Below, piece by piece: positions 1 to 64,000 of a stretch of DNA of 64,000 bases. This DNA comes from Novosphingobium sp. 9U. Lineage in GTDB: Bacteria > Pseudomonadota > Alphaproteobacteria > Sphingomonadales > Sphingomonadaceae. The DNA lies in NCBI RefSeq assembly GCF_902506425.1, contig NZ_LR732504.1:124001-188000 (forward strand). Direction: 5' to 3'. The notes beneath the pieces are model-generated. The model saw nothing but the letters and a program-made list of their open reading frames with translations. It had not been told where the DNA came from and did not search any database. The translations under genes and the position numbers were made by a program. Each line of letters begins with the position of its first letter. Position 1 is the first letter of the stretch.

Positions 1-357
1 GAGCACGTGCGTTCCGACATCTCGGCCACCCTGTTCCTCTCCGACCCCGCGGGTTACGACGGCGGAGAGCTGGTGATCGAGGACATGTTCGGCACCCACA
101 GCGCCAAGCCGGCCGCCGGGCACCTGATCGTCTACCCCGGCAGCAGCCTTCATCGCGTCACGCCGGTGACGCGCGGCGTGCGCTATGCCGCGTTCTTCTG
201 GGTGCAGAGCTTCGTCGCTTCGGCAGAGCAGCGCCGGCTGCTGTTCGACCTCGACGGCGCGATCCAGTCAGTCGCGACCGACCATCCCGAGCACACCTCG
301 ATCGATACCCTGACGCAAGTCTACCACAACCTCCTGCGCCAGTGGTCGCAGACGTGA
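1..357 (+). CDS. PKHD-type Fe(II)/2-oxoglutarate dioxygenase (PiuC/YbiX family), C-terminal part
   Basis: The reading frame is open at the left edge, so only about the last 118 residues are present. They match the end of the PiuC/YbiX family: [13 protein letters not shown], then GGELVIED, then the distal iron-ligand His in [10 protein letters not shown] and the 2-oxoglutarate-binding Arg just after it. Family members are cytoplasmic and are often found beside TonB-dependent receptors; any receptor would lie outside this window. The 3' end overlaps the next gene, which suggests an operon. The substrate is not known. Confidence 0.88.
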
Positions 358-1469
358 CCCTGCCGCCGCACCCCGGCGTGCCGCCCGGCATCGCCACTCT
401 GGCGGACTACGAGACGGCGGCGCAGGCACATCTGGAACCGAAAGTCTGGCGCCACATCCAGGAAGGCGCCGGAACAGAGCGGAGCCTGGCGGAGAACCGC
501 GCGGCCTTCGCGCGCTGGGGCTTCCTGCCGCGTGCGCTGGCCGACTTGCGTGGCGGCGGCACGGGGCTGACGCTGTTCGGCCATCGCCACGCCGCGCCCC
601 TCCTGCTCGCACCAATGGCGTACCAGCGCCTGGCGCACCCAGACGGCGAGCTCGCCGTGGTGCGTGCCGCTGCCGCGCTGGAGACCGGCATGGTGGTGAG
701 CACGCTCGCCAGCATGACGCTGGAGCAGGTCGCCGATGCTGGGAGAGAGGCCGCGGCAGCGCTCGGCAAACCGTCTCCGCCGCTGTGGTTTCAGCTCTAC
801 CTACAACCCGATCGGCAGGACTCGCTTGCACTGGTCCGGCGGGCGGAAGCGTCCGGCTACGAAGCGATCGTGCTGACCGTGGATGCCGCGATCAAGCCTG
901 CAGGCATCACGCTTCCCGCCGGCGTTGAGGCCGCGAACCTGATGGGCATGCACCGCATCCGGCACACCGCGGTTCCTGGCGGCGGCATCGTGCTGGGCAC
1001 GCCGCTGGCAGACACTGCGCCGCGCTGGGAAGACCTGGAATGGCTGCGCAGCGAGACGCGCCTGCCACTGCTCGTGAAGGGCATGCTGCTAGGCGGTGAC
1101 GCAGCGCAAGCCGTGGGATGCGGCGCCGATGGGCTGATCATTTCCAATCATGGCGGGCGCGTGCTCGATGGCGTGCCCAGCGCGCTCGACATGCTCGGCG
1201 CTGTCGCGGATGCGACCGGGGCCCGCGTGCCGCTGCTGATGGACGGCGGCGTGCGCACCGGCTCCGATGTGGTCAAGGCGCTGGCGCTAGGCGCCTCGGC
1301 CGTGCTGCTCGGCCGTCCGCAGATGCATGCCCTGGCGGTCGCCGGCATGGCCGGTGTCGCCCACGCCATTCACCTGCTGCGAACCGAGCTGGAGGCGACT
1401 ATGGCGCAGCTCGGCTGCGGAACGCTGGATGCGATCAGCTCCGAGCGGCTGTGGGCGTTCGACGGCTGA
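342..1469 (+). CDS. FMN-dependent alpha-hydroxy-acid oxidase/dehydrogenase (LldD/lactate oxidase family)
   Basis: A TIM-barrel flavoenzyme that oxidises an L-2-hydroxy acid to the 2-oxo acid. The catalytic block SNHGGR (His base, Arg for the substrate carboxylate) is followed by [10 protein letters not shown] and LLGRP, which bind the FMN phosphate. Q-L-Y-L-Q-P and LLVKGM are also present. Length (375 aa) is normal. In the N-terminal helix the residue matching Tyr24 of spinach glycolate oxidase is His38. The GTG at 342 overlaps the upstream gene by 16 bases. An in-frame GTG at 354 would make a 4-base GTGA overlap and is an equally good start. The substrate (lactate, mandelate, other) cannot be told from sequence. 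Confidence 0.88.
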
Positions 1470-1484
1470 CGCACGGAGGATCGG

Positions 1485-2516
1485 ATGCTGGAAGACCTGA
1501 ACGCTCGACTGAGCCAATACGGGCGCTACCCGCTCCTGGAGGGGCCGACGCCGATCCAGCGCCTGTCGCGCCTGGAGGCCGTGCTGGGCGACGAAGCCGG
1601 CGGTGCCCGGCTCTGGGTCAAGCGCGACGACCTGATGGAGGTTGGCGGCGGCGGCAACAAACTGCGCAAGCTAGAGTTCCTGATCGGCGAGGCGCTCGCA
1701 CAAGGCTGCGACACATTCATCACCACCGGCGGCCTGCAATCAAACCACGCGCGCCAATCCGCCGCTGCAGCGGCGCGGGCCGGCATGGCTTGCGAACTGA
1801 TGCTGGCCGACGTGGTGCCGCGCCACGACCAAGATTATCGGAACAACGGCAACCTGCTCCTCGACCAAATCTTTGGAGCTCGCGTCCATCGCTTGTCTCC
1901 AGGCGCCGCCCCTGTCGCCGCCGCCCAGGCTCGCGCCGACGAGCTTCGTGAGCAAGGCCACAAGGTCTATGTTGTCGGTAATGGAGGATCGTCGCCGCTG
2001 GGTGCATTGGGCTACGCAGCGAGCGCGGCCGAGATCATCGCCTGGGAAGCCACATCGCAGGTCCGGTTCGACACAATCGTGGTACCCAACGGCAGTTCGG
2101 GCACTCACGCCGGACTGGTCGCAGGACTGGCCGCTGCCGACGATGCGCCAGAGCGTGTGCTTTCATACACGGTGCTGGCGCCCTTGCACACTGCGCTCAG
2201 CGACACCCGGCGGCTGGCAAAGGATGCGCTGCACTTGCTCGATCCGGAGCGGCAGATCGCCGATCAAGCGATCATCGTCGACGGCAGTCAGCGGGGCGAG
2301 GCCTATGGCATACCCACCGGAGCCATGCTCGCTGCCGTCCGCACGCTCGCGCGGAGCGAAGGCCTGCTGCTCGACCCGGTCTACAGCGGCAAGGCCTTCG
2401 CCGGCTTCCTGGAGCGCGCACGTTCGGACGCCTGGGCCAATCGTGACGTGCTGTACGTGATGACGGGCGGCACTCCGGGCCTGTTCGCCTACGCGCAGGC
2501 GTTCGTGGGGCAGTAG
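1485..2516 (+). CDS. dcyD: D-cysteine desulfhydrase / ACC deaminase family PLP enzyme
   Basis: A fold-type II PLP enzyme expected to convert D-cysteine to pyruvate, H2S and ammonia. The PLP-lysine segment GGNKLRKLEFL (near residue 60) is followed by TTGGLQSNHARQ, the phosphate-binding run PNGSSGTHAGL and LLDPVYSGKAFAG, all as in E. coli DcyD. Length 343 aa is normal. A GGAGG ribosome site lies at about 1476-1480, and the gene starts 15 bases after the oxidase gene, so the two are probably co-transcribed. Separating D-cysteine desulfhydrase from ACC deaminase needs phylogeny; the match to DcyD looks closer by eye. Confidence 0.85.
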   Translation: MLEDLNARLSQYGRYPLLEGPTPIQRLSRLEAVLGDEAGGARLWVKRDDLMEVGGGGNKLRKLEFLIGEALAQGCDTFITTGGLQSNHARQSAAAAARAGMACELMLADVVPRHDQDYRNNGNLLLDQIFGARVHRLSPGAAPVAAAQARADELREQGHKVYVVGNGGSSPLGALGYAASAAEIIAWEATSQVRFDTIVVPNGSSGTHAGLVAGLAAADDAPERVLSYTVLAPLHTALSDTRRLAKDALHLLDPERQIADQAIIVDGSQRGEAYGIPTGAMLAAVRTLARSEGLLLDPVYSGKAFAGFLERARSDAWANRDVLYVMTGGTPGLFAYAQAFVGQ

Positions 2517-2525
2517 CGCCTCACG

Positions 2526-3392
2526 TCAGCCCTCGTCGAGCATCCGCTTGACCTCGGCGAGGTAGTCGATGTGCGCATCGATGTCGTTGCCAAGGCCCTT
2601 GTTCATCGATTGAACCGTGCCGTGGGTGCCGCCCGCATCGCACCAAAGCTTGAGGTGGTCGGCCGCCTCCTGCTGGTTGCGCGCGAAGATCGCCAGGAGA
2701 TCGCGACCGAAGCCGTCCTCCTCGCGGCCAGCCTCGCGCAAGTGGTGGCGCACCCGGCTCCACGCTTCCACCGCCCCTTCCCCGGGTGCGGCGAAGACGA
2801 AGCCATCGCCGATGCGAGCCCCGCGCTCGTAGGCCGGTTCCGAGTGCCCGCCGAGCCACAGCGGGATCGCGCGGTGTGGGCGCGGGTTGATACCGGCGCG
2901 GTCTATACGGTCGAAGCGGCCCTGGAAGTCGACCACCGGTGTCGTCCACAGCTGGCGCAGCAGGTCCACCTGCTCCTCGATCCGCTTGGCCCGCGTCTTG
3001 AAGTCCTGGCCGAGCGCTTCGTACTCGACGTAGTTCCAGCCGATCCCGATTCCCAGGCGCAGCCGCTTGTCGGAGAACAAATCGACGTCTGCCGCCTGCT
3101 GCGCGACTAGCGCGGTCTGGCGCTGCGGCAGGACCAGCACGCCCGTCGCGAACTCGAGGTTCGTGGTGATGGCGGCTGCAAAGCTGAACAGCGTGAACGG
3201 ATCGTGGAAGCTGTCCTTGTCGGTATAAGGTCCCGTCAGCTTGGGTTCGCGCCCTTCGTGCGGGCACTTCACCACGTGGTCGTAGGCCATCATGTGCGCA
3301 AAGCCGAGTTCTTCGGCCGCGCTGCAGAACTTGCGGATTGCCTGCGGATCGCCCGCGACTTCGGTGGTGGGGTAAGCAGCGCCGATCTTCAT
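2526..3392 (-). CDS. LLM-class (luciferase-like) flavin-dependent oxidoreductase, TIGR03619-like
   Basis: 288 aa. Bacterial-luciferase-like barrel of the F420/FMN type: N-terminal KIGAAYPTTEV, LEFATGVLVLPQRQ, the segment RLGIGIGWNYVEYEALGQDFKTR typical of TIGR03619 proteins (quoted here only as a landmark near residue 115), and IPLWLGGHSEPAYERGAR. It lies 14 bases downstream of the EthD-domain gene on the same strand, so they probably form a two-gene unit. Sphingomonads often have such enzymes in degradation pathways, but no substrate can be assigned. Whether the cofactor is F420 or FMN is not visible. Confidence 0.82.
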   Translation of the reverse strand: MKIGAAYPTTEVAGDPQAIRKFCSAAEELGFAHMMAYDHVVKCPHEGREPKLTGPYTDKDSFHDPFTLFSFAAAITTNLEFATGVLVLPQRQTALVAQQAADVDLFSDKRLRLGIGIGWNYVEYEALGQDFKTRAKRIEEQVDLLRQLWTTPVVDFQGRFDRIDRAGINPRPHRAIPLWLGGHSEPAYERGARIGDGFVFAAPGEGAVEAWSRVRHHLREAGREEDGFGRDLLAIFARNQQEAADHLKLWCDAGGTHGTVQSMNKGLGNDIDAHIDYLAEVKRMLDEG

Positions 3393-3406
3393 GGGTTCGC
3401 TCTCGA

Positions 3407-3811
3407 TCAGGATTTCAGTGCCGCGCGAACGGCATCGAGGTCGGTGTCGTGCTCGACGACTGTCAGGATCCGGAACGAGGAGCGGTCGAACAGCTGCTCC
3501 TCGTCAGCGACGATCTCGGGCGGCATCAGCGAACTGGTGAGATAGGCCAGCGTGCCCCGGAACGTTGCCTCGTCGTCGAACCACAGCTCGGTGATCACAT
3601 CGTAGGGCAGTTCCCCCGGCTCGCCGGTCTCGGGGTGCGGATGCGCGTCCAGGTAGCGCCGCACGTAGCGGCTGAGCATGCCCGACGACCTGGCGGCCAG
3701 CGGCGCGTGGTGCGTCTCGTAGTACTCACGGAAAGCTTCGACCGACATGCCCGGCTTGCGCTTCATCGGCAGCAGGATCTTGTACGTCGTCGCGGCCCTG
3801 GCGTCGGGCAT
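3407..3811 (-). CDS. EthD-domain (ABM-like) protein
   Basis: 134 aa from an ATG at 3811 that has a GAGGAG ribosome site nine bases upstream; the frame is open further upstream but without a site. The EthD signature is clear: KRKPGMSVEAFREYYETHHAPL near residues 16-36, then YDVITELWFDD near residue 72. EthD proteins are small dimeric alpha/beta barrels linked to oxidative degradation, and their exact role is mostly unknown. It is transcribed just ahead of the LLM oxidoreductase gene. I infer that the two act in the same pathway. Confidence 0.8.
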   Translation of the reverse strand: MPDARAATTYKILLPMKRKPGMSVEAFREYYETHHAPLAARSSGMLSRYVRRYLDAHPHPETGEPGELPYDVITELWFDDEATFRGTLAYLTSSLMPPEIVADEEQLFDRSSFRILTVVEHDTDLDAVRAALKS

Positions 3812-3978
3812 GGTCTGGCTCCTCTCGCTCGTTATCGCATGGGGCATAGCGCGCATGCAGGGGATAAGCACCACCGCGTACAAAGGACGAGCAGGCACGG
3901 GACTGGATCGGACCGGCGGCTCGGGCTAGACAAAGGCCCAAGTCGTCAAGAATTCCTGTGTGTGGAGCACCTTAGAAC

Positions 3979-6660
3979 ATGCGTTCAGCCTTCCGTCCGT
4001 TTGCCACCGCTTCCGCCGTGATCGCCCTGGCGGTGTCGCTGCCGGCGCTTGCCGCTCCCGCGAGCACGCCGGCGCCCGCACTTGCAGCGCTGCCCGAGAC
4101 GGTACCGAGCGACCTGCCGCGCACGGCCCGCCCCACGCATTACCGCATCGAAGTCACGCCGGACGCCAAGGCATTGAGCTTCAACGGTAAGGTCGCCGTA
4201 GACTTGGTGGTGTTCACGGCAACGGACGCCCTGACGTTGCACGGCAACGGCCTCAAGGTCGCTTCGGCGCAGCTCGTCGCCCAGGATGGCAAGAAAACGG
4301 CGCTGACCGCCTCGACCGACGAGAAGGCGCAGCAGCTGCGCTTTAACGCGCCATCGCAGATCAAGCCGGGCACTTATCGCCTCGACATCGCGTACTCCGG
4401 CACCATCGGCACGCAGCCTTCGGGCCTCTTCGCGCTCGACTACCCCGACAAGCGCACCGGCAAGGACACGCGCGCGCTGTTCACCCAGTTCGAGGCGCCC
4501 GACGCACGCCGCTTCGTGCCCAGCTTCGACGAGCCCAGCTACAAGGCGACCTTCGACCTCTCCGCTGTCGTCCCCGCCGGCCAGATGGCGCTAAGCAACA
4601 TGCCGGTCTCGCGCGAGGAGAAGCTTGCCGGCAACCTCAAGCGCGTGACCTTCGCCACCACGCCCAAGATGAGCTCGTACCTGCTGTTCTTCGGTGTCGG
4701 CGACTTCGAGCGCGCGGCAAAGATGGCGGCTGACGGGGTCGAGGTCGGCATCGTCTCGCCCGCCGGCAGCGGCACGCAGGCCGAGTACGCGCGCGATGGC
4801 CTGGCGCAGATCCTGCCGTGGTTCGACGACTACTTCGGCGTCAAGTTCCCCCTGCCCAAGCTCGACAACATCGCCGCACCCGGCAGCTCGCAGTTCTTCG
4901 GGGCGATGGAGAACTGGGGCGCGATCATGACCTTCGAGCGCATCCTGCTGCTCGATCCCGCGACCACCAGCCCCGAAGGCATGCAGGACATCTACAGCAC
5001 CCAGGCGCACGAGACCGCACACCAGTGGTTCGGCGACCTAGTGACGATGGCCTGGTGGGACGACATCTGGCTGAACGAAGGCTTCGCCAGCTGGGCGGCC
5101 GACAAGATCACCGACCACTTCCACCCTGAGTGGAACTATCGCCTCAACGCCATCGACGGCCGCGAGGCGGCGATGTCGCTCGACGCGCTGCCGACGACCC
5201 ACCCGATCGTGCAGACGATCCGCACCGTGTCGGAGATGGAGCAGGCCTTCGACGCGATCACGTACCAGAAGGGCCAGGCGACGATCGCCATGCTCGAGGA
5301 CTACGCCGGTGCCGATACCTGGCGCGCCGGCATTCGCGCCTACATGGCGAAGCACGCCTACGCCAACACGCAAAGTCAGGACCTGTGGGCGGCAATCGAA
5401 GGCGCGGGCGGCAAGGACGTAAACTTGATCGCCGAGGCGTTCACCCGCACCCCGGGCGTGCCACTGCTGCGCGTCAGTTCGATCACGTGTCAGAGCGGCA
5501 AGACCCGGCTCAGCCTGGCGCAAGACGCCTTCTCGCTCGATCCCGCCGACCGTGGCGGGCAAAAGCCGACCTGGCCGCTGCCGCTGCTGGTGCGCGTGGG
5601 CGATGCGACGCCTGCGAGGCACCTGATGAGCACCAAGACGGACAGCGTCGTGCTACCGGGCTGCGGGCCCGTGCTCGTGAACAGCGGACAGCTGGGTTAC
5701 TATCGCACGCTCTACGACACCGCCTCGCTGCAGAAGCTGGTCGCGAACTTCGCCAAACTAGCGCCGATCGATCAGTATGGCCTGCTGCGCGACAACCTCT
5801 CGCTCTCCATGGCAGGCTACCAGGACATGGCCGCTGGCCTGTCGCTGCTGTCGGCCGTGCCCGCCACCGCCGACGCGACGCTGACGGACAACGTGGTGGG
5901 TCAGTGGCAGACGGTCTACGACCTGCTCGACAAGGGCACGGCGCAGCAGCAGCTCGGTGGATTGATCTCGCGCACATGGTCGCCGCGCCTGCAGAAACTC
6001 GGCTTCGACCCGGTCGCCGGCGAGCCGCTGACCGACACCAAGCTGCGCGCGCAGCTGATCCGCACCCTGGGCGCAACGGGCGATGCCAAGGTCGTCGCCG
6101 AGGCACGGCGCAGGTTGCAGGGCCTCGCCACCAACCCGGCCGCGCTCAACGGTCCGCTCAAGCGCACCTGGCTCGATGTCGCAGCGGCGAATGCCACGGA
6201 GTCGGATTGGGAGCTGCTCCGCCAGCAGGCAGCCAAGGCCAGCGGTGTCGTCGATCGGCAGCTATACTACAGCAGCCTGGGTGCCGCGCGCGACGAGGCA
6301 CTCGCGACCAAGACGCTGGCGCTGGCGATCTCGGGCACGCCCGACGCAACCAGCGGCTCGCAGATGATCACGTCGGTGTCGCGCGAGCATCCCGAACTGG
6401 CGTTCGACTTCGTGCGCTCGCATCAGGCCGAGGTGGACAAGCTGGTCGAGCATGCCGGCCGCCCGCGCTTCATCGCCCGCCTGGTGGCCGCGAGCACCGA
6501 GCCCGCCATGATGGGCAAGCTGCAGGCCTATGCCGCCAGACTGCCGGCGGACGAGGCCAAGCCGGTGATCCAGGCGCAGACCGGCCTGAAGCAGCGCCTC
6601 GCCAATCGGCCGACCCAGCGGGCGCAGCTCGCCGCTTGGTTGAAGACGCAGGGGAAGTAA
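3979..6660 (+). CDS. M1 family zinc aminopeptidase, exported (PepN/ERAP type)
   Basis: 893 aa. An N-terminal signal peptide (hydrophobic run ending LPALAAPA near residue 26) directs it to the periplasm. The substrate-recognition motif GAMEN is at residues 308-312. The zinc site HExxH-x18-E is intact: H344, E345, H348 and E367, in HETAHQ...LNEGFA. Catalytic Tyr is expected in the ITYQKGQ segment. The long C-terminal helical domain matches ERAP-like M1 enzymes. It stands alone, transcribed away from the EthD/LLM pair. Role: trimming N-terminal residues from imported peptides. Confidence 0.93.
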   Translation: MRSAFRPFATASAVIALAVSLPALAAPASTPAPALAALPETVPSDLPRTARPTHYRIEVTPDAKALSFNGKVAVDLVVFTATDALTLHGNGLKVASAQLVAQDGKKTALTASTDEKAQQLRFNAPSQIKPGTYRLDIAYSGTIGTQPSGLFALDYPDKRTGKDTRALFTQFEAPDARRFVPSFDEPSYKATFDLSAVVPAGQMALSNMPVSREEKLAGNLKRVTFATTPKMSSYLLFFGVGDFERAAKMAADGVEVGIVSPAGSGTQAEYARDGLAQILPWFDDYFGVKFPLPKLDNIAAPGSSQFFGAMENWGAIMTFERILLLDPATTSPEGMQDIYSTQAHETAHQWFGDLVTMAWWDDIWLNEGFASWAADKITDHFHPEWNYRLNAIDGREAAMSLDALPTTHPIVQTIRTVSEMEQAFDAITYQKGQATIAMLEDYAGADTWRAGIRAYMAKHAYANTQSQDLWAAIEGAGGKDVNLIAEAFTRTPGVPLLRVSSITCQSGKTRLSLAQDAFSLDPADRGGQKPTWPLPLLVRVGDATPARHLMSTKTDSVVLPGCGPVLVNSGQLGYYRTLYDTASLQKLVANFAKLAPIDQYGLLRDNLSLSMAGYQDMAAGLSLLSAVPATADATLTDNVVGQWQTVYDLLDKGTAQQQLGGLISRTWSPRLQKLGFDPVAGEPLTDTKLRAQLIRTLGATGDAKVVAEARRRLQGLATNPAALNGPLKRTWLDVAAANATESDWELLRQQAAKASGVVDRQLYYSSLGAARDEALATKTLALAISGTPDATSGSQMITSVSREHPELAFDFVRSHQAEVDKLVEHAGRPRFIARLVAASTEPAMMGKLQAYAARLPADEAKPVIQAQTGLKQRLANRPTQRAQLAAWLKTQGK

Positions 6661-6672
6661 GAGCGCATCGGC

Positions 6673-6784
6673 CTTCGACAGGCTCAGGCCAAGCGGTGCG
6701 GGAGTAAACCTGAGGGTGAGCAGACAAAGGCAGTCAGCCGCTCACCCGCCACCGCCTATGCCGAGCTTGTCGAAGCATGCCAGC
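6673..6784. repeat. Short inverted-repeat element, family A (CTTCGACA-GCTC ends)
   Basis: Two imperfect inverted arms of about 26 bases (6673-6698 and 6750-6775), each beginning with CTTCGACA and A/G-GCTC, enclose a shorter inner inverted pair GGTGAGC/GCTCACC. The right arm continues into GCATGCCAGCC. The same ends occur at 51359-51477 and 56610-56792. It sits between the converging M1 peptidase and metallo-beta-lactamase genes, so it may also help end transcription, although no T-run is seen. Confidence 0.7.
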
Positions 6785-6804
6785 CGAGGGCGCGGCCTTG
6801 TCGG

Positions 6805-7698
6805 TCACCGCCCGGCCTCCTCCCGCAGCCGCTTGTCGAGAAGCGCCTCGTGCTTGTCCGCATAAGCCTTGCATGCCGCGGGATCGCGGAACGGGTTCGG
6901 CCTGGCTCCTGCACGCAAGGCCGCAAGCTTGCGGTCGCCGCCCGATTGGTCCGGGTGCGCGCTGAGCAGGATGTCGCATGGCAGCTGGCGAAAGCGCGCG
7001 AATGTGCGGCGGAACATCGAGACGCGTTCGGGATGATCGGAGAACCGCCAGCTGTCCGAGGAGATCGGATTGAGGCTGGAGGCGAAGAGCACGGTGGCGC
7101 AGGCCTTCCCCTCGCACGCTTGCCACTGCCAGCTCGTGCTACCTTCCGTATGGCCGGGTGTGGCGACGGCGGTCACGGTGACGTTCCCCAGACGGATCCG
7201 CTCACCATCGCGAACCGCGCGCACCGTCTTCACCGCCGGGAATGTCGCGAGGTCCGCCGCTTGCGGATCGGCGGCGTCCCGGCCGCCGTTGCGCAGCACC
7301 GGCGCGGCCTGAGCGCCCGCCAGAACCGTCGCACCGCTGTCGCGTGCCAGTGCGGCCAGGCCGCCGGCATGATCCCAGTGCGGCTCGGTCGAGAGGATCA
7401 GCTTCACGTCGCGGATCGACAGGCCCACCTTGCGCAGGTTGGCTTCGATCTGTGGCACGGCCTGCGGGACGGCGCCATCGATCAGGATCAGCCCTGCATC
7501 GGTGCGAATTACCGCCACCGTGAGACCACCGAAACCGACGAGGTAGGTGTTGCCGAATAAGCGCGTCGGCACTTGCGGAGCGAGCCAGCGCTTTGCGTAT
7601 TCGGGCGAGATCGGCCGCAGCAGGAGATCGTCCGCAGGTGCGGTGGCCGCCAGGCTCATCGCAGCCACACTGATGGCTGTCGCCCATTTCATGATCAT
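6805..7698 (-). CDS. Subclass B3 metallo-beta-lactamase, Glu116 (B3-E) variant
   Basis: 297 aa from ATG 7698, with GGGAG seven bases upstream; the first 21 residues of the longer frame are not part of the signal peptide. A signal peptide (MIMKWATAISVAAMSLAATAPA) exports it. It has the B3 layout: EPHWDH at residues 105-110, GHTEGS with H183, FASSLNP, and SAHPDQSG with H248. The first residue of the usual HxHxDH motif is Glu105 (codon 7384-7386), so zinc site 1 would be Glu105/His107/His183 and site 2 Asp109/His110/His248. B3 enzymes with Glu at BBL position 116 are known, for example SIE-1 of Sphingobium indicum. They hydrolyse beta-lactams. The gene is divergent from an AmpR-type regulator. 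Confidence 0.87.
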   Translation of the reverse strand: MIMKWATAISVAAMSLAATAPADDLLLRPISPEYAKRWLAPQVPTRLFGNTYLVGFGGLTVAVIRTDAGLILIDGAVPQAVPQIEANLRKVGLSIRDVKLILSTEPHWDHAGGLAALARDSGATVLAGAQAAPVLRNGGRDAADPQAADLATFPAVKTVRAVRDGERIRLGNVTVTAVATPGHTEGSTSWQWQACEGKACATVLFASSLNPISSDSWRFSDHPERVSMFRRTFARFRQLPCDILLSAHPDQSGGDRKLAALRAGARPNPFRDPAACKAYADKHEALLDKRLREEAGR

Positions 7699-7803
7699 GC
7701 TCCGGCTCCCAAGACTTTGATGCCGGCACCTTGGCCACGCCTGTCGACCAGCACAAAGCATTCATTCTCGACTGAGCCATCAGCTGATCTTATGGATTGA
7801 GAG
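7699..7803. promoter_or_regulatory. bla/ampR divergent intergenic region with a 10-bp palindrome
   Basis: The 105 bases between the two divergent starts must hold both promoters. A perfect palindrome ATCAGCTGAT lies at 7779-7788, 16 bases before the ampR start, where an autoregulatory LysR-type site would be expected. Several T-N11-A pairs can be found, but they are too degenerate to place the AmpR site for sure. The operator assignment is an inference from gene order. Confidence 0.5.
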
Positions 7804-8679
7804 ATGGACCGTGCGCAGATCCCGCTCAATGCCCTGCGCGCGTTCGAAGCTGCCGCGCGGCACCTGTCGTTCACTCGCGCCGGCGCCGAGCTGTGCGTCA
7901 GCCAGGGCGCTGTAAGCCAGCAGGTCGCAGCGCTCGAGGCAAGGCTGCGAACAGCGCTGTTCCGTCGCCTTCCGCGTGGCCTGGCGCTCACCGACGAGGG
8001 CCGGGCCTTGTTCCCGGTGGTCGCCGATGCGCTCGACCGGGTGGGCGGCCTGCTTGCCCGGATCGAAGCCGGCCAGCCACGTGAGGTGCTGTCGCTCGGC
8101 GTCGTGGGCACATTCGCCAGCGGGTGGCTGCTGACGCGGCTTCGGGACTTCGAGCGAGCCTGCCCGCAGGTGGACCTGCGCCTTTCCACCAACAACAACC
8201 GCGTCGACATCGCCGGCGAGGGCCTGGACATGGCCATCCGCTTCGGCGGGGGCGCCTGGCACGGAACCCATGCGGAGCCGATCCTCAATGCACCGCTCAC
8301 CCCACTGTGCACGCCCGAGATCGCGACACGCCTCTCCGATCCCACGCTGCTGGGCCGAGAGCTGCTGCTGCGCTCATACCGAAGCGAGGAGTGGCCGGCA
8401 TGGTTCAGGGCCGCCAACCTGCCCTGTCCGCCCCTGCGGGGCCCGGTGTTCGACAGCTCGGTGCTGATGGTCGACGCGGCACGCCGTGGCCTCGGGATCG
8501 CGCTGGCGCCCGCCGCGATGTTCGCCGCCGACTTGCGAGCGGGGACCCTGGTACATCCGTTCGCCACCACGATAGAGGCCGGGAGCTACTGGCTCACCCG
8601 CCTGCAATCGCGGGCGGATACGCAGGCTATGGCGCTTTTCCGCACCTGGCTGCTGAACGCGGCGGCAACAGGCGCCTGA
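7804..8679 (+). CDS. ampR: LysR-family regulator, AmpR orthologue
   Basis: 291 aa, typical LysR length. The N-terminal helix-turn-helix (PLNALRAFEAAARHLSFTRA, then VSQGAVSQQV) and the effector domain both follow enterobacterial AmpR closely: EGLDMAIRFGGGAWH near residue 140, PLCTPEIA, LLRSYR-EEW, PVFDSSV and GSYWLTRLQSR near the C terminus. AmpR binds between itself and a divergent bla gene, represses or activates with UDP-muramyl pentapeptide or anhydro-muropeptides, and so links beta-lactamase expression to cell-wall damage. Here the divergent partner is a B3 metallo-enzyme rather than class A or C. GAGAG lies just before the ATG. Confidence 0.88.
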   Translation: MDRAQIPLNALRAFEAAARHLSFTRAGAELCVSQGAVSQQVAALEARLRTALFRRLPRGLALTDEGRALFPVVADALDRVGGLLARIEAGQPREVLSLGVVGTFASGWLLTRLRDFERACPQVDLRLSTNNNRVDIAGEGLDMAIRFGGGAWHGTHAEPILNAPLTPLCTPEIATRLSDPTLLGRELLLRSYRSEEWPAWFRAANLPCPPLRGPVFDSSVLMVDAARRGLGIALAPAAMFAADLRAGTLVHPFATTIEAGSYWLTRLQSRADTQAMALFRTWLLNAAATGA

Positions 8680-8874
8680 CTTGTTTGCAAAGTCTGGCCC
8701 GAACCTTGTCGCAACGTTGCGCATCAGACACAGGCACCGCAGCTACGCCTTCTTAAGCCTTTGCACGCTAACGACCTTTTAGGAAGAGCGCGGCGGAGGG
8801 CGCCAATCGTCCGACGCTGCGCTGTCCAGCGCGAGACGCGCACAGGCGATCCTGGAAGGGCTGAGTTGGCACAG

Positions 8875-11469
8875 ATGAAGGAGGTTTCTGAGCACGACGG
8901 AAAGGCCCCGATGCCGCTCGAGAGCGCGCGGGCGGCCCACCTCCTTCGCGAGTTACAACGTGTCGCCCCGACTATGGCTTTGGCGCAAAATCCGTACGAG
9001 CCCTTGCAGCCGCTCGCACCGCAGGACATCATCGACGCACTCAGCCGCGCCCACGTCGGTGTCGTCTGCCGCTCGCTCGACGGGCGTATCCTGGCGGTAA
9101 ATGATTGTTTTTGCGACCTGATCGGGCGCAAGCGCGATGAACTGGCGGGCATCTCGCTCGAACAGCACTCGCACCCCGACGAAATCGGCCCGTTGCTGGA
9201 GCTCTATCGCCACCACGCACGCAACGGCACGCCGTTTCGGATGGAGCGGCGTTACCTGCGGCCCAACGGCACCCAGACCTGGTGTCTGGTCCATGTCAGC
9301 TTCCTGTGCGCCAGCGACGGCCGGCCCACGGCGACCGTGGCCGTGGTGCTCGACGATACCGTCCGCCGCAACGCCGAAGCCGAACTGCGCGAGAGCGAAG
9401 CGCATTACCGCAATAGCATCGAGCTCGCGCCGCAGATCCGCTGGACCGCCACGCCCGATGGAGCGATCCTGGAGGTGAGCCCGCGCTGGGCCGACGTCAC
9501 CGGGACCTCGGCCGAAGACGCGCTCGGCCATGGCTGGATGCGCGCGCTGCACGATGACGATGTGGCTCCGACCTGCCGGGATTGGGAAGCGGCACTCACG
9601 ACCAAGCAGCCGGTGGACGTCTCCTACCGGCTGCACACCGCCGACGGGACCGACCGATGGTTCCGCGCCCGGGCGGCTCCTAGGCTGGACGAGGCCGGCG
9701 AGGTCGTGCGCTGGTACGGCACTCTCGAGGATGTCGACGACCGCATGCGCACGGAGGAGGCCCTGCGCGAGAGCGAGGAACGCTTTCGTCTAGCCGCTCA
9801 GGCGGCCGGCCTGGGCATCTGGGACTTCGACGCGGTACAGGGGCGGCGCGAGTGGTCAGACGATTTCAAGCGGATGCTGGGCCTACCCATCGACGCGGAG
9901 CCGGAAATCACCACGGCGCTGGCCCTGGTGGTGGCGGAGGACCGCCACCTGCTACAGGAACTGGTCGCGGCGGTGCAGGCCAACGACAGCGAGCACCGCT
10001 TCGAGGTGCTCCTGCGCATCCGACGTGCCGACGACGGCGAGGAGCGCTGGATGCAGACCAGCGGCTGGCGGATCGAAGCGCCGAACGGCCGGCTCGACCG
10101 CGTCCTGGTGACCATCCGTGACGTGACCGAGCAGCGCAATGCCGACGAACGCGTGAGGTGGACCGCCAATCACGATGCCCTGACCAAGCTGCCCAACCGC
10201 GCATTCTTCCACGAGCATCTGGAGACCGCAATCGAGCGCGCGCGTCAGCAAGGCACCGCGCTCGCCCTCGTCATCTTCGATATCGACAACTTCAAAGAAG
10301 CCAACGACACCATCGGCCACGATGGCGGGGACGCCTTGCTGCGCACCTTCGCGGCACGTCTGAGCGCCTACATCGGCGAGACCGGCTTCGTTGCCCGCTT
10401 GGGTGGCTATGAGTTCGCCGCCTTCGTCCCCATCGAAGATGAGGCACTGCTGCACGCGCTGGTGCTCCCGTCGCTTCAGGACAACCCCGATGGTCCCGAG
10501 GGCGACGGCCCGGGCATCGCGTGCGAGGCGAGTGCGGGTGCAGCGCTGTTCCCGCGCGATGGCGGCACGACCGACGAACTGCTCAAGGCGGCGGACATCG
10601 CGCTCTATGCCGGCAAGGCCGCGCAGCGCGGTACGCTGACGATCTTCCGGCCGCAGTTGCGCGAGCCGGTGCAGCGCCGCGCCTCGATGCTCGCGACGGC
10701 GCGCAAGGTCATCGCGGACGAGCGAGTGATGCCGTACTATCAGCCCAAGGTCAGACTGACGGATGGCAGCATCGCCGGGTTCGAGGCCCTGATGCGCTGG
10801 CGGCACGATACGTTGGGCGTGCTCGGGCCCGATCACTTGTGGGCCGCGTTCGAGGACCTCAACCTTGCGACCGCGCTCGGTGCGCGCATGCTGGACGGGG
10901 TCTGCCGCGACATGGCGCGCTGGCGCGACGAGGGGTTGAACTTCGGGCGAGTGGCGGTGAACCTCTCCCCCGCCGAGTTCCGGCGCGAGGACTTGTTCGA
11001 CCGCGTCATGGCCTGCCTGCACCGGCACGCCGTGTCCCCGTCGCTGCTCGAGATCGAGGTTACCGAGACCGTGTTCCTGGGCCGAGGCGCGGAATCGGTC
11101 AGCGATGTCCTGGAGCGGTTCCACCGTGAAGGCATTTCCCTGGCGCTTGACGATTTCGGCACCGGCTATGCCTCGCTCACCCATCTGCAGGCGTTCCCGG
11201 TCGACGTGATCAAGATCGACCGCAGCTTCGTCACCAATCTCGCGCCCGATTCCGCCAACGCCGCGATTGTCGATGCGATCATCGGACTGGCGGACCGGCT
11301 CGGCATGGACGTGATCGCCGAAGGCATCGAAGCGGCGGAAGAGGCGCGCTACTTGCGGACGCGCGGCTGCCGCTATGGGCAGGGTTTTCTGTTCGGCCGG
11401 GCCATGGAGGCAGATGCCGTGCGCCGCCTCCTGTCACAGCCTCAGCGATTGAGGGGCGAACCCTCGTAG
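8875..11469 (+). CDS. PAS(x3)-GGDEF(degenerate)-EAL c-di-GMP signalling protein
   Basis: 864 aa from ATG 8875; TTG 8866 (GGAAGGG five bases upstream) and ATG 8911 (GGAAAGG upstream) are real alternatives. Three PAS folds (about 50-165, 170-290, 295-420) precede a GGDEF domain (425-575) and an EAL domain (590-860). The GGDEF motif reads GGYEF at 510-514, losing the acidic residue needed for diguanylate cyclase activity. The EAL motif (E637-A-L-M-R) and DDFGTGYASL, VIKIDRSFV are intact, so I infer a c-di-GMP phosphodiesterase whose GGDEF domain is regulatory. No membrane segments are seen. The 3' end overlaps the convergent HAD gene by 28 bases. Confidence 0.88.
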   Translation: MKEVSEHDGKAPMPLESARAAHLLRELQRVAPTMALAQNPYEPLQPLAPQDIIDALSRAHVGVVCRSLDGRILAVNDCFCDLIGRKRDELAGISLEQHSHPDEIGPLLELYRHHARNGTPFRMERRYLRPNGTQTWCLVHVSFLCASDGRPTATVAVVLDDTVRRNAEAELRESEAHYRNSIELAPQIRWTATPDGAILEVSPRWADVTGTSAEDALGHGWMRALHDDDVAPTCRDWEAALTTKQPVDVSYRLHTADGTDRWFRARAAPRLDEAGEVVRWYGTLEDVDDRMRTEEALRESEERFRLAAQAAGLGIWDFDAVQGRREWSDDFKRMLGLPIDAEPEITTALALVVAEDRHLLQELVAAVQANDSEHRFEVLLRIRRADDGEERWMQTSGWRIEAPNGRLDRVLVTIRDVTEQRNADERVRWTANHDALTKLPNRAFFHEHLETAIERARQQGTALALVIFDIDNFKEANDTIGHDGGDALLRTFAARLSAYIGETGFVARLGGYEFAAFVPIEDEALLHALVLPSLQDNPDGPEGDGPGIACEASAGAALFPRDGGTTDELLKAADIALYAGKAAQRGTLTIFRPQLREPVQRRASMLATARKVIADERVMPYYQPKVRLTDGSIAGFEALMRWRHDTLGVLGPDHLWAAFEDLNLATALGARMLDGVCRDMARWRDEGLNFGRVAVNLSPAEFRREDLFDRVMACLHRHAVSPSLLEIEVTETVFLGRGAESVSDVLERFHREGISLALDDFGTGYASLTHLQAFPVDVIKIDRSFVTNLAPDSANAAIVDAIIGLADRLGMDVIAEGIEAAEEARYLRTRGCRYGQGFLFGRAMEADAVRRLLSQPQRLRGEPS

Positions 11470-12107
11470 TCCGCAAGCAAGGCTGCGACATCGTCGTAGA
11501 TCGCAACCGCGCCGGCAGCGTTCAGCGCCGCATCCGGGAACTTGCCCGAGCGCACGGCCACCGCGGCAATCCCGCACTTGGCGGCGGCCTCGATGTCGTA
11601 GGGCGTATCCCCTACCACGACGGCCTCCTGCGGCGTGAGCGGCGCCAGCTTGGCGAGGGCCGCGGCGAAGATGTCGGGCGCTGGCTTGGTACGCGCGACC
11701 TCGTCGCCGTTGGTCGAAACGTCGATGAGATCGGCGGCATCCATCAGCTTCACATAGTGCTCCAGTTCGGAGGCCGAAGCCGATGAGGCCAGGACCACGG
11801 TCTTGCCGTCAGCGTGCACCCGGGCCAGCAAGTCGTGCGCAGCGGCAAAGGGCCTGACCTTGTCCAGGTAGTCGGCCTTGAATATCTCGCCATGGAGGTC
11901 ACCGGCCCGGTCCTGGGTGGCGGCATCGGCATCGGGCAGCAGCGTGGGGACGAGCATGTCCTTGCCCTTGCCGATCTGCCCGTGAATCGTCTCAGCATCG
12001 ACCGGCACGCCGACCTGTTCGAAGGCGCGCTGCCAGGCGAGGACGTGCAGGTCGTTGCTGTCCACCAGGGTTCCGTCGATGTCGAAAAGCACGGCGCGGA
12101 TGGGCAT
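11442..12107 (-). CDS. HAD-superfamily hydrolase, phosphoglycolate phosphatase/beta-phosphoglucomutase-like
   Basis: 221 aa. HAD motif I is DIDGTLVDS near residue 9, motif II lies in VVLASSASASELEHYV (residue 105 region), motif III is the Lys in RTKPAPDIF and motif IV is VVGDTPYDIEAA. The cap insertion after motif I (AWQRAFEQVG and so on) fits subfamily IA. Substrate is not predictable; many such enzymes dephosphorylate small sugar phosphates or repair by-products. An AGGAG lies about twelve bases before the ATG. Its 3' end overlaps that of the convergent EAL-protein gene. Confidence 0.82.
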   Translation of the reverse strand: MPIRAVLFDIDGTLVDSNDLHVLAWQRAFEQVGVPVDAETIHGQIGKGKDMLVPTLLPDADAATQDRAGDLHGEIFKADYLDKVRPFAAAHDLLARVHADGKTVVLASSASASELEHYVKLMDAADLIDVSTNGDEVARTKPAPDIFAAALAKLAPLTPQEAVVVGDTPYDIEAAAKCGIAAVAVRSGKFPDAALNAAGAVAIYDDVAALLADYEGSPLNR

Positions 12108-12314
12108 GGTGGGGGAAAACTCCTGTCGCGTGGGTCACCGTGGCAACGCACGGAGGCGCCGGATGGTACCGCGCCGATGCCGTCAGTTTCGCAGCCGGCG
12201 GGGAGGAACCTTCGGCGCACACGCATCGTTGTGGGCAGCGGAAGGCCGGATTGCAGGAACGGCCGCACTTCCAGACGCTTGCTTGCCTATCCAACTTGCG
12301 AAAAGGATCCCCGC

Positions 12315-12686
12315 ATGGCCGTGTTCAACAAGGACATCATCGCTCTCACCACGAAGAACAAGAACTTCCAGAAGGAAGTCTACTATGACGAGAACTGCCA
12401 GATCGTGATGATGAGCATCGAGCCTGGCGACGACATCGGCGAGGAAACGCACGACGCCGACCAGACGACCTTCTTCGTCTCTGGCGAGGGTCAGGCGGTG
12501 GTCGACGGCAGCCGATCGAAAGTTACGCCCAACCACATCATCGTCATCCCCAAGGGCGCCAAGCACAACATCATCAACAAGGGCGAGGAACCGCTTAAGC
12601 TGTTCACCGTCTATTCGCCCCCGGCCGAGGAGCAGGGCGTGAGCCACAAGACTAAGGAAGAGGCTGAGGCGGCCGAGGAGGAGTGA
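12315..12686 (+). CDS. Small cupin-domain protein
   Basis: 123 aa from ATG 12315 with AAAAGGA upstream. A single conserved beta-barrel: SIEPGDDIGEETHDADQTTFFVSG gives the first cupin motif with a metal-binding His, and NHIIVIPKGAKHNIINKG gives the second. The C terminus is a charged Glu/Ala tail. Single-cupin proteins of this type bind a metal and a small ligand, or act as sugar-isomerase-like enzymes; nothing here fixes the activity. It is monocistronic as far as can be seen and divergent from the HAD gene. Confidence 0.8.
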   Translation: MAVFNKDIIALTTKNKNFQKEVYYDENCQIVMMSIEPGDDIGEETHDADQTTFFVSGEGQAVVDGSRSKVTPNHIIVIPKGAKHNIINKGEEPLKLFTVYSPPAEEQGVSHKTKEEAEAAEEE

Positions 12687-12914
12687 TCTCCCGGCCTGCG
12701 AAGGAGCGGCGCTTTTTGCCGTTGCCTCAAAGGCCTAGTGCATGGAACCGAACCTGACGGTAAGGGCGCCACCAATCGGCGGGATGGGGATGCTTTGCGC
12801 CCCGTTCCGCCATGGTGACGATTGCCGCATCCCGTATTTTCCGGCAGTCCGTAAAGTTCGAACCGCAAGCGCCGACATGCGCTTGTGGGTTCCTGCAGGG
12901 AAGATCCGAGGGCG

Positions 12915-14411
12915 ATGGCTGACCAGACGACGATATCGACAGGCAACGATGGCCTGGACATCATCCTCAAAGGTGGACTCACGCCCAATCGGCTCTACTT
13001 GCTCGAAGGTGCGCCCGGCTCGGGCAAGACCACTCTGGCGCTCCAGTTCCTGCGCGAAGGCGTGGCACGCGGAGAGCGCGTGCTCTACATCACGTTATCC
13101 GAAACCCGCGAGGAACTCCGCGCCGTCGCGGCCTCGCACGACTGGGATCTCGAAGGCTTCGACGTCTTCGAGTTCAACTCGGCGGACGATGTCTTCGGCG
13201 GCGGGCGCGAACAATCGATCATCCATCCCTGGGAAATGGAACTGGGCGAGACCGTAAGGCTGATCCAGGACGAGGTCGAGCGCGTGCGCCCCGCCCGCGT
13301 CGTGTTCGACAGCCTCTCGGAGATGCGGCTGCTGGCCCAAGACCCGCTACGGTATCGCCGCCAGGTGCTCGCACTCAAGCAGTTCTTCGCCGGACGTGCT
13401 TCCACGGTGCTGCTGGTCGACGATATGACCGGATCGATCGAGGCGCGCGACGCGCATCTGCATAGCCTGTGTCACGGCGTGATCACGCTGGAGCGGCTGA
13501 CGCTCGACTTCGGCGCGGCGCGGCGGCGCATGCAAGTGCAGAAGCTGCGCGGGATCGACTTTACCGCCGGGTACCACGACTTCGTCATCCGCAAGGGTGG
13601 CCTCGATATTTTCCCGCGCCTGATCGCCGCCGATCACCACCAGGACTTCAAGGAAGAGCCGATGTCGAGCGGCATCGGCGAGCTCGATGATCTGCTGAAC
13701 GGCGGTCCCTTGCGCGGCACCAACGTGCTGGTCACCGGGCCCGCGGGTTCCGGCAAGACAACGATCGCGCTGCAGTATGTCCAATCTGCTTGCGAGCGGG
13801 GTGAGCCGGTCTCGATCTTCCAGTTCGACGAGCGCGTCGGCACCTTGATGAGCCGGGCCGCCGCCTTTAACCTCGACATCGCCACGCACCTGGACAGCGG
13901 CTGCATGGTCCTGCAGCAGATTGACCCGGCCGAGATCTCGCCTGGCGAATTCGCGACCCGCGTGCGCCGAGAGGTAGAGCTGCGCGGGGCACGCGTGATC
14001 GTGATCGACAGCCTCAACGGCTACATGGCCGCCATGCCGCAGGAACAGCAACTGCTGCTGCAGATGCACGAGCTGCTCTCCTATCTCAGCCAGCGCGGCG
14101 TGGTGACCTTCCTGATCAACCCGCAGCAAGGGCTGGTCGGCACCATGGCGACCAACCTCAACATTTCCTATATCGCGGACGCCGTGATCCTGCTGCGCTA
14201 CTTCGAGGCGGGGGGCCGCGTGCGCAAGGCGATCTCGATCATTAAGAACCGGGGCGGCATGCACGAGGATTCGATCCGCGAGTTCCGCATCGATGGCAAT
14301 GGCCTGCGGATCGGTGCTCCCCTGGTGGAGTTCAGAGGCATTCTGACCGGCACGCCCGAATTCACCGGCGAAGGCTCCCCGCTGATGGAAGACCGGCTGA
14401 GTGCCAACTGA
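12915..14411 (+). CDS. KaiC-like double-domain RecA-fold ATPase/kinase
   Basis: 498 aa from ATG 12915. Two KaiC/RecA domains are seen: CI (about 5-235) with Walker A GAPGSGKTT at residues 32-40, and CII (about 245-480) with GPAGSGKTT. Acidic residues follow in both (SETREE in CI, FDER in CII). In CII the segment matching the cyanobacterial Ser431-Thr432 autophosphorylation pair reads N-I-S-Y (S418, Y419), so the Ser is kept and the Thr is Tyr. There is no kaiA or kaiB nearby. The next gene, a hybrid histidine kinase, overlaps this one by 11 bases, so they are almost certainly expressed together. I infer a signalling role rather than a true clock. Confidence 0.86.
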   Translation: MADQTTISTGNDGLDIILKGGLTPNRLYLLEGAPGSGKTTLALQFLREGVARGERVLYITLSETREELRAVAASHDWDLEGFDVFEFNSADDVFGGGREQSIIHPWEMELGETVRLIQDEVERVRPARVVFDSLSEMRLLAQDPLRYRRQVLALKQFFAGRASTVLLVDDMTGSIEARDAHLHSLCHGVITLERLTLDFGAARRRMQVQKLRGIDFTAGYHDFVIRKGGLDIFPRLIAADHHQDFKEEPMSSGIGELDDLLNGGPLRGTNVLVTGPAGSGKTTIALQYVQSACERGEPVSIFQFDERVGTLMSRAAAFNLDIATHLDSGCMVLQQIDPAEISPGEFATRVRREVELRGARVIVIDSLNGYMAAMPQEQQLLLQMHELLSYLSQRGVVTFLINPQQGLVGTMATNLNISYIADAVILLRYFEAGGRVRKAISIIKNRGGMHEDSIREFRIDGNGLRIGAPLVEFRGILTGTPEFTGEGSPLMEDRLSAN

Positions 14412-17010
14412 GGCATCGAACGAGGGCCGGCGGGTTGTTGTCTGCGCGCCGTTCGGCCGTGATGCGGAGAGCGTTGCCGCGCTGCTGACGCGTGAGGGTT
14501 ACGAGGCGGCGCCTTGCGCTGATCTCGCCCAAGTGGCGGCGCACATAGACGATGAAGTCGGCGCCGTGCTGGTGACCGAGGAGGCGCTGGGCACGGGGAT
14601 AGAACTGCTGCGCGACGCCTTGTCCCGGCAGCCGCCGTGGTCGGATTTGCCGTTCGTGCTCCTCAAAGCACAGCGCACCGGCCGGTCGGCGCCGAACACC
14701 GCGCTTGAAGGACTGGCCGGGCTGGTCAACAACACCGTCATCCTGGAGCGGCCGCTCGGCATAGCCTCGCTCGTCAGCGCCGTTGCGTCTGCGCTTCATG
14801 CCCGGCGCAAGCAGTTCGAGATGCGGGATCGCATCGCCGAGCTCGCCAGTTCGGAAAGCCGCCTGCGTCTTGCAACCGAAGCCGCTAATATCGGAACTTG
14901 GGACTACGATCCCATTGGCGACGTGCTGCGTTGGGACTTGCGCTGCAAGGCGCTGTTCGGCCTGCCGCCGGATGCGGAGATCACATTCGAACACAGCTTC
15001 ATCGCCGGCCTGCACCCTGAAGACCGCGCGCGCACGGTTGACGCGGTCAGCCGCGCACTCGATCCACACGGCAAGGTCGACTACGACATCGAATACCGCA
15101 CTATAGGGCTGTCCGACGGCGTGGAGCGCTGGGTCGCGGCAAAAGGTGGCGCGGTGTTCGATCAAGAGCGCGCCACGCGTTTCGTCGGCACCATCATGGA
15201 CATCTCCGAACGCAAGCGCGCCGAGGCAGCGCTTGCTGCCTCCGAAGCCGCGCTGCGAGAAGAAAGCCATGCGCTGGAGATCCTCAACCGTACCGGCAGC
15301 AAGGTAGCGGCCGAGCTCGACCTCGACAGCCTTGTACAGGCGGTGGTCGATGCCGGCCGCGAGCTTACGGGCGCGGAGGCTGGTGCTTTCTTCTACAACA
15401 AGGTGGATGACGACGGCGAAAGCTACCTGCTGTTCAGCCTGTCGGGGCCGCCACACTCTGCCTTCGAGAACTACCCCATGCCGCGCAACACCGCGGTTTT
15501 CGGCCCGACATTCGCGGGTGAGGGCGTGGTGCGCTCCGACGACATCCGGCAGGATCCTCGCTACGGTCAGAACGACACCTACCACGGCATGCCCGCGGGC
15601 CACATCCCGGTGGTCAGCTACCTCGCCGTGCCGGTGGCTTCACGCTCGGGCGAAGTGATCGGCGGCTTGTTCTTCGGCCACAGCCAACCGGCTCAGTTCA
15701 GCGACCGCTCCGAGCGGCTTGCCGTCGGCCTTGCTGCCCAGGCTGCGATCTCGATCGAGAACGCGCGGCTGATCCAGGCGGCCCAGCGCCTGAACCAGAC
15801 GCTCGAGCAGAAAGTCGCCGAGCGCACCCACGACCTCGAAGCCGAGATGGCGAGCCGCGCCCGCGCGGAGGCAGCGCTGCGTCAGAGCCAGAAAATGGAG
15901 GCCGTGGGTCAGCTGACGGGCGGCATCGCGCACGATTTCAACAACATGCTGACCGGGGTCATCGGCGGCCTCGACATCGTCAAGCGCCGCATCGCCTCTG
16001 GCCGGACGCAGGACCTCGATCGCTTCATGGACGCGGCCTCCGCCTCGGCGCACCGCGCGGCAGGGCTGACCGCGCGCCTGCTCGCCTTTTCGCGCCGGCA
16101 GTCGCTCGATGCGCGGCCGCTCGACGTCAATGCGCTGACCGCTTCGCTTGACGACCTGCTGCGCCGCACGATCAACGAGAACATCGCACTCAAGATCGTG
16201 CCCGGGCGGGACGCGCCGCACGCCATTGCCGATGCCAATCAGCTCGAGAACGCGATCCTGAACCTCGCGATCAACGCGCGCGATGCCATGCCTGATGGCG
16301 GCCAGTTGACCGTGGAGGTGCAGAGCGTCGAGCTGGACGAGGCCTATGCCGCCACGGAGCCCGATGTGGCGCCCGGCCGCTATGTCGTGATCGCCGTCTC
16401 GGACACCGGCGTTGGTATGCCGGCCGACGTGATCGAGAAAGTTTTCGAGCCGTTCTTCACCACCAAACCGATCGGCCAGGGAACGGGCCTGGGCCTCTCC
16501 ATGGTTTACGGCTTCGCGCGCCAATCTGGTGGCCAGGTGCGCATCCACAGCCGCCCGGGCGAAGGCACGTCGGTGAAGATCTACCTGCCCGCGTGCGAGG
16601 GTGACGCCACTAGCCAGAGCGACAGCCCCGGCGCCGTGCAGGAAGGCCATGGTCAGACCGTGCTGGTGGTCGAGGACGATCCGTCGGTACGCCTGCTGGT
16701 ACGCGAGGTGCTGGAAGAGCTCGGCTATGCCCCGCTCGAAGCCGGCGACGCCGTCGAAGCGATCCCCATCCTGCGCTCGGCCCAATCGATCGACTTGCTG
16801 GTGTCCGATGTCGGGCTGCCTGGCATGAACGGGCGCCAGCTGGCCGAAGTCGCGCGCGAGCATCGGCCCGACCTGCCGATCCTGTTCGTCACCGGCTATG
16901 CCGAGAACGCCGCGATCCGTGCCGGCTTCCTGGGCACCAACATGGCCATGATCACCAAGCCCTTCGCCATCGAGGCGCTGGCGGCGAAGATCGGCGAGAT
17001 GGTGAATTAG
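14401..17010 (+). CDS. Hybrid histidine kinase: pseudo-receiver-PAS-GAF-HisKA-HATPase-REC
   Basis: 869 aa, GTG start overlapping the KaiC-like gene. Order of domains: a receiver-like fold at 10-125 in which the usual phospho-Asp strand reads VLVTEEAL, with no Asp (pseudo-receiver); PAS at about 150-275 ([14 protein letters not shown]); GAF at about 300-455; a coiled linker ([15 protein letters not shown]); HisKA with phospho-acceptor H511 in [11 protein letters not shown]; HATPase ([26 protein letters not shown]); and a C-terminal receiver with Asp803 in [13 protein letters not shown]. No transmembrane segment is visible, so it is cytoplasmic. The pseudo-receiver plus GAF plus kinase layout recalls cyanobacterial CikA, in a different order. 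Confidence 0.88.
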
Positions 17011-17061
17011 GGATCCCTCATCCTCTTCCCGCCGGGATAGGAACGCAGCTCGGACGCTGGC

Positions 17062-17970
17062 TTAATCCCCGCGATCGTACCACCAGCGCAGCAGGACATG
17101 CGCGATCGCGGTCGCGGGCGGGGCGCCGAAGCTGCGGCCCGCATCGCCGCTGGCGATCGCCTGCAACGCATCGCCCACGTCCTCGCGCGAGAACCAGCGC
17201 GCGTCTTCCAGTTCGGTGGTGTCGACGGTAATTGCCGGATCGTCGGCTTGCGCGTGGCAGCCGATCATCAGCGAGGACGGGAACGGCCAGGGCTGGCTGG
17301 CGACGTAGGTCACGTCGCGCACCCGCACCCCCGCTTCCTCGAACACCTCGCGCGCGACGGCCTCCTCGATCGTCTCGCCCGGTTCGACGAATCCGGCTAG
17401 GGCCGAGTAGCGCCCGGCCGGGAAGCGCGGTTGCCGCCCGAGCAGCACCTGGCCCTGATGCTCCACCAGCATGATCGTCACCGGATCGGTGCGCGGGAAG
17501 TGCTCGGCCCGGCAGTCCGGATCGGTGCAGTTGCGCTGCCAGCCGCCTTTGGTCAGTGTGGTGGGATGCCCGCTCTGAGCGCAGAAGCGGTGCCGCGCAT
17601 GCCAGCCGACCAGTGCGCGCGCGGCGCCATAGCTTGCGAGTTCGTCGGCGGGCAGCACCGCCATCGCCTGCCAGCTCCGTGGCCCTGCGATCATCGCCTC
17701 GCGCGGGAAATGCGCGGGGACTTGCGCGAAGCACCCGATCCCGCCGTGGTCCGGATCGATACCGAGGAAGACCAGCTCGGCGTCCGCTGCAAGCCGCGCG
17801 ACGTCGCTCCAGGCTAGGCGGCCATCCTCGGTCAATACCGGGTCGAGGCCTTCCATGTGGAGCAACCGGCCGCCGTCCCTCAACGCTTCCAGCGCGACGG
17901 GATCGGAACGGATGTGATCGGCGCGGTCGATCCGCGCCCCGGCGAAGGCGATCGGGGGCAGAGTGCTCAT
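17062..17970 (-). CDS. nudC: NADH pyrophosphatase NudC (NAD+ diphosphatase, RNA de-NADding)
   Basis: 302 aa. The Nudix box GFVEPGETIEEAVAREVFEE-AG is complete, and the NudC-specific SQPWPFPSSLMIG follows it. A zinc-ribbon segment precedes it, but the first knuckle reads F-C-A-Q-S-G, so the second Cys of the usual CxxC is Ser; the second knuckle is C-x5-C. It hydrolyses NAD(H) to NMN(H) and AMP and can remove NAD caps from RNA. Its ATG overlaps the stop of the upstream beta-lactamase-fold gene (ATGA), so translation is coupled and it is the last gene of the mutY operon. Confidence 0.92.
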   Translation of the reverse strand: MSTLPPIAFAGARIDRADHIRSDPVALEALRDGGRLLHMEGLDPVLTEDGRLAWSDVARLAADAELVFLGIDPDHGGIGCFAQVPAHFPREAMIAGPRSWQAMAVLPADELASYGAARALVGWHARHRFCAQSGHPTTLTKGGWQRNCTDPDCRAEHFPRTDPVTIMLVEHQGQVLLGRQPRFPAGRYSALAGFVEPGETIEEAVAREVFEEAGVRVRDVTYVASQPWPFPSSLMIGCHAQADDPAITVDTTELEDARWFSREDVGDALQAIASGDAGRSFGAPPATAIAHVLLRWWYDRGD

Positions 17971-19274
17971 CGTTTCTCCAGGAGAGCCATGACGTCCGCT
18001 TTCAGCGCAGTCTGGAACTCGGGCAATAGCTTCATCGAATCGGCAGGCATGAATTGCGCGAAGATCTGCGAGCGCAGGCCGTGCACCATGTCGACCATGC
18101 CAACCGTGCCCGCAGCGCCCGCCCAGCCGTAGATGCCCGCCTCAGGCCCCAGGCCGACGCGGCCGCCCGCGCCGAATCCCCCGGCAGGTCCCATGATCGC
18201 GGGTCCGGCGACGCCCTTGGGCAGGAGGTTGGACGTGCCCAGCCGCACCGCCTTTTCCGACAGTACGCGCTTGCCGTCGATCTGCCCGAACTGCGCCAGC
18301 ATCCGCAGGAAGCGGTCGTAGTCACGTGGCGTGCTCACCAGCCCCGCGCCGCCGAAGGGTGCGGCCGGCTTCTCCAGGAACAGCGAGCGATTGCCCTCGT
18401 CGATGGCGACGAAGATGCCCTGGATCACACCATAGTTCGTCGCCAGCCGGCCTGCGTCCGCACGTGGCACCTGGAACACGGTGTCCTTCATGCCCGCCGG
18501 ACCGAAGATCGTGTCCTTCAGATACTGATCGAACGGTTTGCCGCTCAGCAGTTCGATCACGTGGCCCATCAGGTCGAGCCCCATCGAGTAGCTCCAGTGC
18601 GTGCCCGGATCGTAGACCAGCGGCACTTGCGCCAGGGCATCGGCGAAGGCCTTGAGCCCGGAGATCGACTTGGCGCGGGTGAAGCCATTGATCGGCAGCT
18701 GCGTGACCTGGCCGGGGATCAGGCCCTTCTGCTCCATCAGCCGCACGATCGGGCCGCTCTGGACGATGGCATAGCCAAGGCCCGAGGTATGCGTCAGCAA
18801 ATGGCGCATGGTGATCGGCCGCGGCGCCGGGTGGAGTGCGGTGATCGAGCCATCGTAGGTGTTCTGGACTTTCATGTCCTTGAACTGCGGCAGCACCTCA
18901 TGGACCGGCTGATCGAGCGCCATCTTGCCTTGCGCGATCAGGTGCATCGCCGCCATGCCGGTGATCGGCTTGGTCATCGAATAGATGCGGAACAGCGTGT
19001 CGGGCGTCATCGGATCGGCGTCCGTGAAACCCTGGCTGCCGAGCGAAACGAACTCGGGCGCCTGTCCCGGCCGGCCGAGCGAGGCGACCAGTCCGGGAAA
19101 CTTGCCCGGCCCCACCCACCGGGTCAGCAGCGCGCGCACGTTGGCGAGCATGTCCGGGCGAGCCGCCGCCTGCGCCAACCCAGGCAGCAAGCCGCTCAGG
19201 CCCGCAGCCGCTCCCAGCTGGAGCAGCGCTCGGCGGTTGAGGGCAGCTTCGAGCACGCGATTTTCGGACTTCAA
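17967..19274 (-). CDS. Exported serine hydrolase of the beta-lactamase/EstB (family VIII esterase) fold
   Basis: 435 aa from TTG 19274, chosen because it makes a 4-base TTGA overlap with the mutY stop and has GGAG upstream. A Tat-like N terminus (LNRRALLQLGAAAGLSGLL...AQAA) suggests export. The class C-type active site is seen: nucleophile Ser and Lys in SMTK (near residue 107), the Tyr in HWSYSMGLD, and a C-terminal GAGGRVGLG in place of the KTG triad. This set fits family VIII esterases and D-aminopeptidase-like enzymes better than true beta-lactamases. Coupled between mutY and nudC. Confidence 0.82.
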   Translation of the reverse strand: MKSENRVLEAALNRRALLQLGAAAGLSGLLPGLAQAAARPDMLANVRALLTRWVGPGKFPGLVASLGRPGQAPEFVSLGSQGFTDADPMTPDTLFRIYSMTKPITGMAAMHLIAQGKMALDQPVHEVLPQFKDMKVQNTYDGSITALHPAPRPITMRHLLTHTSGLGYAIVQSGPIVRLMEQKGLIPGQVTQLPINGFTRAKSISGLKAFADALAQVPLVYDPGTHWSYSMGLDLMGHVIELLSGKPFDQYLKDTIFGPAGMKDTVFQVPRADAGRLATNYGVIQGIFVAIDEGNRSLFLEKPAAPFGGAGLVSTPRDYDRFLRMLAQFGQIDGKRVLSEKAVRLGTSNLLPKGVAGPAIMGPAGGFGAGGRVGLGPEAGIYGWAGAAGTVGMVDMVHGLRSQIFAQFMPADSMKLLPEFQTALKADVMALLEKR

Positions 19275-20347
19275 GCCTCGACTCCGGTTGTGACCAGCGC
19301 GAGGCGCGCCGCCTTGGCGAACAGAGTGGGCAAGCCGGCCTCTTCGATGCGCTCGACTGGCCACCACTCGCCTTGTTCAGCGTCGAGAGTGGCCCATTCG
19401 TTCCCGCGATAGATCATGAGGTGCAAGTCGAGACTGAAGTGGGTGAAGACATGCGCCACCGTGCCGCCCGCGTCCCAGGCGCCGAACACCGGAGCCTCGC
19501 CGCTGCCGTCGCTCTTCGCGCTCCAGCCATCGTCGGGCAGCGCCCGCATGCCGCCGAGCATCCCCTTACCGGCGCGGCGCACCAGCCAAACCGCACCGGC
19601 GCGCTCGATCCAGAATGTGCGTCCGGTGCGCTGCGGCCGTGCCTTCTTCGCGGCCTTGACGGGAAAGCGCTCGGGCTCGCCCGTCTTGCGCGCCGTGCAC
19701 AGCGCCGAAAGCGGGCACAGCAGGCAGCGCGGACTGCGCGGCGTGCAGATGGTGGAGCCCAAGTCCATCATGGCCTGCGCGAAGTCACCGGCGCGCTGCT
19801 CCGGGGTGATCGCGTCGGCATGGCGGCGGATCGCGGGTCGAGATCCCGGCAGCGGCTCTGCCATCGCGAACAGGCGCGAGACGACGCGCTCCACGTTGGC
19901 GTCGACCACCACCGCCCGGCGACCGAACGCGATCGCCGCTACCGCCGCTGCGGTATAGGCTCCCAGCCCCGGCAGCGCCCGCAGGCCCTCCTCAGTGTCG
20001 GGGAACGAGCCGCCTCGCGCCAAGATCTCACGCGCGCAAGCCAGCAGGTTGCGCGCCCGTGCGTAGTAGCCCAGCCCCGCCCACGCGGCCATCACCTCTC
20101 CTTCCGGAGCCTCGGCCAGGGCGGTGACCGTCGGCCAGCGGCGGGTAAACTCGGCGAAGTAGCTCTTCACCGCTGCCACAGTGGTCTGCTGCAGCATGAC
20201 TTCGGACAGCCACACGCGATAGGGATCGGGCGCGGCGCTTCCCGGCTGCGCGCGCCAAGGCAGCGTACGGGCATGCGCATCGTACCAATCCAAGAGAGCA
20301 GGGGCGAGCAGCGCGGGCGCGGCGGCACTATGCGAACTGGCGTCCAT
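19271..20347 (-). CDS. mutY: A/G-specific adenine DNA glycosylase MutY
   Basis: Removes adenine mispaired with 8-oxoguanine. The catalytic Glu is in SEVMLQQTTV, the helix-hairpin-helix reads LPGLGAYTAAAVAAIAF, the catalytic Asp is in VVDANVERV, and the Fe-S cluster ligands are C-x6-C-x2-C-x5-C (CTPRSPRCLLCPLSALC). A C-terminal NUDIX-like domain follows (IERAGAVWLVRRAGKGML). ATG 20347 gives 358 aa; a start at 20377 would add ten residues. First gene of a coupled operon with the esterase and nudC; divergent from the DciA-like gene with only 29 bases between starts. Confidence 0.93.
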   Translation of the reverse strand: MDASSHSAAAPALLAPALLDWYDAHARTLPWRAQPGSAAPDPYRVWLSEVMLQQTTVAAVKSYFAEFTRRWPTVTALAEAPEGEVMAAWAGLGYYARARNLLACAREILARGGSFPDTEEGLRALPGLGAYTAAAVAAIAFGRRAVVVDANVERVVSRLFAMAEPLPGSRPAIRRHADAITPEQRAGDFAQAMMDLGSTICTPRSPRCLLCPLSALCTARKTGEPERFPVKAAKKARPQRTGRTFWIERAGAVWLVRRAGKGMLGGMRALPDDGWSAKSDGSGEAPVFGAWDAGGTVAHVFTHFSLDLHLMIYRGNEWATLDAEQGEWWPVERIEEAGLPTLFAKAARLALVTTGVEA

Positions 20348-20376
20348 CGCGCCGCTATGGCATTGGCTGGCCGGCA

Positions 20377-20985
20377 ATGGAACGGGCCGAACGGGTGTCA
20401 GATCGCGATACGGGCAAGGATGCCGCGGATAAGCCGGCGAAGACCTCTGCCCGCAGCACGGAGGCGGGTGCCAAGGCCGCCGGCCTGAAGCCCTACGAAC
20501 GCCCTCGCGGCGGCCAGGCCCGCGCCATCAGCGACCTCATGCCCGAAGTCGGCCGCACGGCGTTCCGCCGCTTCGGCTTCGTCCAGTCGAGCGTCGTCAG
20601 CCGCTGGCCCGAGATCGTCGGCGTGCGGCATGCCAAGGTCTGCACGCCCGAATCGATCCGCTTCCCGCCGGGCGAGAAGCACGACGGCATCCTGCAGCTG
20701 GTGGTCGTTCCCGCCCACGCACCGCTGATCCAGCACGTGATCCCCGAGATCATCGAGCGGGTGAACCGCTTTTTCGGCTACAATGCCGTGGCCCGCGCCA
20801 AGATCCGGCAAGGCGAGGTTAAGCCGCCGCCTGCTTCTGGGCCCAGAAGCGCACCTCCCTCGCTGAAGCCGATCCCGATGGAACTTGGCGAGTCCTTGCG
20901 CGATATCGGTGATCCGGAGCTTCGCGCCGTGCTCGAATCACTCGCCCGCAGCATGGGCGCGGCCAAGGACAGGACTGAGGACTAG
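20377..20985 (+). CDS. DUF721 / DciA-like protein
   Basis: 202 aa. The DUF721 core is ISDLMPEVGRTAFRRFGFVQSSVVSRWPEIVG (landmark near residues 50-80), followed by an RNA/DNA-binding-like KH-type fold (LQLVVVPAHAPLIQHVIPEIIERVNRFFGY). The N terminus is charged and disordered. DciA proteins help load the replicative helicase in bacteria lacking DnaC; the alphaproteobacterial branch is assumed to do the same. It heads the dciA-dsbA-dsbA-smc run with a 2-base gap to the next gene. Confidence 0.83.
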   Translation: MERAERVSDRDTGKDAADKPAKTSARSTEAGAKAAGLKPYERPRGGQARAISDLMPEVGRTAFRRFGFVQSSVVSRWPEIVGVRHAKVCTPESIRFPPGEKHDGILQLVVVPAHAPLIQHVIPEIIERVNRFFGYNAVARAKIRQGEVKPPPASGPRSAPPSLKPIPMELGESLRDIGDPELRAVLESLARSMGAAKDRTED

Positions 20986-20987
20986 AC

Positions 20988-21701
20988 GTGATCCATCGTA
21001 GCATCCGCCTGATCGCCGCACTCGTGCTGGCCGCCTTTTGCACAACCGTCGCACCGGCCCCGTCGTTGGCGGCACCTGCGTCCGCCAGCCACGGCAACTG
21101 GAACGCCGCGGTCGTGCAAGGCACCGACGGCACTTTCACGCTCGGCAACCCCAGGGCAAAGGTGAAACTGACCGAGTATGTCAGCTACACCTGCCCGCAC
21201 TGCGCGCACTTCCACAAGGAAGCCGAACCGCTGCTGCGCCTGAGCTACGTGCCTCAGGGCAAGGTCGCGGTCACCGTCTCGCAAGTGGTGCGCAATCCGA
21301 TCGACCTGACGATCGCCATGCTGACTAGTTGCGGCGATCCCAAGACCTTCTTCACGCGGCACAACGGCTTCATGGCCTCGCAGGATCGCTGGCTCGCCAA
21401 GTACGACAGCTTCACCGAGGCGCAGACCGCGCGCTGGACCAGCGGCCCCGTTCCCACCCGCCTGCGCGCGATTGCATCGGACTTCGACTTCTACGCAATC
21501 ATGGCCCGCTGGAGCTACAGCCGCGCGCAGGTCGATCGCTGCCTGGCCGATCCGGCCGTGCTCAAGCGCGTGACCGCCCAGACCGAAGCCTCTTCCGCCA
21601 AAGGCGTGGACAGCACGCCCAGCTTCGCGATCGGCGGCGACGTGCTCGTCGGTACCCACGACTGGAAGACGCTGGCGGCGCAGATCGACGCCCGCCTCTG
21701 A
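20988..21701 (+). CDS. DsbA-like periplasmic thioredoxin-fold protein, CPHC active site
   Basis: 237 aa, GTG start with GAGGA six bases upstream. A signal peptide (LIAALVLAAFCTTVAPAPSLAAPA) is followed by a DsbA/BdbD-type thioredoxin fold with C-P-H-C in VSYTCPHCAHFHKEA and the cis-Pro segment DSTPSFAIGGDVL. Expected to oxidise or isomerise disulfides in the periplasm. Two nucleotides after the DciA-like gene, and followed by a second, related protein; the pair in front of smc is the common sphingomonad order. Confidence 0.85.
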   Translation: MIHRSIRLIAALVLAAFCTTVAPAPSLAAPASASHGNWNAAVVQGTDGTFTLGNPRAKVKLTEYVSYTCPHCAHFHKEAEPLLRLSYVPQGKVAVTVSQVVRNPIDLTIAMLTSCGDPKTFFTRHNGFMASQDRWLAKYDSFTEAQTARWTSGPVPTRLRAIASDFDFYAIMARWSYSRAQVDRCLADPAVLKRVTAQTEASSAKGVDSTPSFAIGGDVLVGTHDWKTLAAQIDARL

Positions 21702-21811
21702 CATCAGCGCAGGCGCAAGCTGTGGAGACATCCGGCCTGAGCCAGCGCTTCCGCTTTGATCCTGCGCCGCTCTGCGCTAGCGCACTCTCTGTTGTGAGAA
21801 GGACCTCTTGC

Positions 21812-22564
21812 ATGGCTTCCCGTTTCCGCTCGTTCGCCTTTGCCGCTGCCGCACTCCCGCTGGCGCTCGCCCTTTCGGCCTGTGGCGACAAGAAGACCGA
21901 CGCTGCGCCGAGCGGTGAATCTGCGGCCAAGGTCGCACCGCCTGCCGGCAAGGCCTGGAGCGATGTCGTCACCAAGACGGAGGAGGGCGGCTACCGCGTC
22001 GGCAACCCGAACGCGCCGATCAAGCTGGTCGAATATGGCGCCCTCTCCTGCTCGCACTGCGCCCAGTTCGCCAAGGAAAGCGGCGAGAAGCTGCTGAACG
22101 ACTACGTTGGCAGTGGTCGCGTCAGCTACGAGCTGCGCTTCTTCATGCTCAACGCCTTTGATGTGCCCGCCACCCTGCTGGCGACATGCGGCGCGAACGA
22201 GGCAGTGGTTCCGCTCTCGGAGCAGTTCTGGGCCTGGCAGCCGAACATGTTCACCAACCTGCAGACCGCGGGCGATCCCAAGATCCAGCAGGCTGCTGCG
22301 CTCCCACCCGCGCAGCGCATGCAGGCAATCGCGCAGCTTGCCGGCATGAGCGAGTTCTTCGCCTCGCGCGGCATCTCACGCGACCAGGGAGCGGCTTGCC
22401 TCGCCGACACCGCCAAGGCCGACGCGCTCGCCAAGCAGACCGAGACCGCGTCGACCAAGTACGAGGTCTCGGGCACGCCGACGTTCTTCATCAACGACGC
22501 GCCGGTCGGCACTGCCGACTGGGCGACGCTTGAGCCCAAGCTGCAGGCCGCCGGCGCGCGCTGA
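21812..22564 (+). CDS. DsbA-like thioredoxin-fold lipoprotein, CSHC active site
   Basis: 250 aa from ATG 21812 with GAGAAGGA upstream; the longer open frame before it is not coding. The N terminus is a lipoprotein signal (ALALSAC, Cys near residue 21). The thioredoxin-fold active site is C-S-H-C in YGALSCSHCAQFAKES, and the cis-Pro loop is VSGTPTFFINDAP. It resembles the preceding CPHC protein and probably arose by tandem duplication. The membrane anchor and the different dipeptide suggest a different redox partner. Just upstream of smc. Confidence 0.85.
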   Translation: MASRFRSFAFAAAALPLALALSACGDKKTDAAPSGESAAKVAPPAGKAWSDVVTKTEEGGYRVGNPNAPIKLVEYGALSCSHCAQFAKESGEKLLNDYVGSGRVSYELRFFMLNAFDVPATLLATCGANEAVVPLSEQFWAWQPNMFTNLQTAGDPKIQQAAALPPAQRMQAIAQLAGMSEFFASRGISRDQGAACLADTAKADALAKQTETASTKYEVSGTPTFFINDAPVGTADWATLEPKLQAAGAR

Positions 22565-22603
22565 TGCACCATTCGCCGCCCTGCAGATCCGCCTGATCAC
22601 GCG

Positions 22604-25600
22604 ATGCACTTCCGGCGGCTGAAGCTCAGCGGTTTCAAGAGCTTCGTCGAGCCTGCCGAACTGCGCATCGAGCCGGGGCTGACGGGCGTCGTCGGCCCCA
22701 ACGGCTGCGGCAAGTCCAATCTCCTCGAAGCGATCCGCTGGGTCATGGGCGAAAGCTCGGCCAAGTCGCTGCGCGGCGGTGGCATGGAAGACGTGATCTT
22801 CGCCGGCACCGCCAGCCGCCCGCCCCGCGCTTTTGCCGAGGTGGTCCTGCAGGCCGGCACGGCAGCGGGCGAGGACCTGGAAGTCGTTCGCCGGATTGAG
22901 CGCGGCGCCGGCAGCGCCTATCGCGTCAACGGGCGCGACGTGCGCGCCAAGGACGTGGCGCTGATCTTCGCCGATGCCGCGACCGGCGCCCACTCGCCCG
23001 CGCTCGTCAGCCAGGGCCGCATTGCCGCCGTCATCAACGCCAAGCCCGCCGAGCGGCGCGCGATGCTGGAAGAGGCCGCGGGCATCGCCGGGCTCCACGT
23101 CCGGCGCAAGGACGCCGAGACCCGCCTGCGCGCCACCGAAGCCAATCTCGCGCGCCTCGACGACCTGATGGCCGGCCTCGACAAGCAAGTAGCGACCCTG
23201 CGCCGCCAAGCACGCGCGGCGGAGCGTTACCGTACCCTCTCCGACCAGATCCGCGTCGCCGAGGCCCGCCTTGTCTTCGCCCGCTGGCGCGATGCGGCGG
23301 CGGCAGCAGAGGCCGCGCGCAAGGAAGCGCAAGCCGCCGAGGCGGCAGTCGCCGGCATGCAGGATGTCACGCGCCAGGCGCAGGCTGCGCAAGCTGCGGC
23401 AGCGCAGGCGCTCGCTGATGCGCGCGAAGCTGTGACCGACCGGCGCGACGATGCCAGTGCGCAAGGTCACCGTCTGGCCACCCAGGCGGGCAAGCTCGAG
23501 GCGGCCGAGCAGCGACTTGCCGACCTCGACCGCCAGCGCGCCCGCATGGAACAGGACCGCAGCGATGCCGATCGCCTGACCCGCGATGCCGCCGGTGCAC
23601 TCACCCGCCTTGAGCACGAGCTCACGGAGGCGTCCGAGCGCCTCCAAACCGCCGGGAGCGAACGTCCGCAACTCGTCGTCGCACTCGACCGTGCCGAAGC
23701 CGCATCGCGCGCCGCCGAGCTCGCCCTGGCGCAGGCCACTGCCGAGCAAGCCGGCGTCGAAGCCGAGTGGCGCATCGCCGAAGCCGAGCGGACGCAGGCA
23801 CACGGTAGGCTCGAACGGCTCGCCAGCGAGAGCACCCGCCACGCGGCGTTGCTCGCCGAGCTCGATCGCGCCGGCGACCCGGAGGACGCGGTTACACGGG
23901 CTGCTGCGCGTCGGGACCAAGCGACGGCATCGTTGGCTGCGGCGCGTGTCGCGCTGACAGATCTGACCACTCGCAAAGCCGACCTGCAGACCGCCCGCGA
24001 CGAGGCCAGCGCCGCACTGGCAGGCGCGCGCGCCGATTTCACCGGCATCGAGCGCGAGCATGCCGCGTTGCTGCGAGACCGGGAGGCGCGGGCGAAAGGT
24101 GCCAAGGCTGCCCACGGCCTGCCGGTCGCCATCGATGCGCTGAGCGTTGAGCCGGGCTACGAACGGGCGCTGGCAGCGGTGCTGGGCCGCGATGCTAAGG
24201 TTCCGCTCGGCAGTCCCACGGCCTCGGCGGAGGGGCGGTTCTGGACAGGTGCCCCGACACCGCCCCCGCGAGCCGACAGCCTGTCTCATCACGTCACCCG
24301 CTGCCCACCCGAACTCACCGCCCGCCTCGCACTGGTCCGCGTGGCCGAGGCGGACGACGGCGCGCCGCTCCCTCCCGGCGAGTGGCTGGTGACTCGCGCC
24401 GGAGCGCTGCGCCGCTGGGATGGCTTCGTGGCTCGCGGCGAAGGTGCGGCGGAGGCCGCGCGATTGGAGGCCGAGAACCGCTTTGCCGAACTCGACGCGC
24501 AGCTGCCGCCACTGCGCGACCGTGCCGCCGCCGCCGAAGTGGCGCTAGCTGACGCGCAACGGTCACTGTCCGCCCTCCAGCAGGAGCTGGTCGCCGCCGA
24601 GCGCACCGTCTCTGCCGCGGTCGAGGCGGAGCGCGCGGCGCTGCGTGCCCTCGACCGGGCCGAGGATGCGCGCAATCGCCAGGCCGCGCGCCGGGCCGAG
24701 CTCGAGCGCACCGGCGCCGACCTTGCCGAGCAGACCCGCGCCGCCCAAGCCGATGCGGATGCCGCCGCCGCCCGGCACGCCGCCCTTCCCGACCCTGCCG
24801 CCGGCCGCGCTGCCCTCGCCGCCGCTCGCACCGCAAACGACGAGGGGCGGCGCGCCTTGCAGTCCGCCACCGCAGCGCTGGCGTCGCACGACCAGGGCTT
24901 GGCGGCGCTGCGGGAGCGGACGGCCACGCAGCGCGCCGACATTCGCGGCTGGCAGGCACGCGCCGGGGACGCCGCCAAGCGCTTGGCCGACACCGCGCTG
25001 CGGCTCGAAACCATCGAGGACGAGCGCGCCGGCATCGCTGCCATTCCGCCCGCGCTCGCTGCCGAGATCGAGGCGGGCGAAATAATCCGCCAGCGTCTCG
25101 CCGCCGAGCTTGCGCAGGCCGAGGCCGCGCTGGCGCAGGCCACCGAAGCCGCCCGCCTGGCCGACGCCGCGCTCGCCGCCGTGCAGGAGAGCCTGGCCGC
25201 CGCCCGAGAGGCCCGCGCCGGGGCGACCGCCCGCGCCGAGAACGAGGATGCGCGCCGGGTCGAGATGAACCGCGTATCGGGCGAGCGCTTCCAGTCCCCG
25301 CCGCCGCTGCTGCCCGGCCGCTTCGGGTTCGCCAGCGAGGAAGTCGGCCTCGCCGTCGACGAGTCCGCCGCGATGGACCGCCTCTCCACCGAGCGCGAGC
25401 GGATCGGGCCGGTCAACCTCGTCGCCGCTGACGAACTCGTTCAGGCCGAGGCGCAGCTGGGCACCAACGCCACCGAGAAGGCCGAGCTGACCGAGGCCGT
25501 GCACCGCCTGCGCGGATCGATCGGCAACCTCAACCGCGAGGGGCGCGAGCGGCTGCGCGCGGCGTTCGAGGCGGTGGACGCGCACTTCCGCCGGCTGTTC

Positions 25601-26029
25601 ACCCGGCTGTTCCAAGGCGGCCAGGCACACCTGGCGCTGGTCGATTCCGACGATCCGCTCGAAGCCGGGCTGGAGATCTTCGCCCAGCCGCCCGGCAAGC
25701 GCCTACAGTCGCTCACCCTGGCGTCCGGCGGCGAGCAGGCGCTGACCGCGGTGGCGCTGATCTTCGCGCTGTTCCTCACCAACCCCGCACCGATCTGCGT
25801 GCTCGACGAAGTGGACGCCCCGCTCGACGATGCCAACATCGAGCGCTTCTGCGACCTGCTCGACGCGATGGTGACCGAAACCCACACCCGCTACCTGATC
25901 GTCACCCACAACGCCGTGACCATGAGCCGCATGCACCGCCTGTTCGGCGTGACCATGGTCGAGCGCGGGGTCAGCCGCCTCGTCAGCGTCGACCTGGGCG
26001 GCGCGGAGGAGCTGCTGGCGGCGGAATAG
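22604..26029 (+). CDS. smc: Chromosome segregation SMC ATPase
   Basis: 1141 aa, the usual SMC length. Walker A is GPNGCGKSNLLEAIRW near residue 30, the ABC signature is LASGGEQALTAVALI and Walker B is CVLDEVDAPLDD in the C-terminal head. Two long, Ala/Glu/Arg-rich coiled coils flank a hinge near residues 510-600 (GYERALAAVLG...RFWTG) that looks shorter than in B. subtilis SMC. It forms the condensin ring with ScpA and ScpB, which are not in this window. Confidence 0.95.
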   Translation: MHFRRLKLSGFKSFVEPAELRIEPGLTGVVGPNGCGKSNLLEAIRWVMGESSAKSLRGGGMEDVIFAGTASRPPRAFAEVVLQAGTAAGEDLEVVRRIERGAGSAYRVNGRDVRAKDVALIFADAATGAHSPALVSQGRIAAVINAKPAERRAMLEEAAGIAGLHVRRKDAETRLRATEANLARLDDLMAGLDKQVATLRRQARAAERYRTLSDQIRVAEARLVFARWRDAAAAAEAARKEAQAAEAAVAGMQDVTRQAQAAQAAAAQALADAREAVTDRRDDASAQGHRLATQAGKLEAAEQRLADLDRQRARMEQDRSDADRLTRDAAGALTRLEHELTEASERLQTAGSERPQLVVALDRAEAASRAAELALAQATAEQAGVEAEWRIAEAERTQAHGRLERLASESTRHAALLAELDRAGDPEDAVTRAAARRDQATASLAAARVALTDLTTRKADLQTARDEASAALAGARADFTGIEREHAALLRDREARAKGAKAAHGLPVAIDALSVEPGYERALAAVLGRDAKVPLGSPTASAEGRFWTGAPTPPPRADSLSHHVTRCPPELTARLALVRVAEADDGAPLPPGEWLVTRAGALRRWDGFVARGEGAAEAARLEAENRFAELDAQLPPLRDRAAAAEVALADAQRSLSALQQELVAAERTVSAAVEAERAALRALDRAEDARNRQAARRAELERTGADLAEQTRAAQADADAAAARHAALPDPAAGRAALAAARTANDEGRRALQSATAALASHDQGLAALRERTATQRADIRGWQARAGDAAKRLADTALRLETIEDERAGIAAIPPALAAEIEAGEIIRQRLAAELAQAEAALAQATEAARLADAALAAVQESLAAAREARAGATARAENEDARRVEMNRVSGERFQSPPPLLPGRFGFASEEVGLAVDESAAMDRLSTERERIGPVNLVAADELVQAEAQLGTNATEKAELTEAVHRLRGSIGNLNREGRERLRAAFEAVDAHFRRLFTRLFQGGQAHLALVDSDDPLEAGLEIFAQPPGKRLQSLTLASGGEQALTAVALIFALFLTNPAPICVLDEVDAPLDDANIERFCDLLDAMVTETHTRYLIVTHNAVTMSRMHRLFGVTMVERGVSRLVSVDLGGAEELLAAE

Positions 26030-26116
26030 GTCCTGTCCAGTCGGTCCGTTCTGCGGGAAGCGTTACGAAGAGCTTCCAGTGCTGCGCCAATGCTCTGTCT
26101 TCACAGGCTGCGACCG

Positions 26117-26473
26117 TCATGTGGCATCTTCGGAAGACGCTGTTGAGTTGTTCGAAGGAGCAAACGTGATTTTCGCCCAAGGTATCGGACAGCCCACATC
26201 CAATTCGCGTTGCGTGCTTCTGTGTAGAATAGCCGCCATACAGCGCGCGGCTTTGAGGACACTTTTGCGAGCATCCCGCGCCTTGACTAGAGCATCGATA
26301 AGATCTTCGTGCACCTGCTGTACCTTGTCCGCCGGTAAACCTGATCCACGCAATCCCGCGACGGCATCGGCAAAGGTTCGCAAGGTAGTTTCCGTGGCGC
26401 TATCAAGACTGTCGACGGTATCTCGAACGCCCTGAGCAACGACCAAGACCGCGCCTTCAGTCAAATCGTACAT
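26117..26473 (-). CDS. Hypothetical protein, 118 aa, lower G+C
   Basis: Not recognised. An AAGGGG ribosome site lies three to four bases before the ATG, which supports a real gene. The product begins MYDLTEGAVLVVAQGVRDTV, is mainly helical and polar with Asp/Glu/Lys/Arg throughout, and has no signal peptide, membrane segment or Cys motif. Its bases and codons are visibly less G+C-rich than the neighbouring smc gene, which suggests recent acquisition. It follows the NTF2-like gene by 24 bases on the same strand. Confidence 0.5.
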   Translation of the reverse strand: MYDLTEGAVLVVAQGVRDTVDSLDSATETTLRTFADAVAGLRGSGLPADKVQQVHEDLIDALVKARDARKSVLKAARCMAAILHRSTQRELDVGCPIPWAKITFAPSNNSTASSEDAT

Positions 26474-26497
26474 ACATTTGCCCCTTCTGAGTTCGTA

Positions 26498-26887
26498 TCA
26501 AGCCATCGTGACAAACACTTCCGCCTCGATCACCCACTCGCCTGCGACTTCGCGCCACTTGGCGGCGTAAGTGCCGGTAGCGGCGGCATCGCCGTCGGAA
26601 GCCAGGGCATCCCAGCTGCCGTGTTCCATGGCGATCGGGGCGAGGGTGGAGACGTCGAAGGTCTCGGGGCTGCGGACGTAGATGTCGCGGGTCGGGGCGG
26701 CGAACTCGCGGCGCCAGACTTTCACTTGGGCGAGGCGGCCGGCGATCACGGCGCTGTCGGTGCCGGTGAGCATCACGCAGTCGCGGGCGAGCAAGGGGCC
26801 GATGGCGGCCAGGTCGCCTTGTGCGATGGCGCGGTTGAACAGGGCGCGACGGGCGCGGATGGCGAGTTCGGTGGCGGCGGGGTTCAT
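26498..26887 (-). CDS. NTF2-like (DUF4440/SnoaL-type) protein
   Basis: 129 aa from ATG 26887; the longer open frame upstream is repeat-rich and not coding. The cone-shaped NTF2-like fold is suggested by LFNRAIAQGDLAAIGPLLARDCVMLTGTDSAVIAGR at the N-terminal half and by the strands AAKWREVAGEWVIEAEVFV at the end. Such proteins bind small ligands or act as isomerases or dehydratases; no catalytic residues can be assigned. Possibly co-transcribed with the 118-aa protein downstream. Confidence 0.72.
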   Translation of the reverse strand: MNPAATELAIRARRALFNRAIAQGDLAAIGPLLARDCVMLTGTDSAVIAGRLAQVKVWRREFAAPTRDIYVRSPETFDVSTLAPIAMEHGSWDALASDGDAAATGTYAAKWREVAGEWVIEAEVFVTMA

Positions 26888-27072
26888 GCTTGCGGTTGTG
26901 CGATGGCGCGGCGGCGCGGGCAAGCGCGAGGGCTTTGGCCGGCGCGAGGGTGACGGTGTGGGGAGCGCGAGGGCAGTGGCCCTCGCATCTCTTTGCTTCG
27001 CCTTGTGTCGCCTGCCCCTCCACTTCTCGCTACGCGAGCGGTCCCCCTCCCCGAGACGAGCTCGGGGAGGAT
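26888..27072. other. Non-coding stretch ending in a REP-like hairpin
   Basis: No convincing gene. The frames that cross it are Arg/Pro-rich and lack ribosome sites. The right-hand part (27015-27072) is the hairpin repeat described separately. Confidence 0.6.
27015..27072. repeat. REP-like hairpin repeat, family B (CCCCTCCA...GGTCCCCCTCC...GGGGAGGA)
   Basis: Starts CCCCTCCAC, has an inner stem CTCGCTACGCGAG, then GGTCCCCCTCCCCGAG and a partner CTCGGGGAGG. The same arrangement makes the right arm of the larger element at 40234-40395, so this is a half-copy of a dispersed family. It lies downstream of the thiC transcription unit. Confidence 0.65.
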
Positions 27073-27201
27073 CTAGGCGGCGTGGTCGCGGAACCAGGCG
27101 GTGAGTTCGTCTTCGCTGAGTTCGCCGGCGCCGAGGGACAGAACGGTTCGGATCGGCTCTTGCGGATCGAAGTTGAGCGTCACGCTGTCCCGGGCAGGCA
27201 C
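27073..27201 (-). CDS. Possible small protein of 42 aa
   Basis: GTG 27201 with AGGAG eight bases upstream; product VPARDSVTLNFDPQEPIRTV and so on, ending AWFRDHAA. Amino-acid composition is ordinary for a soluble protein, unlike the Arg/Pro-rich antisense frames around it, and no homologue is recognised. The ribosome site falls inside an inverted repeat (27204-27213 with 27239-27248), so translation could be hidden in a hairpin. It could equally be a remnant of a longer gene. It is downstream of thiC on the same strand. Confidence 0.35.
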   Translation of the reverse strand: MPARDSVTLNFDPQEPIRTVLSLGAGELSEDELTAWFRDHAA

Positions 27202-27203
27202 GG

Positions 27204-27267
27204 ATCCATCTCCTGAGCTCGCGTAACACGAACCACCCGGAGATGGATTTCCGCCTTTCGCGGGAAT
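27204..27267. repeat. Nested inverted repeats downstream of thiC
   Basis: ATCCATCTCC at 27204-27213 pairs perfectly with GGAGATGGAT at 27239-27248. Overlapping its right arm is an 8-bp stem (27247-27254 with 27260-27267, one wobble) with loop CTTTC. The second hairpin has the form of dispersed intergenic hairpins often seen in alphaproteobacteria. It may terminate or stabilise the thiC transcript; no T-run follows. Confidence 0.6.
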
Positions 27268-27356
27268 GACGAAGGAGGGCGGAATGACGCGGACCCATCC
27301 CTGAGGAGTGCAGTTGGAGAGGGCGGCAAGTGCGCGCCGCCCTCCCCCTTTCCGCC

Positions 27357-29360
<2,004 letters not shown>

Positions 29361-29408
29361 GCTGCGGATGATAGACTGCGCCGAGCCATGCGTCTAGCGG
29401 GCCTTGCG

Positions 29409-30035
29409 ATGACGATGCTCTATCGCCTCGACGCTCCCGCTCGTGATGTGGCGCGTACCTTCGGTGCGGACGAACGCGAGGGTCCGTGGGCGGGCGGACA
29501 CGTAGCGCCGGGCGGCTTCGCGCCGGTGATCACGGCGGGGCGCGAGTTCATCGCCGGGCCACGGCCCGACGTGAAGGCGCCCCGGCGCATGGTGCCGCGG
29601 CTTTGGGGCGTGCCGCCGCCGCCCTCGGCGATGGAGGCCAGGCCAGTGCTCTCGGTCCGCAACGTCGACAGCCCGTTCTGGATCGGCAACTTGCGCAATG
29701 CCGAGTTCCGCTGCCTGGTCCCGGCGACGGCGTTTATGGAGTGGGGAAAGGGTACCGACAGGGACGGCAAGCGCGTACGCCACTGGTTCGCCTGCGCCGA
29801 CCAGCCGGTCTTCGCCCTCGCCGGCGTGTGGAAGGACAGCGAAGTCCCCAGCTTCGCGCTGCTCACTTGCGAGCCGAATGCGGCGCTACGGGCGGTCGGA
29901 CGGGATGCCATGCCGGTGATCCTGCCGGCGGATCGTGCGGCACAGGACGTGTGGCTGCGTGGCGGATGGGACCGCGCAGAGGGTTTGCTGGTGCCGTACC
30001 CGTCTTCACTCATGCTGGAGCGCGAGACGAGCTGA
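29409..30035 (+). CDS. Degenerate SRAP (YedK/HMCES-like) protein lacking catalytic Cys2
   Basis: 208 aa from ATG 29409. The SRAP fold is recognisable: LYRLDAPARDVARTF at the N terminus, Asn85 in RNVDSPFW, RCLVPATAFMEW with Glu111, FALAGVWKD and AMPVILP. Active SRAP proteins start Met-Cys and form a thiazolidine link to abasic sites in single-stranded DNA through Cys2. Here residue 2 is Thr, and the His of the usual HPKAMP-type motif is Gly (GRDAMP, 164-169). Asn and Glu are kept. It is probably unable to crosslink as HMCES does. Starting at ATG 29415 instead would still not supply a Cys. Confidence 0.72.
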   Translation: MTMLYRLDAPARDVARTFGADEREGPWAGGHVAPGGFAPVITAGREFIAGPRPDVKAPRRMVPRLWGVPPPPSAMEARPVLSVRNVDSPFWIGNLRNAEFRCLVPATAFMEWGKGTDRDGKRVRHWFACADQPVFALAGVWKDSEVPSFALLTCEPNAALRAVGRDAMPVILPADRAAQDVWLRGGWDRAEGLLVPYPSSLMLERETS

Positions 30036-30135
30036 ACGGATTACGGCGAGGCACGGCCTCGTTAAATATCAGCCACTTCGGGAACTGTCCCTGCCACCAC
30101 TCGTAGTTCTGGCAGCTTGCATTGAGGACACGACG

Positions 30136-30594
30136 ATGGCCAGGAGCTCTGCTACCAACGCACCCCGGCTGATCGGGCCCAGGCTCCTCGGACCCAGAGC
30201 GCATCCGCTTTATCCGGCGCTGCTGCCGATCCCGATCATCTGCTTCCTCGGCGCGCTGCTGACCGATCTGGCCTACATCGCCAGCGCGCAGATGATGTGG
30301 CTGGATTTCTCGTCGTGGCTCCTGCTCGCCGGACTGGTCGGCGGCGGCTTGGCTGGGGCGTTGTTGATCGTCGAGCTGGTTCGGGCGCGTGATCGGCGCG
30401 CGCTTTCGGCGCACTTCGTGTTCCTGCTGGCAGCGTGGATCGTCGAAGTCTTCAACTCCTTCATCCATGGTCGTGATGGCTGGACCGCCGTCGTACCGAC
30501 CGGGTTGTTCCTGTCCATGCTTGCAACCGTGCTCGCACTGATCGCCGGATGGTTCTGGCAATCCGCCACTCGGCGCTCGGCGGAGATCGTGTGA
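30136..30594 (+). CDS. DUF2231-family membrane protein
   Basis: 152 aa from ATG 30136 with GAGGA six bases upstream. Four hydrophobic segments are seen: near residues 28-48 (LPIPIICFLGALLTDLAYI), 56-80, 92-110 and 122-142. The G-x-H-P-L-Y-P-A-L motif typical of DUF2231 (here RAHPLYPALLPIPI) precedes the first. Such proteins sit beside sorbosone or glucose dehydrogenases and are thought to be haem- or quinone-linked, although this is not proven. The stop shares a base with the start of the next gene. Confidence 0.8.
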   Translation: MARSSATNAPRLIGPRLLGPRAHPLYPALLPIPIICFLGALLTDLAYIASAQMMWLDFSSWLLLAGLVGGGLAGALLIVELVRARDRRALSAHFVFLLAAWIVEVFNSFIHGRDGWTAVVPTGLFLSMLATVLALIAGWFWQSATRRSAEIV

Positions 30595-31955
30595 TGACGC
30601 GCAGCCTGATAGCCACCCTTGCGCTCCTTCCCCTTGCCGCATGCGGAAGCGGCCAGACGATCGACCCGAACAGCCAGTTCGGCGCCAATCCCGTCCTCCC
30701 CGCACCACACGAGCAGCTCGTCGCCGATGTCGGCGTGTTCGACACGGTGGGCTGGCAGCGCGGAGAGACACCCAGCGTCCCGGCCGGCTTCCAGATCGCA
30801 GCGGTTGCGCAAGGGCTTTCCAACCCGCGCAACGTGCTTCCGCTGCCCAACGGCGACATCCTGATCGTCGAATCGCGCAACGATGGCAGCGAGCCGGTGC
30901 AACGGCCCAAGGACCCGATCCGCGACTGGATCATGGCAAAGGCGCACTCACAGACCAAGAGCGGCGAGGGTCCTCCGGCAAGCAACCGGATCACCCTGGT
31001 GCGCGATGCGAATGGCGATGGCCGGCCCGAAGCGCGCTCGGTGCTGGTCAACCATCTGAATGCGCCGTTCGGCGTCGCGGTGCTCGATGGCTCTCTGTTC
31101 GTCGCGAACACCGATGCGATCATGCGCTACCCGTTCGTGCCCGGCCAAACCCGGATCACCGCGCCCGGAACGAAGCTCGTCGATCTGCCCGCCGGAGCGA
31201 TCAACCATCACTGGACCAAGAGCCTGACCGCCAGCCCGGACGGCTCACGGCTTTTCGTCAGCGTGGGATCGAACAGCAATGCCATGGAGCGCGGGGTCGA
31301 CGCCGAGCGAGACCGGGCGGCGATCCTTGAAGTCGATCCGCGCACGGGTCTGATCAAGCCTTACGCGACCGGTTTGCGCAACCCGAATGGACTGACGTTC
31401 TACCCCGGATCGAACACCTTGTGGACGGTGGTCAACGAGCGCGACGAGTTGGGGCCAAACCTCGTCCCCGACTACATGACATCGGTGCGGCCGGGCGGGT
31501 TCTATGGCTGGCCCTACAGCTATTATGGCCAACACGTCGACCCGCGCGTGCGGCCGCAGCGGCCCGATCTCGTCGCCCGAGCGATCCAGCCCGATTACGC
31601 ATTGAGTTCGCACGTCGCGGCGCTTGGCCTGACCTTCTACACTGGCGCGAACTTTCCCGCGGCATTTCGAGGTGGTGCATTCGTCGGCGAGCATGGAAGT
31701 TGGAACCGCACCGACCCGCACGGCTACAAAGTGGCGTTCATAGCCTTTCGCGGCGGCCGCCCGACCGGCATTCCGCAGGACTTCGTCACCGGTTTCCTCA
31801 AGGACGGCAAGGCGCGCGGGCGGCCTGTCGGGGTGGCGGTCGATCGTACCGGTGCGCTGCTCGTCGCCGATGACGTCGGGAATACCGTGTGGCGGGTGAG
31901 CTATGCGAACAACCGGGTGGGCGCCCCCAGCGTCCCGCCAGCGTCGGCGCGGTAG
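30594..31955 (+). CDS. Sorbosone dehydrogenase-family (PQQ/GDH-like beta-propeller) lipoprotein
   Basis: 453 aa from ATG 30594, with TGATG overlap with DUF2231. The lipobox LPLAACGSG puts Cys near residue 17. The beta-propeller of soluble glucose/sorbosone dehydrogenases follows: GLSNPRNVLPLPNGDILIVES, HHWTKSLTASPDG, ATGLRNPNGLTFYP, WTVVNERDELGPNLVPDYM and VGEHGSWNR. It should oxidise an aldose or aldehyde in the periplasm, passing electrons to the respiratory chain, perhaps through the DUF2231 partner. PQQ synthesis genes are not in the window. Confidence 0.85.
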   Translation: MTRSLIATLALLPLAACGSGQTIDPNSQFGANPVLPAPHEQLVADVGVFDTVGWQRGETPSVPAGFQIAAVAQGLSNPRNVLPLPNGDILIVESRNDGSEPVQRPKDPIRDWIMAKAHSQTKSGEGPPASNRITLVRDANGDGRPEARSVLVNHLNAPFGVAVLDGSLFVANTDAIMRYPFVPGQTRITAPGTKLVDLPAGAINHHWTKSLTASPDGSRLFVSVGSNSNAMERGVDAERDRAAILEVDPRTGLIKPYATGLRNPNGLTFYPGSNTLWTVVNERDELGPNLVPDYMTSVRPGGFYGWPYSYYGQHVDPRVRPQRPDLVARAIQPDYALSSHVAALGLTFYTGANFPAAFRGGAFVGEHGSWNRTDPHGYKVAFIAFRGGRPTGIPQDFVTGFLKDGKARGRPVGVAVDRTGALLVADDVGNTVWRVSYANNRVGAPSVPPASAR

Positions 31956-32104
31956 GCGGCTTGCCATAGCTCGATGCGGCGTTCCGCAGCTGGAGTGTTG
32001 GCTTGCGCATTGCGGCTGGTAGCGGAGCGGTCCGAAGGCCGACTACGTCCCGGCATCTCGCATCTCGTCTTGCGGGCGGCCCTCTCGCGTCACATCTGCC
32101 TTTG

Positions 32105-32695
32105 GTGACGACCGATCCCCTCGACACCCTGCTCGCCGAAATCCGCGCCTGCCGTGCCTGCTCCGGCGTGCTCGCACATGAGCCGCGGCCGTTCGTGGCG
32201 GGGTCCTCCACCGCGCGATTGCTGATCATCGGGCAGGCACCGGGAAGCAAGGTGCATGCGAGCGGGATCGGCTGGAACGACGACAGCGGCGACCGCCTGC
32301 GCGACTGGCTGGGGATCGACAAGGCCGTGTTCTATGACACGTCGCGCGTGGCGCAGATGCCGAGCGGGTTCTGCTATCCGGGTAAGGGTGACGGCGGCGA
32401 CTTGCCGCCACGGCCCGAGTGCGCGCCTCGGTGGCATGGGCGCATGCTGGCCGGGTTGCCGCAGGTTCGGCTGACCTTGCTGGTCGGGATGCATGCGCAG
32501 AAACGCTATCTGCCCAAGGGGTTCGCGCCCAACATGACCGAGGCGGTCCGGCGCTGGCGCGAGGCGCCGGCAGGGTTGTTTCCGCTGCCGCATCCCGCCT
32601 GGCGCAGCCGGATGTGGATGGCGAGGAACCCGTGGTTCGAGGCGGAGGTGCTGCCGGAGTTGCGGGCGCGGGTGGCTGAGGTGATTTTTGGATGA
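32105..32695 (+). CDS. Uracil-DNA glycosylase-family protein
   Basis: 196 aa from GTG 32105. UDG-fold motifs are seen: LLAEIRACRAC, the active-site segment LLIIGQAPGSKVHASG, GDRLRDWLG, and LFPLPHPAWRS near the C terminus. The branch with QAPGxKVHxSG is annotated as a UDG-like family whose activity is not established; it may act on DNA uracil or be a relative that lost it. Two Cys in ACRAC alone do not make a full Fe-S set. The start is uncertain because no strong ribosome site is seen. Confidence 0.75.
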   Translation: MTTDPLDTLLAEIRACRACSGVLAHEPRPFVAGSSTARLLIIGQAPGSKVHASGIGWNDDSGDRLRDWLGIDKAVFYDTSRVAQMPSGFCYPGKGDGGDLPPRPECAPRWHGRMLAGLPQVRLTLLVGMHAQKRYLPKGFAPNMTEAVRRWREAPAGLFPLPHPAWRSRMWMARNPWFEAEVLPELRARVAEVIFG

Positions 32696-32767
32696 GATGG
32701 GCTAGCTTATGCCCGTGCCGTTCCACCCCGACTTTGTCGGCGGTGGAGGGCTTTCTCTCGCCTCAGC

Positions 32768-33607
32768 TCAGAACGTGTAGGCTAGGCCCAGACCACCGAT
32801 CCACTGGTCCGCATCGCCACGGATGCGCGTGTAGGGCGTGTCCTTGCCGTCGTTCAGCATCTTGGAATACGAGCCGAGCGCGAAGACCGCGAGGCCGCCG
32901 TTGAGCAAGTCGCCGTCGAGGTCGTAGGCGCCGAGCACGCCGAAGCTGACGCTGTCCCAGCCCTTCTTGGCGCCGTAGATCGGCAACCCGCTGGCCGCGC
33001 TCTGGCCCGGGTTGACCGAGTAGTAGTAGCGGTTGAACTTGCCGTCGCCGTGGTGCGCGCTGGCGTTCAGCGTCACCAGCGAGCCCTTGCTGAGCGGCGT
33101 GGTGTAGGTCAGGTTCGGCGTCCAGACCATGCCCTTGTAGGCGCCGGCAACGTCCCAGCGTGCGTCGACCGACAGGGTGAGCGAATCGTAGGGGTTGGTC
33201 AGCTTGTAGGCGGTGACGCCGGCTGTGACGCCCAGCTCCACGGCATCGTCGAGCTTGCCGGCGCGCTTCACCACGTTGTCCTTGATGCCGCGCGCGCGGT
33301 TGCCGGAATACGTGGCGACCGGGCCAAGCGAGAAGCCGAAGCCGCTGTCGCGGTTGTCGGGGATGAAGTCGAGCGCGACACCGCCAGCGCGCGGGTTGAT
33401 GTCGATCCCCTTGAACGTGCCCTGGATCACCGGGATCGGCGAGACGCTGTAATCGTCCGAGCCGCGGTAGCTGGGCATATAGACGCCGCCGACGCCGATG
33501 GTGATACGGTCGGCATCGAGCGCCGACGGATCGGTCGCGTCCTGCGCGAAGGCAGGTGCGGAGGCGAGCGCGGCGGTGAGGCCGCCGAGGAGAGCGAGCT
33601 TACGCAT
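32768..33607 (-). CDS. MipA/OmpV-family outer-membrane protein
   Basis: 279 aa with a clear signal peptide (LLGGLTAALASAPAFAQ). The mature chain is a beta-barrel with alternating hydrophobic strands and the family start ITIGVGGVYMPSYRGSDDY, then GGVALDFIPDNRD and a C-terminal GLGLAYTF ending in aromatic Phe, the BAM recognition signal. MipA/OmpV proteins are involved in murein-scaffold interactions or act as porins; the exact role is not known here. It follows the GNAT gene on the same strand by 87 bases. Confidence 0.87.
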   Translation of the reverse strand: MRKLALLGGLTAALASAPAFAQDATDPSALDADRITIGVGGVYMPSYRGSDDYSVSPIPVIQGTFKGIDINPRAGGVALDFIPDNRDSGFGFSLGPVATYSGNRARGIKDNVVKRAGKLDDAVELGVTAGVTAYKLTNPYDSLTLSVDARWDVAGAYKGMVWTPNLTYTTPLSKGSLVTLNASAHHGDGKFNRYYYSVNPGQSAASGLPIYGAKKGWDSVSFGVLGAYDLDGDLLNGGLAVFALGSYSKMLNDGKDTPYTRIRGDADQWIGGLGLAYTF

Positions 33608-33694
33608 TGGTGAGGAACCCCTGTGTTTTGCCCGCTGAACGCGCAGGACGTGTCTGCGTTGCACTGCGGCATGCCTCAGCTAAGTAAAAGCTGC

Positions 33695-34234
33695 TCAAGT
33701 GTGTCCTTCGGGCAACGTTTCGTTCCCGGCACCCAGCTTGCGCTGCATCATGAACACGTCGGTCCACTGCCCATGCTTCCACCCGGCGCCGGTGAGCGTG
33801 CCGCAGGGCAGGTAGCCGGCGCGCGCGTGGAGCACGACGGACGCCGGCTCCGTCCCCGCAATCAGCGCGAAGGCCTGGCGATAGCCGCGGTCCTCGCAAG
33901 CGGCGAGGAGCGCGTTGATCAGCATGGTGCCGATGCCGCGGCCCAGCGCATCGTTGCGCACGAAGATGTGCGTCTCGCAGCTATAGAGGTAACCCGCGCG
34001 CGGGCCGAACCGCTCGGCATAAGCAAAACCGAGCACGCGATCTTCGGCATCGCGCACGACCAGCCAGGGATAACCCCCGCCCAGGATCTTGGCGATGCGC
34101 CCGGCCATGACTTGTGCATCCGGCGGCTCGGTTTCGAAGCTGGCGGCGCTTTCGAGAACATAGTGCGCGTAGATCTCGGCGATGGCCGCGGCATCCCCCT
34201 CGCACGCATCGCAAATGGTCAGCTCATCGGTCAT
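33695..34234 (-). CDS. GNAT N-acetyltransferase, phosphinothricin acetyltransferase-like
   Basis: 179 aa. Motifs follow the PAT/YncA type: DAAAIAEIYAHYVLESAASFETEPPD near residue 15, WLVVRDAEDRVLGFAYAERF, ETHIFVRNDALGRGIGTMLINALL with the acetyl-CoA loop (RxxGxG near residue 105) and HARAGYLPCGTLTGAGWKHGQWTDVFMMQR. It may acetylate amino-acid analogues such as methionine sulfoximine. Divergent from crtY with a 75-base spacer. Confidence 0.85.
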   Translation of the reverse strand: MTDELTICDACEGDAAAIAEIYAHYVLESAASFETEPPDAQVMAGRIAKILGGGYPWLVVRDAEDRVLGFAYAERFGPRAGYLYSCETHIFVRNDALGRGIGTMLINALLAACEDRGYRQAFALIAGTEPASVVLHARAGYLPCGTLTGAGWKHGQWTDVFMMQRKLGAGNETLPEGHT

Positions 34235-34309
34235 CGAAGTGAAACATGCCCCAAAGCTCTTCCCGCGCCAAGTTGCGGTCGAGCATCCCCGTCCCTAAAC
34301 GTGCCAGTG

Positions 34310-35497
34310 ATGAGCGCGCCGTCAACCGATATTGCGATCCTGGGCGGCGGCCTGGCCGGTGGGCTGATCGCCCTGGCGCTCGCCACACGTCGGCCAGAGC
34401 TGCGGGTGACCGTGTTCGAGGCAGGCGAGCGGTGCGGCGGCGACCACGTGTGGTCCTACTTCGCCAGCGACGTGGGCGACGGCGCGGACCTGCTCGAACC
34501 GCTCGTCGCAGCGCGCTGGGACGGATACCTGGTGCGCTTCCCCAAGCGCCAGCGATCCCTGCGCACGCCCTATCGCAGCGTGACCAGCGAACGGCTTGAC
34601 CTGGTGCTGCGCGCGACCCTGCCCGAGGGAGCGCTGCTGACCGGCGCCACTGTCACGCAAGTCGCCGCCGACCGGGTCACCTTGGCCGACGGGCGCAGCT
34701 TCACGACCGGCGCCGTGATCGACGCGCGCGGCGCGGCCGGGCTGGCGCACATGGTGGGTGGTTGGCAGAAGTTCGCCGGGCAGATGCTGCGGTTGAAGGT
34801 CCCGCACGGCCTGACGCACCCGATCGTGATGGACGCAAGCGTCGCGCAAGCTGACGGCTATCGCTTCGTCTATGCCCTGCCCTTCACGTCGGATGCGGTC
34901 TTCGTCGAGGACACGTACTATTCGGATAGCCCGTCGCTCGACCTGCCGGTGCTGCGCCAGCGCATCGCCGCCTACGCCGCCGCGCAGGACTGGCGAGTGG
35001 AGGCGATCGAGTACGAGGAGACGGGCGTGCTGCCGGTTGTGGCCGATGGCGACTTCGACGCGTTCTGGAGCGCAGGCGAGCAGCCGGGCATCGCCCGTGC
35101 CGGTGCCCGCGCCGGGCTGCTTCACCCTCTGACCAGCTACTCGCTGCCGATCGCACTGCGCCTTGCCGTGCACCTTTGCACTCTCGACAAGCTCTCGGGC
35201 GAGGCCGTAGAGAGGGCCTGTCATGCATGGGCACGCGAGCACTGGCGCCAGGGGCGCTTCTACCGGATGCTGACTGCGATGCTGTTCGGCGCCGCGGTGC
35301 CGGATCAGCGCTACAAGGTTCTGGAGCGGTTCTACGGCCTTCCCGAGCCGCTGATCGAGCGCTTCTACGCCGGACGATCGAGCTCAGCCGACATGCTGCG
35401 CATCCTTGCAGGCAAGCCGCCGGTGCCGATCGGCGCAGCGGTAGCCAGCTTGCGAGGGAAGGGGCGACCGCTTGCCCCGCTAGGAGACTCACGATGA
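34310..35497 (+). CDS. crtY: Lycopene beta-cyclase CrtY
   Basis: Forms the two beta-ionone rings of beta-carotene from lycopene. 395 aa from ATG 34310. The Rossmann FAD motif is ILGGGLAGGLIALAL at residues 9-23, then EAGERCGGDHVWS, VIDARGA and RFVYALPFTSDAVFVEDTYYSD, all typical of bacterial CrtY. First gene of a carotenoid operon; its stop overlaps the crtI start (ATGA). An in-frame GTG lies at 34301. crtE (GGPP synthase) is not in this window. Confidence 0.93.
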   Translation: MSAPSTDIAILGGGLAGGLIALALATRRPELRVTVFEAGERCGGDHVWSYFASDVGDGADLLEPLVAARWDGYLVRFPKRQRSLRTPYRSVTSERLDLVLRATLPEGALLTGATVTQVAADRVTLADGRSFTTGAVIDARGAAGLAHMVGGWQKFAGQMLRLKVPHGLTHPIVMDASVAQADGYRFVYALPFTSDAVFVEDTYYSDSPSLDLPVLRQRIAAYAAAQDWRVEAIEYEETGVLPVVADGDFDAFWSAGEQPGIARAGARAGLLHPLTSYSLPIALRLAVHLCTLDKLSGEAVERACHAWAREHWRQGRFYRMLTAMLFGAAVPDQRYKVLERFYGLPEPLIERFYAGRSSSADMLRILAGKPPVPIGAAVASLRGKGRPLAPLGDSR

Positions 35498-36972
35498 AGC
35501 GCGCCTGTGTCATCGGCTCCGGGTTCGGCGGGCTCGCGCTCGCCATTCGCCTGCAGTCCGCCGGGATCGCCACCACCTTGCTGGAGGCGCGCGACAAGGT
35601 TGGCGGCCGCGGCTACGTGTGGGAGCGCGAAGGCTTCACCTTCGATGCGGGGCCGACCGTGGTCACCGATCCGGACTGCCTGAAGGAGCTGTGGGCGCTG
35701 TCCGGCCACGACATGGCCGACGACGTCACGCTGATGCCGGTCATGCCGTTCTACCGCCTCAACTGGCCCGACGGCACCACCTTCGACTATTCCAACGACG
35801 ACGCCTCGATGCGGCGCGAGTTCGCCCGCGTCGCGCCCGACGACATTGCCGGGTACGAGGACTTCCTCGCCTACTCGGCCGGGGTCTACCAGGAAGGCTA
35901 CGTCAAGCTGGGGCACACGCCGTTCCTGGACTTCTCCAGTATGATCAAGGCCGCGCCGGCGCTGGCCCGCTATCAGGCGTGGCGCTCGGTCTATTCAATG
36001 GTCTCGCACTTCATCAAGAGCGAGCACTTGCGCCAGGCGCTCTCGTTCCACACGCTGCTGGTGGGCGGCAATCCGATGACCACCAGCGCGATCTACGCCC
36101 TGATCCACAAGCTGGAAAAGGACGGCGGCGTGTGGTGGACCAAGGGCGGCACCAACCAGCTGGCGCAAGGCATGGCCCGGCTTTTCGAGCGGCTTGGCGG
36201 CACCGTGCGCCTCTCCGACAAGGTGGTGCAGATCCACACCGTCGGCGACCGCGCGACCGAAGTCGAGACGCAGAGCGGCTGGCGCGAACGGTTCGATGCG
36301 GTTGCCTCCAACGGGGATATCGTCCACACCTATCGCGATCTGCTGAGCGACAACTGGCGCGGTGTCGACATGGCCAAGAAGCTGGCGAAGAAGCGCTTCT
36401 CGCCCAGCCTCTTCGTGGTGCATTTCGGGGTGGAGGGTACCTGGCCGGGCATCCCGCACCACATGATCCTGTTCGGCCCGCGCTACAAAGGCCTGCTCGA
36501 CGACATCTACGCGCACGGCGTGCTGCCGCAGGATTTCTCGATCTACCTGCACCACCCGACGGTGACCGATCCCGGCATGGCGCCGCCCGGCAAGAGCACG
36601 TTCTACGCGCTGGTGCCGGTGGCGCACATGGGCAAGCTGCCGGTCAACTGGGACGAAGTCGGCCCGGTGCTGGCCGAGCGGATCATCGACGAGGTCGGCC
36701 GTCGCCTGATCCCCGACATCCGCGACCGCATCGTCACGCAGTTCCACTACGCCCCGCCGGACTTCGCGACCGACCTGCAGGCGCACCTGGGCAGCGCGTT
36801 CAGCCTCGAGCCGATCCTGACGCAAAGCGCCTGGTTCCGCGGCCACAACCGCGACGACAAGCTGAAGAACGTCTACCTCGCCGGCGCCGGCACACACCCG
36901 GGCGCAGGCATTCCCGGCGTCGTCGGCAGCGCCAAGGCGACGGCCAAGCTGATGTTGGAGGATCTACAGTGA
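35494..36972 (+). CDS. crtI: Phytoene desaturase CrtI
   Basis: FAD enzyme that introduces double bonds into phytoene to make lycopene. 492 aa from ATG 35494 (TAGGAG upstream), overlapping the crtY stop by 4 bases. N-terminal FAD motif IGSGFGGLALAIRLQ, then LLEARDKVGGRGYVWEREGFTFDAGPTV and C-terminal YLAGAGTHPGAGIPGVVGSAKATA are the usual bookends. GGNPMTTSAIYALIHKLEKDGGVWW lies in the middle. Its stop overlaps the LOG gene start by a GTGA. Confidence 0.96.
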   Translation: MKRACVIGSGFGGLALAIRLQSAGIATTLLEARDKVGGRGYVWEREGFTFDAGPTVVTDPDCLKELWALSGHDMADDVTLMPVMPFYRLNWPDGTTFDYSNDDASMRREFARVAPDDIAGYEDFLAYSAGVYQEGYVKLGHTPFLDFSSMIKAAPALARYQAWRSVYSMVSHFIKSEHLRQALSFHTLLVGGNPMTTSAIYALIHKLEKDGGVWWTKGGTNQLAQGMARLFERLGGTVRLSDKVVQIHTVGDRATEVETQSGWRERFDAVASNGDIVHTYRDLLSDNWRGVDMAKKLAKKRFSPSLFVVHFGVEGTWPGIPHHMILFGPRYKGLLDDIYAHGVLPQDFSIYLHHPTVTDPGMAPPGKSTFYALVPVAHMGKLPVNWDEVGPVLAERIIDEVGRRLIPDIRDRIVTQFHYAPPDFATDLQAHLGSAFSLEPILTQSAWFRGHNRDDKLKNVYLAGAGTHPGAGIPGVVGSAKATAKLMLEDLQ

Positions 36973-37547
36973 AACGCCTTGCCGTCTATTGCGGCTCCGC
37001 CACGCCCGCCGACCCGCGCTACGTCCAGTTGGCCAGCGACGTCGGCACTGCCTTGGCCAAGCAAGGCATCGGCGTCGTCTACGGCGGCGGCAAGCTGGGG
37101 TTGATGGGCGCGGTTGCCGGCTCCGCGATGCTGGCAGGCGGCGAAGTGATCGGCGTCATTCCGCAGGCTCTGGTGCGCGGCGAAGTAGCCAACTACGATT
37201 GCGAACTCACCATCGTCGCCGACATGCACGAGCGCAAGGCCGCCTTCACACGCCTGTCCGACGGCTTCCTGGTGCTGCCCGGCGGCGTCGGCACCATGGA
37301 CGAGCTGTGGGAAGCGGTCAGCTGGGCGCAGCTGGGCTATCACCACAAGCCCGTGGGCGTGCTCAACGCCTTCGGCTTCTACGACGGGCTGCTCGCCTTC
37401 AACCGGCACATGGCCGAAGTCGGCTTCGTCCGTCCAGCACACCAGGGCATCCTCCTGGCCGACACCGAACTCAATCCGCTGCTCGAACGCATGCGCGACC
37501 ACCAGCCGCCGCAGACGATCACGACGATGGACCCTGCCACCTTGTGA
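36969..37547 (+). CDS. LOG-family / TIGR00730 Rossmann-fold protein within the crt operon
   Basis: 192 aa from GTG 36969. The LOG signature PGGVGTMDELWE is near residue 100, with AVYCGSA at the N terminus, GGGKLGLMGAVA near residue 39 and H-E-R-K upstream of the active site. LOG proteins release free bases from nucleoside 5'-monophosphates, and some make cytokinins. It is joined by GTGA overlaps to crtI before it and crtB after it, so it is translated with the carotenoid enzymes. A link with carotenoid synthesis is not established; it may be a co-regulated housekeeping nucleosidase. Confidence 0.88.
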   Translation: MKRLAVYCGSATPADPRYVQLASDVGTALAKQGIGVVYGGGKLGLMGAVAGSAMLAGGEVIGVIPQALVRGEVANYDCELTIVADMHERKAAFTRLSDGFLVLPGGVGTMDELWEAVSWAQLGYHHKPVGVLNAFGFYDGLLAFNRHMAEVGFVRPAHQGILLADTELNPLLERMRDHQPPQTITTMDPATL

Positions 37548-38497
37548 CCGGACCATCGCGCGAGGACCTGGTCGAGGCCGCGCGCCAGTCGATCCGCAAG
37601 GGCTCGGCCAGTTTCCGCGCCGCCAGCCGCCTGTTCGACAGGACCACGCGCGAGCGGGTGTGGATGCTCTACGCCTGGTGCCGCGCGTGCGACGACCTGG
37701 CCGACGACCAGGACCACGGAGGTGCCCTGGGCCCGCAGCTCAACCCCGAAGCGCGGCTCGCCACCATCCGCACCCTGACCGAACTCGCGTTCGCCGGCGA
37801 GCAGACGGGCAACCCCGCGTTCGACGCGCTCGGCCAGCTTGCGCGCGAAGTGCCGCTGACCCGCGCCATGGCCGACGACGTGATCGCCGGCTTCGCACTC
37901 GACGCCGCCGACTGGCGCCCGCGGTCGGAGACCGACATGCTGCGCTACTGCTACCATGTCGCCGGCGCGGTGGGTGTGATGATGGCCTGCGTCATGGGCG
38001 TGCCCGAAGGCGACGAGGACACGCTGGACCGTGCCTGCGACCTCGGCCTGGCGTTCCAGCTCAACAACATCGTGCGCGACGTGCTGGAGGACGACGCCGC
38101 CGACCGCCGCTACCTGCCGGTCGAATGGACGGTCGAGGAAGACGTGCCGATGGGCGAGCTGACCAAGCCGCACTATCGCGCCCAGCTGGTCCGCATCGTC
38201 GCGCGTACGTGCGATCTGGCCGGCCAGTACGAGGCTTCCGCAAGGGTCGGCGCCGCGCGCCTGCGGTTCCGCCAGCGTTGGGCGATCCTGGCGGCCGCCA
38301 ACATCTACGGCGCGATCGGGCGCAAGGTGGTGGAGCGCGGCGCCCACGCCTGGGACCATCGCGTGCGCACCTCCAAAAGCGAAAAGCTGAAGCTGGTCGC
38401 GGCCGCCGGGTGGGAGGCGCTGCGCGCCCCGCCGGTCGCGGCGAGAGGGCCGAAGCCGTCGCGGCGCGAGTTGGCTGACCTGGCGCGGGGCGGCTGA
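37544..38497 (+). CDS. crtB: Phytoene synthase CrtB
   Basis: Condenses two geranylgeranyl diphosphates into phytoene. 317 aa from GTG 37544, overlapping the LOG stop. The two Asp-rich motifs are present: AWCRACDDLADDQD near residues 42-55 and LNNIVRDVLEDDAADRRYLP near residue 170. RYCYHVAGAVGVMMACVMG marks the squalene/phytoene-synthase fold. Last gene of the crtY-crtI-LOG-crtB operon. Confidence 0.95.
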   Translation: MTGPSREDLVEAARQSIRKGSASFRAASRLFDRTTRERVWMLYAWCRACDDLADDQDHGGALGPQLNPEARLATIRTLTELAFAGEQTGNPAFDALGQLAREVPLTRAMADDVIAGFALDAADWRPRSETDMLRYCYHVAGAVGVMMACVMGVPEGDEDTLDRACDLGLAFQLNNIVRDVLEDDAADRRYLPVEWTVEEDVPMGELTKPHYRAQLVRIVARTCDLAGQYEASARVGAARLRFRQRWAILAAANIYGAIGRKVVERGAHAWDHRVRTSKSEKLKLVAAAGWEALRAPPVAARGPKPSRRELADLARGG

Positions 38498-38780
38498 AAG
38501 CACTGCGCTCGTCTCCCCGCCTGCGAGAGGATCAAGGCTTGGCTCGGCAGGAGCGTAGCCGCAGTTGGAGAGGGCTTGTGCACTCTCGAGTGCCGAAGCG
38601 CTAACCGCTTCGCGGCAAGATACGCTACCTTTCCCCGGCGGGAGAGGAGAAGGTCACGCTAGAGCTTCGCTTGATCGCCTTCCCGGGCCGGGGAGGCGAA
38701 TCGTTGCTGCGTCGTTTCCGCCCGCGCAGCCTTCGGCGCAATGCCGCGTTTCCTCTGTCGAGCCAACAAGGAGGCCGCAC

Positions 38781-38927
38781 ATGCTTTTCACGATCGCTGC
38801 CATTCTCGTCGTCCTGTGGCTGCTCGGCTTCGTGGTCTTCCACGTGACAAGTGGTGTGATCCACATCCTGCTCGTGCTGGCGCTGATCGTCGGCCTGGTG
38901 CAGCTGTTCCGCGGCCGGCGAGTCTAG
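38781..38927 (+). CDS. Small membrane protein (Lmo0937 family), 48 aa
   Basis: A very strong ribosome site (AAGGAGG, six bases before the ATG) precedes a 48-residue protein made of two hydrophobic helices (LFTIAAILVVLWLLGFVVF and IHILLVLALIVGLVQLF) with a short GGVIH-like turn and a basic end RGRRV. This pattern matches the Lmo0937 family, common small inner-membrane proteins with no known role, often stress-induced. It stands alone, convergent with the MFS gene. Confidence 0.82.
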   Translation: MLFTIAAILVVLWLLGFVVFHVTSGVIHILLVLALIVGLVQLFRGRRV

Positions 38928-38929
38928 GC

Positions 38930-40180
38930 TTAAGCTGCCGGGCGTGCCGGCGGATTGAGCCGCCGGAACAGCACGCCCCGCTCTGAGTAGAGCACCAGCG
39001 CCAAGGCCAAGACGCCGGCCACAGTCATCGCTGCCAGCAGTGGCCTGGCCGTGCCGTCGTAAGCCTGGCCGATCAGCGTGCCGAGCACGGCGCCGAAAAG
39101 CAGCCGCACGAACGCCATGACCGAAGCCGCCGCGCCAGCCGTGCGCGCGAACGGTTGAAGCGCGATGGAAGCGAAGTTCGAGCCGATGAACGACATCATG
39201 CACATGCTGATGGTCATCAAGGGCACGAACACCCATAGGCTCTCGCCCAACACTGCGCAGGTCAGGTGTACGCCGGCGACCACGATATAGGTGATCGCCG
39301 CGGCGTGGCTGACCCGCCGCGCGCCGAACCGCTCGACGATGCGCGAATTGACGAAGTTGGTGCCCGACATGACCAGAGCCATGCCGCCGAATATCGCGGG
39401 AAAGAACACACCCGCGCCGAAGTGCTCGGCCACCAGCTGCTGCGAGCTGTTGATGTAGCCGAACAGCGCGCCTTGCACGAATGAGGCGCCCAGGAAGTAC
39501 CCCAGCGCAGCTCGGCAGCGCAGCGCCTCCCACATATTCGCCAGGATCGTGCGCGGGGCGATCGCCTGGCGGTAATCGGGGTGCAGCGTCTCGGGCAGGC
39601 GGGCCCAGGCCCAGAACGTCACCCCGGCGGCGAGCAGCGCCATGACGCCGAAGATCCAGCGCCACCCGGCAATCAGCAGGACGGCCTGGCCGATCGTCGG
39701 CGCGAACATCGGCACCACCATGAACGTCATCGAGATCAGCGACTGGATGCGCGCCATGCGATCGCCCGAGAACTGGTCGCGGATGATCGCCATCGGCATC
39801 ACCATCATGCCCGCGGTGCAAAGGCCCAGCATCGCGCGCAGCGCCAGCAGCGCCGAGAAGTCGGTGACGAGCGCCGAGGCCAGCGAGATCGCCATGTAGA
39901 GGCCCAGGCACGTGAGCACCACTGGCCGGCGCCCGAAGCGGTCGCCCAGGGCGCCGGGGAACAGCGAACCCAGTCCGCTGCAGATGAGGAATATGCCGAC
40001 CGCCAGCTGCCGCTCGTTCGGGTCCGTCACGCCCAGATCGTGCGAGATGGTGCCGAGCGCGGGCAGCATGACGTCGATCGCCAGCGCCTGCAACGCCTGG
40101 ATCGCCGCCATCAGGGCGACGAACTCCGTCTCGCGCAACGGCGATTTCTGGGCCTGGGGGAGTCGCATGCGAGCGCTCAT
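38930..40180 (-). CDS. Bcr/CflA-type MFS drug-efflux transporter
   Basis: 416 aa, about twelve hydrophobic segments. The Bcr/CflA signature is clear: an N-terminal LQALAIDVMLPALGTISHDLGV, then LGSLFPGALGDRFGRRPVVL (the D-R-x-G-R-R-P loop). Bcr/CflA pumps export bicyclomycin, chloramphenicol and other compounds by proton antiport. Start at ATG 40180 or 40168 cannot be decided; neither has a strong ribosome site. It ends two bases past the small membrane-protein gene, convergent. Confidence 0.9.
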   Translation of the reverse strand: MSARMRLPQAQKSPLRETEFVALMAAIQALQALAIDVMLPALGTISHDLGVTDPNERQLAVGIFLICSGLGSLFPGALGDRFGRRPVVLTCLGLYMAISLASALVTDFSALLALRAMLGLCTAGMMVMPMAIIRDQFSGDRMARIQSLISMTFMVVPMFAPTIGQAVLLIAGWRWIFGVMALLAAGVTFWAWARLPETLHPDYRQAIAPRTILANMWEALRCRAALGYFLGASFVQGALFGYINSSQQLVAEHFGAGVFFPAIFGGMALVMSGTNFVNSRIVERFGARRVSHAAAITYIVVAGVHLTCAVLGESLWVFVPLMTISMCMMSFIGSNFASIALQPFARTAGAAASVMAFVRLLFGAVLGTLIGQAYDGTARPLLAAMTVAGVLALALVLYSERGVLFRRLNPPARPAA

Positions 40181-40233
40181 GGCGCATGCGCGCGGCGGTT
40201 GCCAGCGCAAGCGATGGCCGCGTCGGAATAATC

Positions 40234-40395
40234 TGTCCTCCCCGATGCGGGGAGGGGGACCATGCGAAGCATGGTGGAGGGAACTCGCGTCCTTCCGCTG
40301 CGGTGCTGGTGCGAGCTGAGGAGGTGGTGAGATGCGGAGAGTCCCCTCCACCACCAGCTGTGCTGGCGGTCCCCCTCCTCGTGCCGGGGAGGACA
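40234..40395. repeat. Large inverted repeat, family B, two hairpin-rich arms
   Basis: The left arm (about 40234-40281, TGTCCTCCCC...GGGGAGGGGGACC...GGTGGAGGG) and the right arm (about 40343-40395) are inverted copies of each other, each with inner stems. The right arm equals the half-copy at 27015-27072. The inner part (40282-40342) holds no gene. It sits between the divergent MFS and dinB genes. The form is that of a REP/MITE-like element. Confidence 0.72.
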
Positions 40396-40424
40396 AGCAT
40401 CGCTCGCCTAGCTATGATGGCTGC

Positions 40425-41537
40425 ATGGAGCAGGCCGAAGATGATCCGCAGGACGAAGTCGGTCTGCGCAAGATCATCCACGTCGACATGGACGCCTTCT
40501 ACGCCAGCGTCGAACAGCGCGACGATCCCTCACTGCGCGGCAAGCCGCTCGCAGTCGGCGGCTCCTCGGGGCGCGGGGTGGTGGCGGCGGCGAGCTACGA
40601 GGCGCGCAAGTTCGGGGTGCGCTCGGCGATGCCTTCGGCGCGCGCCGTGCGGCTGTGCCCCGACTTGCTGTTCCGCAAGCCGCGCTTCGACGTCTACAAG
40701 CAGGTGAGCGACCAGATCCGCGCGATCTTCCTGGACTACACGCCGCATGTCGAGCCGCTCTCGCTCGACGAAGCCTATCTCGACGTGACTGCGGATCTGA
40801 AAGGCATCGGCTCGGCAACTGCGATCGCCAGGGAGATCCGGCGGCGGATCAAGGAGGACACGCAGCTGACGGCCAGCGCCGGCGTGTCGTACAACAAGTT
40901 CCTCGCCAAGCTCGCCAGCGACCAGAACAAGCCCGACGGACTGTGCGTCATCCGCCCTGGCGAAGGCGCAGCGTTCGTGGCCGGGCTGCCCGTCAGCCGG
41001 TTCCACGGCGTCGGTCCGCGCGGGGCGGAGAAGCTGGCGACGCTCGGCATCCAGACCGGCGCGGACCTCGCCGGTCGCGACCTGCCGTTCCTGCGCGCGC
41101 ACTTCGGCAGCTTCGCCGAGTACCTGTTCCGCGCCGCGCGGGGCATCGACTTGCGCGCTGTGCGCGCCAATCGGGAGCGCAAGTCGGTCGGCGGCGAGCG
41201 TACGTTCTTCGACAACATCGAGGATCCGGACAAACTGCGCGAGACGATGGACCAGATCGTCGACATCGTATGGGAACGGATCGAGCGCTCGGGCGCCACT
41301 GGCCGCACGGTAACGCTGAAGCTGCGCTATGCAGACTTCCGCACCCTCACCCGCGCCCGCTCGGTCACGCCGCGCGTTGCCGACAAGGCGATGTTCGCGC
41401 GCCTCGGCCATGGTCTGCTGGAGGAACTGATGCCGCTGCCTCAACCGGTGCGGCTGATGGGCCTGACGCTCTCATCCCTGGAACGCGAGCCGCGTGAGGG
41501 CGGCAAGCCTAAGGACGGTCAGCTCTCGCTGTTGTAG
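40425..41537 (+). CDS. dinB: DNA polymerase IV (Y-family)
   Basis: Error-prone translesion polymerase. 370 aa from ATG 40425. Catalytic motifs: IHVDMDAFYASVEQRDDP near residue 18, the YxD-like SLDEAYLDVT with Asp and Glu near residue 118, and VSYNKFLAKLASDQNKPDG. The helix-hairpin-helix GVGPRGAEKLATLGI and the little-finger domain follow, and the protein ends QLSLL, which matches the beta-clamp-binding consensus. The 3' end overlaps the convergent NUDIX gene by 19 bases. No LexA-type box was found by eye. Confidence 0.94.
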   Translation: MEQAEDDPQDEVGLRKIIHVDMDAFYASVEQRDDPSLRGKPLAVGGSSGRGVVAAASYEARKFGVRSAMPSARAVRLCPDLLFRKPRFDVYKQVSDQIRAIFLDYTPHVEPLSLDEAYLDVTADLKGIGSATAIAREIRRRIKEDTQLTASAGVSYNKFLAKLASDQNKPDGLCVIRPGEGAAFVAGLPVSRFHGVGPRGAEKLATLGIQTGADLAGRDLPFLRAHFGSFAEYLFRAARGIDLRAVRANRERKSVGGERTFFDNIEDPDKLRETMDQIVDIVWERIERSGATGRTVTLKLRYADFRTLTRARSVTPRVADKAMFARLGHGLLEELMPLPQPVRLMGLTLSSLEREPREGGKPKDGQLSLL

Positions 41538-42013
41538 GCCGCGATCCAGCCGGCAAGCCCGTCGGCGATGTGGCGCGAGGCATCCGGCGGCAGCGCGTCG
41601 GGTACGAACCAAGCGGCCTCGTCGACCTCGCGGTGATCGGGCTGCAGCATGCCCGAGGCGTGGCCGACCACGACATGCACCACGTTGTAGGCGCCCATAG
41701 GCCGCTCCAGCAGCTGCGCCACCTTGCGCGCGCCGGAGAGGATGCAGCCCGTCTCTTCGGCCAGTTCGCGCACTGCCGTGGCGACCGGGTCCTCGCGCCG
41801 GCCGACGCTGCCGCCGGGCGTAACCCACTGGCTGGAGCCATAGGACTGCCGGATCAGCAGCACGCGGCCCTGGTCATCCAGTGCGACAATCCGGCAGCCG
41901 TGAACGGTCGGCTTGAACGTGCGCCACCAGGTCGAGCGCGCCCAGTAGGCCAGGCGATAAAGCCGGCGGTGGAGCGGGGCGGGGATGAGAGTAGTGAGAT
42001 CGCTTACCGGCAT
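41519..42013 (-). CDS. NUDIX hydrolase
   Basis: 164 aa. The Nudix box is complete: GGSVGRREDPVATAVRELAEETG near residues 67-90, G-x5-E-x7-REUxEExGU. Substrate is unknown; the preceding IRQSYGSSQWVTP resembles MutT-like and ADP-ribose-like branches. The N terminus is basic and may bind nucleic acid or membrane (RRLYRLAYWARSTWWRTFK). It is convergent with dinB and lies downstream of dps on the same strand. Confidence 0.86.
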   Translation of the reverse strand: MPVSDLTTLIPAPLHRRLYRLAYWARSTWWRTFKPTVHGCRIVALDDQGRVLLIRQSYGSSQWVTPGGSVGRREDPVATAVRELAEETGCILSGARKVAQLLERPMGAYNVVHVVVGHASGMLQPDHREVDEAAWFVPDALPPDASRHIADGLAGWIAAYNSES

Positions 42014-42030
42014 CGTCTTGTGGCGCCCTG

Positions 42031-42064
42031 CCCCTCCGCCACCGCCGCGGCGGCGGTGGAGGGG
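42031..42064. repeat. GC-rich hairpin between dps and the NUDIX gene
   Basis: CCCCTCCGCCACCGCCG is followed directly by CGGCGGCGGTGGAGGGG, giving arms of about 17 bases with a few mismatches and almost no loop. It sits just after the dps stop codon on the minus strand and may act as a terminator or RNA-stability hairpin. It shares the CCCCTCC/GGAGGGG edge of family B. Confidence 0.55.
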
Positions 42065-42071
42065 CGAAGCG

Positions 42072-42524
42072 TTACGCCAAAATCTCGCGCAGGAACCAGG
42101 CGCGCTGTTCGGCCTGGTCGGTCCAGTCGTCGGCGATGCCGCTTGTGGCGTTGTCGCCGGCCTCTTCCGCCGCCGCCTTCACCTCGCGGATGCGCGCGAT
42201 GTAGGTGTCGTTGTCGTCGGCCAGTTCCTTGACCATCGCCATCGCGTCGAGGCTGGTGTCGTCCTGCGGCTTGATCTGCGTCTTCTCCGCAATGACGCTG
42301 GGGCTGGTCAGCGTGGTGCCGCCCTGCTTGCGCACGCGCTCGGCGACCAAGTCGGTCAACGCGAAGATCTCGGTGGCCTGCGTATCGAACAGCAGGTGCA
42401 GGTCGTGGAACTGGCGGCCGCGCACGTGCCAGTGGAAGTTCTTGGTCTTGATGTAGAGCGCGAACGTGTCGGCGAGCAGGCCGTTGAGGCTGTCGATCAG
42501 CGCGGCCTTGGCGTTGTTGGTCAT
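42072..42524 (-). CDS. dps: Dps family ferritin-like DNA-protection protein
   Basis: 150 aa from ATG 42524 with GGAGGA six bases upstream. The inter-subunit ferroxidase site is seen: FHWHVRGRQFHDLHLLFDTQATEIFALTDLVAERVRKQGG carries the His, Asp and Glu ligands (landmark near residues 30-70). A 12-mer iron-storing shell that protects DNA from Fenton chemistry is expected; the short N terminus (TNNAKAAL) gives little DNA-binding charge. Confidence 0.92.
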   Translation of the reverse strand: MTNNAKAALIDSLNGLLADTFALYIKTKNFHWHVRGRQFHDLHLLFDTQATEIFALTDLVAERVRKQGGTTLTSPSVIAEKTQIKPQDDTSLDAMAMVKELADDNDTYIARIREVKAAAEEAGDNATSGIADDWTDQAEQRAWFLREILA

Positions 42525-42595
42525 CGTGCGTCCTCCATGGTGGCGATATGATGCATAACGGCGATCAGAGGCATCCGTCGTCACGGTTTTGACGA

Positions 42596-43153
42596 TTACA
42601 GTATTCCTCGGACGCGCAGGAACATGGTGACGGCGATGAGGAACAACAATCCTCCCACCACTCTGCGCGCGATGCGGATGCCCGGTGAGGCGAGCGCCCT
42701 CGGCAAGGCCCAGGCGCTGCCGACCAGCAGCAGCCCGGCCAATCCTCCGCCCAAGCCCGCCGCGATCGGCGCGCCCATGCCGATCGCCAGGCCGAACAGA
42801 GTGAAGCGCGCCGCATCCGTGACCTGGTGCGCCAGCAGGACGATGCCCAGCGCGCCCAGCGAATGCGTCGGCTCCTTGGGGTCCAGGCGCGGCGAGAGGA
42901 TCAGCGACTCCAGTCCTGCGAGAGCCAGCGCGATAGCCACGAGGATCGGCCTGGCCGGCAGCGGCAGGGTGACAAGGACCTGGCCCGCGGCGTAGGCGGC
43001 AAAGGCGCTCGTCGCTGCGACCACGGTCAGCCCGGTCGCCAGCACGCCGAAGCGCTGGCCGTGCGCACGGGTCAGCGCCGCGATCGTCACCTGGTCGCGC
43101 GCAGCGATCCCGGACAGCAGCACCGCCACGAACGTAAGATAGAATGCCCCCAT
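42596..43153 (-). CDS. Hypothetical six-helix membrane protein (weakly GDT1-like)
   Basis: 185 aa from ATG 43153. About six hydrophobic segments arranged as two halves, each beginning with a charged helix: LLSGIAARDQVTIAALT near residue 12 and LLAHQVTDAARFTLFG near residue 105. This internal repeat recalls the GDT1/TMEM165 (UPF0016) family, but the E-x-G-D-(K/R) motifs of that family are not intact, so the likeness may be only structural. Starts further upstream (43213, 43168) are possible. Confidence 0.5.
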   Translation of the reverse strand: MGAFYLTFVAVLLSGIAARDQVTIAALTRAHGQRFGVLATGLTVVAATSAFAAYAAGQVLVTLPLPARPILVAIALALAGLESLILSPRLDPKEPTHSLGALGIVLLAHQVTDAARFTLFGLAIGMGAPIAAGLGGGLAGLLLVGSAWALPRALASPGIRIARRVVGGLLFLIAVTMFLRVRGIL

Positions 43154-43220
43154 GTCGCCGCCCAGCATGGCCGCTCGGGCTCGGCAATTCAACGCTGCTC
43201 GCGGAATCAACATAGCTTAA

Positions 43221-43245
43221 GGAACTGGCGCGCCCCCGGGCCGTT
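43221..43245 (+). promoter_or_regulatory. EcfG (general stress sigma) promoter for the trehalose operon
   Basis: GGAAC at 43221-43225 and CGTT at 43242-43245 with exactly 16 bases between them match the alphaproteobacterial general-stress promoter (GGAAC-N16/17-CGTT). It lies 75 bases before the otsB ATG. Trehalose genes are common EcfG targets, so both sequence and context agree. Confidence 0.85.
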
Positions 43246-43319
43246 CGAACGCGGGTAAGCGGGGTGCGCGTGCCGCAAGGGCTTGGCCCTGCCCTCCAGC
43301 AATGCCACACGGAAAGGCC

Positions 43320-44096
43320 ATGACGATCGCGATTTTCCCCGAGTTGCCTGCGTCCCGCGAGCACGCCCCCCTGCCCGCGCCGCCGCAGTTGGGCGCGGGT
43401 GCGGGTCTGGCGCTGTTCCTCGACTTCGACGGCACGCTGGTGGAAATCGCCGACCATCCACAAGGCGTCGTGGTCGCGCCCGAACTCCCCGAAGCACTCG
43501 CGGCCCTGTCCCAGCGGCTGGAAGGCCGATTGGCGATCGTCAGCGGCCGCGCGCTGGCAACGCTCGACCGTTTGCTCGATCATGCGCCGGTCGCCATGGC
43601 AGGCTCCCATGGTGGCGAGTTCCGCCCGGTCGGCGCCTCGCAGGTCGAGCCGCTGGCCGATCCCCTGCCCAAGCCGGTATGCCAGGCGCTCGATACCTTC
43701 GCGCAGGAGAACGGCGGCCTGGTGTTCGAGGCGAAGCCCTTCAGTGCCGCCGTCCACTATCGCGACCGGCCCGAGATCGGCGAGGCGCTTCACGATTTCG
43801 CCGCTGCACTGGCTGCCGACAACGGCTTGAAGATCAAGCACGGCAAGATGGTGGTCGAGCTCAGCATGCCTGGCTCGGATAAGGGCAATGCCGTCAACCG
43901 CTTCATGGAACTGCCGCCGTTCGCCGGCACCCGGCCGCTTTTCGTGGGCGACGACGTGACGGACGAGGACGCCTTTGGTGCCGTGCGCCGCTTCGACGGC
44001 GGCGGCATCCTGGTCGGCCCCATGCGGCAGACCGCGGCGCTGTGGCGTCTGGACAATGTCGCCGCGGTTCATCGCTGGTTGGAGGAACAAGCTTGA
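43320..44096 (+). CDS. otsB: Trehalose-6-phosphate phosphatase OtsB
   Basis: 258 aa from ATG 43320 with GGAAAGG just upstream; an earlier ATG at 43302 is possible. HAD motif I is FLDFDGTLVEIADHP near residue 33, the cap domain follows, motif III is LKIKHGKMVVEL and motif IV is FVGDDVTDEDAFGAV. It dephosphorylates trehalose-6-phosphate made by OtsA two genes downstream. First gene behind the EcfG promoter; its stop overlaps the next start (TTGA). Confidence 0.93.
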   Translation: MTIAIFPELPASREHAPLPAPPQLGAGAGLALFLDFDGTLVEIADHPQGVVVAPELPEALAALSQRLEGRLAIVSGRALATLDRLLDHAPVAMAGSHGGEFRPVGASQVEPLADPLPKPVCQALDTFAQENGGLVFEAKPFSAAVHYRDRPEIGEALHDFAAALAADNGLKIKHGKMVVELSMPGSDKGNAVNRFMELPPFAGTRPLFVGDDVTDEDAFGAVRRFDGGGILVGPMRQTAALWRLDNVAAVHRWLEEQA

Positions 44097-45934
44097 GCAC
44101 TGCAAACGCCCCGACTTCTGCGACGACTTTGGCCACGCCTTCATCCTCGCCCTCCTCGCTGGAGCTTTGGCCGATCGGCAACTGCCAGGTCTCCGGCCTG
44201 ATCGACGCGTCCGGCGCATTGGTCTGGGGCTGCGTGCCCCGCGTCGATGGCGACCCGACGTTCTGCGCCCTCCTGCGCGGCGACGAAGGCCAGGACCTGG
44301 GCACCTGGCGCTTCAGCCTGGAGAACCAAGTCTCGGTCACCCAGGAGTATGTGCGCAACACGCCGATCCTGCGCACCCGGCTGCAGGACGCGAGCGGTGG
44401 CGCGGTCGACGTGTTCGACTTCTGCCCCCGGTTCGAGCGCAACGGACGCATGTACCGCCCGGTCGCCTACGCGCGCGTGGTGCGGCCGGTCACCGGCTCG
44501 CCGCGTATCCAGGTGACGCTGACGCCGATGGACGGCTATGGCGCGCGGCAGGCGCCGATCACCCACGGCTCCAACCACATCCGCTACCTCAACGAGCGGA
44601 ACGCGCTGCGGCTGACCACCAACGCGCCGGTCAGCTACATCCTCGACGAGCGGTACTTCCGCCTGGAAAAGGAACTGGCCTTCTTCCTCGGTCCGGACGA
44701 GCCGTTCAGCGGCGACATCGCCGACCAGCTCGACGCCATGCTGCGCCAGACGCAGAGCTACTGGCAGCTGTGGGTGCGGGGGCTGGCGACGCCGATGGAC
44801 TACCAGGAGGCGGTGATCCGCGCCGCCATCACCCTGAAGCTGTGCCAGCACGAGGAGACCGGCGCGATCGTCGCCGCGCTCACCACCTCGATCCCCGAGG
44901 CGCCTGGCTCGCAGCGCAATTGGGACTATCGCTACTGCTGGATCCGCGACGCCTACTACACGGTGCAGGCGCTAAACCGGCTCGGCGCGCTCGACGTACT
45001 GGAGAAGTACCTCGCGTACTTGCGCAACCTGGTCGACGATTCGCACGAAGGCATCATCCAGCCGCTCTATTCGGTGAGCGGCGCCAAGGAGATCATCGAG
45101 TGGGAGGCCGAAGCGCTGCCCGGCTATCGCGGCATGGGCCCCGTACGCGTCGGCAACGCCGCCTACTACCAGATCCAGAACGACTGCTACGGCCAGATCA
45201 TCATCCCTAACATCCAGGCGTTCTCCGACCATCGCCTGCTGCGCATGGGTAACGCCGACGACTTCACCAGCCTGGAGAAAGTGGGCGAACTTGCCTGGAA
45301 GCTGCACGACCAGCCCGATGCGGGCCTGTGGGAGCTGCGCACGCGCACGGCGGTGCACACCTACTCGGTAGTGATGAGCTGGGCCGCGTGCCACCGCCTC
45401 GCCAACGCGGCCGAAGTGCTGGGCCTCGCCGATCGCGAGAAGCTCTGGCGCGAGCGCGCCGACACGGTGCGCGAGCACATCGAGGCTGAGGCCTGGTACA
45501 AGGAGGGGGGGCACTACGCCGCCAGCTTCGGCGGGCAGGAGCTTGATGCCAGCCTGCTGCAGATGGTCGAGCTAGGCTATGTCGACGCCACCGATCCGCG
45601 CTTCCAGGCCACGCTGCGCACGGTTGAAAAGGTCCTGCGCCGCGGCGAGCACATGCTGCGCTACGCCAACGAGGACGATTTCGGCCTGCCCGAGACCGCT
45701 TTCAACATCTGCACCTTCTGGCTGATCGAGGCGCTCCACCTCGACGGCCGCAACGAGGAGGCGCGCAATCTGTTCGAGGCGATGCTGGGTCATCGCACCC
45801 AATCGGGCCTCCTGTCCGAGGACATGGACTTCGAGACCAGCGAGCTGTGGGGGAACTTTCCGCAGACTTATTCGCTAGTTGGCATAATCAACTGCGCCGG
45901 GCTGCTCTCGCGGCCATGGCGCGACTGGCGCTAG
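44093..45934 (+). CDS. GH15 glucoamylase/trehalase-family hydrolase
   Basis: 613 aa from TTG 44093, chosen for its TTGA overlap with otsB and a GGAGG ribosome site seven bases upstream. GH15 features: LELWPIGNCQVSGLID at the N-terminal sandwich domain, RNWDYRYCWIRDAYY in the (alpha/alpha)6 barrel and the C-terminal catalytic Glu region EDMDFETSELWGNFPQTYSLVG. No signal peptide, so it is cytoplasmic. GH15 enzymes cleave alpha-glucans or, in some actinobacteria and alphaproteobacteria, trehalose. Placed between otsB and otsA, it may recycle trehalose or feed glucose from glycogen. Confidence 0.9.
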   Translation: MSTANAPTSATTLATPSSSPSSLELWPIGNCQVSGLIDASGALVWGCVPRVDGDPTFCALLRGDEGQDLGTWRFSLENQVSVTQEYVRNTPILRTRLQDASGGAVDVFDFCPRFERNGRMYRPVAYARVVRPVTGSPRIQVTLTPMDGYGARQAPITHGSNHIRYLNERNALRLTTNAPVSYILDERYFRLEKELAFFLGPDEPFSGDIADQLDAMLRQTQSYWQLWVRGLATPMDYQEAVIRAAITLKLCQHEETGAIVAALTTSIPEAPGSQRNWDYRYCWIRDAYYTVQALNRLGALDVLEKYLAYLRNLVDDSHEGIIQPLYSVSGAKEIIEWEAEALPGYRGMGPVRVGNAAYYQIQNDCYGQIIIPNIQAFSDHRLLRMGNADDFTSLEKVGELAWKLHDQPDAGLWELRTRTAVHTYSVVMSWAACHRLANAAEVLGLADREKLWRERADTVREHIEAEAWYKEGGHYAASFGGQELDASLLQMVELGYVDATDPRFQATLRTVEKVLRRGEHMLRYANEDDFGLPETAFNICTFWLIEALHLDGRNEEARNLFEAMLGHRTQSGLLSEDMDFETSELWGNFPQTYSLVGIINCAGLLSRPWRDWR

Positions 45935-45989
45935 GAGCCTCGCTCCAGCGCACCCATTTGCCCGGTGATCGCCGTCATAAGGGGCTGGA

Positions 45990-47435
45990 ATGAGCAGGCT
46001 TATCGTTGTGTCGAACCGGGTTTCGGTTCCACAGGCCATGGGTGCCGCCGGCGCCCAGGGCGGCCTTGCCGTCGCGCTCAGCGCTGCGCTTCGCGAACAT
46101 CGCGGCATCTGGTTCGGCTGGTCGGGCAAGGAGACCGAGACCTTCACCGGCCACCTCGACATGCAGCGCAACCAGGACGTCACCACTGCGACGATCGACC
46201 TGGAGCCGCAAGACATCGAGGAATACTACAACGGCTACGCCAACCGCACGCTATGGCCGCTGTTCCACTACCGCATCGACCTGACCGAGTACGACCGCAA
46301 CTTCGACGAGGGCTATGAGCGGGTCAACTTGCGCTTTGCCGATTCGGTGCTGCCGCTGATAGAGCCCGACGACCTCGTCTGGGTTCATGACTACCACCTG
46401 CTCCCGCTCGGATCGATGCTGCGCGAGAAGGGCGTGACCAATCGCATGGGGCTGTTCCTGCACATCCCCTGGCCGCCGACGCGGCTGTTCGTCTCGCTGC
46501 CCAACCACGAGCAGTTGGTTGCCTCGATGCTGCGCTACGATCTGATCGGCTTCCAGACCGACGAGTGGCTCGACAGCTTCACCCACTATCTCAAGAAAGA
46601 GTTGGGCCTGAAGGTCAGCCCCGATGGGGTGATCGAATACGAGGGCCGGCGGATCGTCGCGCGCGCGTTCCCGATCGGCATCGACTACGACGAATTCGTC
46701 GCCTCTGCCGGCACGGACCTGGCGCAAGGTGCCTATCGTCGCCTCAAGGACAGCCTGGGCGAAGGACGCAAGATGCTGATCGGCGTCGACCGGCTCGACT
46801 ATTCCAAGGGCCTGGGCGAGCGGTTCGACAGCTTCGACCGTTTCCTCACCGACAATCCCGAGATGGCGAAGGACGTCGTGCTCTTGCAGATCGCCCCGCC
46901 CTCGCGCGGGGAAGTCGCCAGCTACCAGCTGATCCGCCACGACCTGGAGCGCAAGGCCGGCCACATCAACGGCGCCCATGCCGATGTCGCCTGGGTGCCG
47001 ATCCGCTACGTCAACCGCGGCTATCCCCGCGCTGAACTGGCCGGATTCTACCGCGCGGCGGACATCGGCCTTGTCACCCCCTTGCGCGACGGCATGAACC
47101 TGGTCGCCAAGGAATATGTCGCGGCACAGGATCCGGAGGATCCCGGCGTGCTCATCCTGTCGCGCTTTGCTGGCGCCGCGCCGCAGATGGAAGAGGCAGT
47201 GCTGGTCAATCCGCACAGCACCGAGGAAGTGAGCGACGCGATCAAGCAGGCGCTGCACATGCCGCTTGCCGAACGGCGCCGCCGGCACGAGCGCCTGCTC
47301 GAGTCGGTCCGCGACGAAGACGTGGTGCGTTGGCGCGAGAATTTCGTGACCGCCCTGCGCGGCGATCCGCAGGCGGATGCGGCACTCGACGCACCGCCGG
47401 TGCTATCTGCCGTGCCTTCACGAAATTCGCACTGA
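45990..47435 (+). CDS. otsA: Trehalose-6-phosphate synthase OtsA (GT20)
   Basis: 481 aa. It joins UDP-glucose and glucose-6-phosphate. GT20 landmarks: [11 protein letters not shown] and GGLAVAL at the N terminus, [10 protein letters not shown] near residue 132, [19 protein letters not shown] near residue 265 and [16 protein letters not shown] near residue 360. Third gene of the otsB-GH15-otsA unit, 55 bases after GH15 with its own AAGGGG site. Making both OtsA and OtsB plus a possible trehalase in one operon would allow fast turnover. Confidence 0.95.
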
Positions 47436-47465
47436 ACTGAAACTCTCCCGCCACACACGACGTTC

Positions 47466-47801
47466 ATGGGTTCGTTGCAGGACGGGACCGATCGGCCCCG
47501 CGGCATCGTGACGAAGTTGGGAGCTGCCCCTGCCTGGGGCCGAAGTGATCTGATGGCGATATACGGCGAATGCATCGGTGTGCGCGAACGCACGCCCGTC
47601 ACGATCTCGGCGCTCGACGGGCTCGAGTGCGAATTGCAGCCACAGACCAGCACTGCCGCGATCGAGGGGCGCATGGACTTGTGGATCGGCGCCATCGGCC
47701 CGCTCTCCGTCACCGCCAAAAACAACGGCAGCGGACGCTATTGCGCGACCTTCAGCGAACCGCTCGATGCGCGGATCATCGCCCACTTTGCGCACGCTTG
47801 A
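47466..47801 (+). CDS. Small PilZ-like hypothetical protein
   Basis: 111 aa, starting 30 bases after otsA. The C-terminal 60 residues fit a PilZ-type six-stranded barrel: [21 protein letters not shown], then [24 protein letters not shown]. The exact c-di-GMP-binding motif RxxxR...D/N-x-S-x-x-G is only partly present, so binding is doubtful. It may be co-transcribed with the trehalose genes. Assignment rests on fold-level likeness only. Confidence 0.55.
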
Positions 47802-48070
47802 GGTTGTCGGATAGGTCGCAGCCCCTCAGCGCCTAAGCACGCAAAGCGGATCTCCACCCCGGCAAAAGAGAATTCACTTGCCACCGCCGCGTGAGCCGCC
47901 ATGGTCGCCGGCGCAACGGTGCTGATGTGTGGGCACCTTTGCACGCAACATAGTTCCTGAAGGTCGCAGCCTGCGGAACGGACAAGACAGCAGACGATCG
48001 ACTACCACGCCGTGCTCTCCCAGACCCCGCTCATCCCGCCGGCAGCGCGCGCTGGGCGCTACCTAGCGCC

Positions 48071-48856
48071 ATGACCGAGCTTTATTACTCGCTGGCCGGC
48101 GCCCTCGTCGGGTTCCTGGTCGGCATGACAGGGGTCGGCGGCGGGTCGCTGATGGCGCCGATCCTGGTGCTCGGGTTCGGCTTTGCCCCGTCCCTGGCCG
48201 TGGGCACCGACTTGTGGTTCGCCACCTTCACCAAGGTCGTAGGCGGTCTGGTCCACCGGCGTTTCGGCTCGCCCGACTGGACCGTGATCGGCCGTCTGGC
48301 GATGGGCAGCGTGCCTGCCGCGGTCCTGACGCTGCTCTACTTGGGCTTTGCCGAAGGCGGAAAGCTGAATTCCGACCTGCTGATGAAGCTGCTGGGCGCC
48401 ATGCTCGTGATCACCGCGGTGCTGGTGCCGATCAAGCACATCATCCACGCCCCCGTCACCCGGATGCGCGCGCTGCTCGGCGAGCGGCTGGGCGTGACGC
48501 AGCTGGCGGTGACCATTGCGGCCGGGGCAGTCGTCGGCTGCCTGGTGACGCTGACCTCGATCGGCGCGGGCGCGCTGGTCGCCGTGGTGCTGATGTTCCT
48601 CTATCCGCTGCGGCTCAATGCCAAGTCGCTCGTCGGCACCGATATCGTCCATGCCATTCCGCTCGCGCTCATCGCGGCGATCGGTCATTCGTGGCTCGGC
48701 AACGTCAACTGGGAGCTGCTGGGCATGCTGCTGATCGGCTCGATCCCGGGCGTGATCGCCGGATCGCTGGCAGCAGGCAAGATCGGCGAGACCTGGGTGC
48801 GGCTGGCGCTCGCGGCGATGCTGGCCTTCTCTGGCGTGAAGATGCTGACCGCCTGA
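48071..48856 (+). CDS. Sulfite exporter TauE/SafE-family permease
   Basis: 261 aa with about seven or eight hydrophobic segments. The family starts with ALVGFLVGMTGVGGGSLMAPILVLGFG, with the Gly-rich motif near residue 15, and repeats it as VGCLVTLTSIGAGALVAVVLMFL near residue 160, as expected from the internal duplication. It probably exports sulfite, sulfoacetate or another organosulfur anion. Alone; the 269 bases before it hold no recognisable gene. Confidence 0.88.
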   Translation: MTELYYSLAGALVGFLVGMTGVGGGSLMAPILVLGFGFAPSLAVGTDLWFATFTKVVGGLVHRRFGSPDWTVIGRLAMGSVPAAVLTLLYLGFAEGGKLNSDLLMKLLGAMLVITAVLVPIKHIIHAPVTRMRALLGERLGVTQLAVTIAAGAVVGCLVTLTSIGAGALVAVVLMFLYPLRLNAKSLVGTDIVHAIPLALIAAIGHSWLGNVNWELLGMLLIGSIPGVIAGSLAAGKIGETWVRLALAAMLAFSGVKMLTA

Positions 48857-49021
48857 GGGGAGCGCAAAACGGCGCGCCCCCATCTCCGTTCGTGTCGAGT
48901 GGGAGTGGCCATTTCCTGATAGCTGGCCGATCGTGGACCAGCCTTCCTGTTGCCAACCGCGCCGCAGCGCAACATAAGCGCGAGCAGGCGCAAGGGGGCG
49001 CCGGGTAGCCGGGCGACACGC

Positions 49022-50026
49022 ATGCAAAGACCTCCCGTTCTCGTGACCGGCGGCGCCGGCTATATCGGCAGTCATGCAGTGCTCGCGCTGGTCGACCGCG
49101 GCTGGCCGGTCTGCGTGATTGACAACCTGGTCACCGGATTCCGCTTCGCCGTACCCGAGGGCGTGCCCTTTTACGAAGGCGACATCGACGACGCCGCGCT
49201 GCTCGCCCGCATCTTCGCCGAGCAGGAGATTGGCGCGATCATGCACTTCGCTGGTTCGGTGGTGGTGCCCGAGTCGGTCGAGAACCCGCTCAAGTACTAC
49301 GGCAACAACACCGCCAAGACCCGCGCGCTGATCGAGGCGGCGGTGACGGCCGGCGTGCCGCACTTCATCTTCAGCTCGACCGCGGCGACTTACGGCATCC
49401 CCGAGGTCTCGCCGGTGACCGAGGACAGCCCCAAGCAGCCGATCAACCCCTATGGCATGTCCAAGCTGATGACCGAGTTCATGCTGGCCGACACCGCCCG
49501 GGCGCACCCGATGAACTACTGCGCGCTGCGTTACTTCAACGTCGCCGGTGCCGACCCGCAAGCGCGCACCGGCCAGTCGACCGCCGGCGCGACCCACTTG
49601 ATCAAGGTCGCGGTTGAGGCGGCGCTGGGCAAGCGCGAGAGCGTCGGCGTGTTCGGCACCGACTTCGACACGCCCGACGGCACCGGCGTGCGCGACTACA
49701 TCCACGTCTCGGACTTGGCCGAAGCCCACGTCCTGGCGCTCGAGGCTTTGGTGGCCGAAGCCACTCGCTCGCTGACCATGAACTGCGGGTACGGTCGGGG
49801 CTTCTCGGTGCTCGAAGTGCTCGATGCGGTCGATCGCGTCACCAACCGCACCATCGATCGCCGCCTGCAGGGCCGCCGCGCCGGCGACCCGGATGCGCTG
49901 ATCAGCGACAACAGCCGGATCAAGAGCACGCTACCCTGGGTGCCTAAGTATGCCGAGCTCGACACCATCGTGAGCCATGCGCTCGCCTGGGAGCGCAAGC
50001 TGGGCGAGATTCGCGGCGAGAGCTGA
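49022..50026 (+). CDS. galE: UDP-glucose 4-epimerase GalE
   Basis: 334 aa from ATG 49022; an upstream in-frame extension has no support. The NAD-binding motif TGGAGYIGSHAV is at residues 8-19, the catalytic Ser in IFSSTAATYG, and Tyr/Lys in NPYGMSK. It interconverts UDP-glucose and UDP-galactose for exopolysaccharide or lipopolysaccharide. tdk follows 15 bases later on the same strand. Confidence 0.94.
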   Translation: MQRPPVLVTGGAGYIGSHAVLALVDRGWPVCVIDNLVTGFRFAVPEGVPFYEGDIDDAALLARIFAEQEIGAIMHFAGSVVVPESVENPLKYYGNNTAKTRALIEAAVTAGVPHFIFSSTAATYGIPEVSPVTEDSPKQPINPYGMSKLMTEFMLADTARAHPMNYCALRYFNVAGADPQARTGQSTAGATHLIKVAVEAALGKRESVGVFGTDFDTPDGTGVRDYIHVSDLAEAHVLALEALVAEATRSLTMNCGYGRGFSVLEVLDAVDRVTNRTIDRRLQGRRAGDPDALISDNSRIKSTLPWVPKYAELDTIVSHALAWERKLGEIRGES

Positions 50027-50041
50027 TCGGCACCACCGCTC

Positions 50042-50626
50042 ATGGCCAAGCTCTACTTCTACTACGCCAGCATGAACGCGGGCAAATCGACCACGCTGCT
50101 GCAGGCCGACTTCAACTATCGCGAGCGCGGCATGGCGACGATGCTGTGGACTGCAGCGATCGACGGGCGTGGCGAGCACCATGCGATCGAGAGCCGCATC
50201 GGCCTTGGCGCCGATGCCCGGCGCTTCGACGCAGCGACCGACTTGTGGGAGGCCGTGACCGCCTCCCACGCGCAGGCACCGCTCTCGTGCGTGCTGATCG
50301 ATGAAGCCCAGTTCCTGATTCCAGAGCAAGTGTGGCAATGCGCTCGGCTCGCCGACTTCGCCGGAATACCGGTGCTGTGCTTTGGCCTGCGGACCGACTT
50401 TCGCGGCGACTTGTTCCCCGGCTCAGGCGCGCTGCTGGGCGTGGCCGACAAGCTGGTGGAGCTAAACGCCTTCTGCCACTGCGGTCGCAAGGCGACCATG
50501 AACTTGCGCGTCGACGCCGGAGGCGAGCCGATCCACGACGGCGCACAAACGCTGATTGGCGGCAACGAGCGCTACGTCCCGCTATGCCGCCGGCACTTCT
50601 GCGAAGCGATGCACGGCTGGGCTTAG
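50042..50626 (+). CDS. tdk: Thymidine kinase
   Basis: 194 aa type II thymidine kinase. P-loop YASMNAGKSTTLLQ at residues 8-21, Walker B-like CVLIDEAQFL near residue 85, the lid GLRTDFRGDLFPGS, and zinc ligands CHCGRKA near residue 142 and CRRHF near the C terminus. It salvages thymidine to dTMP. Probably co-transcribed with galE. Confidence 0.95.
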   Translation: MAKLYFYYASMNAGKSTTLLQADFNYRERGMATMLWTAAIDGRGEHHAIESRIGLGADARRFDAATDLWEAVTASHAQAPLSCVLIDEAQFLIPEQVWQCARLADFAGIPVLCFGLRTDFRGDLFPGSGALLGVADKLVELNAFCHCGRKATMNLRVDAGGEPIHDGAQTLIGGNERYVPLCRRHFCEAMHGWA

Positions 50627-50667
50627 GACAGGCTTCAGGCCGCACTTGTTGACCCATCTGGTGCGAG

Positions 50668-51252
50668 CTAGGTGTTGGCGATGCAGACGTTTCTCCTGGC
50701 CGCAGCAATCGCCGTGTCGGCCAGCCCGCGCCAATTGCCCACCACGGTCAGCTGGATGTCGCCATCGAGCATCGTGTGCACGCCCATGGGCGGGTAGACG
50801 GCCACCACCAGGTAATCGCCCACCAGCAGGGTCACGAACAGGATGCGCAGCATCTTGATCGTCCGCTCATACCCCGCAGCCTGCATGATGATGAAGGTGT
50901 TCCATAACACGATGGTCATCAGCACGAGGCGTCGGACGGCGACGCCGGGGTTGATCGCCCAGCTCAGGCTGATCCAGCACCAAGCCAGCGCCAGCAGCAA
51001 GGGCCAGGGCATGATCAGCGAGGTCTTGCCGGGCCCCTGCTTGATCGCCGCGAAGATCGAGAACAGCAGGATCGCGACATAGCCCACCTGACGCACCGAG
51101 CTGCCCTCGCCAGAGCCGCTGATGTCGCCGGCCGCGACTTCGCGCACGACCATGGCCGGCGCGAGCAGGATCATCGCGAAGAAGGCAAAACCGGCGATGT
51201 AGAGCAGCCGGTCCTTGCCCGAGGACTGCGAAGCGGAGGCGGCGATCTTCAT
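50668..51252 (-). pseudogene. Truncated O-antigen ligase/polymerase-like (Wzy/ExoQ) protein
   Basis: 194 codons that match only the N-terminal half of WzyC/ExoQ-type proteins, which are usually above 400 aa. Five or so hydrophobic segments are seen and the familiar WCWISLSWAINPGVAVRRLVLM and YPPMGVHTMLDGD blocks are intact, up to VGNWRG. The expected continuation (L/I-x-x-HKN-x-x-G) is missing: after the codon at about 50725 the frame reads LADTAIAAARRN and stops. The 3' half has been lost, by a deletion or rearrangement, before the tdk gene. It may still yield a membrane fragment. Confidence 0.72.
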
Positions 51253-51358
51253 GGGAGGGACGGTTTCTCCGGTGAACAGCGGGCCTCGAGGCGCCGCTTC
51301 ACTCAGGCGTTATCCGTATAGAGATATCGGCCACGGGTCCAGCGTGGATGGTTGCCGA

Positions 51359-51477
51359 GAGGCTGGCCGGCAGCCTTCGACAAGCTCAGGCTTGGTGAGG
51401 TAGGGGACGCTGCGGCTGATGACGTCGCACCTCAGCCCGCCAGCGCCGGTCTGAGCTTGTCGAAGCACGCCAGCCTC
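51359..51477. repeat. Short inverted-repeat element, family A (119 bp)
   Basis: The ends carry GAGGCTGG-(variable)-CTTCGACAAGCTCAG and its inverse CTGAGCTTGTCGAAG-(variable)-CCAGCCTC; the 15-base inner parts are a perfect match. The interior has no gene. It lies between the truncated polymerase and the Anbu gene. Related copies are at 6673-6784 and 56610-56792. Confidence 0.78.
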
Positions 51478-51493
51478 AAGCGCAGCCTTGCAC

Positions 51494-52255
51494 TCACTCC
51501 GCCGCGAGGTGCAGCGGCTCGTCGATCTCATAATTGGGCAGCGACAGGAACGCCCGCTTCAGCGCCTCGCCCCAGCCGGTGCTGATCGACTTGAAGTAGG
51601 GATCGTTCCCGTCGATGCGGCGCTCGTGCAGCGGTTCGAAGCAGTCGCGCTCGATCACCAGCAGGTCGAGCGGCAGGCCGACGGACAGGTTCGCCTTCAG
51701 CGTGGAATCGAAGCTGACCATCAGCAGCTTCACCGCGCTTTCGAAGGTCATGTCCCGCTCGTAGCCGCGCAGCAGGATCGGGCGGCCGTACTTGGTCTCG
51801 CCGATCTGGAAGAACGGCGTGTCGTAGCTCGCCTCGATGAAGTTGCCTTCGGGATAGATCAGGAACAGCCGCGGCTCCTGCCCCTTGATCTGGCCCGAGA
51901 CGATCATCGAGGCGCCGAACGTGCCCGCTGCGCTCTGGCCATTGTTGGCGGCGCGACCGTTGATCGTCTCACGCAGCAGGTCGCCCACGATCGTCGCCAC
52001 CTGGAACATCGTCGGCGCTTCCAGCAGCGAGTTGTGCCGCTCGGCCGGTGCCTTGTTACGCTCTTCCAGTTTGCTGATGACCGATTGGGTCGTCGCGAGG
52101 TTGCCTGCCGTCATCACCGTGATGATCCGCTCACCCGGGATCGACCAGTGGAACATCTTGCGGAACACCGAGATGTTGTCGACGCCCGAATTGGTGCGGG
52201 TGTCGCTCATCAGCACGAGCCCACGATCCAGCAACATGCCCACGCAATACGTCAT
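51494..52255 (-). CDS. Anbu, proteasome-like (HslV-related) NTN hydrolase
   Basis: 253 aa. Begins MTYCVGMLLDRGLVLMSDTRTNSG, placing Thr2 as the N-terminal nucleophile after Met removal, with the Asp and Lys of the beta-subunit fold following. Anbu (ancestral beta subunit / bacterial proteasome homologue) forms open helical rings, and its peptidase activity has been hard to show. It is the last gene of a four-gene minus-strand cluster (ATP-grasp, alpha-E, transglutaminase, Anbu), which is the known Anbu neighbourhood. Confidence 0.9.
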   Translation of the reverse strand: MTYCVGMLLDRGLVLMSDTRTNSGVDNISVFRKMFHWSIPGERIITVMTAGNLATTQSVISKLEERNKAPAERHNSLLEAPTMFQVATIVGDLLRETINGRAANNGQSAAGTFGASMIVSGQIKGQEPRLFLIYPEGNFIEASYDTPFFQIGETKYGRPILLRGYERDMTFESAVKLLMVSFDSTLKANLSVGLPLDLLVIERDCFEPLHERRIDGNDPYFKSISTGWGEALKRAFLSLPNYEIDEPLHLAAE

Positions 52256-52338
52256 GCGACTTGTCTGTCCTTCGTACCCTTCGGCTACTTGACCGCCCCC
52301 GCGGCCCTTTCACCGACTTGACCCACTCACTTCTCGCC

Positions 52339-53217
52339 CTAGTCGCCGCCGGGCTGCTGCGGCCCACCTTGCGACTGGCGCTGTCCATTCTGCGACTGCT
52401 GCTGCTGTCCTACCCGATTCTCGTCTACCGACAAATGAACGGACAGGCGGCTTTCCCCCGTACCCGTAGCAATACCTGTGAACGGCGCCGCGTCGCTGTA
52501 ATCGCAGCCCGATGCGACGCGGACATAGCGCTCGTCCGGGCAGATCGCGTTGGCGACATCGAAGCCGACCCAGCCCAAGCCCTGCACATAAGCCTCGGCC
52601 CAACCGTGGCCGGCGTCCTGCTCCACCTGCCCGTCCATCTTGAGGTACCCGCCGACATAGCGGGTGGGGATGTCGACCAACCGGCCGGCGCTGATGAACA
52701 CGTGCGCCTGATCCTGGCAGACCCCGCGCCCGGCCGCGAGCGCCTGCTCGGCCGAAGTTTTCACGTCGGTGGTGCCCGGCACGTAGTCGACCGCGGCGCG
52801 CACCGCCTCGCTCAGCTTGTGCAGGAACTCGAGCGGCTGCTTGCGATCGGCATCGATGCCCGCCACCAGCGCGCGCACCTTGAGGCCCGCGCGGGTGAGC
52901 GGCGTCGCCCGCAGGAAGCACCATAGCGGGAAGTGGCCGGTATGCTCGCCCACCACGCCGCTGTTGTCGGCTGTGCGCACCGTGCCCTTGCAGGTAACCA
53001 CCACCTCGCGCGCACCGGGCTCGAGCGAGACGAGCTCGACATGGTTCTGATGCTGGTCGTCGTACTCGGCTTCCGGCTGGGCGCCTTGGAGCTCGGTCGT
53101 CCAGTCGACGATCTGCTGTCCGTGCGTCGACTTGGGCCGCAAGCGCAACCGCTGCAGGCCGTGACTGACGCCATGATCGAAGCTGTAGCGAGTCTCGTGT
53201 TGAATGGTGAGGAGCAC
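52339..53217 (-). CDS. Transglutaminase-family (bacterial N-terminal region type) cysteine peptidase-like protein
   Basis: 292 aa from GTG 53217; the codon was chosen because LLTIQHETRYSFDHGVSH is the normal start of the family. The catalytic triad is seen: Cys in GRGVCQDQAHV near residue 155, His in DAGHGWAEAYV and Asp in WVGFDVANA. The C-terminal tail is Gln/Gly/Pro-rich (QQQQSQNGQRQ) and looks disordered, which may be lineage-specific. Starts 13 bases after the alpha-E gene and precedes Anbu. It may form or cleave isopeptide bonds. Confidence 0.85.
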   Translation of the reverse strand: MLLTIQHETRYSFDHGVSHGLQRLRLRPKSTHGQQIVDWTTELQGAQPEAEYDDQHQNHVELVSLEPGAREVVVTCKGTVRTADNSGVVGEHTGHFPLWCFLRATPLTRAGLKVRALVAGIDADRKQPLEFLHKLSEAVRAAVDYVPGTTDVKTSAEQALAAGRGVCQDQAHVFISAGRLVDIPTRYVGGYLKMDGQVEQDAGHGWAEAYVQGLGWVGFDVANAICPDERYVRVASGCDYSDAAPFTGIATGTGESRLSVHLSVDENRVGQQQQSQNGQRQSQGGPQQPGGD

Positions 53218-53230
53218 GTGGGCAGCCGTC

Positions 53231-54178
53231 CTATGCGATGAACCGGTAGTCGGCGGCGATCGCCTCGCCGATCCGATAGGTGCGGCCGATGACGTCCTGC
53301 AGGAATTCATGCAGGCCACCCTCGAAGATGCGTTCGATGTTGGTGTCGTGCAGGCGGGTGCCGGCGTCCCGCAGCAGCTGATGCGCCTGCGTTTCGCCGC
53401 CGTACTGCTTGGCGAGCCCGGCCATGTTGCTTCGCAGCTTTTCGTAGCAGAACACCAGGCTGCGCGGAAAACGGCCATCGAGGATCAGGAACCGGGCGAT
53501 CCCGCGCGGGTCCATCGACCCGGCGTTCAGCCACGAATAGGCCCGGTTGCCCGCGACCGAGCGCAGCAGCGTATCCCACTGCACGTTGTCGAGGCTGGAC
53601 CCGACCCAGGCGACCGAGGGCAGCAGAACGTAATACTTCACGTCGAGGATACGCGCGGTGTTGTCCGCCCGTTCGATGAACGTGCCGATGCGCGCGAAGT
53701 TGAACACCTCGTTCCGCAGCATCGAGCCTTCCATTGCCCCGCGCACCAGGGTGGCGCGCTGGCGGATGGTGGAGAGCACTTCGCGCAAGTTGGTCTCACG
53801 CACCGGGCGTGCCAGCAGCTCGCGCAGGATCATCCAGGTCTCGTTGGTGGCTTCCCAGACTTCGTTGGTCAGGCTGGTGCGCACCACGCGTGCGTTGGTG
53901 CGCGCGTTCTCGATCATGGACAGGACGCTGCCGGGATTGTCGCGATCGCGCAGCAGGAAGTTGAACACTGCAGCGCCGGACAGCTCCTGGTTGCGGGCAA
54001 GGAACGCGGGCTCCTGGCCCGTGGTCGTCAGGACCGAGCGCCACTCCTCCTGCTGGCTTGCACGGCTGCCGCGGGTGAGCGCGAGGTGGAAGCCCACATC
54101 GATCAGGCGCGCGGTGTTCTCCGCCCGCTCCAGGTAGCGCGCCATCCAATAGACGCCATTCGCGGCCCGGCCGAGCAT
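53231..54178 (-). CDS. Alpha-E domain protein
   Basis: 315 aa, all-helical. Starts LGRAANGVYWMARYLERAENTARLIDVG, the alpha-E signature with its Glu-rich second helix, repeated near residue 158 as FARIGTFIERADNTARILDVKY. No enzyme motif. The family always travels with circularly permuted ATP-grasp and transglutaminase genes and was proposed to help make or modify a peptide. Starts 28 bases after the ATP-grasp gene. Confidence 0.88.
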   Translation of the reverse strand: MLGRAANGVYWMARYLERAENTARLIDVGFHLALTRGSRASQQEEWRSVLTTTGQEPAFLARNQELSGAAVFNFLLRDRDNPGSVLSMIENARTNARVVRTSLTNEVWEATNETWMILRELLARPVRETNLREVLSTIRQRATLVRGAMEGSMLRNEVFNFARIGTFIERADNTARILDVKYYVLLPSVAWVGSSLDNVQWDTLLRSVAGNRAYSWLNAGSMDPRGIARFLILDGRFPRSLVFCYEKLRSNMAGLAKQYGGETQAHQLLRDAGTRLHDTNIERIFEGGLHEFLQDVIGRTYRIGEAIAADYRFIA

Positions 54179-54206
54179 CAGCGGGGCTCCTGCATGGTGA
54201 GCGCCA

Positions 54207-55646
54207 TCATTCGTCCAGCACCCAGCTGTCCTTGGTCCCGCCGCCCTGCGACGAGTTCACCACCAGCGAGCCCTTCTTCAGCGCCACGCGCGTCAGGCCC
54301 CCGGGCGTGATGTCGATACCGTCGGGCGAGCACAGCACGAACGGCCGCAGGTCGACATGCCGCGGTGCCAGGCCTTCCTTGGTGAAGATCGGCACCGTCG
54401 AGAGCGAGAGCGTCGGCTGGGCGATGTAGTTGTCCGGCTTGGCGGCTAGCTTGGCGGCGAACTCGGCGATCTCCTTCTTGGACGAGGTTGGCCCGATCAG
54501 CATGCCGTAGCCGCCCGATCCGTGCACTTCCTTGACGACCAGCTCGGCCAGGTTGTCGAGCACGTACTTGAGCGAATCCGCCTCGCTGCAGCGCCAAGTC
54601 GGCACGTTCTGCAGGATCGGTTTCTCGCCGGTGTAGAACTCAACGATGTCGGGCATGAAGCTGTAGATCGCCTTGTCGTCGGCAATGCCGGTGCCCGGCG
54701 CATTGGCGATGGTGACGCCCCCTGCCCGATACACATCCATGATCCCGGCGACGCCCAGCACGCTGTCGGGCTCGAAGCTCAAGGGATCGAGGTAGTTGTC
54801 GTCGACGCGGCGGTAGATCACGTCGACCGGCTTGTAGCCCTCCGTGGTGCGCATCTGCACGTGGCCGTTGCACACGCGCAGATCGCTGCCTTCGACCAGC
54901 TCGGCGCCCATCTGGTCGGCGAGATAGGCATGCTCGAAATAGGCGGAGTTGAAGATGCCCGGCGTCAGCACCGCCACTGCCGGGCGCGACCCCTTGGAGC
55001 GCGCCCCGGCAGGCGCACAGGCCTGCAGCGAGCGCATCAGCCGGCGCGGATAGTCCGAGACCGGCCGCACCGGGATCTTGGTGAACAGCTCCGGGAACAT
55101 CGCCATCATCGTCTCGCGGTTCTCGAGCATGTACGAGACGCCGGACGGCGTGCGGGCGTTGTCCTCCAGCACCATGAATTCGTCGGGGCCAGTGCGGACC
55201 AGATCGATGCCGACGATGTGGGTGTAGACGCCGCCTGGGGGCGTGAACCCGATCATTTGCGTCAGGAACGCCTCGTTCTCGCGCAGCAGCTGCACGGGGA
55301 GGCGGCCCGACTTCACGATTTCCTGGCGGTGATAGAGATCCTGCAGGAAGGCGTTGATCGCCCGCACCCGCTGCTCGATCCCGCGCGTCAGCTTGCGCCA
55401 TTCGCGCGCGGTGATGATCCGCGGGATCATGTCGAAGGGGATCAGCCGCTCTTCGCCGGCATCGTCGCCATAGACGTTGAAGGTGATGCCGATGCGGCGG
55501 AAGAAGCGCTCAGCCTCGGCATCCTGGCGGCGCAGCCAGGCAATGTCCTGCCCATCGTACCAGTCTCGGAAATCGGCATAGGCGGAGCGGACCGAGCCAT
55601 CCCCGTGAAGCATTTCGTCGTAGCGTGACCCGCCCGCAGAACTCAT
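54207..55646 (-). CDS. Circularly permuted ATP-grasp (type 2) protein
   Basis: 479 aa. The ATP-grasp core is permuted: DGQDIAWLRRQDAEAERFFRRIGITFNVY near residue 30, TRTGPDEFMVLEDNARTPSGVSY for the metal-binding Glu/Asn near residue 165, and the lysine-bearing KEVHGSGGYGMLIGP near residue 390. First gene of the cluster. Such enzymes join a carboxylate to an amine with ATP, so the cluster is thought to make a small peptide or tag processed by the transglutaminase and Anbu. ATG 55646, with a later ATG (Met12) possible. Confidence 0.9.
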   Translation of the reverse strand: MSSAGGSRYDEMLHGDGSVRSAYADFRDWYDGQDIAWLRRQDAEAERFFRRIGITFNVYGDDAGEERLIPFDMIPRIITAREWRKLTRGIEQRVRAINAFLQDLYHRQEIVKSGRLPVQLLRENEAFLTQMIGFTPPGGVYTHIVGIDLVRTGPDEFMVLEDNARTPSGVSYMLENRETMMAMFPELFTKIPVRPVSDYPRRLMRSLQACAPAGARSKGSRPAVAVLTPGIFNSAYFEHAYLADQMGAELVEGSDLRVCNGHVQMRTTEGYKPVDVIYRRVDDNYLDPLSFEPDSVLGVAGIMDVYRAGGVTIANAPGTGIADDKAIYSFMPDIVEFYTGEKPILQNVPTWRCSEADSLKYVLDNLAELVVKEVHGSGGYGMLIGPTSSKKEIAEFAAKLAAKPDNYIAQPTLSLSTVPIFTKEGLAPRHVDLRPFVLCSPDGIDITPGGLTRVALKKGSLVVNSSQGGGTKDSWVLDE

Positions 55647-55808
55647 CGTGACTCCCGTTTGTCACAGGTGTGCATTAAGGATCATCGCTTGCCAAGCGGG
55701 TTACGCTGCGGGTGCGAAAAGAAATGCCGCCAAGGGCCTGATCTTTGCGGACAAGGCTACGCGGCACCGGCCGCGATCGATCCACCTGTGCTGGGTCAGG
55801 CCAGGAGG

Positions 55809-56330
55809 TCAGAAGGGCCGCTCGCCCATGTAGTTGCCGGCCTCGCTGTACCGGCATACCAGCACATCCTCGCCCGCGCTGCTGGCCAGCGCACAGCCGA
55901 CACGGCGGGTCTGGCGCCAGACCAGCTGCGTGTAGTGGCCCACGTCTTCGACACGTCCCGTCGTGCTGTTGTTCGGGAAGGTACCTGGGCGGTAGTAGCG
56001 CTTCTCCCGCACCCAGCCATCGACCATCGCCTCCAGACCATAGTAGCCCCGCGTGCCCGCCCACAGGTTCTCGCCCTGCGGGTCAGTCGCGCGTTCCGGG
56101 GCGTGCTGGAACGCGCCGGATGCCGACAGGTGCGCCGCCCACGCCCGCGCCGAGCTCGCCAGCGCCGGGTCCCACTGCAATGGCTCGATCCCGAGCGCCA
56201 AGCGCTCACGGTTATGCGCGGCGAGCACGCGCTGCTCGAACCGGCCGGTGAAGTCGGTCGCACCCAGCAATGCCGGCGCGCTCGCAAGCAAGGCCAGACC
56301 CAGCACTTTCCTTCGCCACCCGCGCGACAT
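55809..56330 (-). CDS. Secreted CAP-domain (SCP/PR-1-like) protein
   Basis: 173 aa from ATG 56330, with GGCGGAG about ten bases upstream; GTG 56348 is an alternative. A signal peptide (LGLALLASAPALLGA) precedes the CAP fold: AAHNRERLALGIEPLQWD near residue 37, GENLWAG near residue 85 and VGHYTQLVWRQTRRVGCA near residue 130. The conserved His and Glu of the CAP cavity are present. Function in bacteria is not known; ligand binding is likely. Confidence 0.86.
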   Translation of the reverse strand: MSRGWRRKVLGLALLASAPALLGATDFTGRFEQRVLAAHNRERLALGIEPLQWDPALASSARAWAAHLSASGAFQHAPERATDPQGENLWAGTRGYYGLEAMVDGWVREKRYYRPGTFPNNSTTGRVEDVGHYTQLVWRQTRRVGCALASSAGEDVLVCRYSEAGNYMGERPF

Positions 56331-56609
56331 GATCCCGAACTCCGCCACTCAGGCGAGCCTTGTGGACGAGCGCGGTGACCGGGCGGTTTGGGGCTATGGT
56401 TACCCGGCGATTCAGATGTTTGTGTGTATGATCAGATGGTTGGGACGTGCGCATGGTGGCCGCACCGAATGGTGTGCCAGCGCAAAAGGGCCTGCCGAGG
56501 CGGAGGCGCAAACTAGGCCAGCACGGCACCATCGACCGCACGGCCTCAGCTCGTCGGAGGCCTTCAGGCGCTCGCTGGTCTCGCCTGCTCGAAGTCAACA
56601 CTCACCGTC
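56331..56609. other. Gene-free stretch
   Basis: No coding frame with a ribosome site or ordinary composition is seen between the CAP gene and the inverted-repeat element. G+C is uneven. With the element at 56610-56792 it forms a 510-base non-coding gap ahead of the L,D-transpeptidase gene. Confidence 0.55.
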
Positions 56610-56792
56610 GGCTGGCATGCTTCGACAAGCTCAGCATAGGCGGTGTTGGGGAGTGTCGCGCCGATGCGATTGATTCGGTAAACGTGACATGGCCTTAGAC
56701 ACAATCGCCTGGAGCAATTTGCGCGCTGGCCGTGATCACCTCATGACCTAGCTTAACACCGCCTGGGCTGAGCTTGTCGAAGCCCGCCAGCC
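56610..56792. repeat. MITE-like element, family A (183 bp, 38-bp terminal inverted repeats)
   Basis: The left end (56610-56647, GGCTGGCATGCTTCGACAAG...) and the right end (56755-56792) are inverted copies agreeing at nearly all of 38 positions. The inner 107 bases have lower G+C and no gene. Full-length ends make this the best copy of the family. It has no transposase, so movement would have needed one elsewhere. Confidence 0.8.
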
Positions 56793-56840
56793 GTCGTGCG
56801 TTCTCGCGTTCGCACCGCTTTCGCTCGCCACAGCGACAGC

Positions 56841-57503
56841 TCAGCTACGCTCGGCGCCGATGATCGCGACCTTGTCACCCCGCCGTGCCTGCTCGAACAG
56901 GCGCCGGGCGAACTCGGGAGGGACGCCGATGCAGCCGTGCGTCGCGGCAGCCGCGCGCACGTTGCTGGCGTGGATGGCGACGCCATCCGGCGTCAGGCGC
57001 AGCATGAAGGGCATGGGTGCATCGTAGAGGGTGGAGCGATGGTGCCGCGCGCGTTCGAGGATGGGGTAGACGCCGGGCGGGGTCGGCTTGCCCTCGGCGC
57101 CGTAGAGGATCACCGTCGAGCCGATTTCGTGCCCGGCGCGGAACACGGACAGGACTTGCAGCCCCAGATCGACCCGGATCCACACCGGTCCGGCAGGTAC
57201 GCCGGCATCGTTCCAGACGAACTCGCCAAACTCCATCGGTTTGCCGATATCGAGCAGGCTGCGCACCTGACGCCGCTCGCCGCCGGGCAGATCGAGAACC
57301 GGCAGGTGTCCGGCCGGGTAAGTGATGCGCCCGTGCGCCGCCGGGATCGCTGAGACGGGAAGCGGAACCGGCGCCTTCGGCGCAAGCATGGCCGCAGCCG
57401 CAAGCCAGATGACGCCCAGCAGCGCAACCGGCGCCAGCACCGCGCCGAGCCGTCGCCTCCGCACGCGGCGTGGATCTTCTGGCTGGACGAGGTACAGCCG
57501 CAT
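56841..57503 (-). CDS. L,D-transpeptidase (YkuD)-family protein
   Basis: 220 aa. An N-terminal signal anchor (LGAVLAPVALLGVIWLAAAAM) is followed by a YkuD domain whose active site reads AIHASN, then THGCIGVP near residue 190, with catalytic Cys and His. The usual SHGC-(I/V)-R has Gly in place of Arg, so the enzyme may have altered activity. Role: crosslinking peptidoglycan or attaching envelope proteins. Followed by the PEPxxWA-CTERM gene upstream on the same strand. Confidence 0.85.
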   Translation of the reverse strand: MRLYLVQPEDPRRVRRRRLGAVLAPVALLGVIWLAAAAMLAPKAPVPLPVSAIPAAHGRITYPAGHLPVLDLPGGERRQVRSLLDIGKPMEFGEFVWNDAGVPAGPVWIRVDLGLQVLSVFRAGHEIGSTVILYGAEGKPTPPGVYPILERARHHRSTLYDAPMPFMLRLTPDGVAIHASNVRAAAATHGCIGVPPEFARRLFEQARRGDKVAIIGAERS

Positions 57504-57509
57504 CGACGG

Positions 57510-58121
57510 TCAGCCGCGGCGCACGCCGCGGTTTGGACCGCGGCTCCGCATGGCCCATCCGATCGCGCCTAGTCCCAGGATCATCATGGCCCATGTCGTT
57601 GGCTCCGGAACCGCTGGGCCGGGCGCCACGGGCACTTCGGGTTGGGTGCCGCCTGTGGAGGGCGCCACGTCTCCCCCGCCGAAGGATGGCACGTCGAAGC
57701 CCGGGGTCTGGCCCGGCAGGCCGACGCGCGGGAGATCGAATGCGCTGGAAGGAGAGCCCAGCAGCCTGGCGTCGAGCGGCGGCTCTGCCAGGGCCAGCGC
57801 CGGCGCGTTGGGCCGAGTGCGCACGTTGGAGAGCACCCGCTCTCGCGGCAGCACCACGCCGGGCCTTGGCGCACCGGCACGGCGACTGGCGGCGAGGCGC
57901 TGCTTGGTCTGCAGCAGCGCGCCGCCCACACGCGCACCGGGCGAGCGCGCGGAGAACACCGACAGCGGATTGCGCAACGTGGCCGCAACGGCCGCGCGAT
58001 CCTCTGCCCGCGCGAACAGCCCGAAGTAGGCGGCGCTGGTCACCAGCGCCAGCAGCGCAAAGCCGCCCAGCCGCCGTTGCAGGGGCGTCAGCTTAGCCAG
58101 TAATCGCTTGAACGCCTCCAT
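57510..58121 (-). CDS. PEPxxWA-CTERM sorting-domain protein
   Basis: 203 aa from ATG 58121. The C terminus carries the sorting signal VPEPTTWAMMILGLGAIGWAMRSR: PEPxxWA motif, hydrophobic helix and basic end, as recognised by exosortases. An N-terminal hydrophobic segment (LGGFALLALVTSAAYFGLF) acts as a membrane anchor or signal. Between them is a low-complexity Pro/Gly/Ala/Arg region with no fold. Stop is six bases from the L,D-transpeptidase start, so the two are co-transcribed. No exosortase is in the window. Confidence 0.85.
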   Translation of the reverse strand: MEAFKRLLAKLTPLQRRLGGFALLALVTSAAYFGLFARAEDRAAVAATLRNPLSVFSARSPGARVGGALLQTKQRLAASRRAGAPRPGVVLPRERVLSNVRTRPNAPALALAEPPLDARLLGSPSSAFDLPRVGLPGQTPGFDVPSFGGGDVAPSTGGTQPEVPVAPGPAVPEPTTWAMMILGLGAIGWAMRSRGPNRGVRRG

Positions 58122-58231
58122 GGCGCGAATCCCCCGCAGCATCTTGTTTTAACAGGAGGACGTGCTGCGCAGTTCCGCTTATGATCCAGAGTGGAGCTAG
58201 TTGTTATACGGAACGTGCAAACGCGAATGGA

Positions 58232-59494
58232 TCAGGCGGGTTCGGGCTCCATTTCGCGCGCCGGTGTGAAGGCGATCGGCAGGCCCCTGATGCCCCATGC
58301 ACCCGGGAAGGGACGCCAGCCCGGCACTGCCGCCAGTGCCGGCTCGCGCATGCGCTGGGCGACCTGGTGCAGCGCCTCCTGCAGCTGCGCGCGCGCGATG
58401 TACTGGCCCAGGCACATGTGCCGTCCGAGCGCAAAGGCCAGGTGGCGCTTGTCCGGCTCGACCGTACGCTCGGGATCGAAGGTCCAGCCCTCGGGGAAGG
58501 TACCCGGATCGCGCCCGGATATCGAGAGCGGGAAGAACAGCATGGTGTCCTTGGGGAACGTCACGTCGCGGTAGGTGAACTCGGTATCGACGTATCGCGC
58601 CACGGTGCTGGGATTGAACCAGCGCAGCGCCTCCTCGATCACCTTGCGGCAATAGTCGTGATCGGCCGCGCACCGCTCGTAGATCTCGGGCCGGTCGAGC
58701 AGCGTGTGCATCGTGTAGGTCAGCACGTTTTTGGACGTGTCGTAACCGGCGATGAAGAAGAACATCAGCAGGTCGACCAGCTGCCGGTCCGAGACGCCGT
58801 TCTCCGCGCCGGTGCGCACCAGGATGTCGAGCAGATCCTCGACGTGATCGCTTCTTCGCGGGTTGGCGCGGCGCTCGGTGATGCAGTCGGCCGCGAACTG
58901 CTCGACGCGCACGATGCCCTCCTGGATGCGCGGGAACAGGTCGAGGTTGTAGCTGTGCGCCAGGCCGATGACCTCCAGATCGTCGCGCAGCAGGCGGATG
59001 CCCTCCTGCGGCGCGCCGACCAGGGTGAACATGACCGAGATCGGGAAGTGGGAGGCGAACTCCTCGAAGTCGATCTTCCGCCGCTCGCCCCCGATCGGAG
59101 CCCAGTCATCCAGCAGGCCGGAGATCGTCTCGCGCATCATCGGGCGCAGCTCGTTCGCGTTGCGCGGGGTGAAACGCGCGGCAAGGGCACGGCGCAAAAG
59201 CATGTGCTGCTCGGGCGGCAAGGAAATCAGCTGCTCCTGGGTGAAGCGGCCCCAGGGCGTGCCCTCCTGCCCCAGGTGCCCGACCACGTCGGCGTAGGGG
59301 GGGCGCAGCTGGTCGTCGCGGCCGAACAGCTCGCGCATGGCCCGGTACTCGTGGATGACCACGCCGTTGCCCTCCCACTTCGCCAGCCAGGGGTGGACGG
59401 CTCGAGCCTTGTCGAATTCGGACCAGGGGTCCTCACCCATCGCCGGCTCGCCCAGCGGCATGGCATAGAGCTCAAGCTCGTTCGGAGTCAGCAT
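58232..59494 (-). CDS. Cytochrome P450
   Basis: 420 aa from ATG 59494; the ATG at 59500 has its ribosome site too close. Soluble class I bacterial P450: I-helix AGYDTSKN near residue 240, ExxR in VIEEALRWFNPS and the haem loop FALGRHMCLGQ near residue 355 with the Cys ligand. It hydroxylates an unknown hydrophobic substrate using ferredoxin and ferredoxin reductase, neither seen here. An 18-base palindrome lies 20 bases upstream, in the position of a repressor operator. Confidence 0.93.
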   Translation of the reverse strand: MLTPNELELYAMPLGEPAMGEDPWSEFDKARAVHPWLAKWEGNGVVIHEYRAMRELFGRDDQLRPPYADVVGHLGQEGTPWGRFTQEQLISLPPEQHMLLRRALAARFTPRNANELRPMMRETISGLLDDWAPIGGERRKIDFEEFASHFPISVMFTLVGAPQEGIRLLRDDLEVIGLAHSYNLDLFPRIQEGIVRVEQFAADCITERRANPRRSDHVEDLLDILVRTGAENGVSDRQLVDLLMFFFIAGYDTSKNVLTYTMHTLLDRPEIYERCAADHDYCRKVIEEALRWFNPSTVARYVDTEFTYRDVTFPKDTMLFFPLSISGRDPGTFPEGWTFDPERTVEPDKRHLAFALGRHMCLGQYIARAQLQEALHQVAQRMREPALAAVPGWRPFPGAWGIRGLPIAFTPAREMEPEPA

Positions 59495-59519
59495 CGTCAT
59501 CCTCTCCGCCGTTACGGAT

Positions 59520-59537
59520 ACTAAGCGACTGCTTAGT
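59520..59537. promoter_or_regulatory. Palindromic operator ACTAAGC-N4-GCTTAGT upstream of the P450 gene
   Basis: Perfect 7-base arms with a 4-base centre (ACTAAGC GACT GCTTAGT), 25 bases before the P450 ATG on the minus strand. The pattern TAAGC...GCTTA is the common shape of TetR-family operators controlling lipid, steroid or P450 genes. No tetR gene is in the window, so the regulator must lie elsewhere. Confidence 0.72.
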
Positions 59538-59577
59538 GACGGCGAGGACCAGCGTCAACGTTATGGAATGCCGTGGA

Positions 59578-60216
59578 TCATAGGAGTCCGCGCGCCGTCA
59601 GGTCGGCTTCCAGCGTCAAGGCGTCGGTAAAGTGGTGCACCTGCCAGCCGAGGGCGCATGCGGCTGCGATGTTGGCGGCATTGTCATCGATGAACAGCAT
59701 CGCCGTGGGGTCATGGCCGAAGCGGCGCGCAGCCAGTTCGAAGATGCCGGCATCGGGCTTGGCGATCTTCTCGTCGCCGGATACCACCACCTCGCGGAAG
59801 TGCGCGAAGCTGGGCTGGGTCGGCGCGAACTCGGCCCAGAACGGACTGGCAAAGTTAGTGATGGCGTAGAGCGGCATGCCGCGACCAGCCAGCCGTTCGA
59901 GCAGCTCGTGCGATCCCGCGACCGGGCCGGGGATCGTCTCGATGAAGCGGGTGGCATAGGCGTCGATTAAGGCGGCGTGATCGGGGAAGGTCAGCTTGCG
60001 CTCGGCCACCATCTCGGCCAGCTCCCGCCCGGCGTCGTGCTGGAAATGCCATTCCTCGCTGACGACATGGGTGACGAACCATTCGAGCTGGTCCGGATCG
60101 TCGATCAGCTTGCCGAACAGGCAGCGCATGTCCCACTCGACCAGCACGCGGCCGACATCGAATACGACGGCCGTGAGCGGAGCCTTGACTTGACCGTTTG
60201 GCTGGGTTCCGGACAC
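59578..60216 (-). CDS. HAD-superfamily hydrolase (YihX/haloacid-dehalogenase-like)
   Basis: 212 aa from GTG 60216, the first start after the terminator. HAD motif I is AVVFDVGRVLVEWD, motif II lies in LYAITNFASPFWAEF, and motifs III/IV in EKIAKPDAGIFELAARRFG and LFIDDNAANIAAACALGW. The Asn/Gly pattern fits subfamily IA with an alpha cap, close to alpha-D-glucose-1-phosphatase YihX. The start lies directly against the T-run of the rpmJ terminator, so its mRNA may come mostly from read-through. Confidence 0.82.
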   Translation of the reverse strand: MSGTQPNGQVKAPLTAVVFDVGRVLVEWDMRCLFGKLIDDPDQLEWFVTHVVSEEWHFQHDAGRELAEMVAERKLTFPDHAALIDAYATRFIETIPGPVAGSHELLERLAGRGMPLYAITNFASPFWAEFAPTQPSFAHFREVVVSGDEKIAKPDAGIFELAARRFGHDPTAMLFIDDNAANIAAACALGWQVHHFTDALTLEADLTARGLL

Positions 60217-60243
60217 AACAAAAGCCCCCGCGTCAGCGGGGGC
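60217..60243 (-). terminator. Rho-independent terminator after rpmJ
   Basis: GCCCCCGC (60224-60231) and GCGGGGGC (60236-60243) form an 8-base GC stem with loop GTCA; on the minus strand it is followed by TTTTGTT. A strong intrinsic terminator, between rpmJ and the HAD gene. Confidence 0.9.
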
Positions 60244-60302
60244 CTTCAACGGCGATGCGATCCCGCCGTGAGTGCCGGCGCCCCTAGGGGCGCCCGCCAA
60301 GA

Positions 60303-60428
60303 TCAGCCCTGGCGCGCCTTGAAGCGGCGGTTGGTCTTGTTGATCACGTAAGTACGGCCGCGGCGACGGATGACGCGGTTGTCCCGGTGGCGGTCCTTCA
60401 GCGACTTGAGGCTGTTGCGGATCTTCAT
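60303..60428 (-). CDS. rpmJ: 50S ribosomal protein bL36 (zinc-free type)
   Basis: 41 aa, starting [18 protein letters not shown] and ending [11 protein letters not shown], the alphaproteobacterial 41-residue form. It has none of the Cys residues of the zinc-binding 37-residue form (C- type, as E. coli YkgO). It sits in the peptidyl-transferase region of the large subunit. GAGAGAA lies six bases upstream, and a terminator follows. Confidence 0.95.
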
Positions 60429-60640
60429 GGTCGTTCTCTCGTGATTCGCTATTGGGGCGGTTACCGACCGCCGGAAAATCGAAGCCGCGCCGTTAGGGGC
60501 GCGCCGGGCCCGAGTCAAGGTGGCGTGTTCTGGTGGCACGGCTTGCCGCAGGTAATCGGCCGGGGCTACCACCCGTTCATCGCGCGGCAACCGCCACCAT
60601 GCTCTACATATCTGTGGCGGCATATCTTTCAGGAAGTCTC

Positions 60641-61375
60641 ATGCGAACACTCTCCGTCGCCATCCTCGCCACATGCCTGCTTTCAGCGCCGTCTTCATCC
60701 TTCGCTCGGCCCGGTGGTTGGGGTGGTCCCGGGTGGGGCGACGACTATGGTTCGCGCTGGGGTGATGCCCCGACAGCCAGCCGGGCGCGCTCGGCCAGCC
60801 GCTCGGACCCGCGCGAGGGGCGCATCCAGGTCAACCGTTTCATCACCCAGGACCTGGCAGGCATCGACCTGCTGGGACACGGCGCCGTCGCCGTCAGCTC
60901 GCAGGCAGGGTCGGGGAACGACGGACCGGGTGCGGGTGGGATCCAGGACTATCTGGCGCAAGGTGCCCGCGCGCCGTTCGAGGCGGCGGTGCTCGATCGC
61001 CTGGTGGCGGTCGGCTACGACACCGTCCATGCCGATCCGTCCGGCGGTCAGGTCGCCGAAGTGCGGGTCACGCGTGAAGTGCTGGTGCCTGGCGAGATCA
61101 AGCGCAGTCCGGTCAGCGGCACCGCGGCGATGGAAGTCGGGAACCGCGGCTCGGCCTATGGCTTGGGCATCAACGTCGACATGACCAAGCCGCGCTCGGC
61201 ACTGCTCTCCACGCGCCTCGATGCGCGGATCAAGGATCGCGCCAGTGGCAAGGTGCTGTGGGAAGGCAACGCCCAGATCGCCACGCGCGAAGGCGACGAA
61301 CGTTGGACCGACGGCGCCGTCGCCACCCGCCTCGCCGAAGCGCTGTTCGACGACTTCCGCCAGCCGACGGGGTAG
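60641..61375 (+). CDS. Exported DUF4136-like protein (first of two)
   Basis: 244 aa from ATG 60641 with AGGAAG upstream. Signal peptide SVAILATCLLSAPSSSFA, then a Gly/Trp/Asp-rich stretch (GGWGGPGWGDDYGSRWGDA) and a DUF4136-type C-terminal fold: LSTRLDARIKDRASGKVLWEGNAQI and VATRLAEALFDDF. The family is periplasmic or lipoprotein-anchored with unknown role. A similar protein follows 165 bases later. Confidence 0.72.
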   Translation: MRTLSVAILATCLLSAPSSSFARPGGWGGPGWGDDYGSRWGDAPTASRARSASRSDPREGRIQVNRFITQDLAGIDLLGHGAVAVSSQAGSGNDGPGAGGIQDYLAQGARAPFEAAVLDRLVAVGYDTVHADPSGGQVAEVRVTREVLVPGEIKRSPVSGTAAMEVGNRGSAYGLGINVDMTKPRSALLSTRLDARIKDRASGKVLWEGNAQIATREGDERWTDGAVATRLAEALFDDFRQPTG

Positions 61376-61540
61376 GAGTTCATCGTTGTCCCTCGGTCGT
61401 GTCGAGGGCGGGGGAACACAGATGAAGCGGTAACCTGAGGAAGCCTAGCCGCTGCCACGCTAGCCCTTGCAAGCGCATGGCATAGCGCTCAAATCCTTGT
61501 GGCACCGGGACAAACCCGCAGGTGCCACGGAGACGATGCC

Positions 61541-62146
61541 ATGATGCCGATCGCTCGCGCGCTGCTGCCAGCGCTGGTTGCCGGAACGCTGTTCTCTGGA
61601 TGCGCCACGCCGGTGGGCCCGGTCGAGGTCACGCGCTTCCACTTGCCCGACACGACCGTGCTGGGCCGCGGCGCCATCCGCGTCGAGCCGGCACCGGGCG
61701 ACGATGGTTCCAGCATCGAGTTCCGCACTTACGCCGCCGCCGTCGCGCAGGAACTGACCCGATTGGGCTACAGCGAGGCACTGCCCGGAGGCCCGGCAGG
61801 TAGTCAGGTCGCGCTGCTGCATGTCGAGCGCGAGACGCTGGCGCCGGTTCGCCGCGGCGGTCCGGTTTCGGTCGGTGTCGGCGGCGGCACCGGCAGCTAT
61901 GGCTCGGGCCTGGGCGTGGGCCTGGGCATCAACCTGTCGGGCCCGCCGCCCGAGCAAGTTGAGACCCGCCTAAGCCTCGTGATCCGCGATCGCGTCGGCG
62001 GTCAGAACCTGTGGGAAGGCCGCGCCCGCTTTGCCGTGCGCGCCAACGCGCCGCTGGCGCAGACTTCGCTCGGCGCCGCGAAGATGGCGCAGGCGCTGTT
62101 CAGGGGCTTTCCGGGAGAGTCGGGCGAAACTATCGTGGTTCCATGA
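61541..62146 (+). CDS. DUF4136-like lipoprotein (second of two)
   Basis: 201 aa from ATG 61541. The lipobox LFSGC puts Cys near residue 20. The body shares the plan of the preceding protein: [30 protein letters not shown] near residue 50, a Gly-rich [21 protein letters not shown] and [25 protein letters not shown] with a matching C-terminal helix. The two look like a tandem duplication; this one is membrane-anchored. It overlaps the M14 peptidase start by ATGA. Confidence 0.75.
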
Positions 62147-63312
62147 CCATCCAGATCAGCTCCGCATTCGATTCCGGCAACATCGAAGTTCTCTCCATCC
62201 AGGGCGACGAAGCGCGGCTCGCCATTCGCCGCGACCACGCATCCGACTTCTTCCAGTGGTTCCACTTCCGCGTCTCAGGCGCGCGCGGCCGAGAAGTAAC
62301 GCTGCGCATCACCGGGCTGAACGGCTCGGCCTATCCGATGGGTTGGCCGGGCTACGACGCGCGCGTGTCGGAGGACCGGCAGTTCTGGGGCATCGCGGCG
62401 TCGACCTGGGACGGCAGCGCCGACGGCGGCACCCTCACCATCCGCTACACCCCATCGAGCGACCTCGCCTGGTTCGCCTACTTCGCACCGTACTCGACCG
62501 AGCGGCACCACGATCTGGTGGCGCGAATCGCTGCGGCTCCGGGCGTCGACCATCGCTGCCTCGGCACCACGCTGGACGGCCGCCCGCTCGACTGCCTGGA
62601 GACCGGTGCAGGCCCGGTGCAAGTCTGGTTCTACGGCCGCCAGCACCCGGGCGAATCGATGGCCGAGTGGTGGATGGAAGGCGCGCTGGAGATGCTGGCC
62701 GATCCCGCCAACTCGACCGCGCGCGAGCTGCGCCGCCGCTGCCGCATCCACGTCGTGCCCAATGCTAATCCCGACGGCTCTGCGCGTGGCCACTTGCGCA
62801 CCAATGCCGCGGGCATGAACCTCAATCGCGAGTGGGAGGCGCCAACCATGGAGCGCTCTCCCGAAGTGGTCGCCATCCGCGATGCCATGGATGCGAGCGG
62901 TGTCGACTTCGCCATGGACGTACATGGCGACGAGGCGATCCCGGCGGTGTTCCTGGCAGGCTTCGAGGGCATCCCTTCGCTTCGACCCGAACAGTCCGAA
63001 GGCTTTCGCCGCTACGCTCAGACGCTGGAACGCCGCACGCCGGACTTCCAGACCAAGCGCGGCTATCCGGTGACCCCGGCCGGTCGCGCCAACCTGGCGA
63101 TGTCGACCAACCAGCTGGCCGAGCGCTTTTCCGGCCGGGGCTGCGTATCCATGACGCTGGAAATGCCGTTCAAGGACAACGACGACGCCCCGGACTCGCG
63201 CCAGGCGTGGAGCCCGGAACGCTCCAAGCAACTCGGCCGCGATTGCCTGGGCGCGCTGCTCGAGTGGCTGGAAGCGAGGGAGAGCGTGGGCGACGTGGTG
63301 GATTATCCTTGA
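62143..63312 (+). CDS. M14-family metallocarboxypeptidase (cytosolic carboxypeptidase-like)
   Basis: 389 aa from ATG 62143. An N-terminal beta-domain ([33 protein letters not shown]) of the CCP type precedes the M14 fold: zinc ligands His and Glu in GRQHPGES near residue 165, His in [11 protein letters not shown] near residue 262, and catalytic Glu in [11 protein letters not shown] near residue 337. No signal peptide. Such bacterial CCP-like enzymes trim C-terminal residues, perhaps Glu/Asp, from peptides or proteins. Coupled to the DUF4136 gene by an ATGA overlap. Confidence 0.88.
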
Positions 63313-63330
63313 GCGGGGCGTTCCTCGTCC

Positions 63331-63400
63331 CGTTCGTGTCGAGCGAAGTCGAGACACCACACACAGCGTCACCGTGTCTCGACTTCGCTCGACACGAACG
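63331..63400. repeat. Perfect 27-bp inverted repeat between convergent genes
   Basis: 27-base arms at 63331-63357 and 63374-63400 match perfectly in reverse, with a 16-base loop; each contains TCGAGCGAAGTCGAGACAC or its inverse. The long hairpin lies between the M14 gene and the convergent TonB-like gene and could end both transcripts. The core occurs as a decayed half near 48886-48900, so it belongs to a dispersed family. Confidence 0.82.
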
Positions 63401-63421
63401 GACAAGGAAGCAGCAATTGGA

Positions 63422-64000
63422 TCAGCCCGCGCCCCTCCGCACCGAATAGTCGATCCGGATCCGCACCCACTCGCCCACTTGCGGCTTGTTGTCGATCCGT
63501 GGTGGCTTGACCAGGAACTGCCAGGCCGCGTTCTGCACCGCCCGACCGAAACCGGAACCGCGCGGCGATTCGCCCAAGATCTGGCAGTCCTCGACGTGGT
63601 AGCGCTCCACCGTGCGGCAGGCGATCAGGCCCCAGCCTTCCAGCCCACCATTCTGCGGCATGTAGGTGGCAAGCTCGGCGTCCGTTGGCCGGCGGTACCA
63701 GTCCGCTTCATAGAGGCGCACGCCCCCAGGACCCTCGCCCGGACCATAGGCCGCGCGCGAGTCCGTGCCCTTGCCGTTGCTGTCGGAGCCTTGCGCGCTG
63801 CCCTTCATCTTGCCGATGTCGGCGGCGGCAAGGTCGCTCTTCGACATGTGGATGAAGCCGGGGATGCCATCCTCTGCGTCGGGGCGCTCCACTTGCTTCT
63901 GGATGGTGATCGGCGGCTTGGGCGTGGCCGTGGCCGGCTGCGGCTTGGCGCGGGTGGCCACGTGCGGCGCTTTCGGCCGTGCCTGGGTGGTGCGCGCGGC
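63422..64000 (-). CDS. TonB-like energy transducer or related protein, C-terminal part
   Basis: The frame runs off the right edge; at least 190 residues are inside. A Pro/Ala/Lys/Thr-rich stretch (PKPQPATATPKPPITIQKQVER) like the TonB periplasmic linker leads to a C-terminal domain with LIACRTVERYHVEDCQILGESPRGSGF and VGEWVRIRIDYSV, which has the shape of a TonB C-terminal domain. The N-terminal anchor would be beyond the window. Sphingomonads have many such TonB homologues. Confidence 0.62.
   Translation of the reverse strand, partial: AARTTQARPKAPHVATRAKPQPATATPKPPITIQKQVERPDAEDGIPGFIHMSKSDLAAADIGKMKGSAQGSDSNGKGTDSRAAYGPGEGPGGVRLYEADWYRRPTDAELATYMPQNGGLEGWGLIACRTVERYHVEDCQILGESPRGSGFGRAVQNAAWQFLVKPPRIDNKPQVGEWVRIRIDYSVRRGAG

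Follow-up and report, generated by a model that had tools for sequence, protein, structure and literature searches.

A subclass B3-E metallo-β-lactamase gene and a divergent AmpR-type regulator gene in Novosphingobium sp. 9U quite likely form an AmpR-controlled, muropeptide-responsive, inducible module, judging by comparison of sequences. The pair lies in a window of 64,000 nucleotides (assembly GCF_902506425.1, contig NZ_LR732504.1, forward-strand positions 124,001 to 188,000), to which all coordinates below refer. The pair and the same control site are found again in dozens of relatives, which makes it probable that this enzyme family is switched on by the drugs it destroys. The new element is an AmpR-bla system with a B3-E partner in cis and a conserved pairing; AmpR control over a B3 enzyme, L1, is already known.

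The enzyme gene occupies positions 6805 to 7698 of the minus strand and encodes 297 amino acids; its class was assigned by NCBIfam models, PDB match, and alignment. The stop lies at 6805 and the likely start is the ATG at 7698 (MIMK...), preceded by an RBS-like GGGAG/GGAG, while a longer frame reaching 7761 (318 amino acids) would overrun the operator described below. By eye, the product carries a signal peptide. It matched the NCBIfam equivalog bla_subclass_B3 (NF033105) with 295 bits (cut-off 240), which places it in subclass B3, and it is the one B3 gene above cut-off in its genome. The sequence-only reading had described a B3 metallo-β-lactamase with EPHWDH and Glu105 as first zinc ligand, and this held. 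The block EPHWDH covers residues 105 to 110, and E105, H107, D109, H110, H183, and H248 correspond to standard positions 116, 118, 120, 121, 196, and 263, with the numbers of the last two assigned via the motifs PGHT and SAHPD. All six positions are invariant in an alignment of 16 sequences, and the predicted set is EHH/DHH, that of B3-E enzymes. Among the loci listed, the closest named relative is that of Novosphingobium chloroacetimidivorans (L007), with identities of 81% for the enzyme and 83% for AmpR.

The closest PDB chain is 7LUU (289.5 bits), with the motif EPHYDH, named SIE-1 in a figure legend of a 2023 review (PMC10318434). The available part of that review gives SIE-1 as the sole characterised B3-E member, active on all major β-lactam classes with increased selectivity for cephalosporins, and states that the Gln substitution, unlike Glu, seems to have arisen several times. 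SIE-1, from Sphingobium indicum, has the EHH/DHH set in common with the window enzyme but is well diverged from it, with EPHYDH in place of EPHWDH. Sphingobium fuliginis has a close relative of SIE-1 (L050, with 484.9 bits against 7LUU), and at that locus, too, AmpR is divergent and the operator is present. The Glu residue had been called a rare variant; the residue is there, but among the closest relatives it is the rule, being found at position 116 in 120 of 120 homologues (75 EPHYDH, 35 EPHFDH, and 10 EPHWDH) when the best 120 of at least 2107 homologues at E<=1e-30 were read for the motif. An enzyme tree of 59 rows separates the Glu-type ones from the ten His/Gln rows with support of 99/92. 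By this comparison, Glu116 is a clade marker and no isolated rarity.

Members of the metallo-β-lactamase fold act on many substrates, and the NCBIfam model HARLDQ_not_B3 matched the enzyme with 154 bits, below its cut-off of 350, so one may ask whether the protein is a non-lactamase hydrolase that only resembles B3. We regard this as extremely improbable in view of the far stronger match to the B3 model, the full ligand set, the AmpR partner, and a closest solved relative, SIE-1, that is a working β-lactamase.

The divergent gene (positions 7804 to 8679, plus strand, 291 amino acids) was identified as an AmpR-type LysR-family regulator by NCBIfam, PDB match, and residue comparison. Its best NCBIfam match is PenR (384.7 bits, below the cut-off of 625), GcvA scoring 265.1 bits (below 288), and its top PDB match is the AmpR chain 5MMH with 264 bits. 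The FDSSV and GSYWLTRLQSR blocks are both present, which agrees with the initial description of a divergent AmpR-type gene across a 105-bp gap. The protein keeps S38, G102, T103, D135, S219 (equivalent to S221), and Y262 (equivalent to Y264), and has Ala at position 42. We take T103, S221, and Y264 to be effector-pocket positions of AmpR. In the available part of PMC8401664, G102 and D135 are given as structural, and DNA binding by Pseudomonas AmpR is said to depend critically on S38 and K42. The regulator thus retains S38 and lacks K42, and because position 42 is Ala we regard it as AmpR-type, of a distinct sublineage, and not as a canonical AmpR. Ala stands at this position in 35 of 36 AmpRs in cis to B3-E genes, the Novosphingobium window included, and Thr in the remaining one; Lys or Arg was found in 14 of 14 other AmpRs grouped for comparison. 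In the order sample described below, one cis AmpR has Ser, and one AmpR beside a class A-like gene has Asn. T103 is replaced by Ser in 4 of the 36 cis AmpRs. A 53-row AmpR tree places 37 B3-E-linked AmpRs and L106 in one 38-row group with support of 81/91, which is below the starred level; L106 is the AmpR of a genome whose Glu-type locus (L036) ends at a contig edge. The genome of strain 9U has one close AmpR, the next full-length match being 39% identical.

Between the two genes lies a control region of 105 bp (positions 7699 to 7803). Alignment of such gaps and a matrix built on them predict a conserved AmpR operator of 46 bp at positions 7751 to 7796 of the plus strand, so that the divergent genes appear to share one AmpR site. 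The consensus of the aligned gaps is nnACAAAGCATCATTTCTCGACAnAGCCATGAGnnnnnTTnATGnn (64.7 bits). The matrix was made from 27 training sites (25 cis loci, the Novosphingobium window, and L036), which scored 35.0 to 72.7 bits when each was left out in turn; 11 cis loci outside the training set scored 39.9 to 65.0 bits, and when each region left out of training was shuffled 40 times letter by letter, the scores reached at most -1.3. With the window and its nearest relative both left out of the matrix, the window operator scored 38.5 bits, and the next-best sites in the 64 kb scored -11.9 (non-overlapping) and -10.6 (overlapping the operator on the opposite strand). The proximal element (positions 7777 to 7795, plus strand), next to the ampR start, is a near-palindrome CCAT...ATGG that looks by eye like a LysR-type box. 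Within the distal repeat, on the bla strand, is a putative -35 element of bla, TTTGTG (positions 7752 to 7757, minus strand). Most relatives have a -10-like GGCAT at a fixed distance from the distal repeat, and the box is weak in the Novosphingobium window. The C and the A of this box are both well conserved, each in 40 of 44 Glu-type rows. Because the box lies downstream of the distal repeat at roughly the length of one promoter spacer, the repeat probably holds the bla -35 element.

We investigated the recurrence of the pair by a pattern-based scan of the contigs of named genomes, which gave at least 594 stretches and 215 confirmed loci, of which the best 80 were kept; 48 of these are Glu-type, a count that is no measure of Glu frequency since the scan patterns favor the Glu motif. 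Among these best 80 of 215 loci, a divergent adjacent AmpR was found at 36 of the 48 Glu-type loci, 89 to 312 bp from the enzyme match and 61 to 83% identical (at L011 only as a contig-end fragment), and the operator was found at all 36. The genera with the cis pair are Novosphingobium, Sphingobium, Sphingomonas, Sphingopyxis, Sphingosinicella, Altererythrobacter, Blastomonas, and Caulobacter, with a few records named to family or higher. Enzyme and AmpR protein distances were correlated over 36 pairs with a Mantel r of 0.908, as high a value occurring in 0 of 9999 permutations, a test which cannot tell co-inheritance from shared descent. The pairs were 34 cis loci, the window, and plasmid L090; L011 was dropped because its AmpR runs off the contig, and L058 because its enzyme match is short. 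Taken together, the comparisons show the regulator, enzyme, and operator to be inherited together in Sphingomonadales and some Caulobacter.

An adjacent AmpR is absent at the other 12 of the 48 Glu-type loci. Seven of these (L008, L010, L012, L015, L016, L017, and L021) keep the operator with 21.8 to 38.5 bits, and all seven genomes have an AmpR elsewhere, 60 to 67% identical; four of the seven (L008, L010, L012, and L016) are close relatives, so the number of independent events is smaller. A strict regular expression had missed these sites and had suggested that loci without an adjacent AmpR lack the operator, an idea dropped when the matrix found them. At four loci (L024, a draft metagenome assembly, L026, L052, and L054), the operator is absent (-24.5 to -35.6), and no AmpR was found in those genomes at E<=1e-30. 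L036, at its contig edge, keeps the operator, and the AmpR of its genome is on another contig. The neighbors of the trans AmpRs are, by NCBIfam, a class A gene (L104) and class D genes (L107 and L109) and, by eye, a class A-like gene (L105); no lactamase was seen in the stretch beside those at L108, L110, and L111. Operator sites were found at L104 (42.0 bits), L109 (22.1 bits), and L107 (18.2 bits), and no site over -10 at the other six of the nine AmpR loci L104 to L112 (L105, L106, L108, L110, L111, and L112). Chance adjacency of AmpR and bla is ruled out by the recurrence at 36 of 48 loci together with this pattern of trans regulators and joint absence.

The pairing was also examined in an order sample of 196 genomes, with E<=1e-40 for B3 enzymes and E<=1e-70 for AmpR. 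B3 matches were found in 79 of the 196 genomes (80 places) and AmpR in 10, and in 7 of these 10 AmpR is divergent and adjacent to the B3 gene by coordinates. We read 38 of the 80 B3 places, the window included, comprising 8 Glu-type and 30 His-type loci. AmpR and the operator are present at 7 of the 8 Glu-type loci, with operator scores of 39.3 to 69.0 bits for the six besides the window; the eighth, G148, has no operator, no adjacent AmpR, and no AmpR in its genome at E<=1e-70. Neither an AmpR in the stretch nor the operator was found at any of the 30 His-type loci read, the best score being -4.7 (L142), far from the gene start, which rules out in this sample that AmpR accompanies B3 enzymes in general. 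By coordinates, none of the ten AmpRs adjoins any of the 42 remaining, unread B3 places. Of the other three AmpRs, two have a neighbor that by eye resembles class A (G135, operator 23.3; G044, operator -9.7, with one TGA within the AmpR match), and the third has one unlike a lactamase (G169, 57%, operator -7.5). G167 and L031 are apparently one genome, so the two surveys are not wholly independent. Outside the Glu type, AmpR stands in cis at two Luteimonas His-type loci from the scan, where the operator has diverged further (L057, 17.0 bits; L062, 16.5 bits). A third locus of this kind, L064, gave a weak operator match (3.2 bits), and the AmpR of its genome lies elsewhere, next to a class A gene.

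These distributions bear on whether bla is simply constitutive from its own promoter, the AmpR neighbor being incidental or regulating only itself. BlaA of Caulobacter crescentus is a metallo-enzyme of the B3 class. It is described as constitutive in the available text of PMC13046382, so inducibility is not a given for such enzymes in this class. AmpR and operator are, moreover, both missing at five Glu-type loci (L024, L026, L052, L054, and G148). However, the operator is retained at the bla promoter where AmpR is elsewhere and gone where the genome has none, and the two genes are inherited together, which makes a constitutive bla very unlikely. By these comparisons, the proposed AmpR control of the B3-E enzyme gained support from the conserved operator, the co-inheritance, and the trans AmpR where the cis one is missing, and we strongly infer that AmpR regulates bla.

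Sites related to the operator occur at other AmpR systems as well. Just before ampR, an operator-like site scored 6.6 bits at an Azospirillum class A locus (L089; shuffled maximum -22.4) and -6.6 at a class C DHA locus (L101; shuffled maximum -21.1), and the site at L104 is likewise at a class A locus. These sites fit a common AmpR site. Low scores alone are not decisive, as the far-off site at the His-type locus L142 outscores the DHA site, which was counted for its position immediately ahead of ampR. The matrix did not match the IMI-2/ImiR gap (-31.9), and at an Agrobacterium AmpR locus next to PBP1A it scored -14.7. Covariation between AmpR residue 42 and operator letters was considered and set aside, since it did not hold cleanly on inspection by eye, L104 combining Lys with an operator of the CGAC type. 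A wider AmpR regulon was likewise rejected for the strain 9U genome, where a search with one pattern returned only the window site and one site with three mismatches. The same genome has a class A-like gene (197.9 bits, cut-off 200) with no operator match (-15.3), no match to the class D model NF000270, and no class C match above cut-off.

The genome encodes the peptidoglycan-recycling functions ampG, nagZ, and ampD of inducible ampR-bla systems: an AmpG-family protein (TIGR00901, 358.8 bits, cut-off 350), a NagZ-type hexosaminidase (221.6 bits, cut-off 207), and an AmpD-like amidase that matched below its cut-off (113.4 bits, cut-off 143). In the mechanism we propose, AmpR would bind the operator and, with UDP-MurNAc-pentapeptide bound, keep bla low. 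Damage by a β-lactam would raise the level of anhydro-muropeptides, which would be imported via AmpG and trimmed by NagZ, and the trimmed muropeptides would flip AmpR to activating the bla promoter, the -35 element of which is placed in the distal operator repeat. Once exported, the two-zinc enzyme, in which Glu replaces the first Zn1 histidine, would hydrolyze cephalosporins and other β-lactams as SIE-1 does. Carbapenem hydrolysis and cell wall sensing, both suggested by the sequence-only reading, are likewise predicted functions. Ala at position 42, the five Glu-type loci with neither AmpR nor operator, the weak bla -10 box, the constitutive BlaA of C. crescentus, and the behavior of the regulator CARR, described next, count against this scheme.

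A LysR-type regulator can also govern a B3 gene in another way. In the available part of PMC12434095, CARR of Phytobacter is a LysR repressor divergent from the B3 gene CAR-2, with no response to the β-lactams tested. The window regulator might similarly be a plain repressor or answer to a ligand other than a muropeptide, leaving the enzyme uninduced by β-lactams, and by its Ala42 this AmpR lineage does differ from the AmpRs that accompany enzymes of classes A, C, and D. Yet CARR is poorly conserved with AmpR in that account, unlike the window regulator, which is AmpR-like across the effector domain with the pocket kept. Operator-like sites are equally placed at class A and class C systems, and where the cis AmpR is missing, the sole AmpRs found for the kept operator adjoin class A or D enzymes or stand alone. 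We therefore consider repression of this kind unlikely and prefer muropeptide-responsive control.

The initial statement that AmpR drives class A or C enzymes was incomplete. The available texts report that L1 of Stenotrophomonas maltophilia, a B3 enzyme (PMC4463611), is AmpR controlled, with induction via AmpG and AmpD homologues (PMC4557615), and that VarR of Vibrio cholerae is a LysR-type regulator divergent from the metallo-β-lactamase gene varG across a 111-bp gap (PMC5595328); CARR also adjoins a metallo-β-lactamase gene. VarR-VarG is likened there to AmpR-AmpC by arrangement, VarR not being presented as AmpR itself. In S. maltophilia, AmpR has the class A gene L2 as its neighbor and regulates L1 in addition, whereas in the window AmpR stands directly beside the B3-E gene; a trans layout occurs in seven relatives of the window. 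The ligand set of L1 is of the His type. The class C ampR-ampC and class A PenR/NmcR-type systems resemble the window in that the regulator and lactamase genes diverge from a gap of about 100 bp, but have serine enzymes and, in those compared, Lys or Arg at AmpR position 42, where the window has a metallo-enzyme and Ala42. We found no description of AmpR with a B3-E enzyme in the literature searched, mostly outside subscription journals, in line with the sequence-only reading. AmpR and LysR both go unmentioned in the main text of the B3 enzyme review PMC10318434, and the available parts of PMC3660660 and PMC11980594 hold nothing bearing on the combination. Public annotation already tags such genes as LysR/ampR and subclass B3.

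The enzyme was matched in eight plasmid records, four of them Glu-type and all four from sphingomonads. Three of the four (L090, L129, and L130) carry AmpR and the operator (54.8 to 59.1 bits). One of these, pTomMM15b (L090), is typed conjugative, and on it a single gene separates bla from trwC; L129 and L130 are typed non-mobilizable. The fourth, pTHN (L131), is typed conjugative and has a Glu-type enzyme, with operator and AmpR not found in the stretch read. On a wider reading, for which we see about even chances, B3-E enzymes and a dedicated AmpR sublineage, which has Ala for Lys/Arg42 and an operator consensus of its own, came together in alphaproteobacteria as a single module that spread through Sphingomonadales and Caulobacter, including a conjugative-typed plasmid, with class A/D-linked or solitary AmpRs serving the operator where the cis regulator is missing.

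SIE-1-type enzymes have so far been described by structure and kinetics. AmpR-type regulators, with operator sites related to one another, adjoin enzymes of classes A, C, and D as well as B3 enzymes of the Glu and the His type. The window pair offers a regulator and a predicted operator with an altered recognition-helix residue that can be tested. The pair is already on a plasmid typed conjugative. Given the conserved AmpR operator, B3-E enzymes are predicted to be inducible, so that resistance of environmental sphingomonads and some caulobacters could be underestimated in laboratory tests done without induction. If the wider reading is true, SIE-1-type enzymes would be a metallo-β-lactamase lineage with its own cis switch for cell wall damage.

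To the right of the AmpR-bla pair, the window holds a gene for a two-domain protein that looked KaiC-like by eye (12885-14411), followed by what appeared, likewise by eye, to be a histidine kinase carrying PAS/GAF and receiver domains (14401-17010). About 7 kb past the window's right end, the same genome encodes a class A-like β-lactamase (G000:C36:194977-195756), which scored 197.9 bits, marginally below the family cutoff of 200, and a scan with the operator matrix found no AmpR operator at this gene.

AmpR-like regulators were also seen beside genes of other kinds. On Agrobacterium fabrum plasmid pAt2788a (L102, 1-2724), a regulator with 58% identity to the window AmpR is divergent from a gene for penicillin-binding protein 1A, not from a β-lactamase gene, and the matrix scan gave a weak operator match of -14.7 bits. 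Class D β-lactamases scoring above the NF000270 cutoff are divergent from AmpR-like regulators at L107 and L109, two AmpR loci from genomes with the trans layout; these carry a weaker form of the B3-E operator (18.2 and 22.1 bits, respectively, by matrix scan). At three further AmpR loci of such genomes (L108, L110, and L111), no adjacent lactamase was seen, and by eye there is apparently only a proximal half-operator 5' of the AmpR's own start, which matches the expectation for autoregulation. Visual inspection of four Sphingopyxis-group loci (L037, L039, L041, and L051) showed repeat-like sequence between ampR and the operator, with the operator remaining closer to bla.

In Luteimonas (L057 and L062), a cis AmpR (59% identical) is divergent from His-type B3 genes, whose top scores were to the L1, PAM, and POM models, and the operator is present in diverged form. 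This arrangement is the cis form of the AmpR-L1 relation of S. maltophilia.
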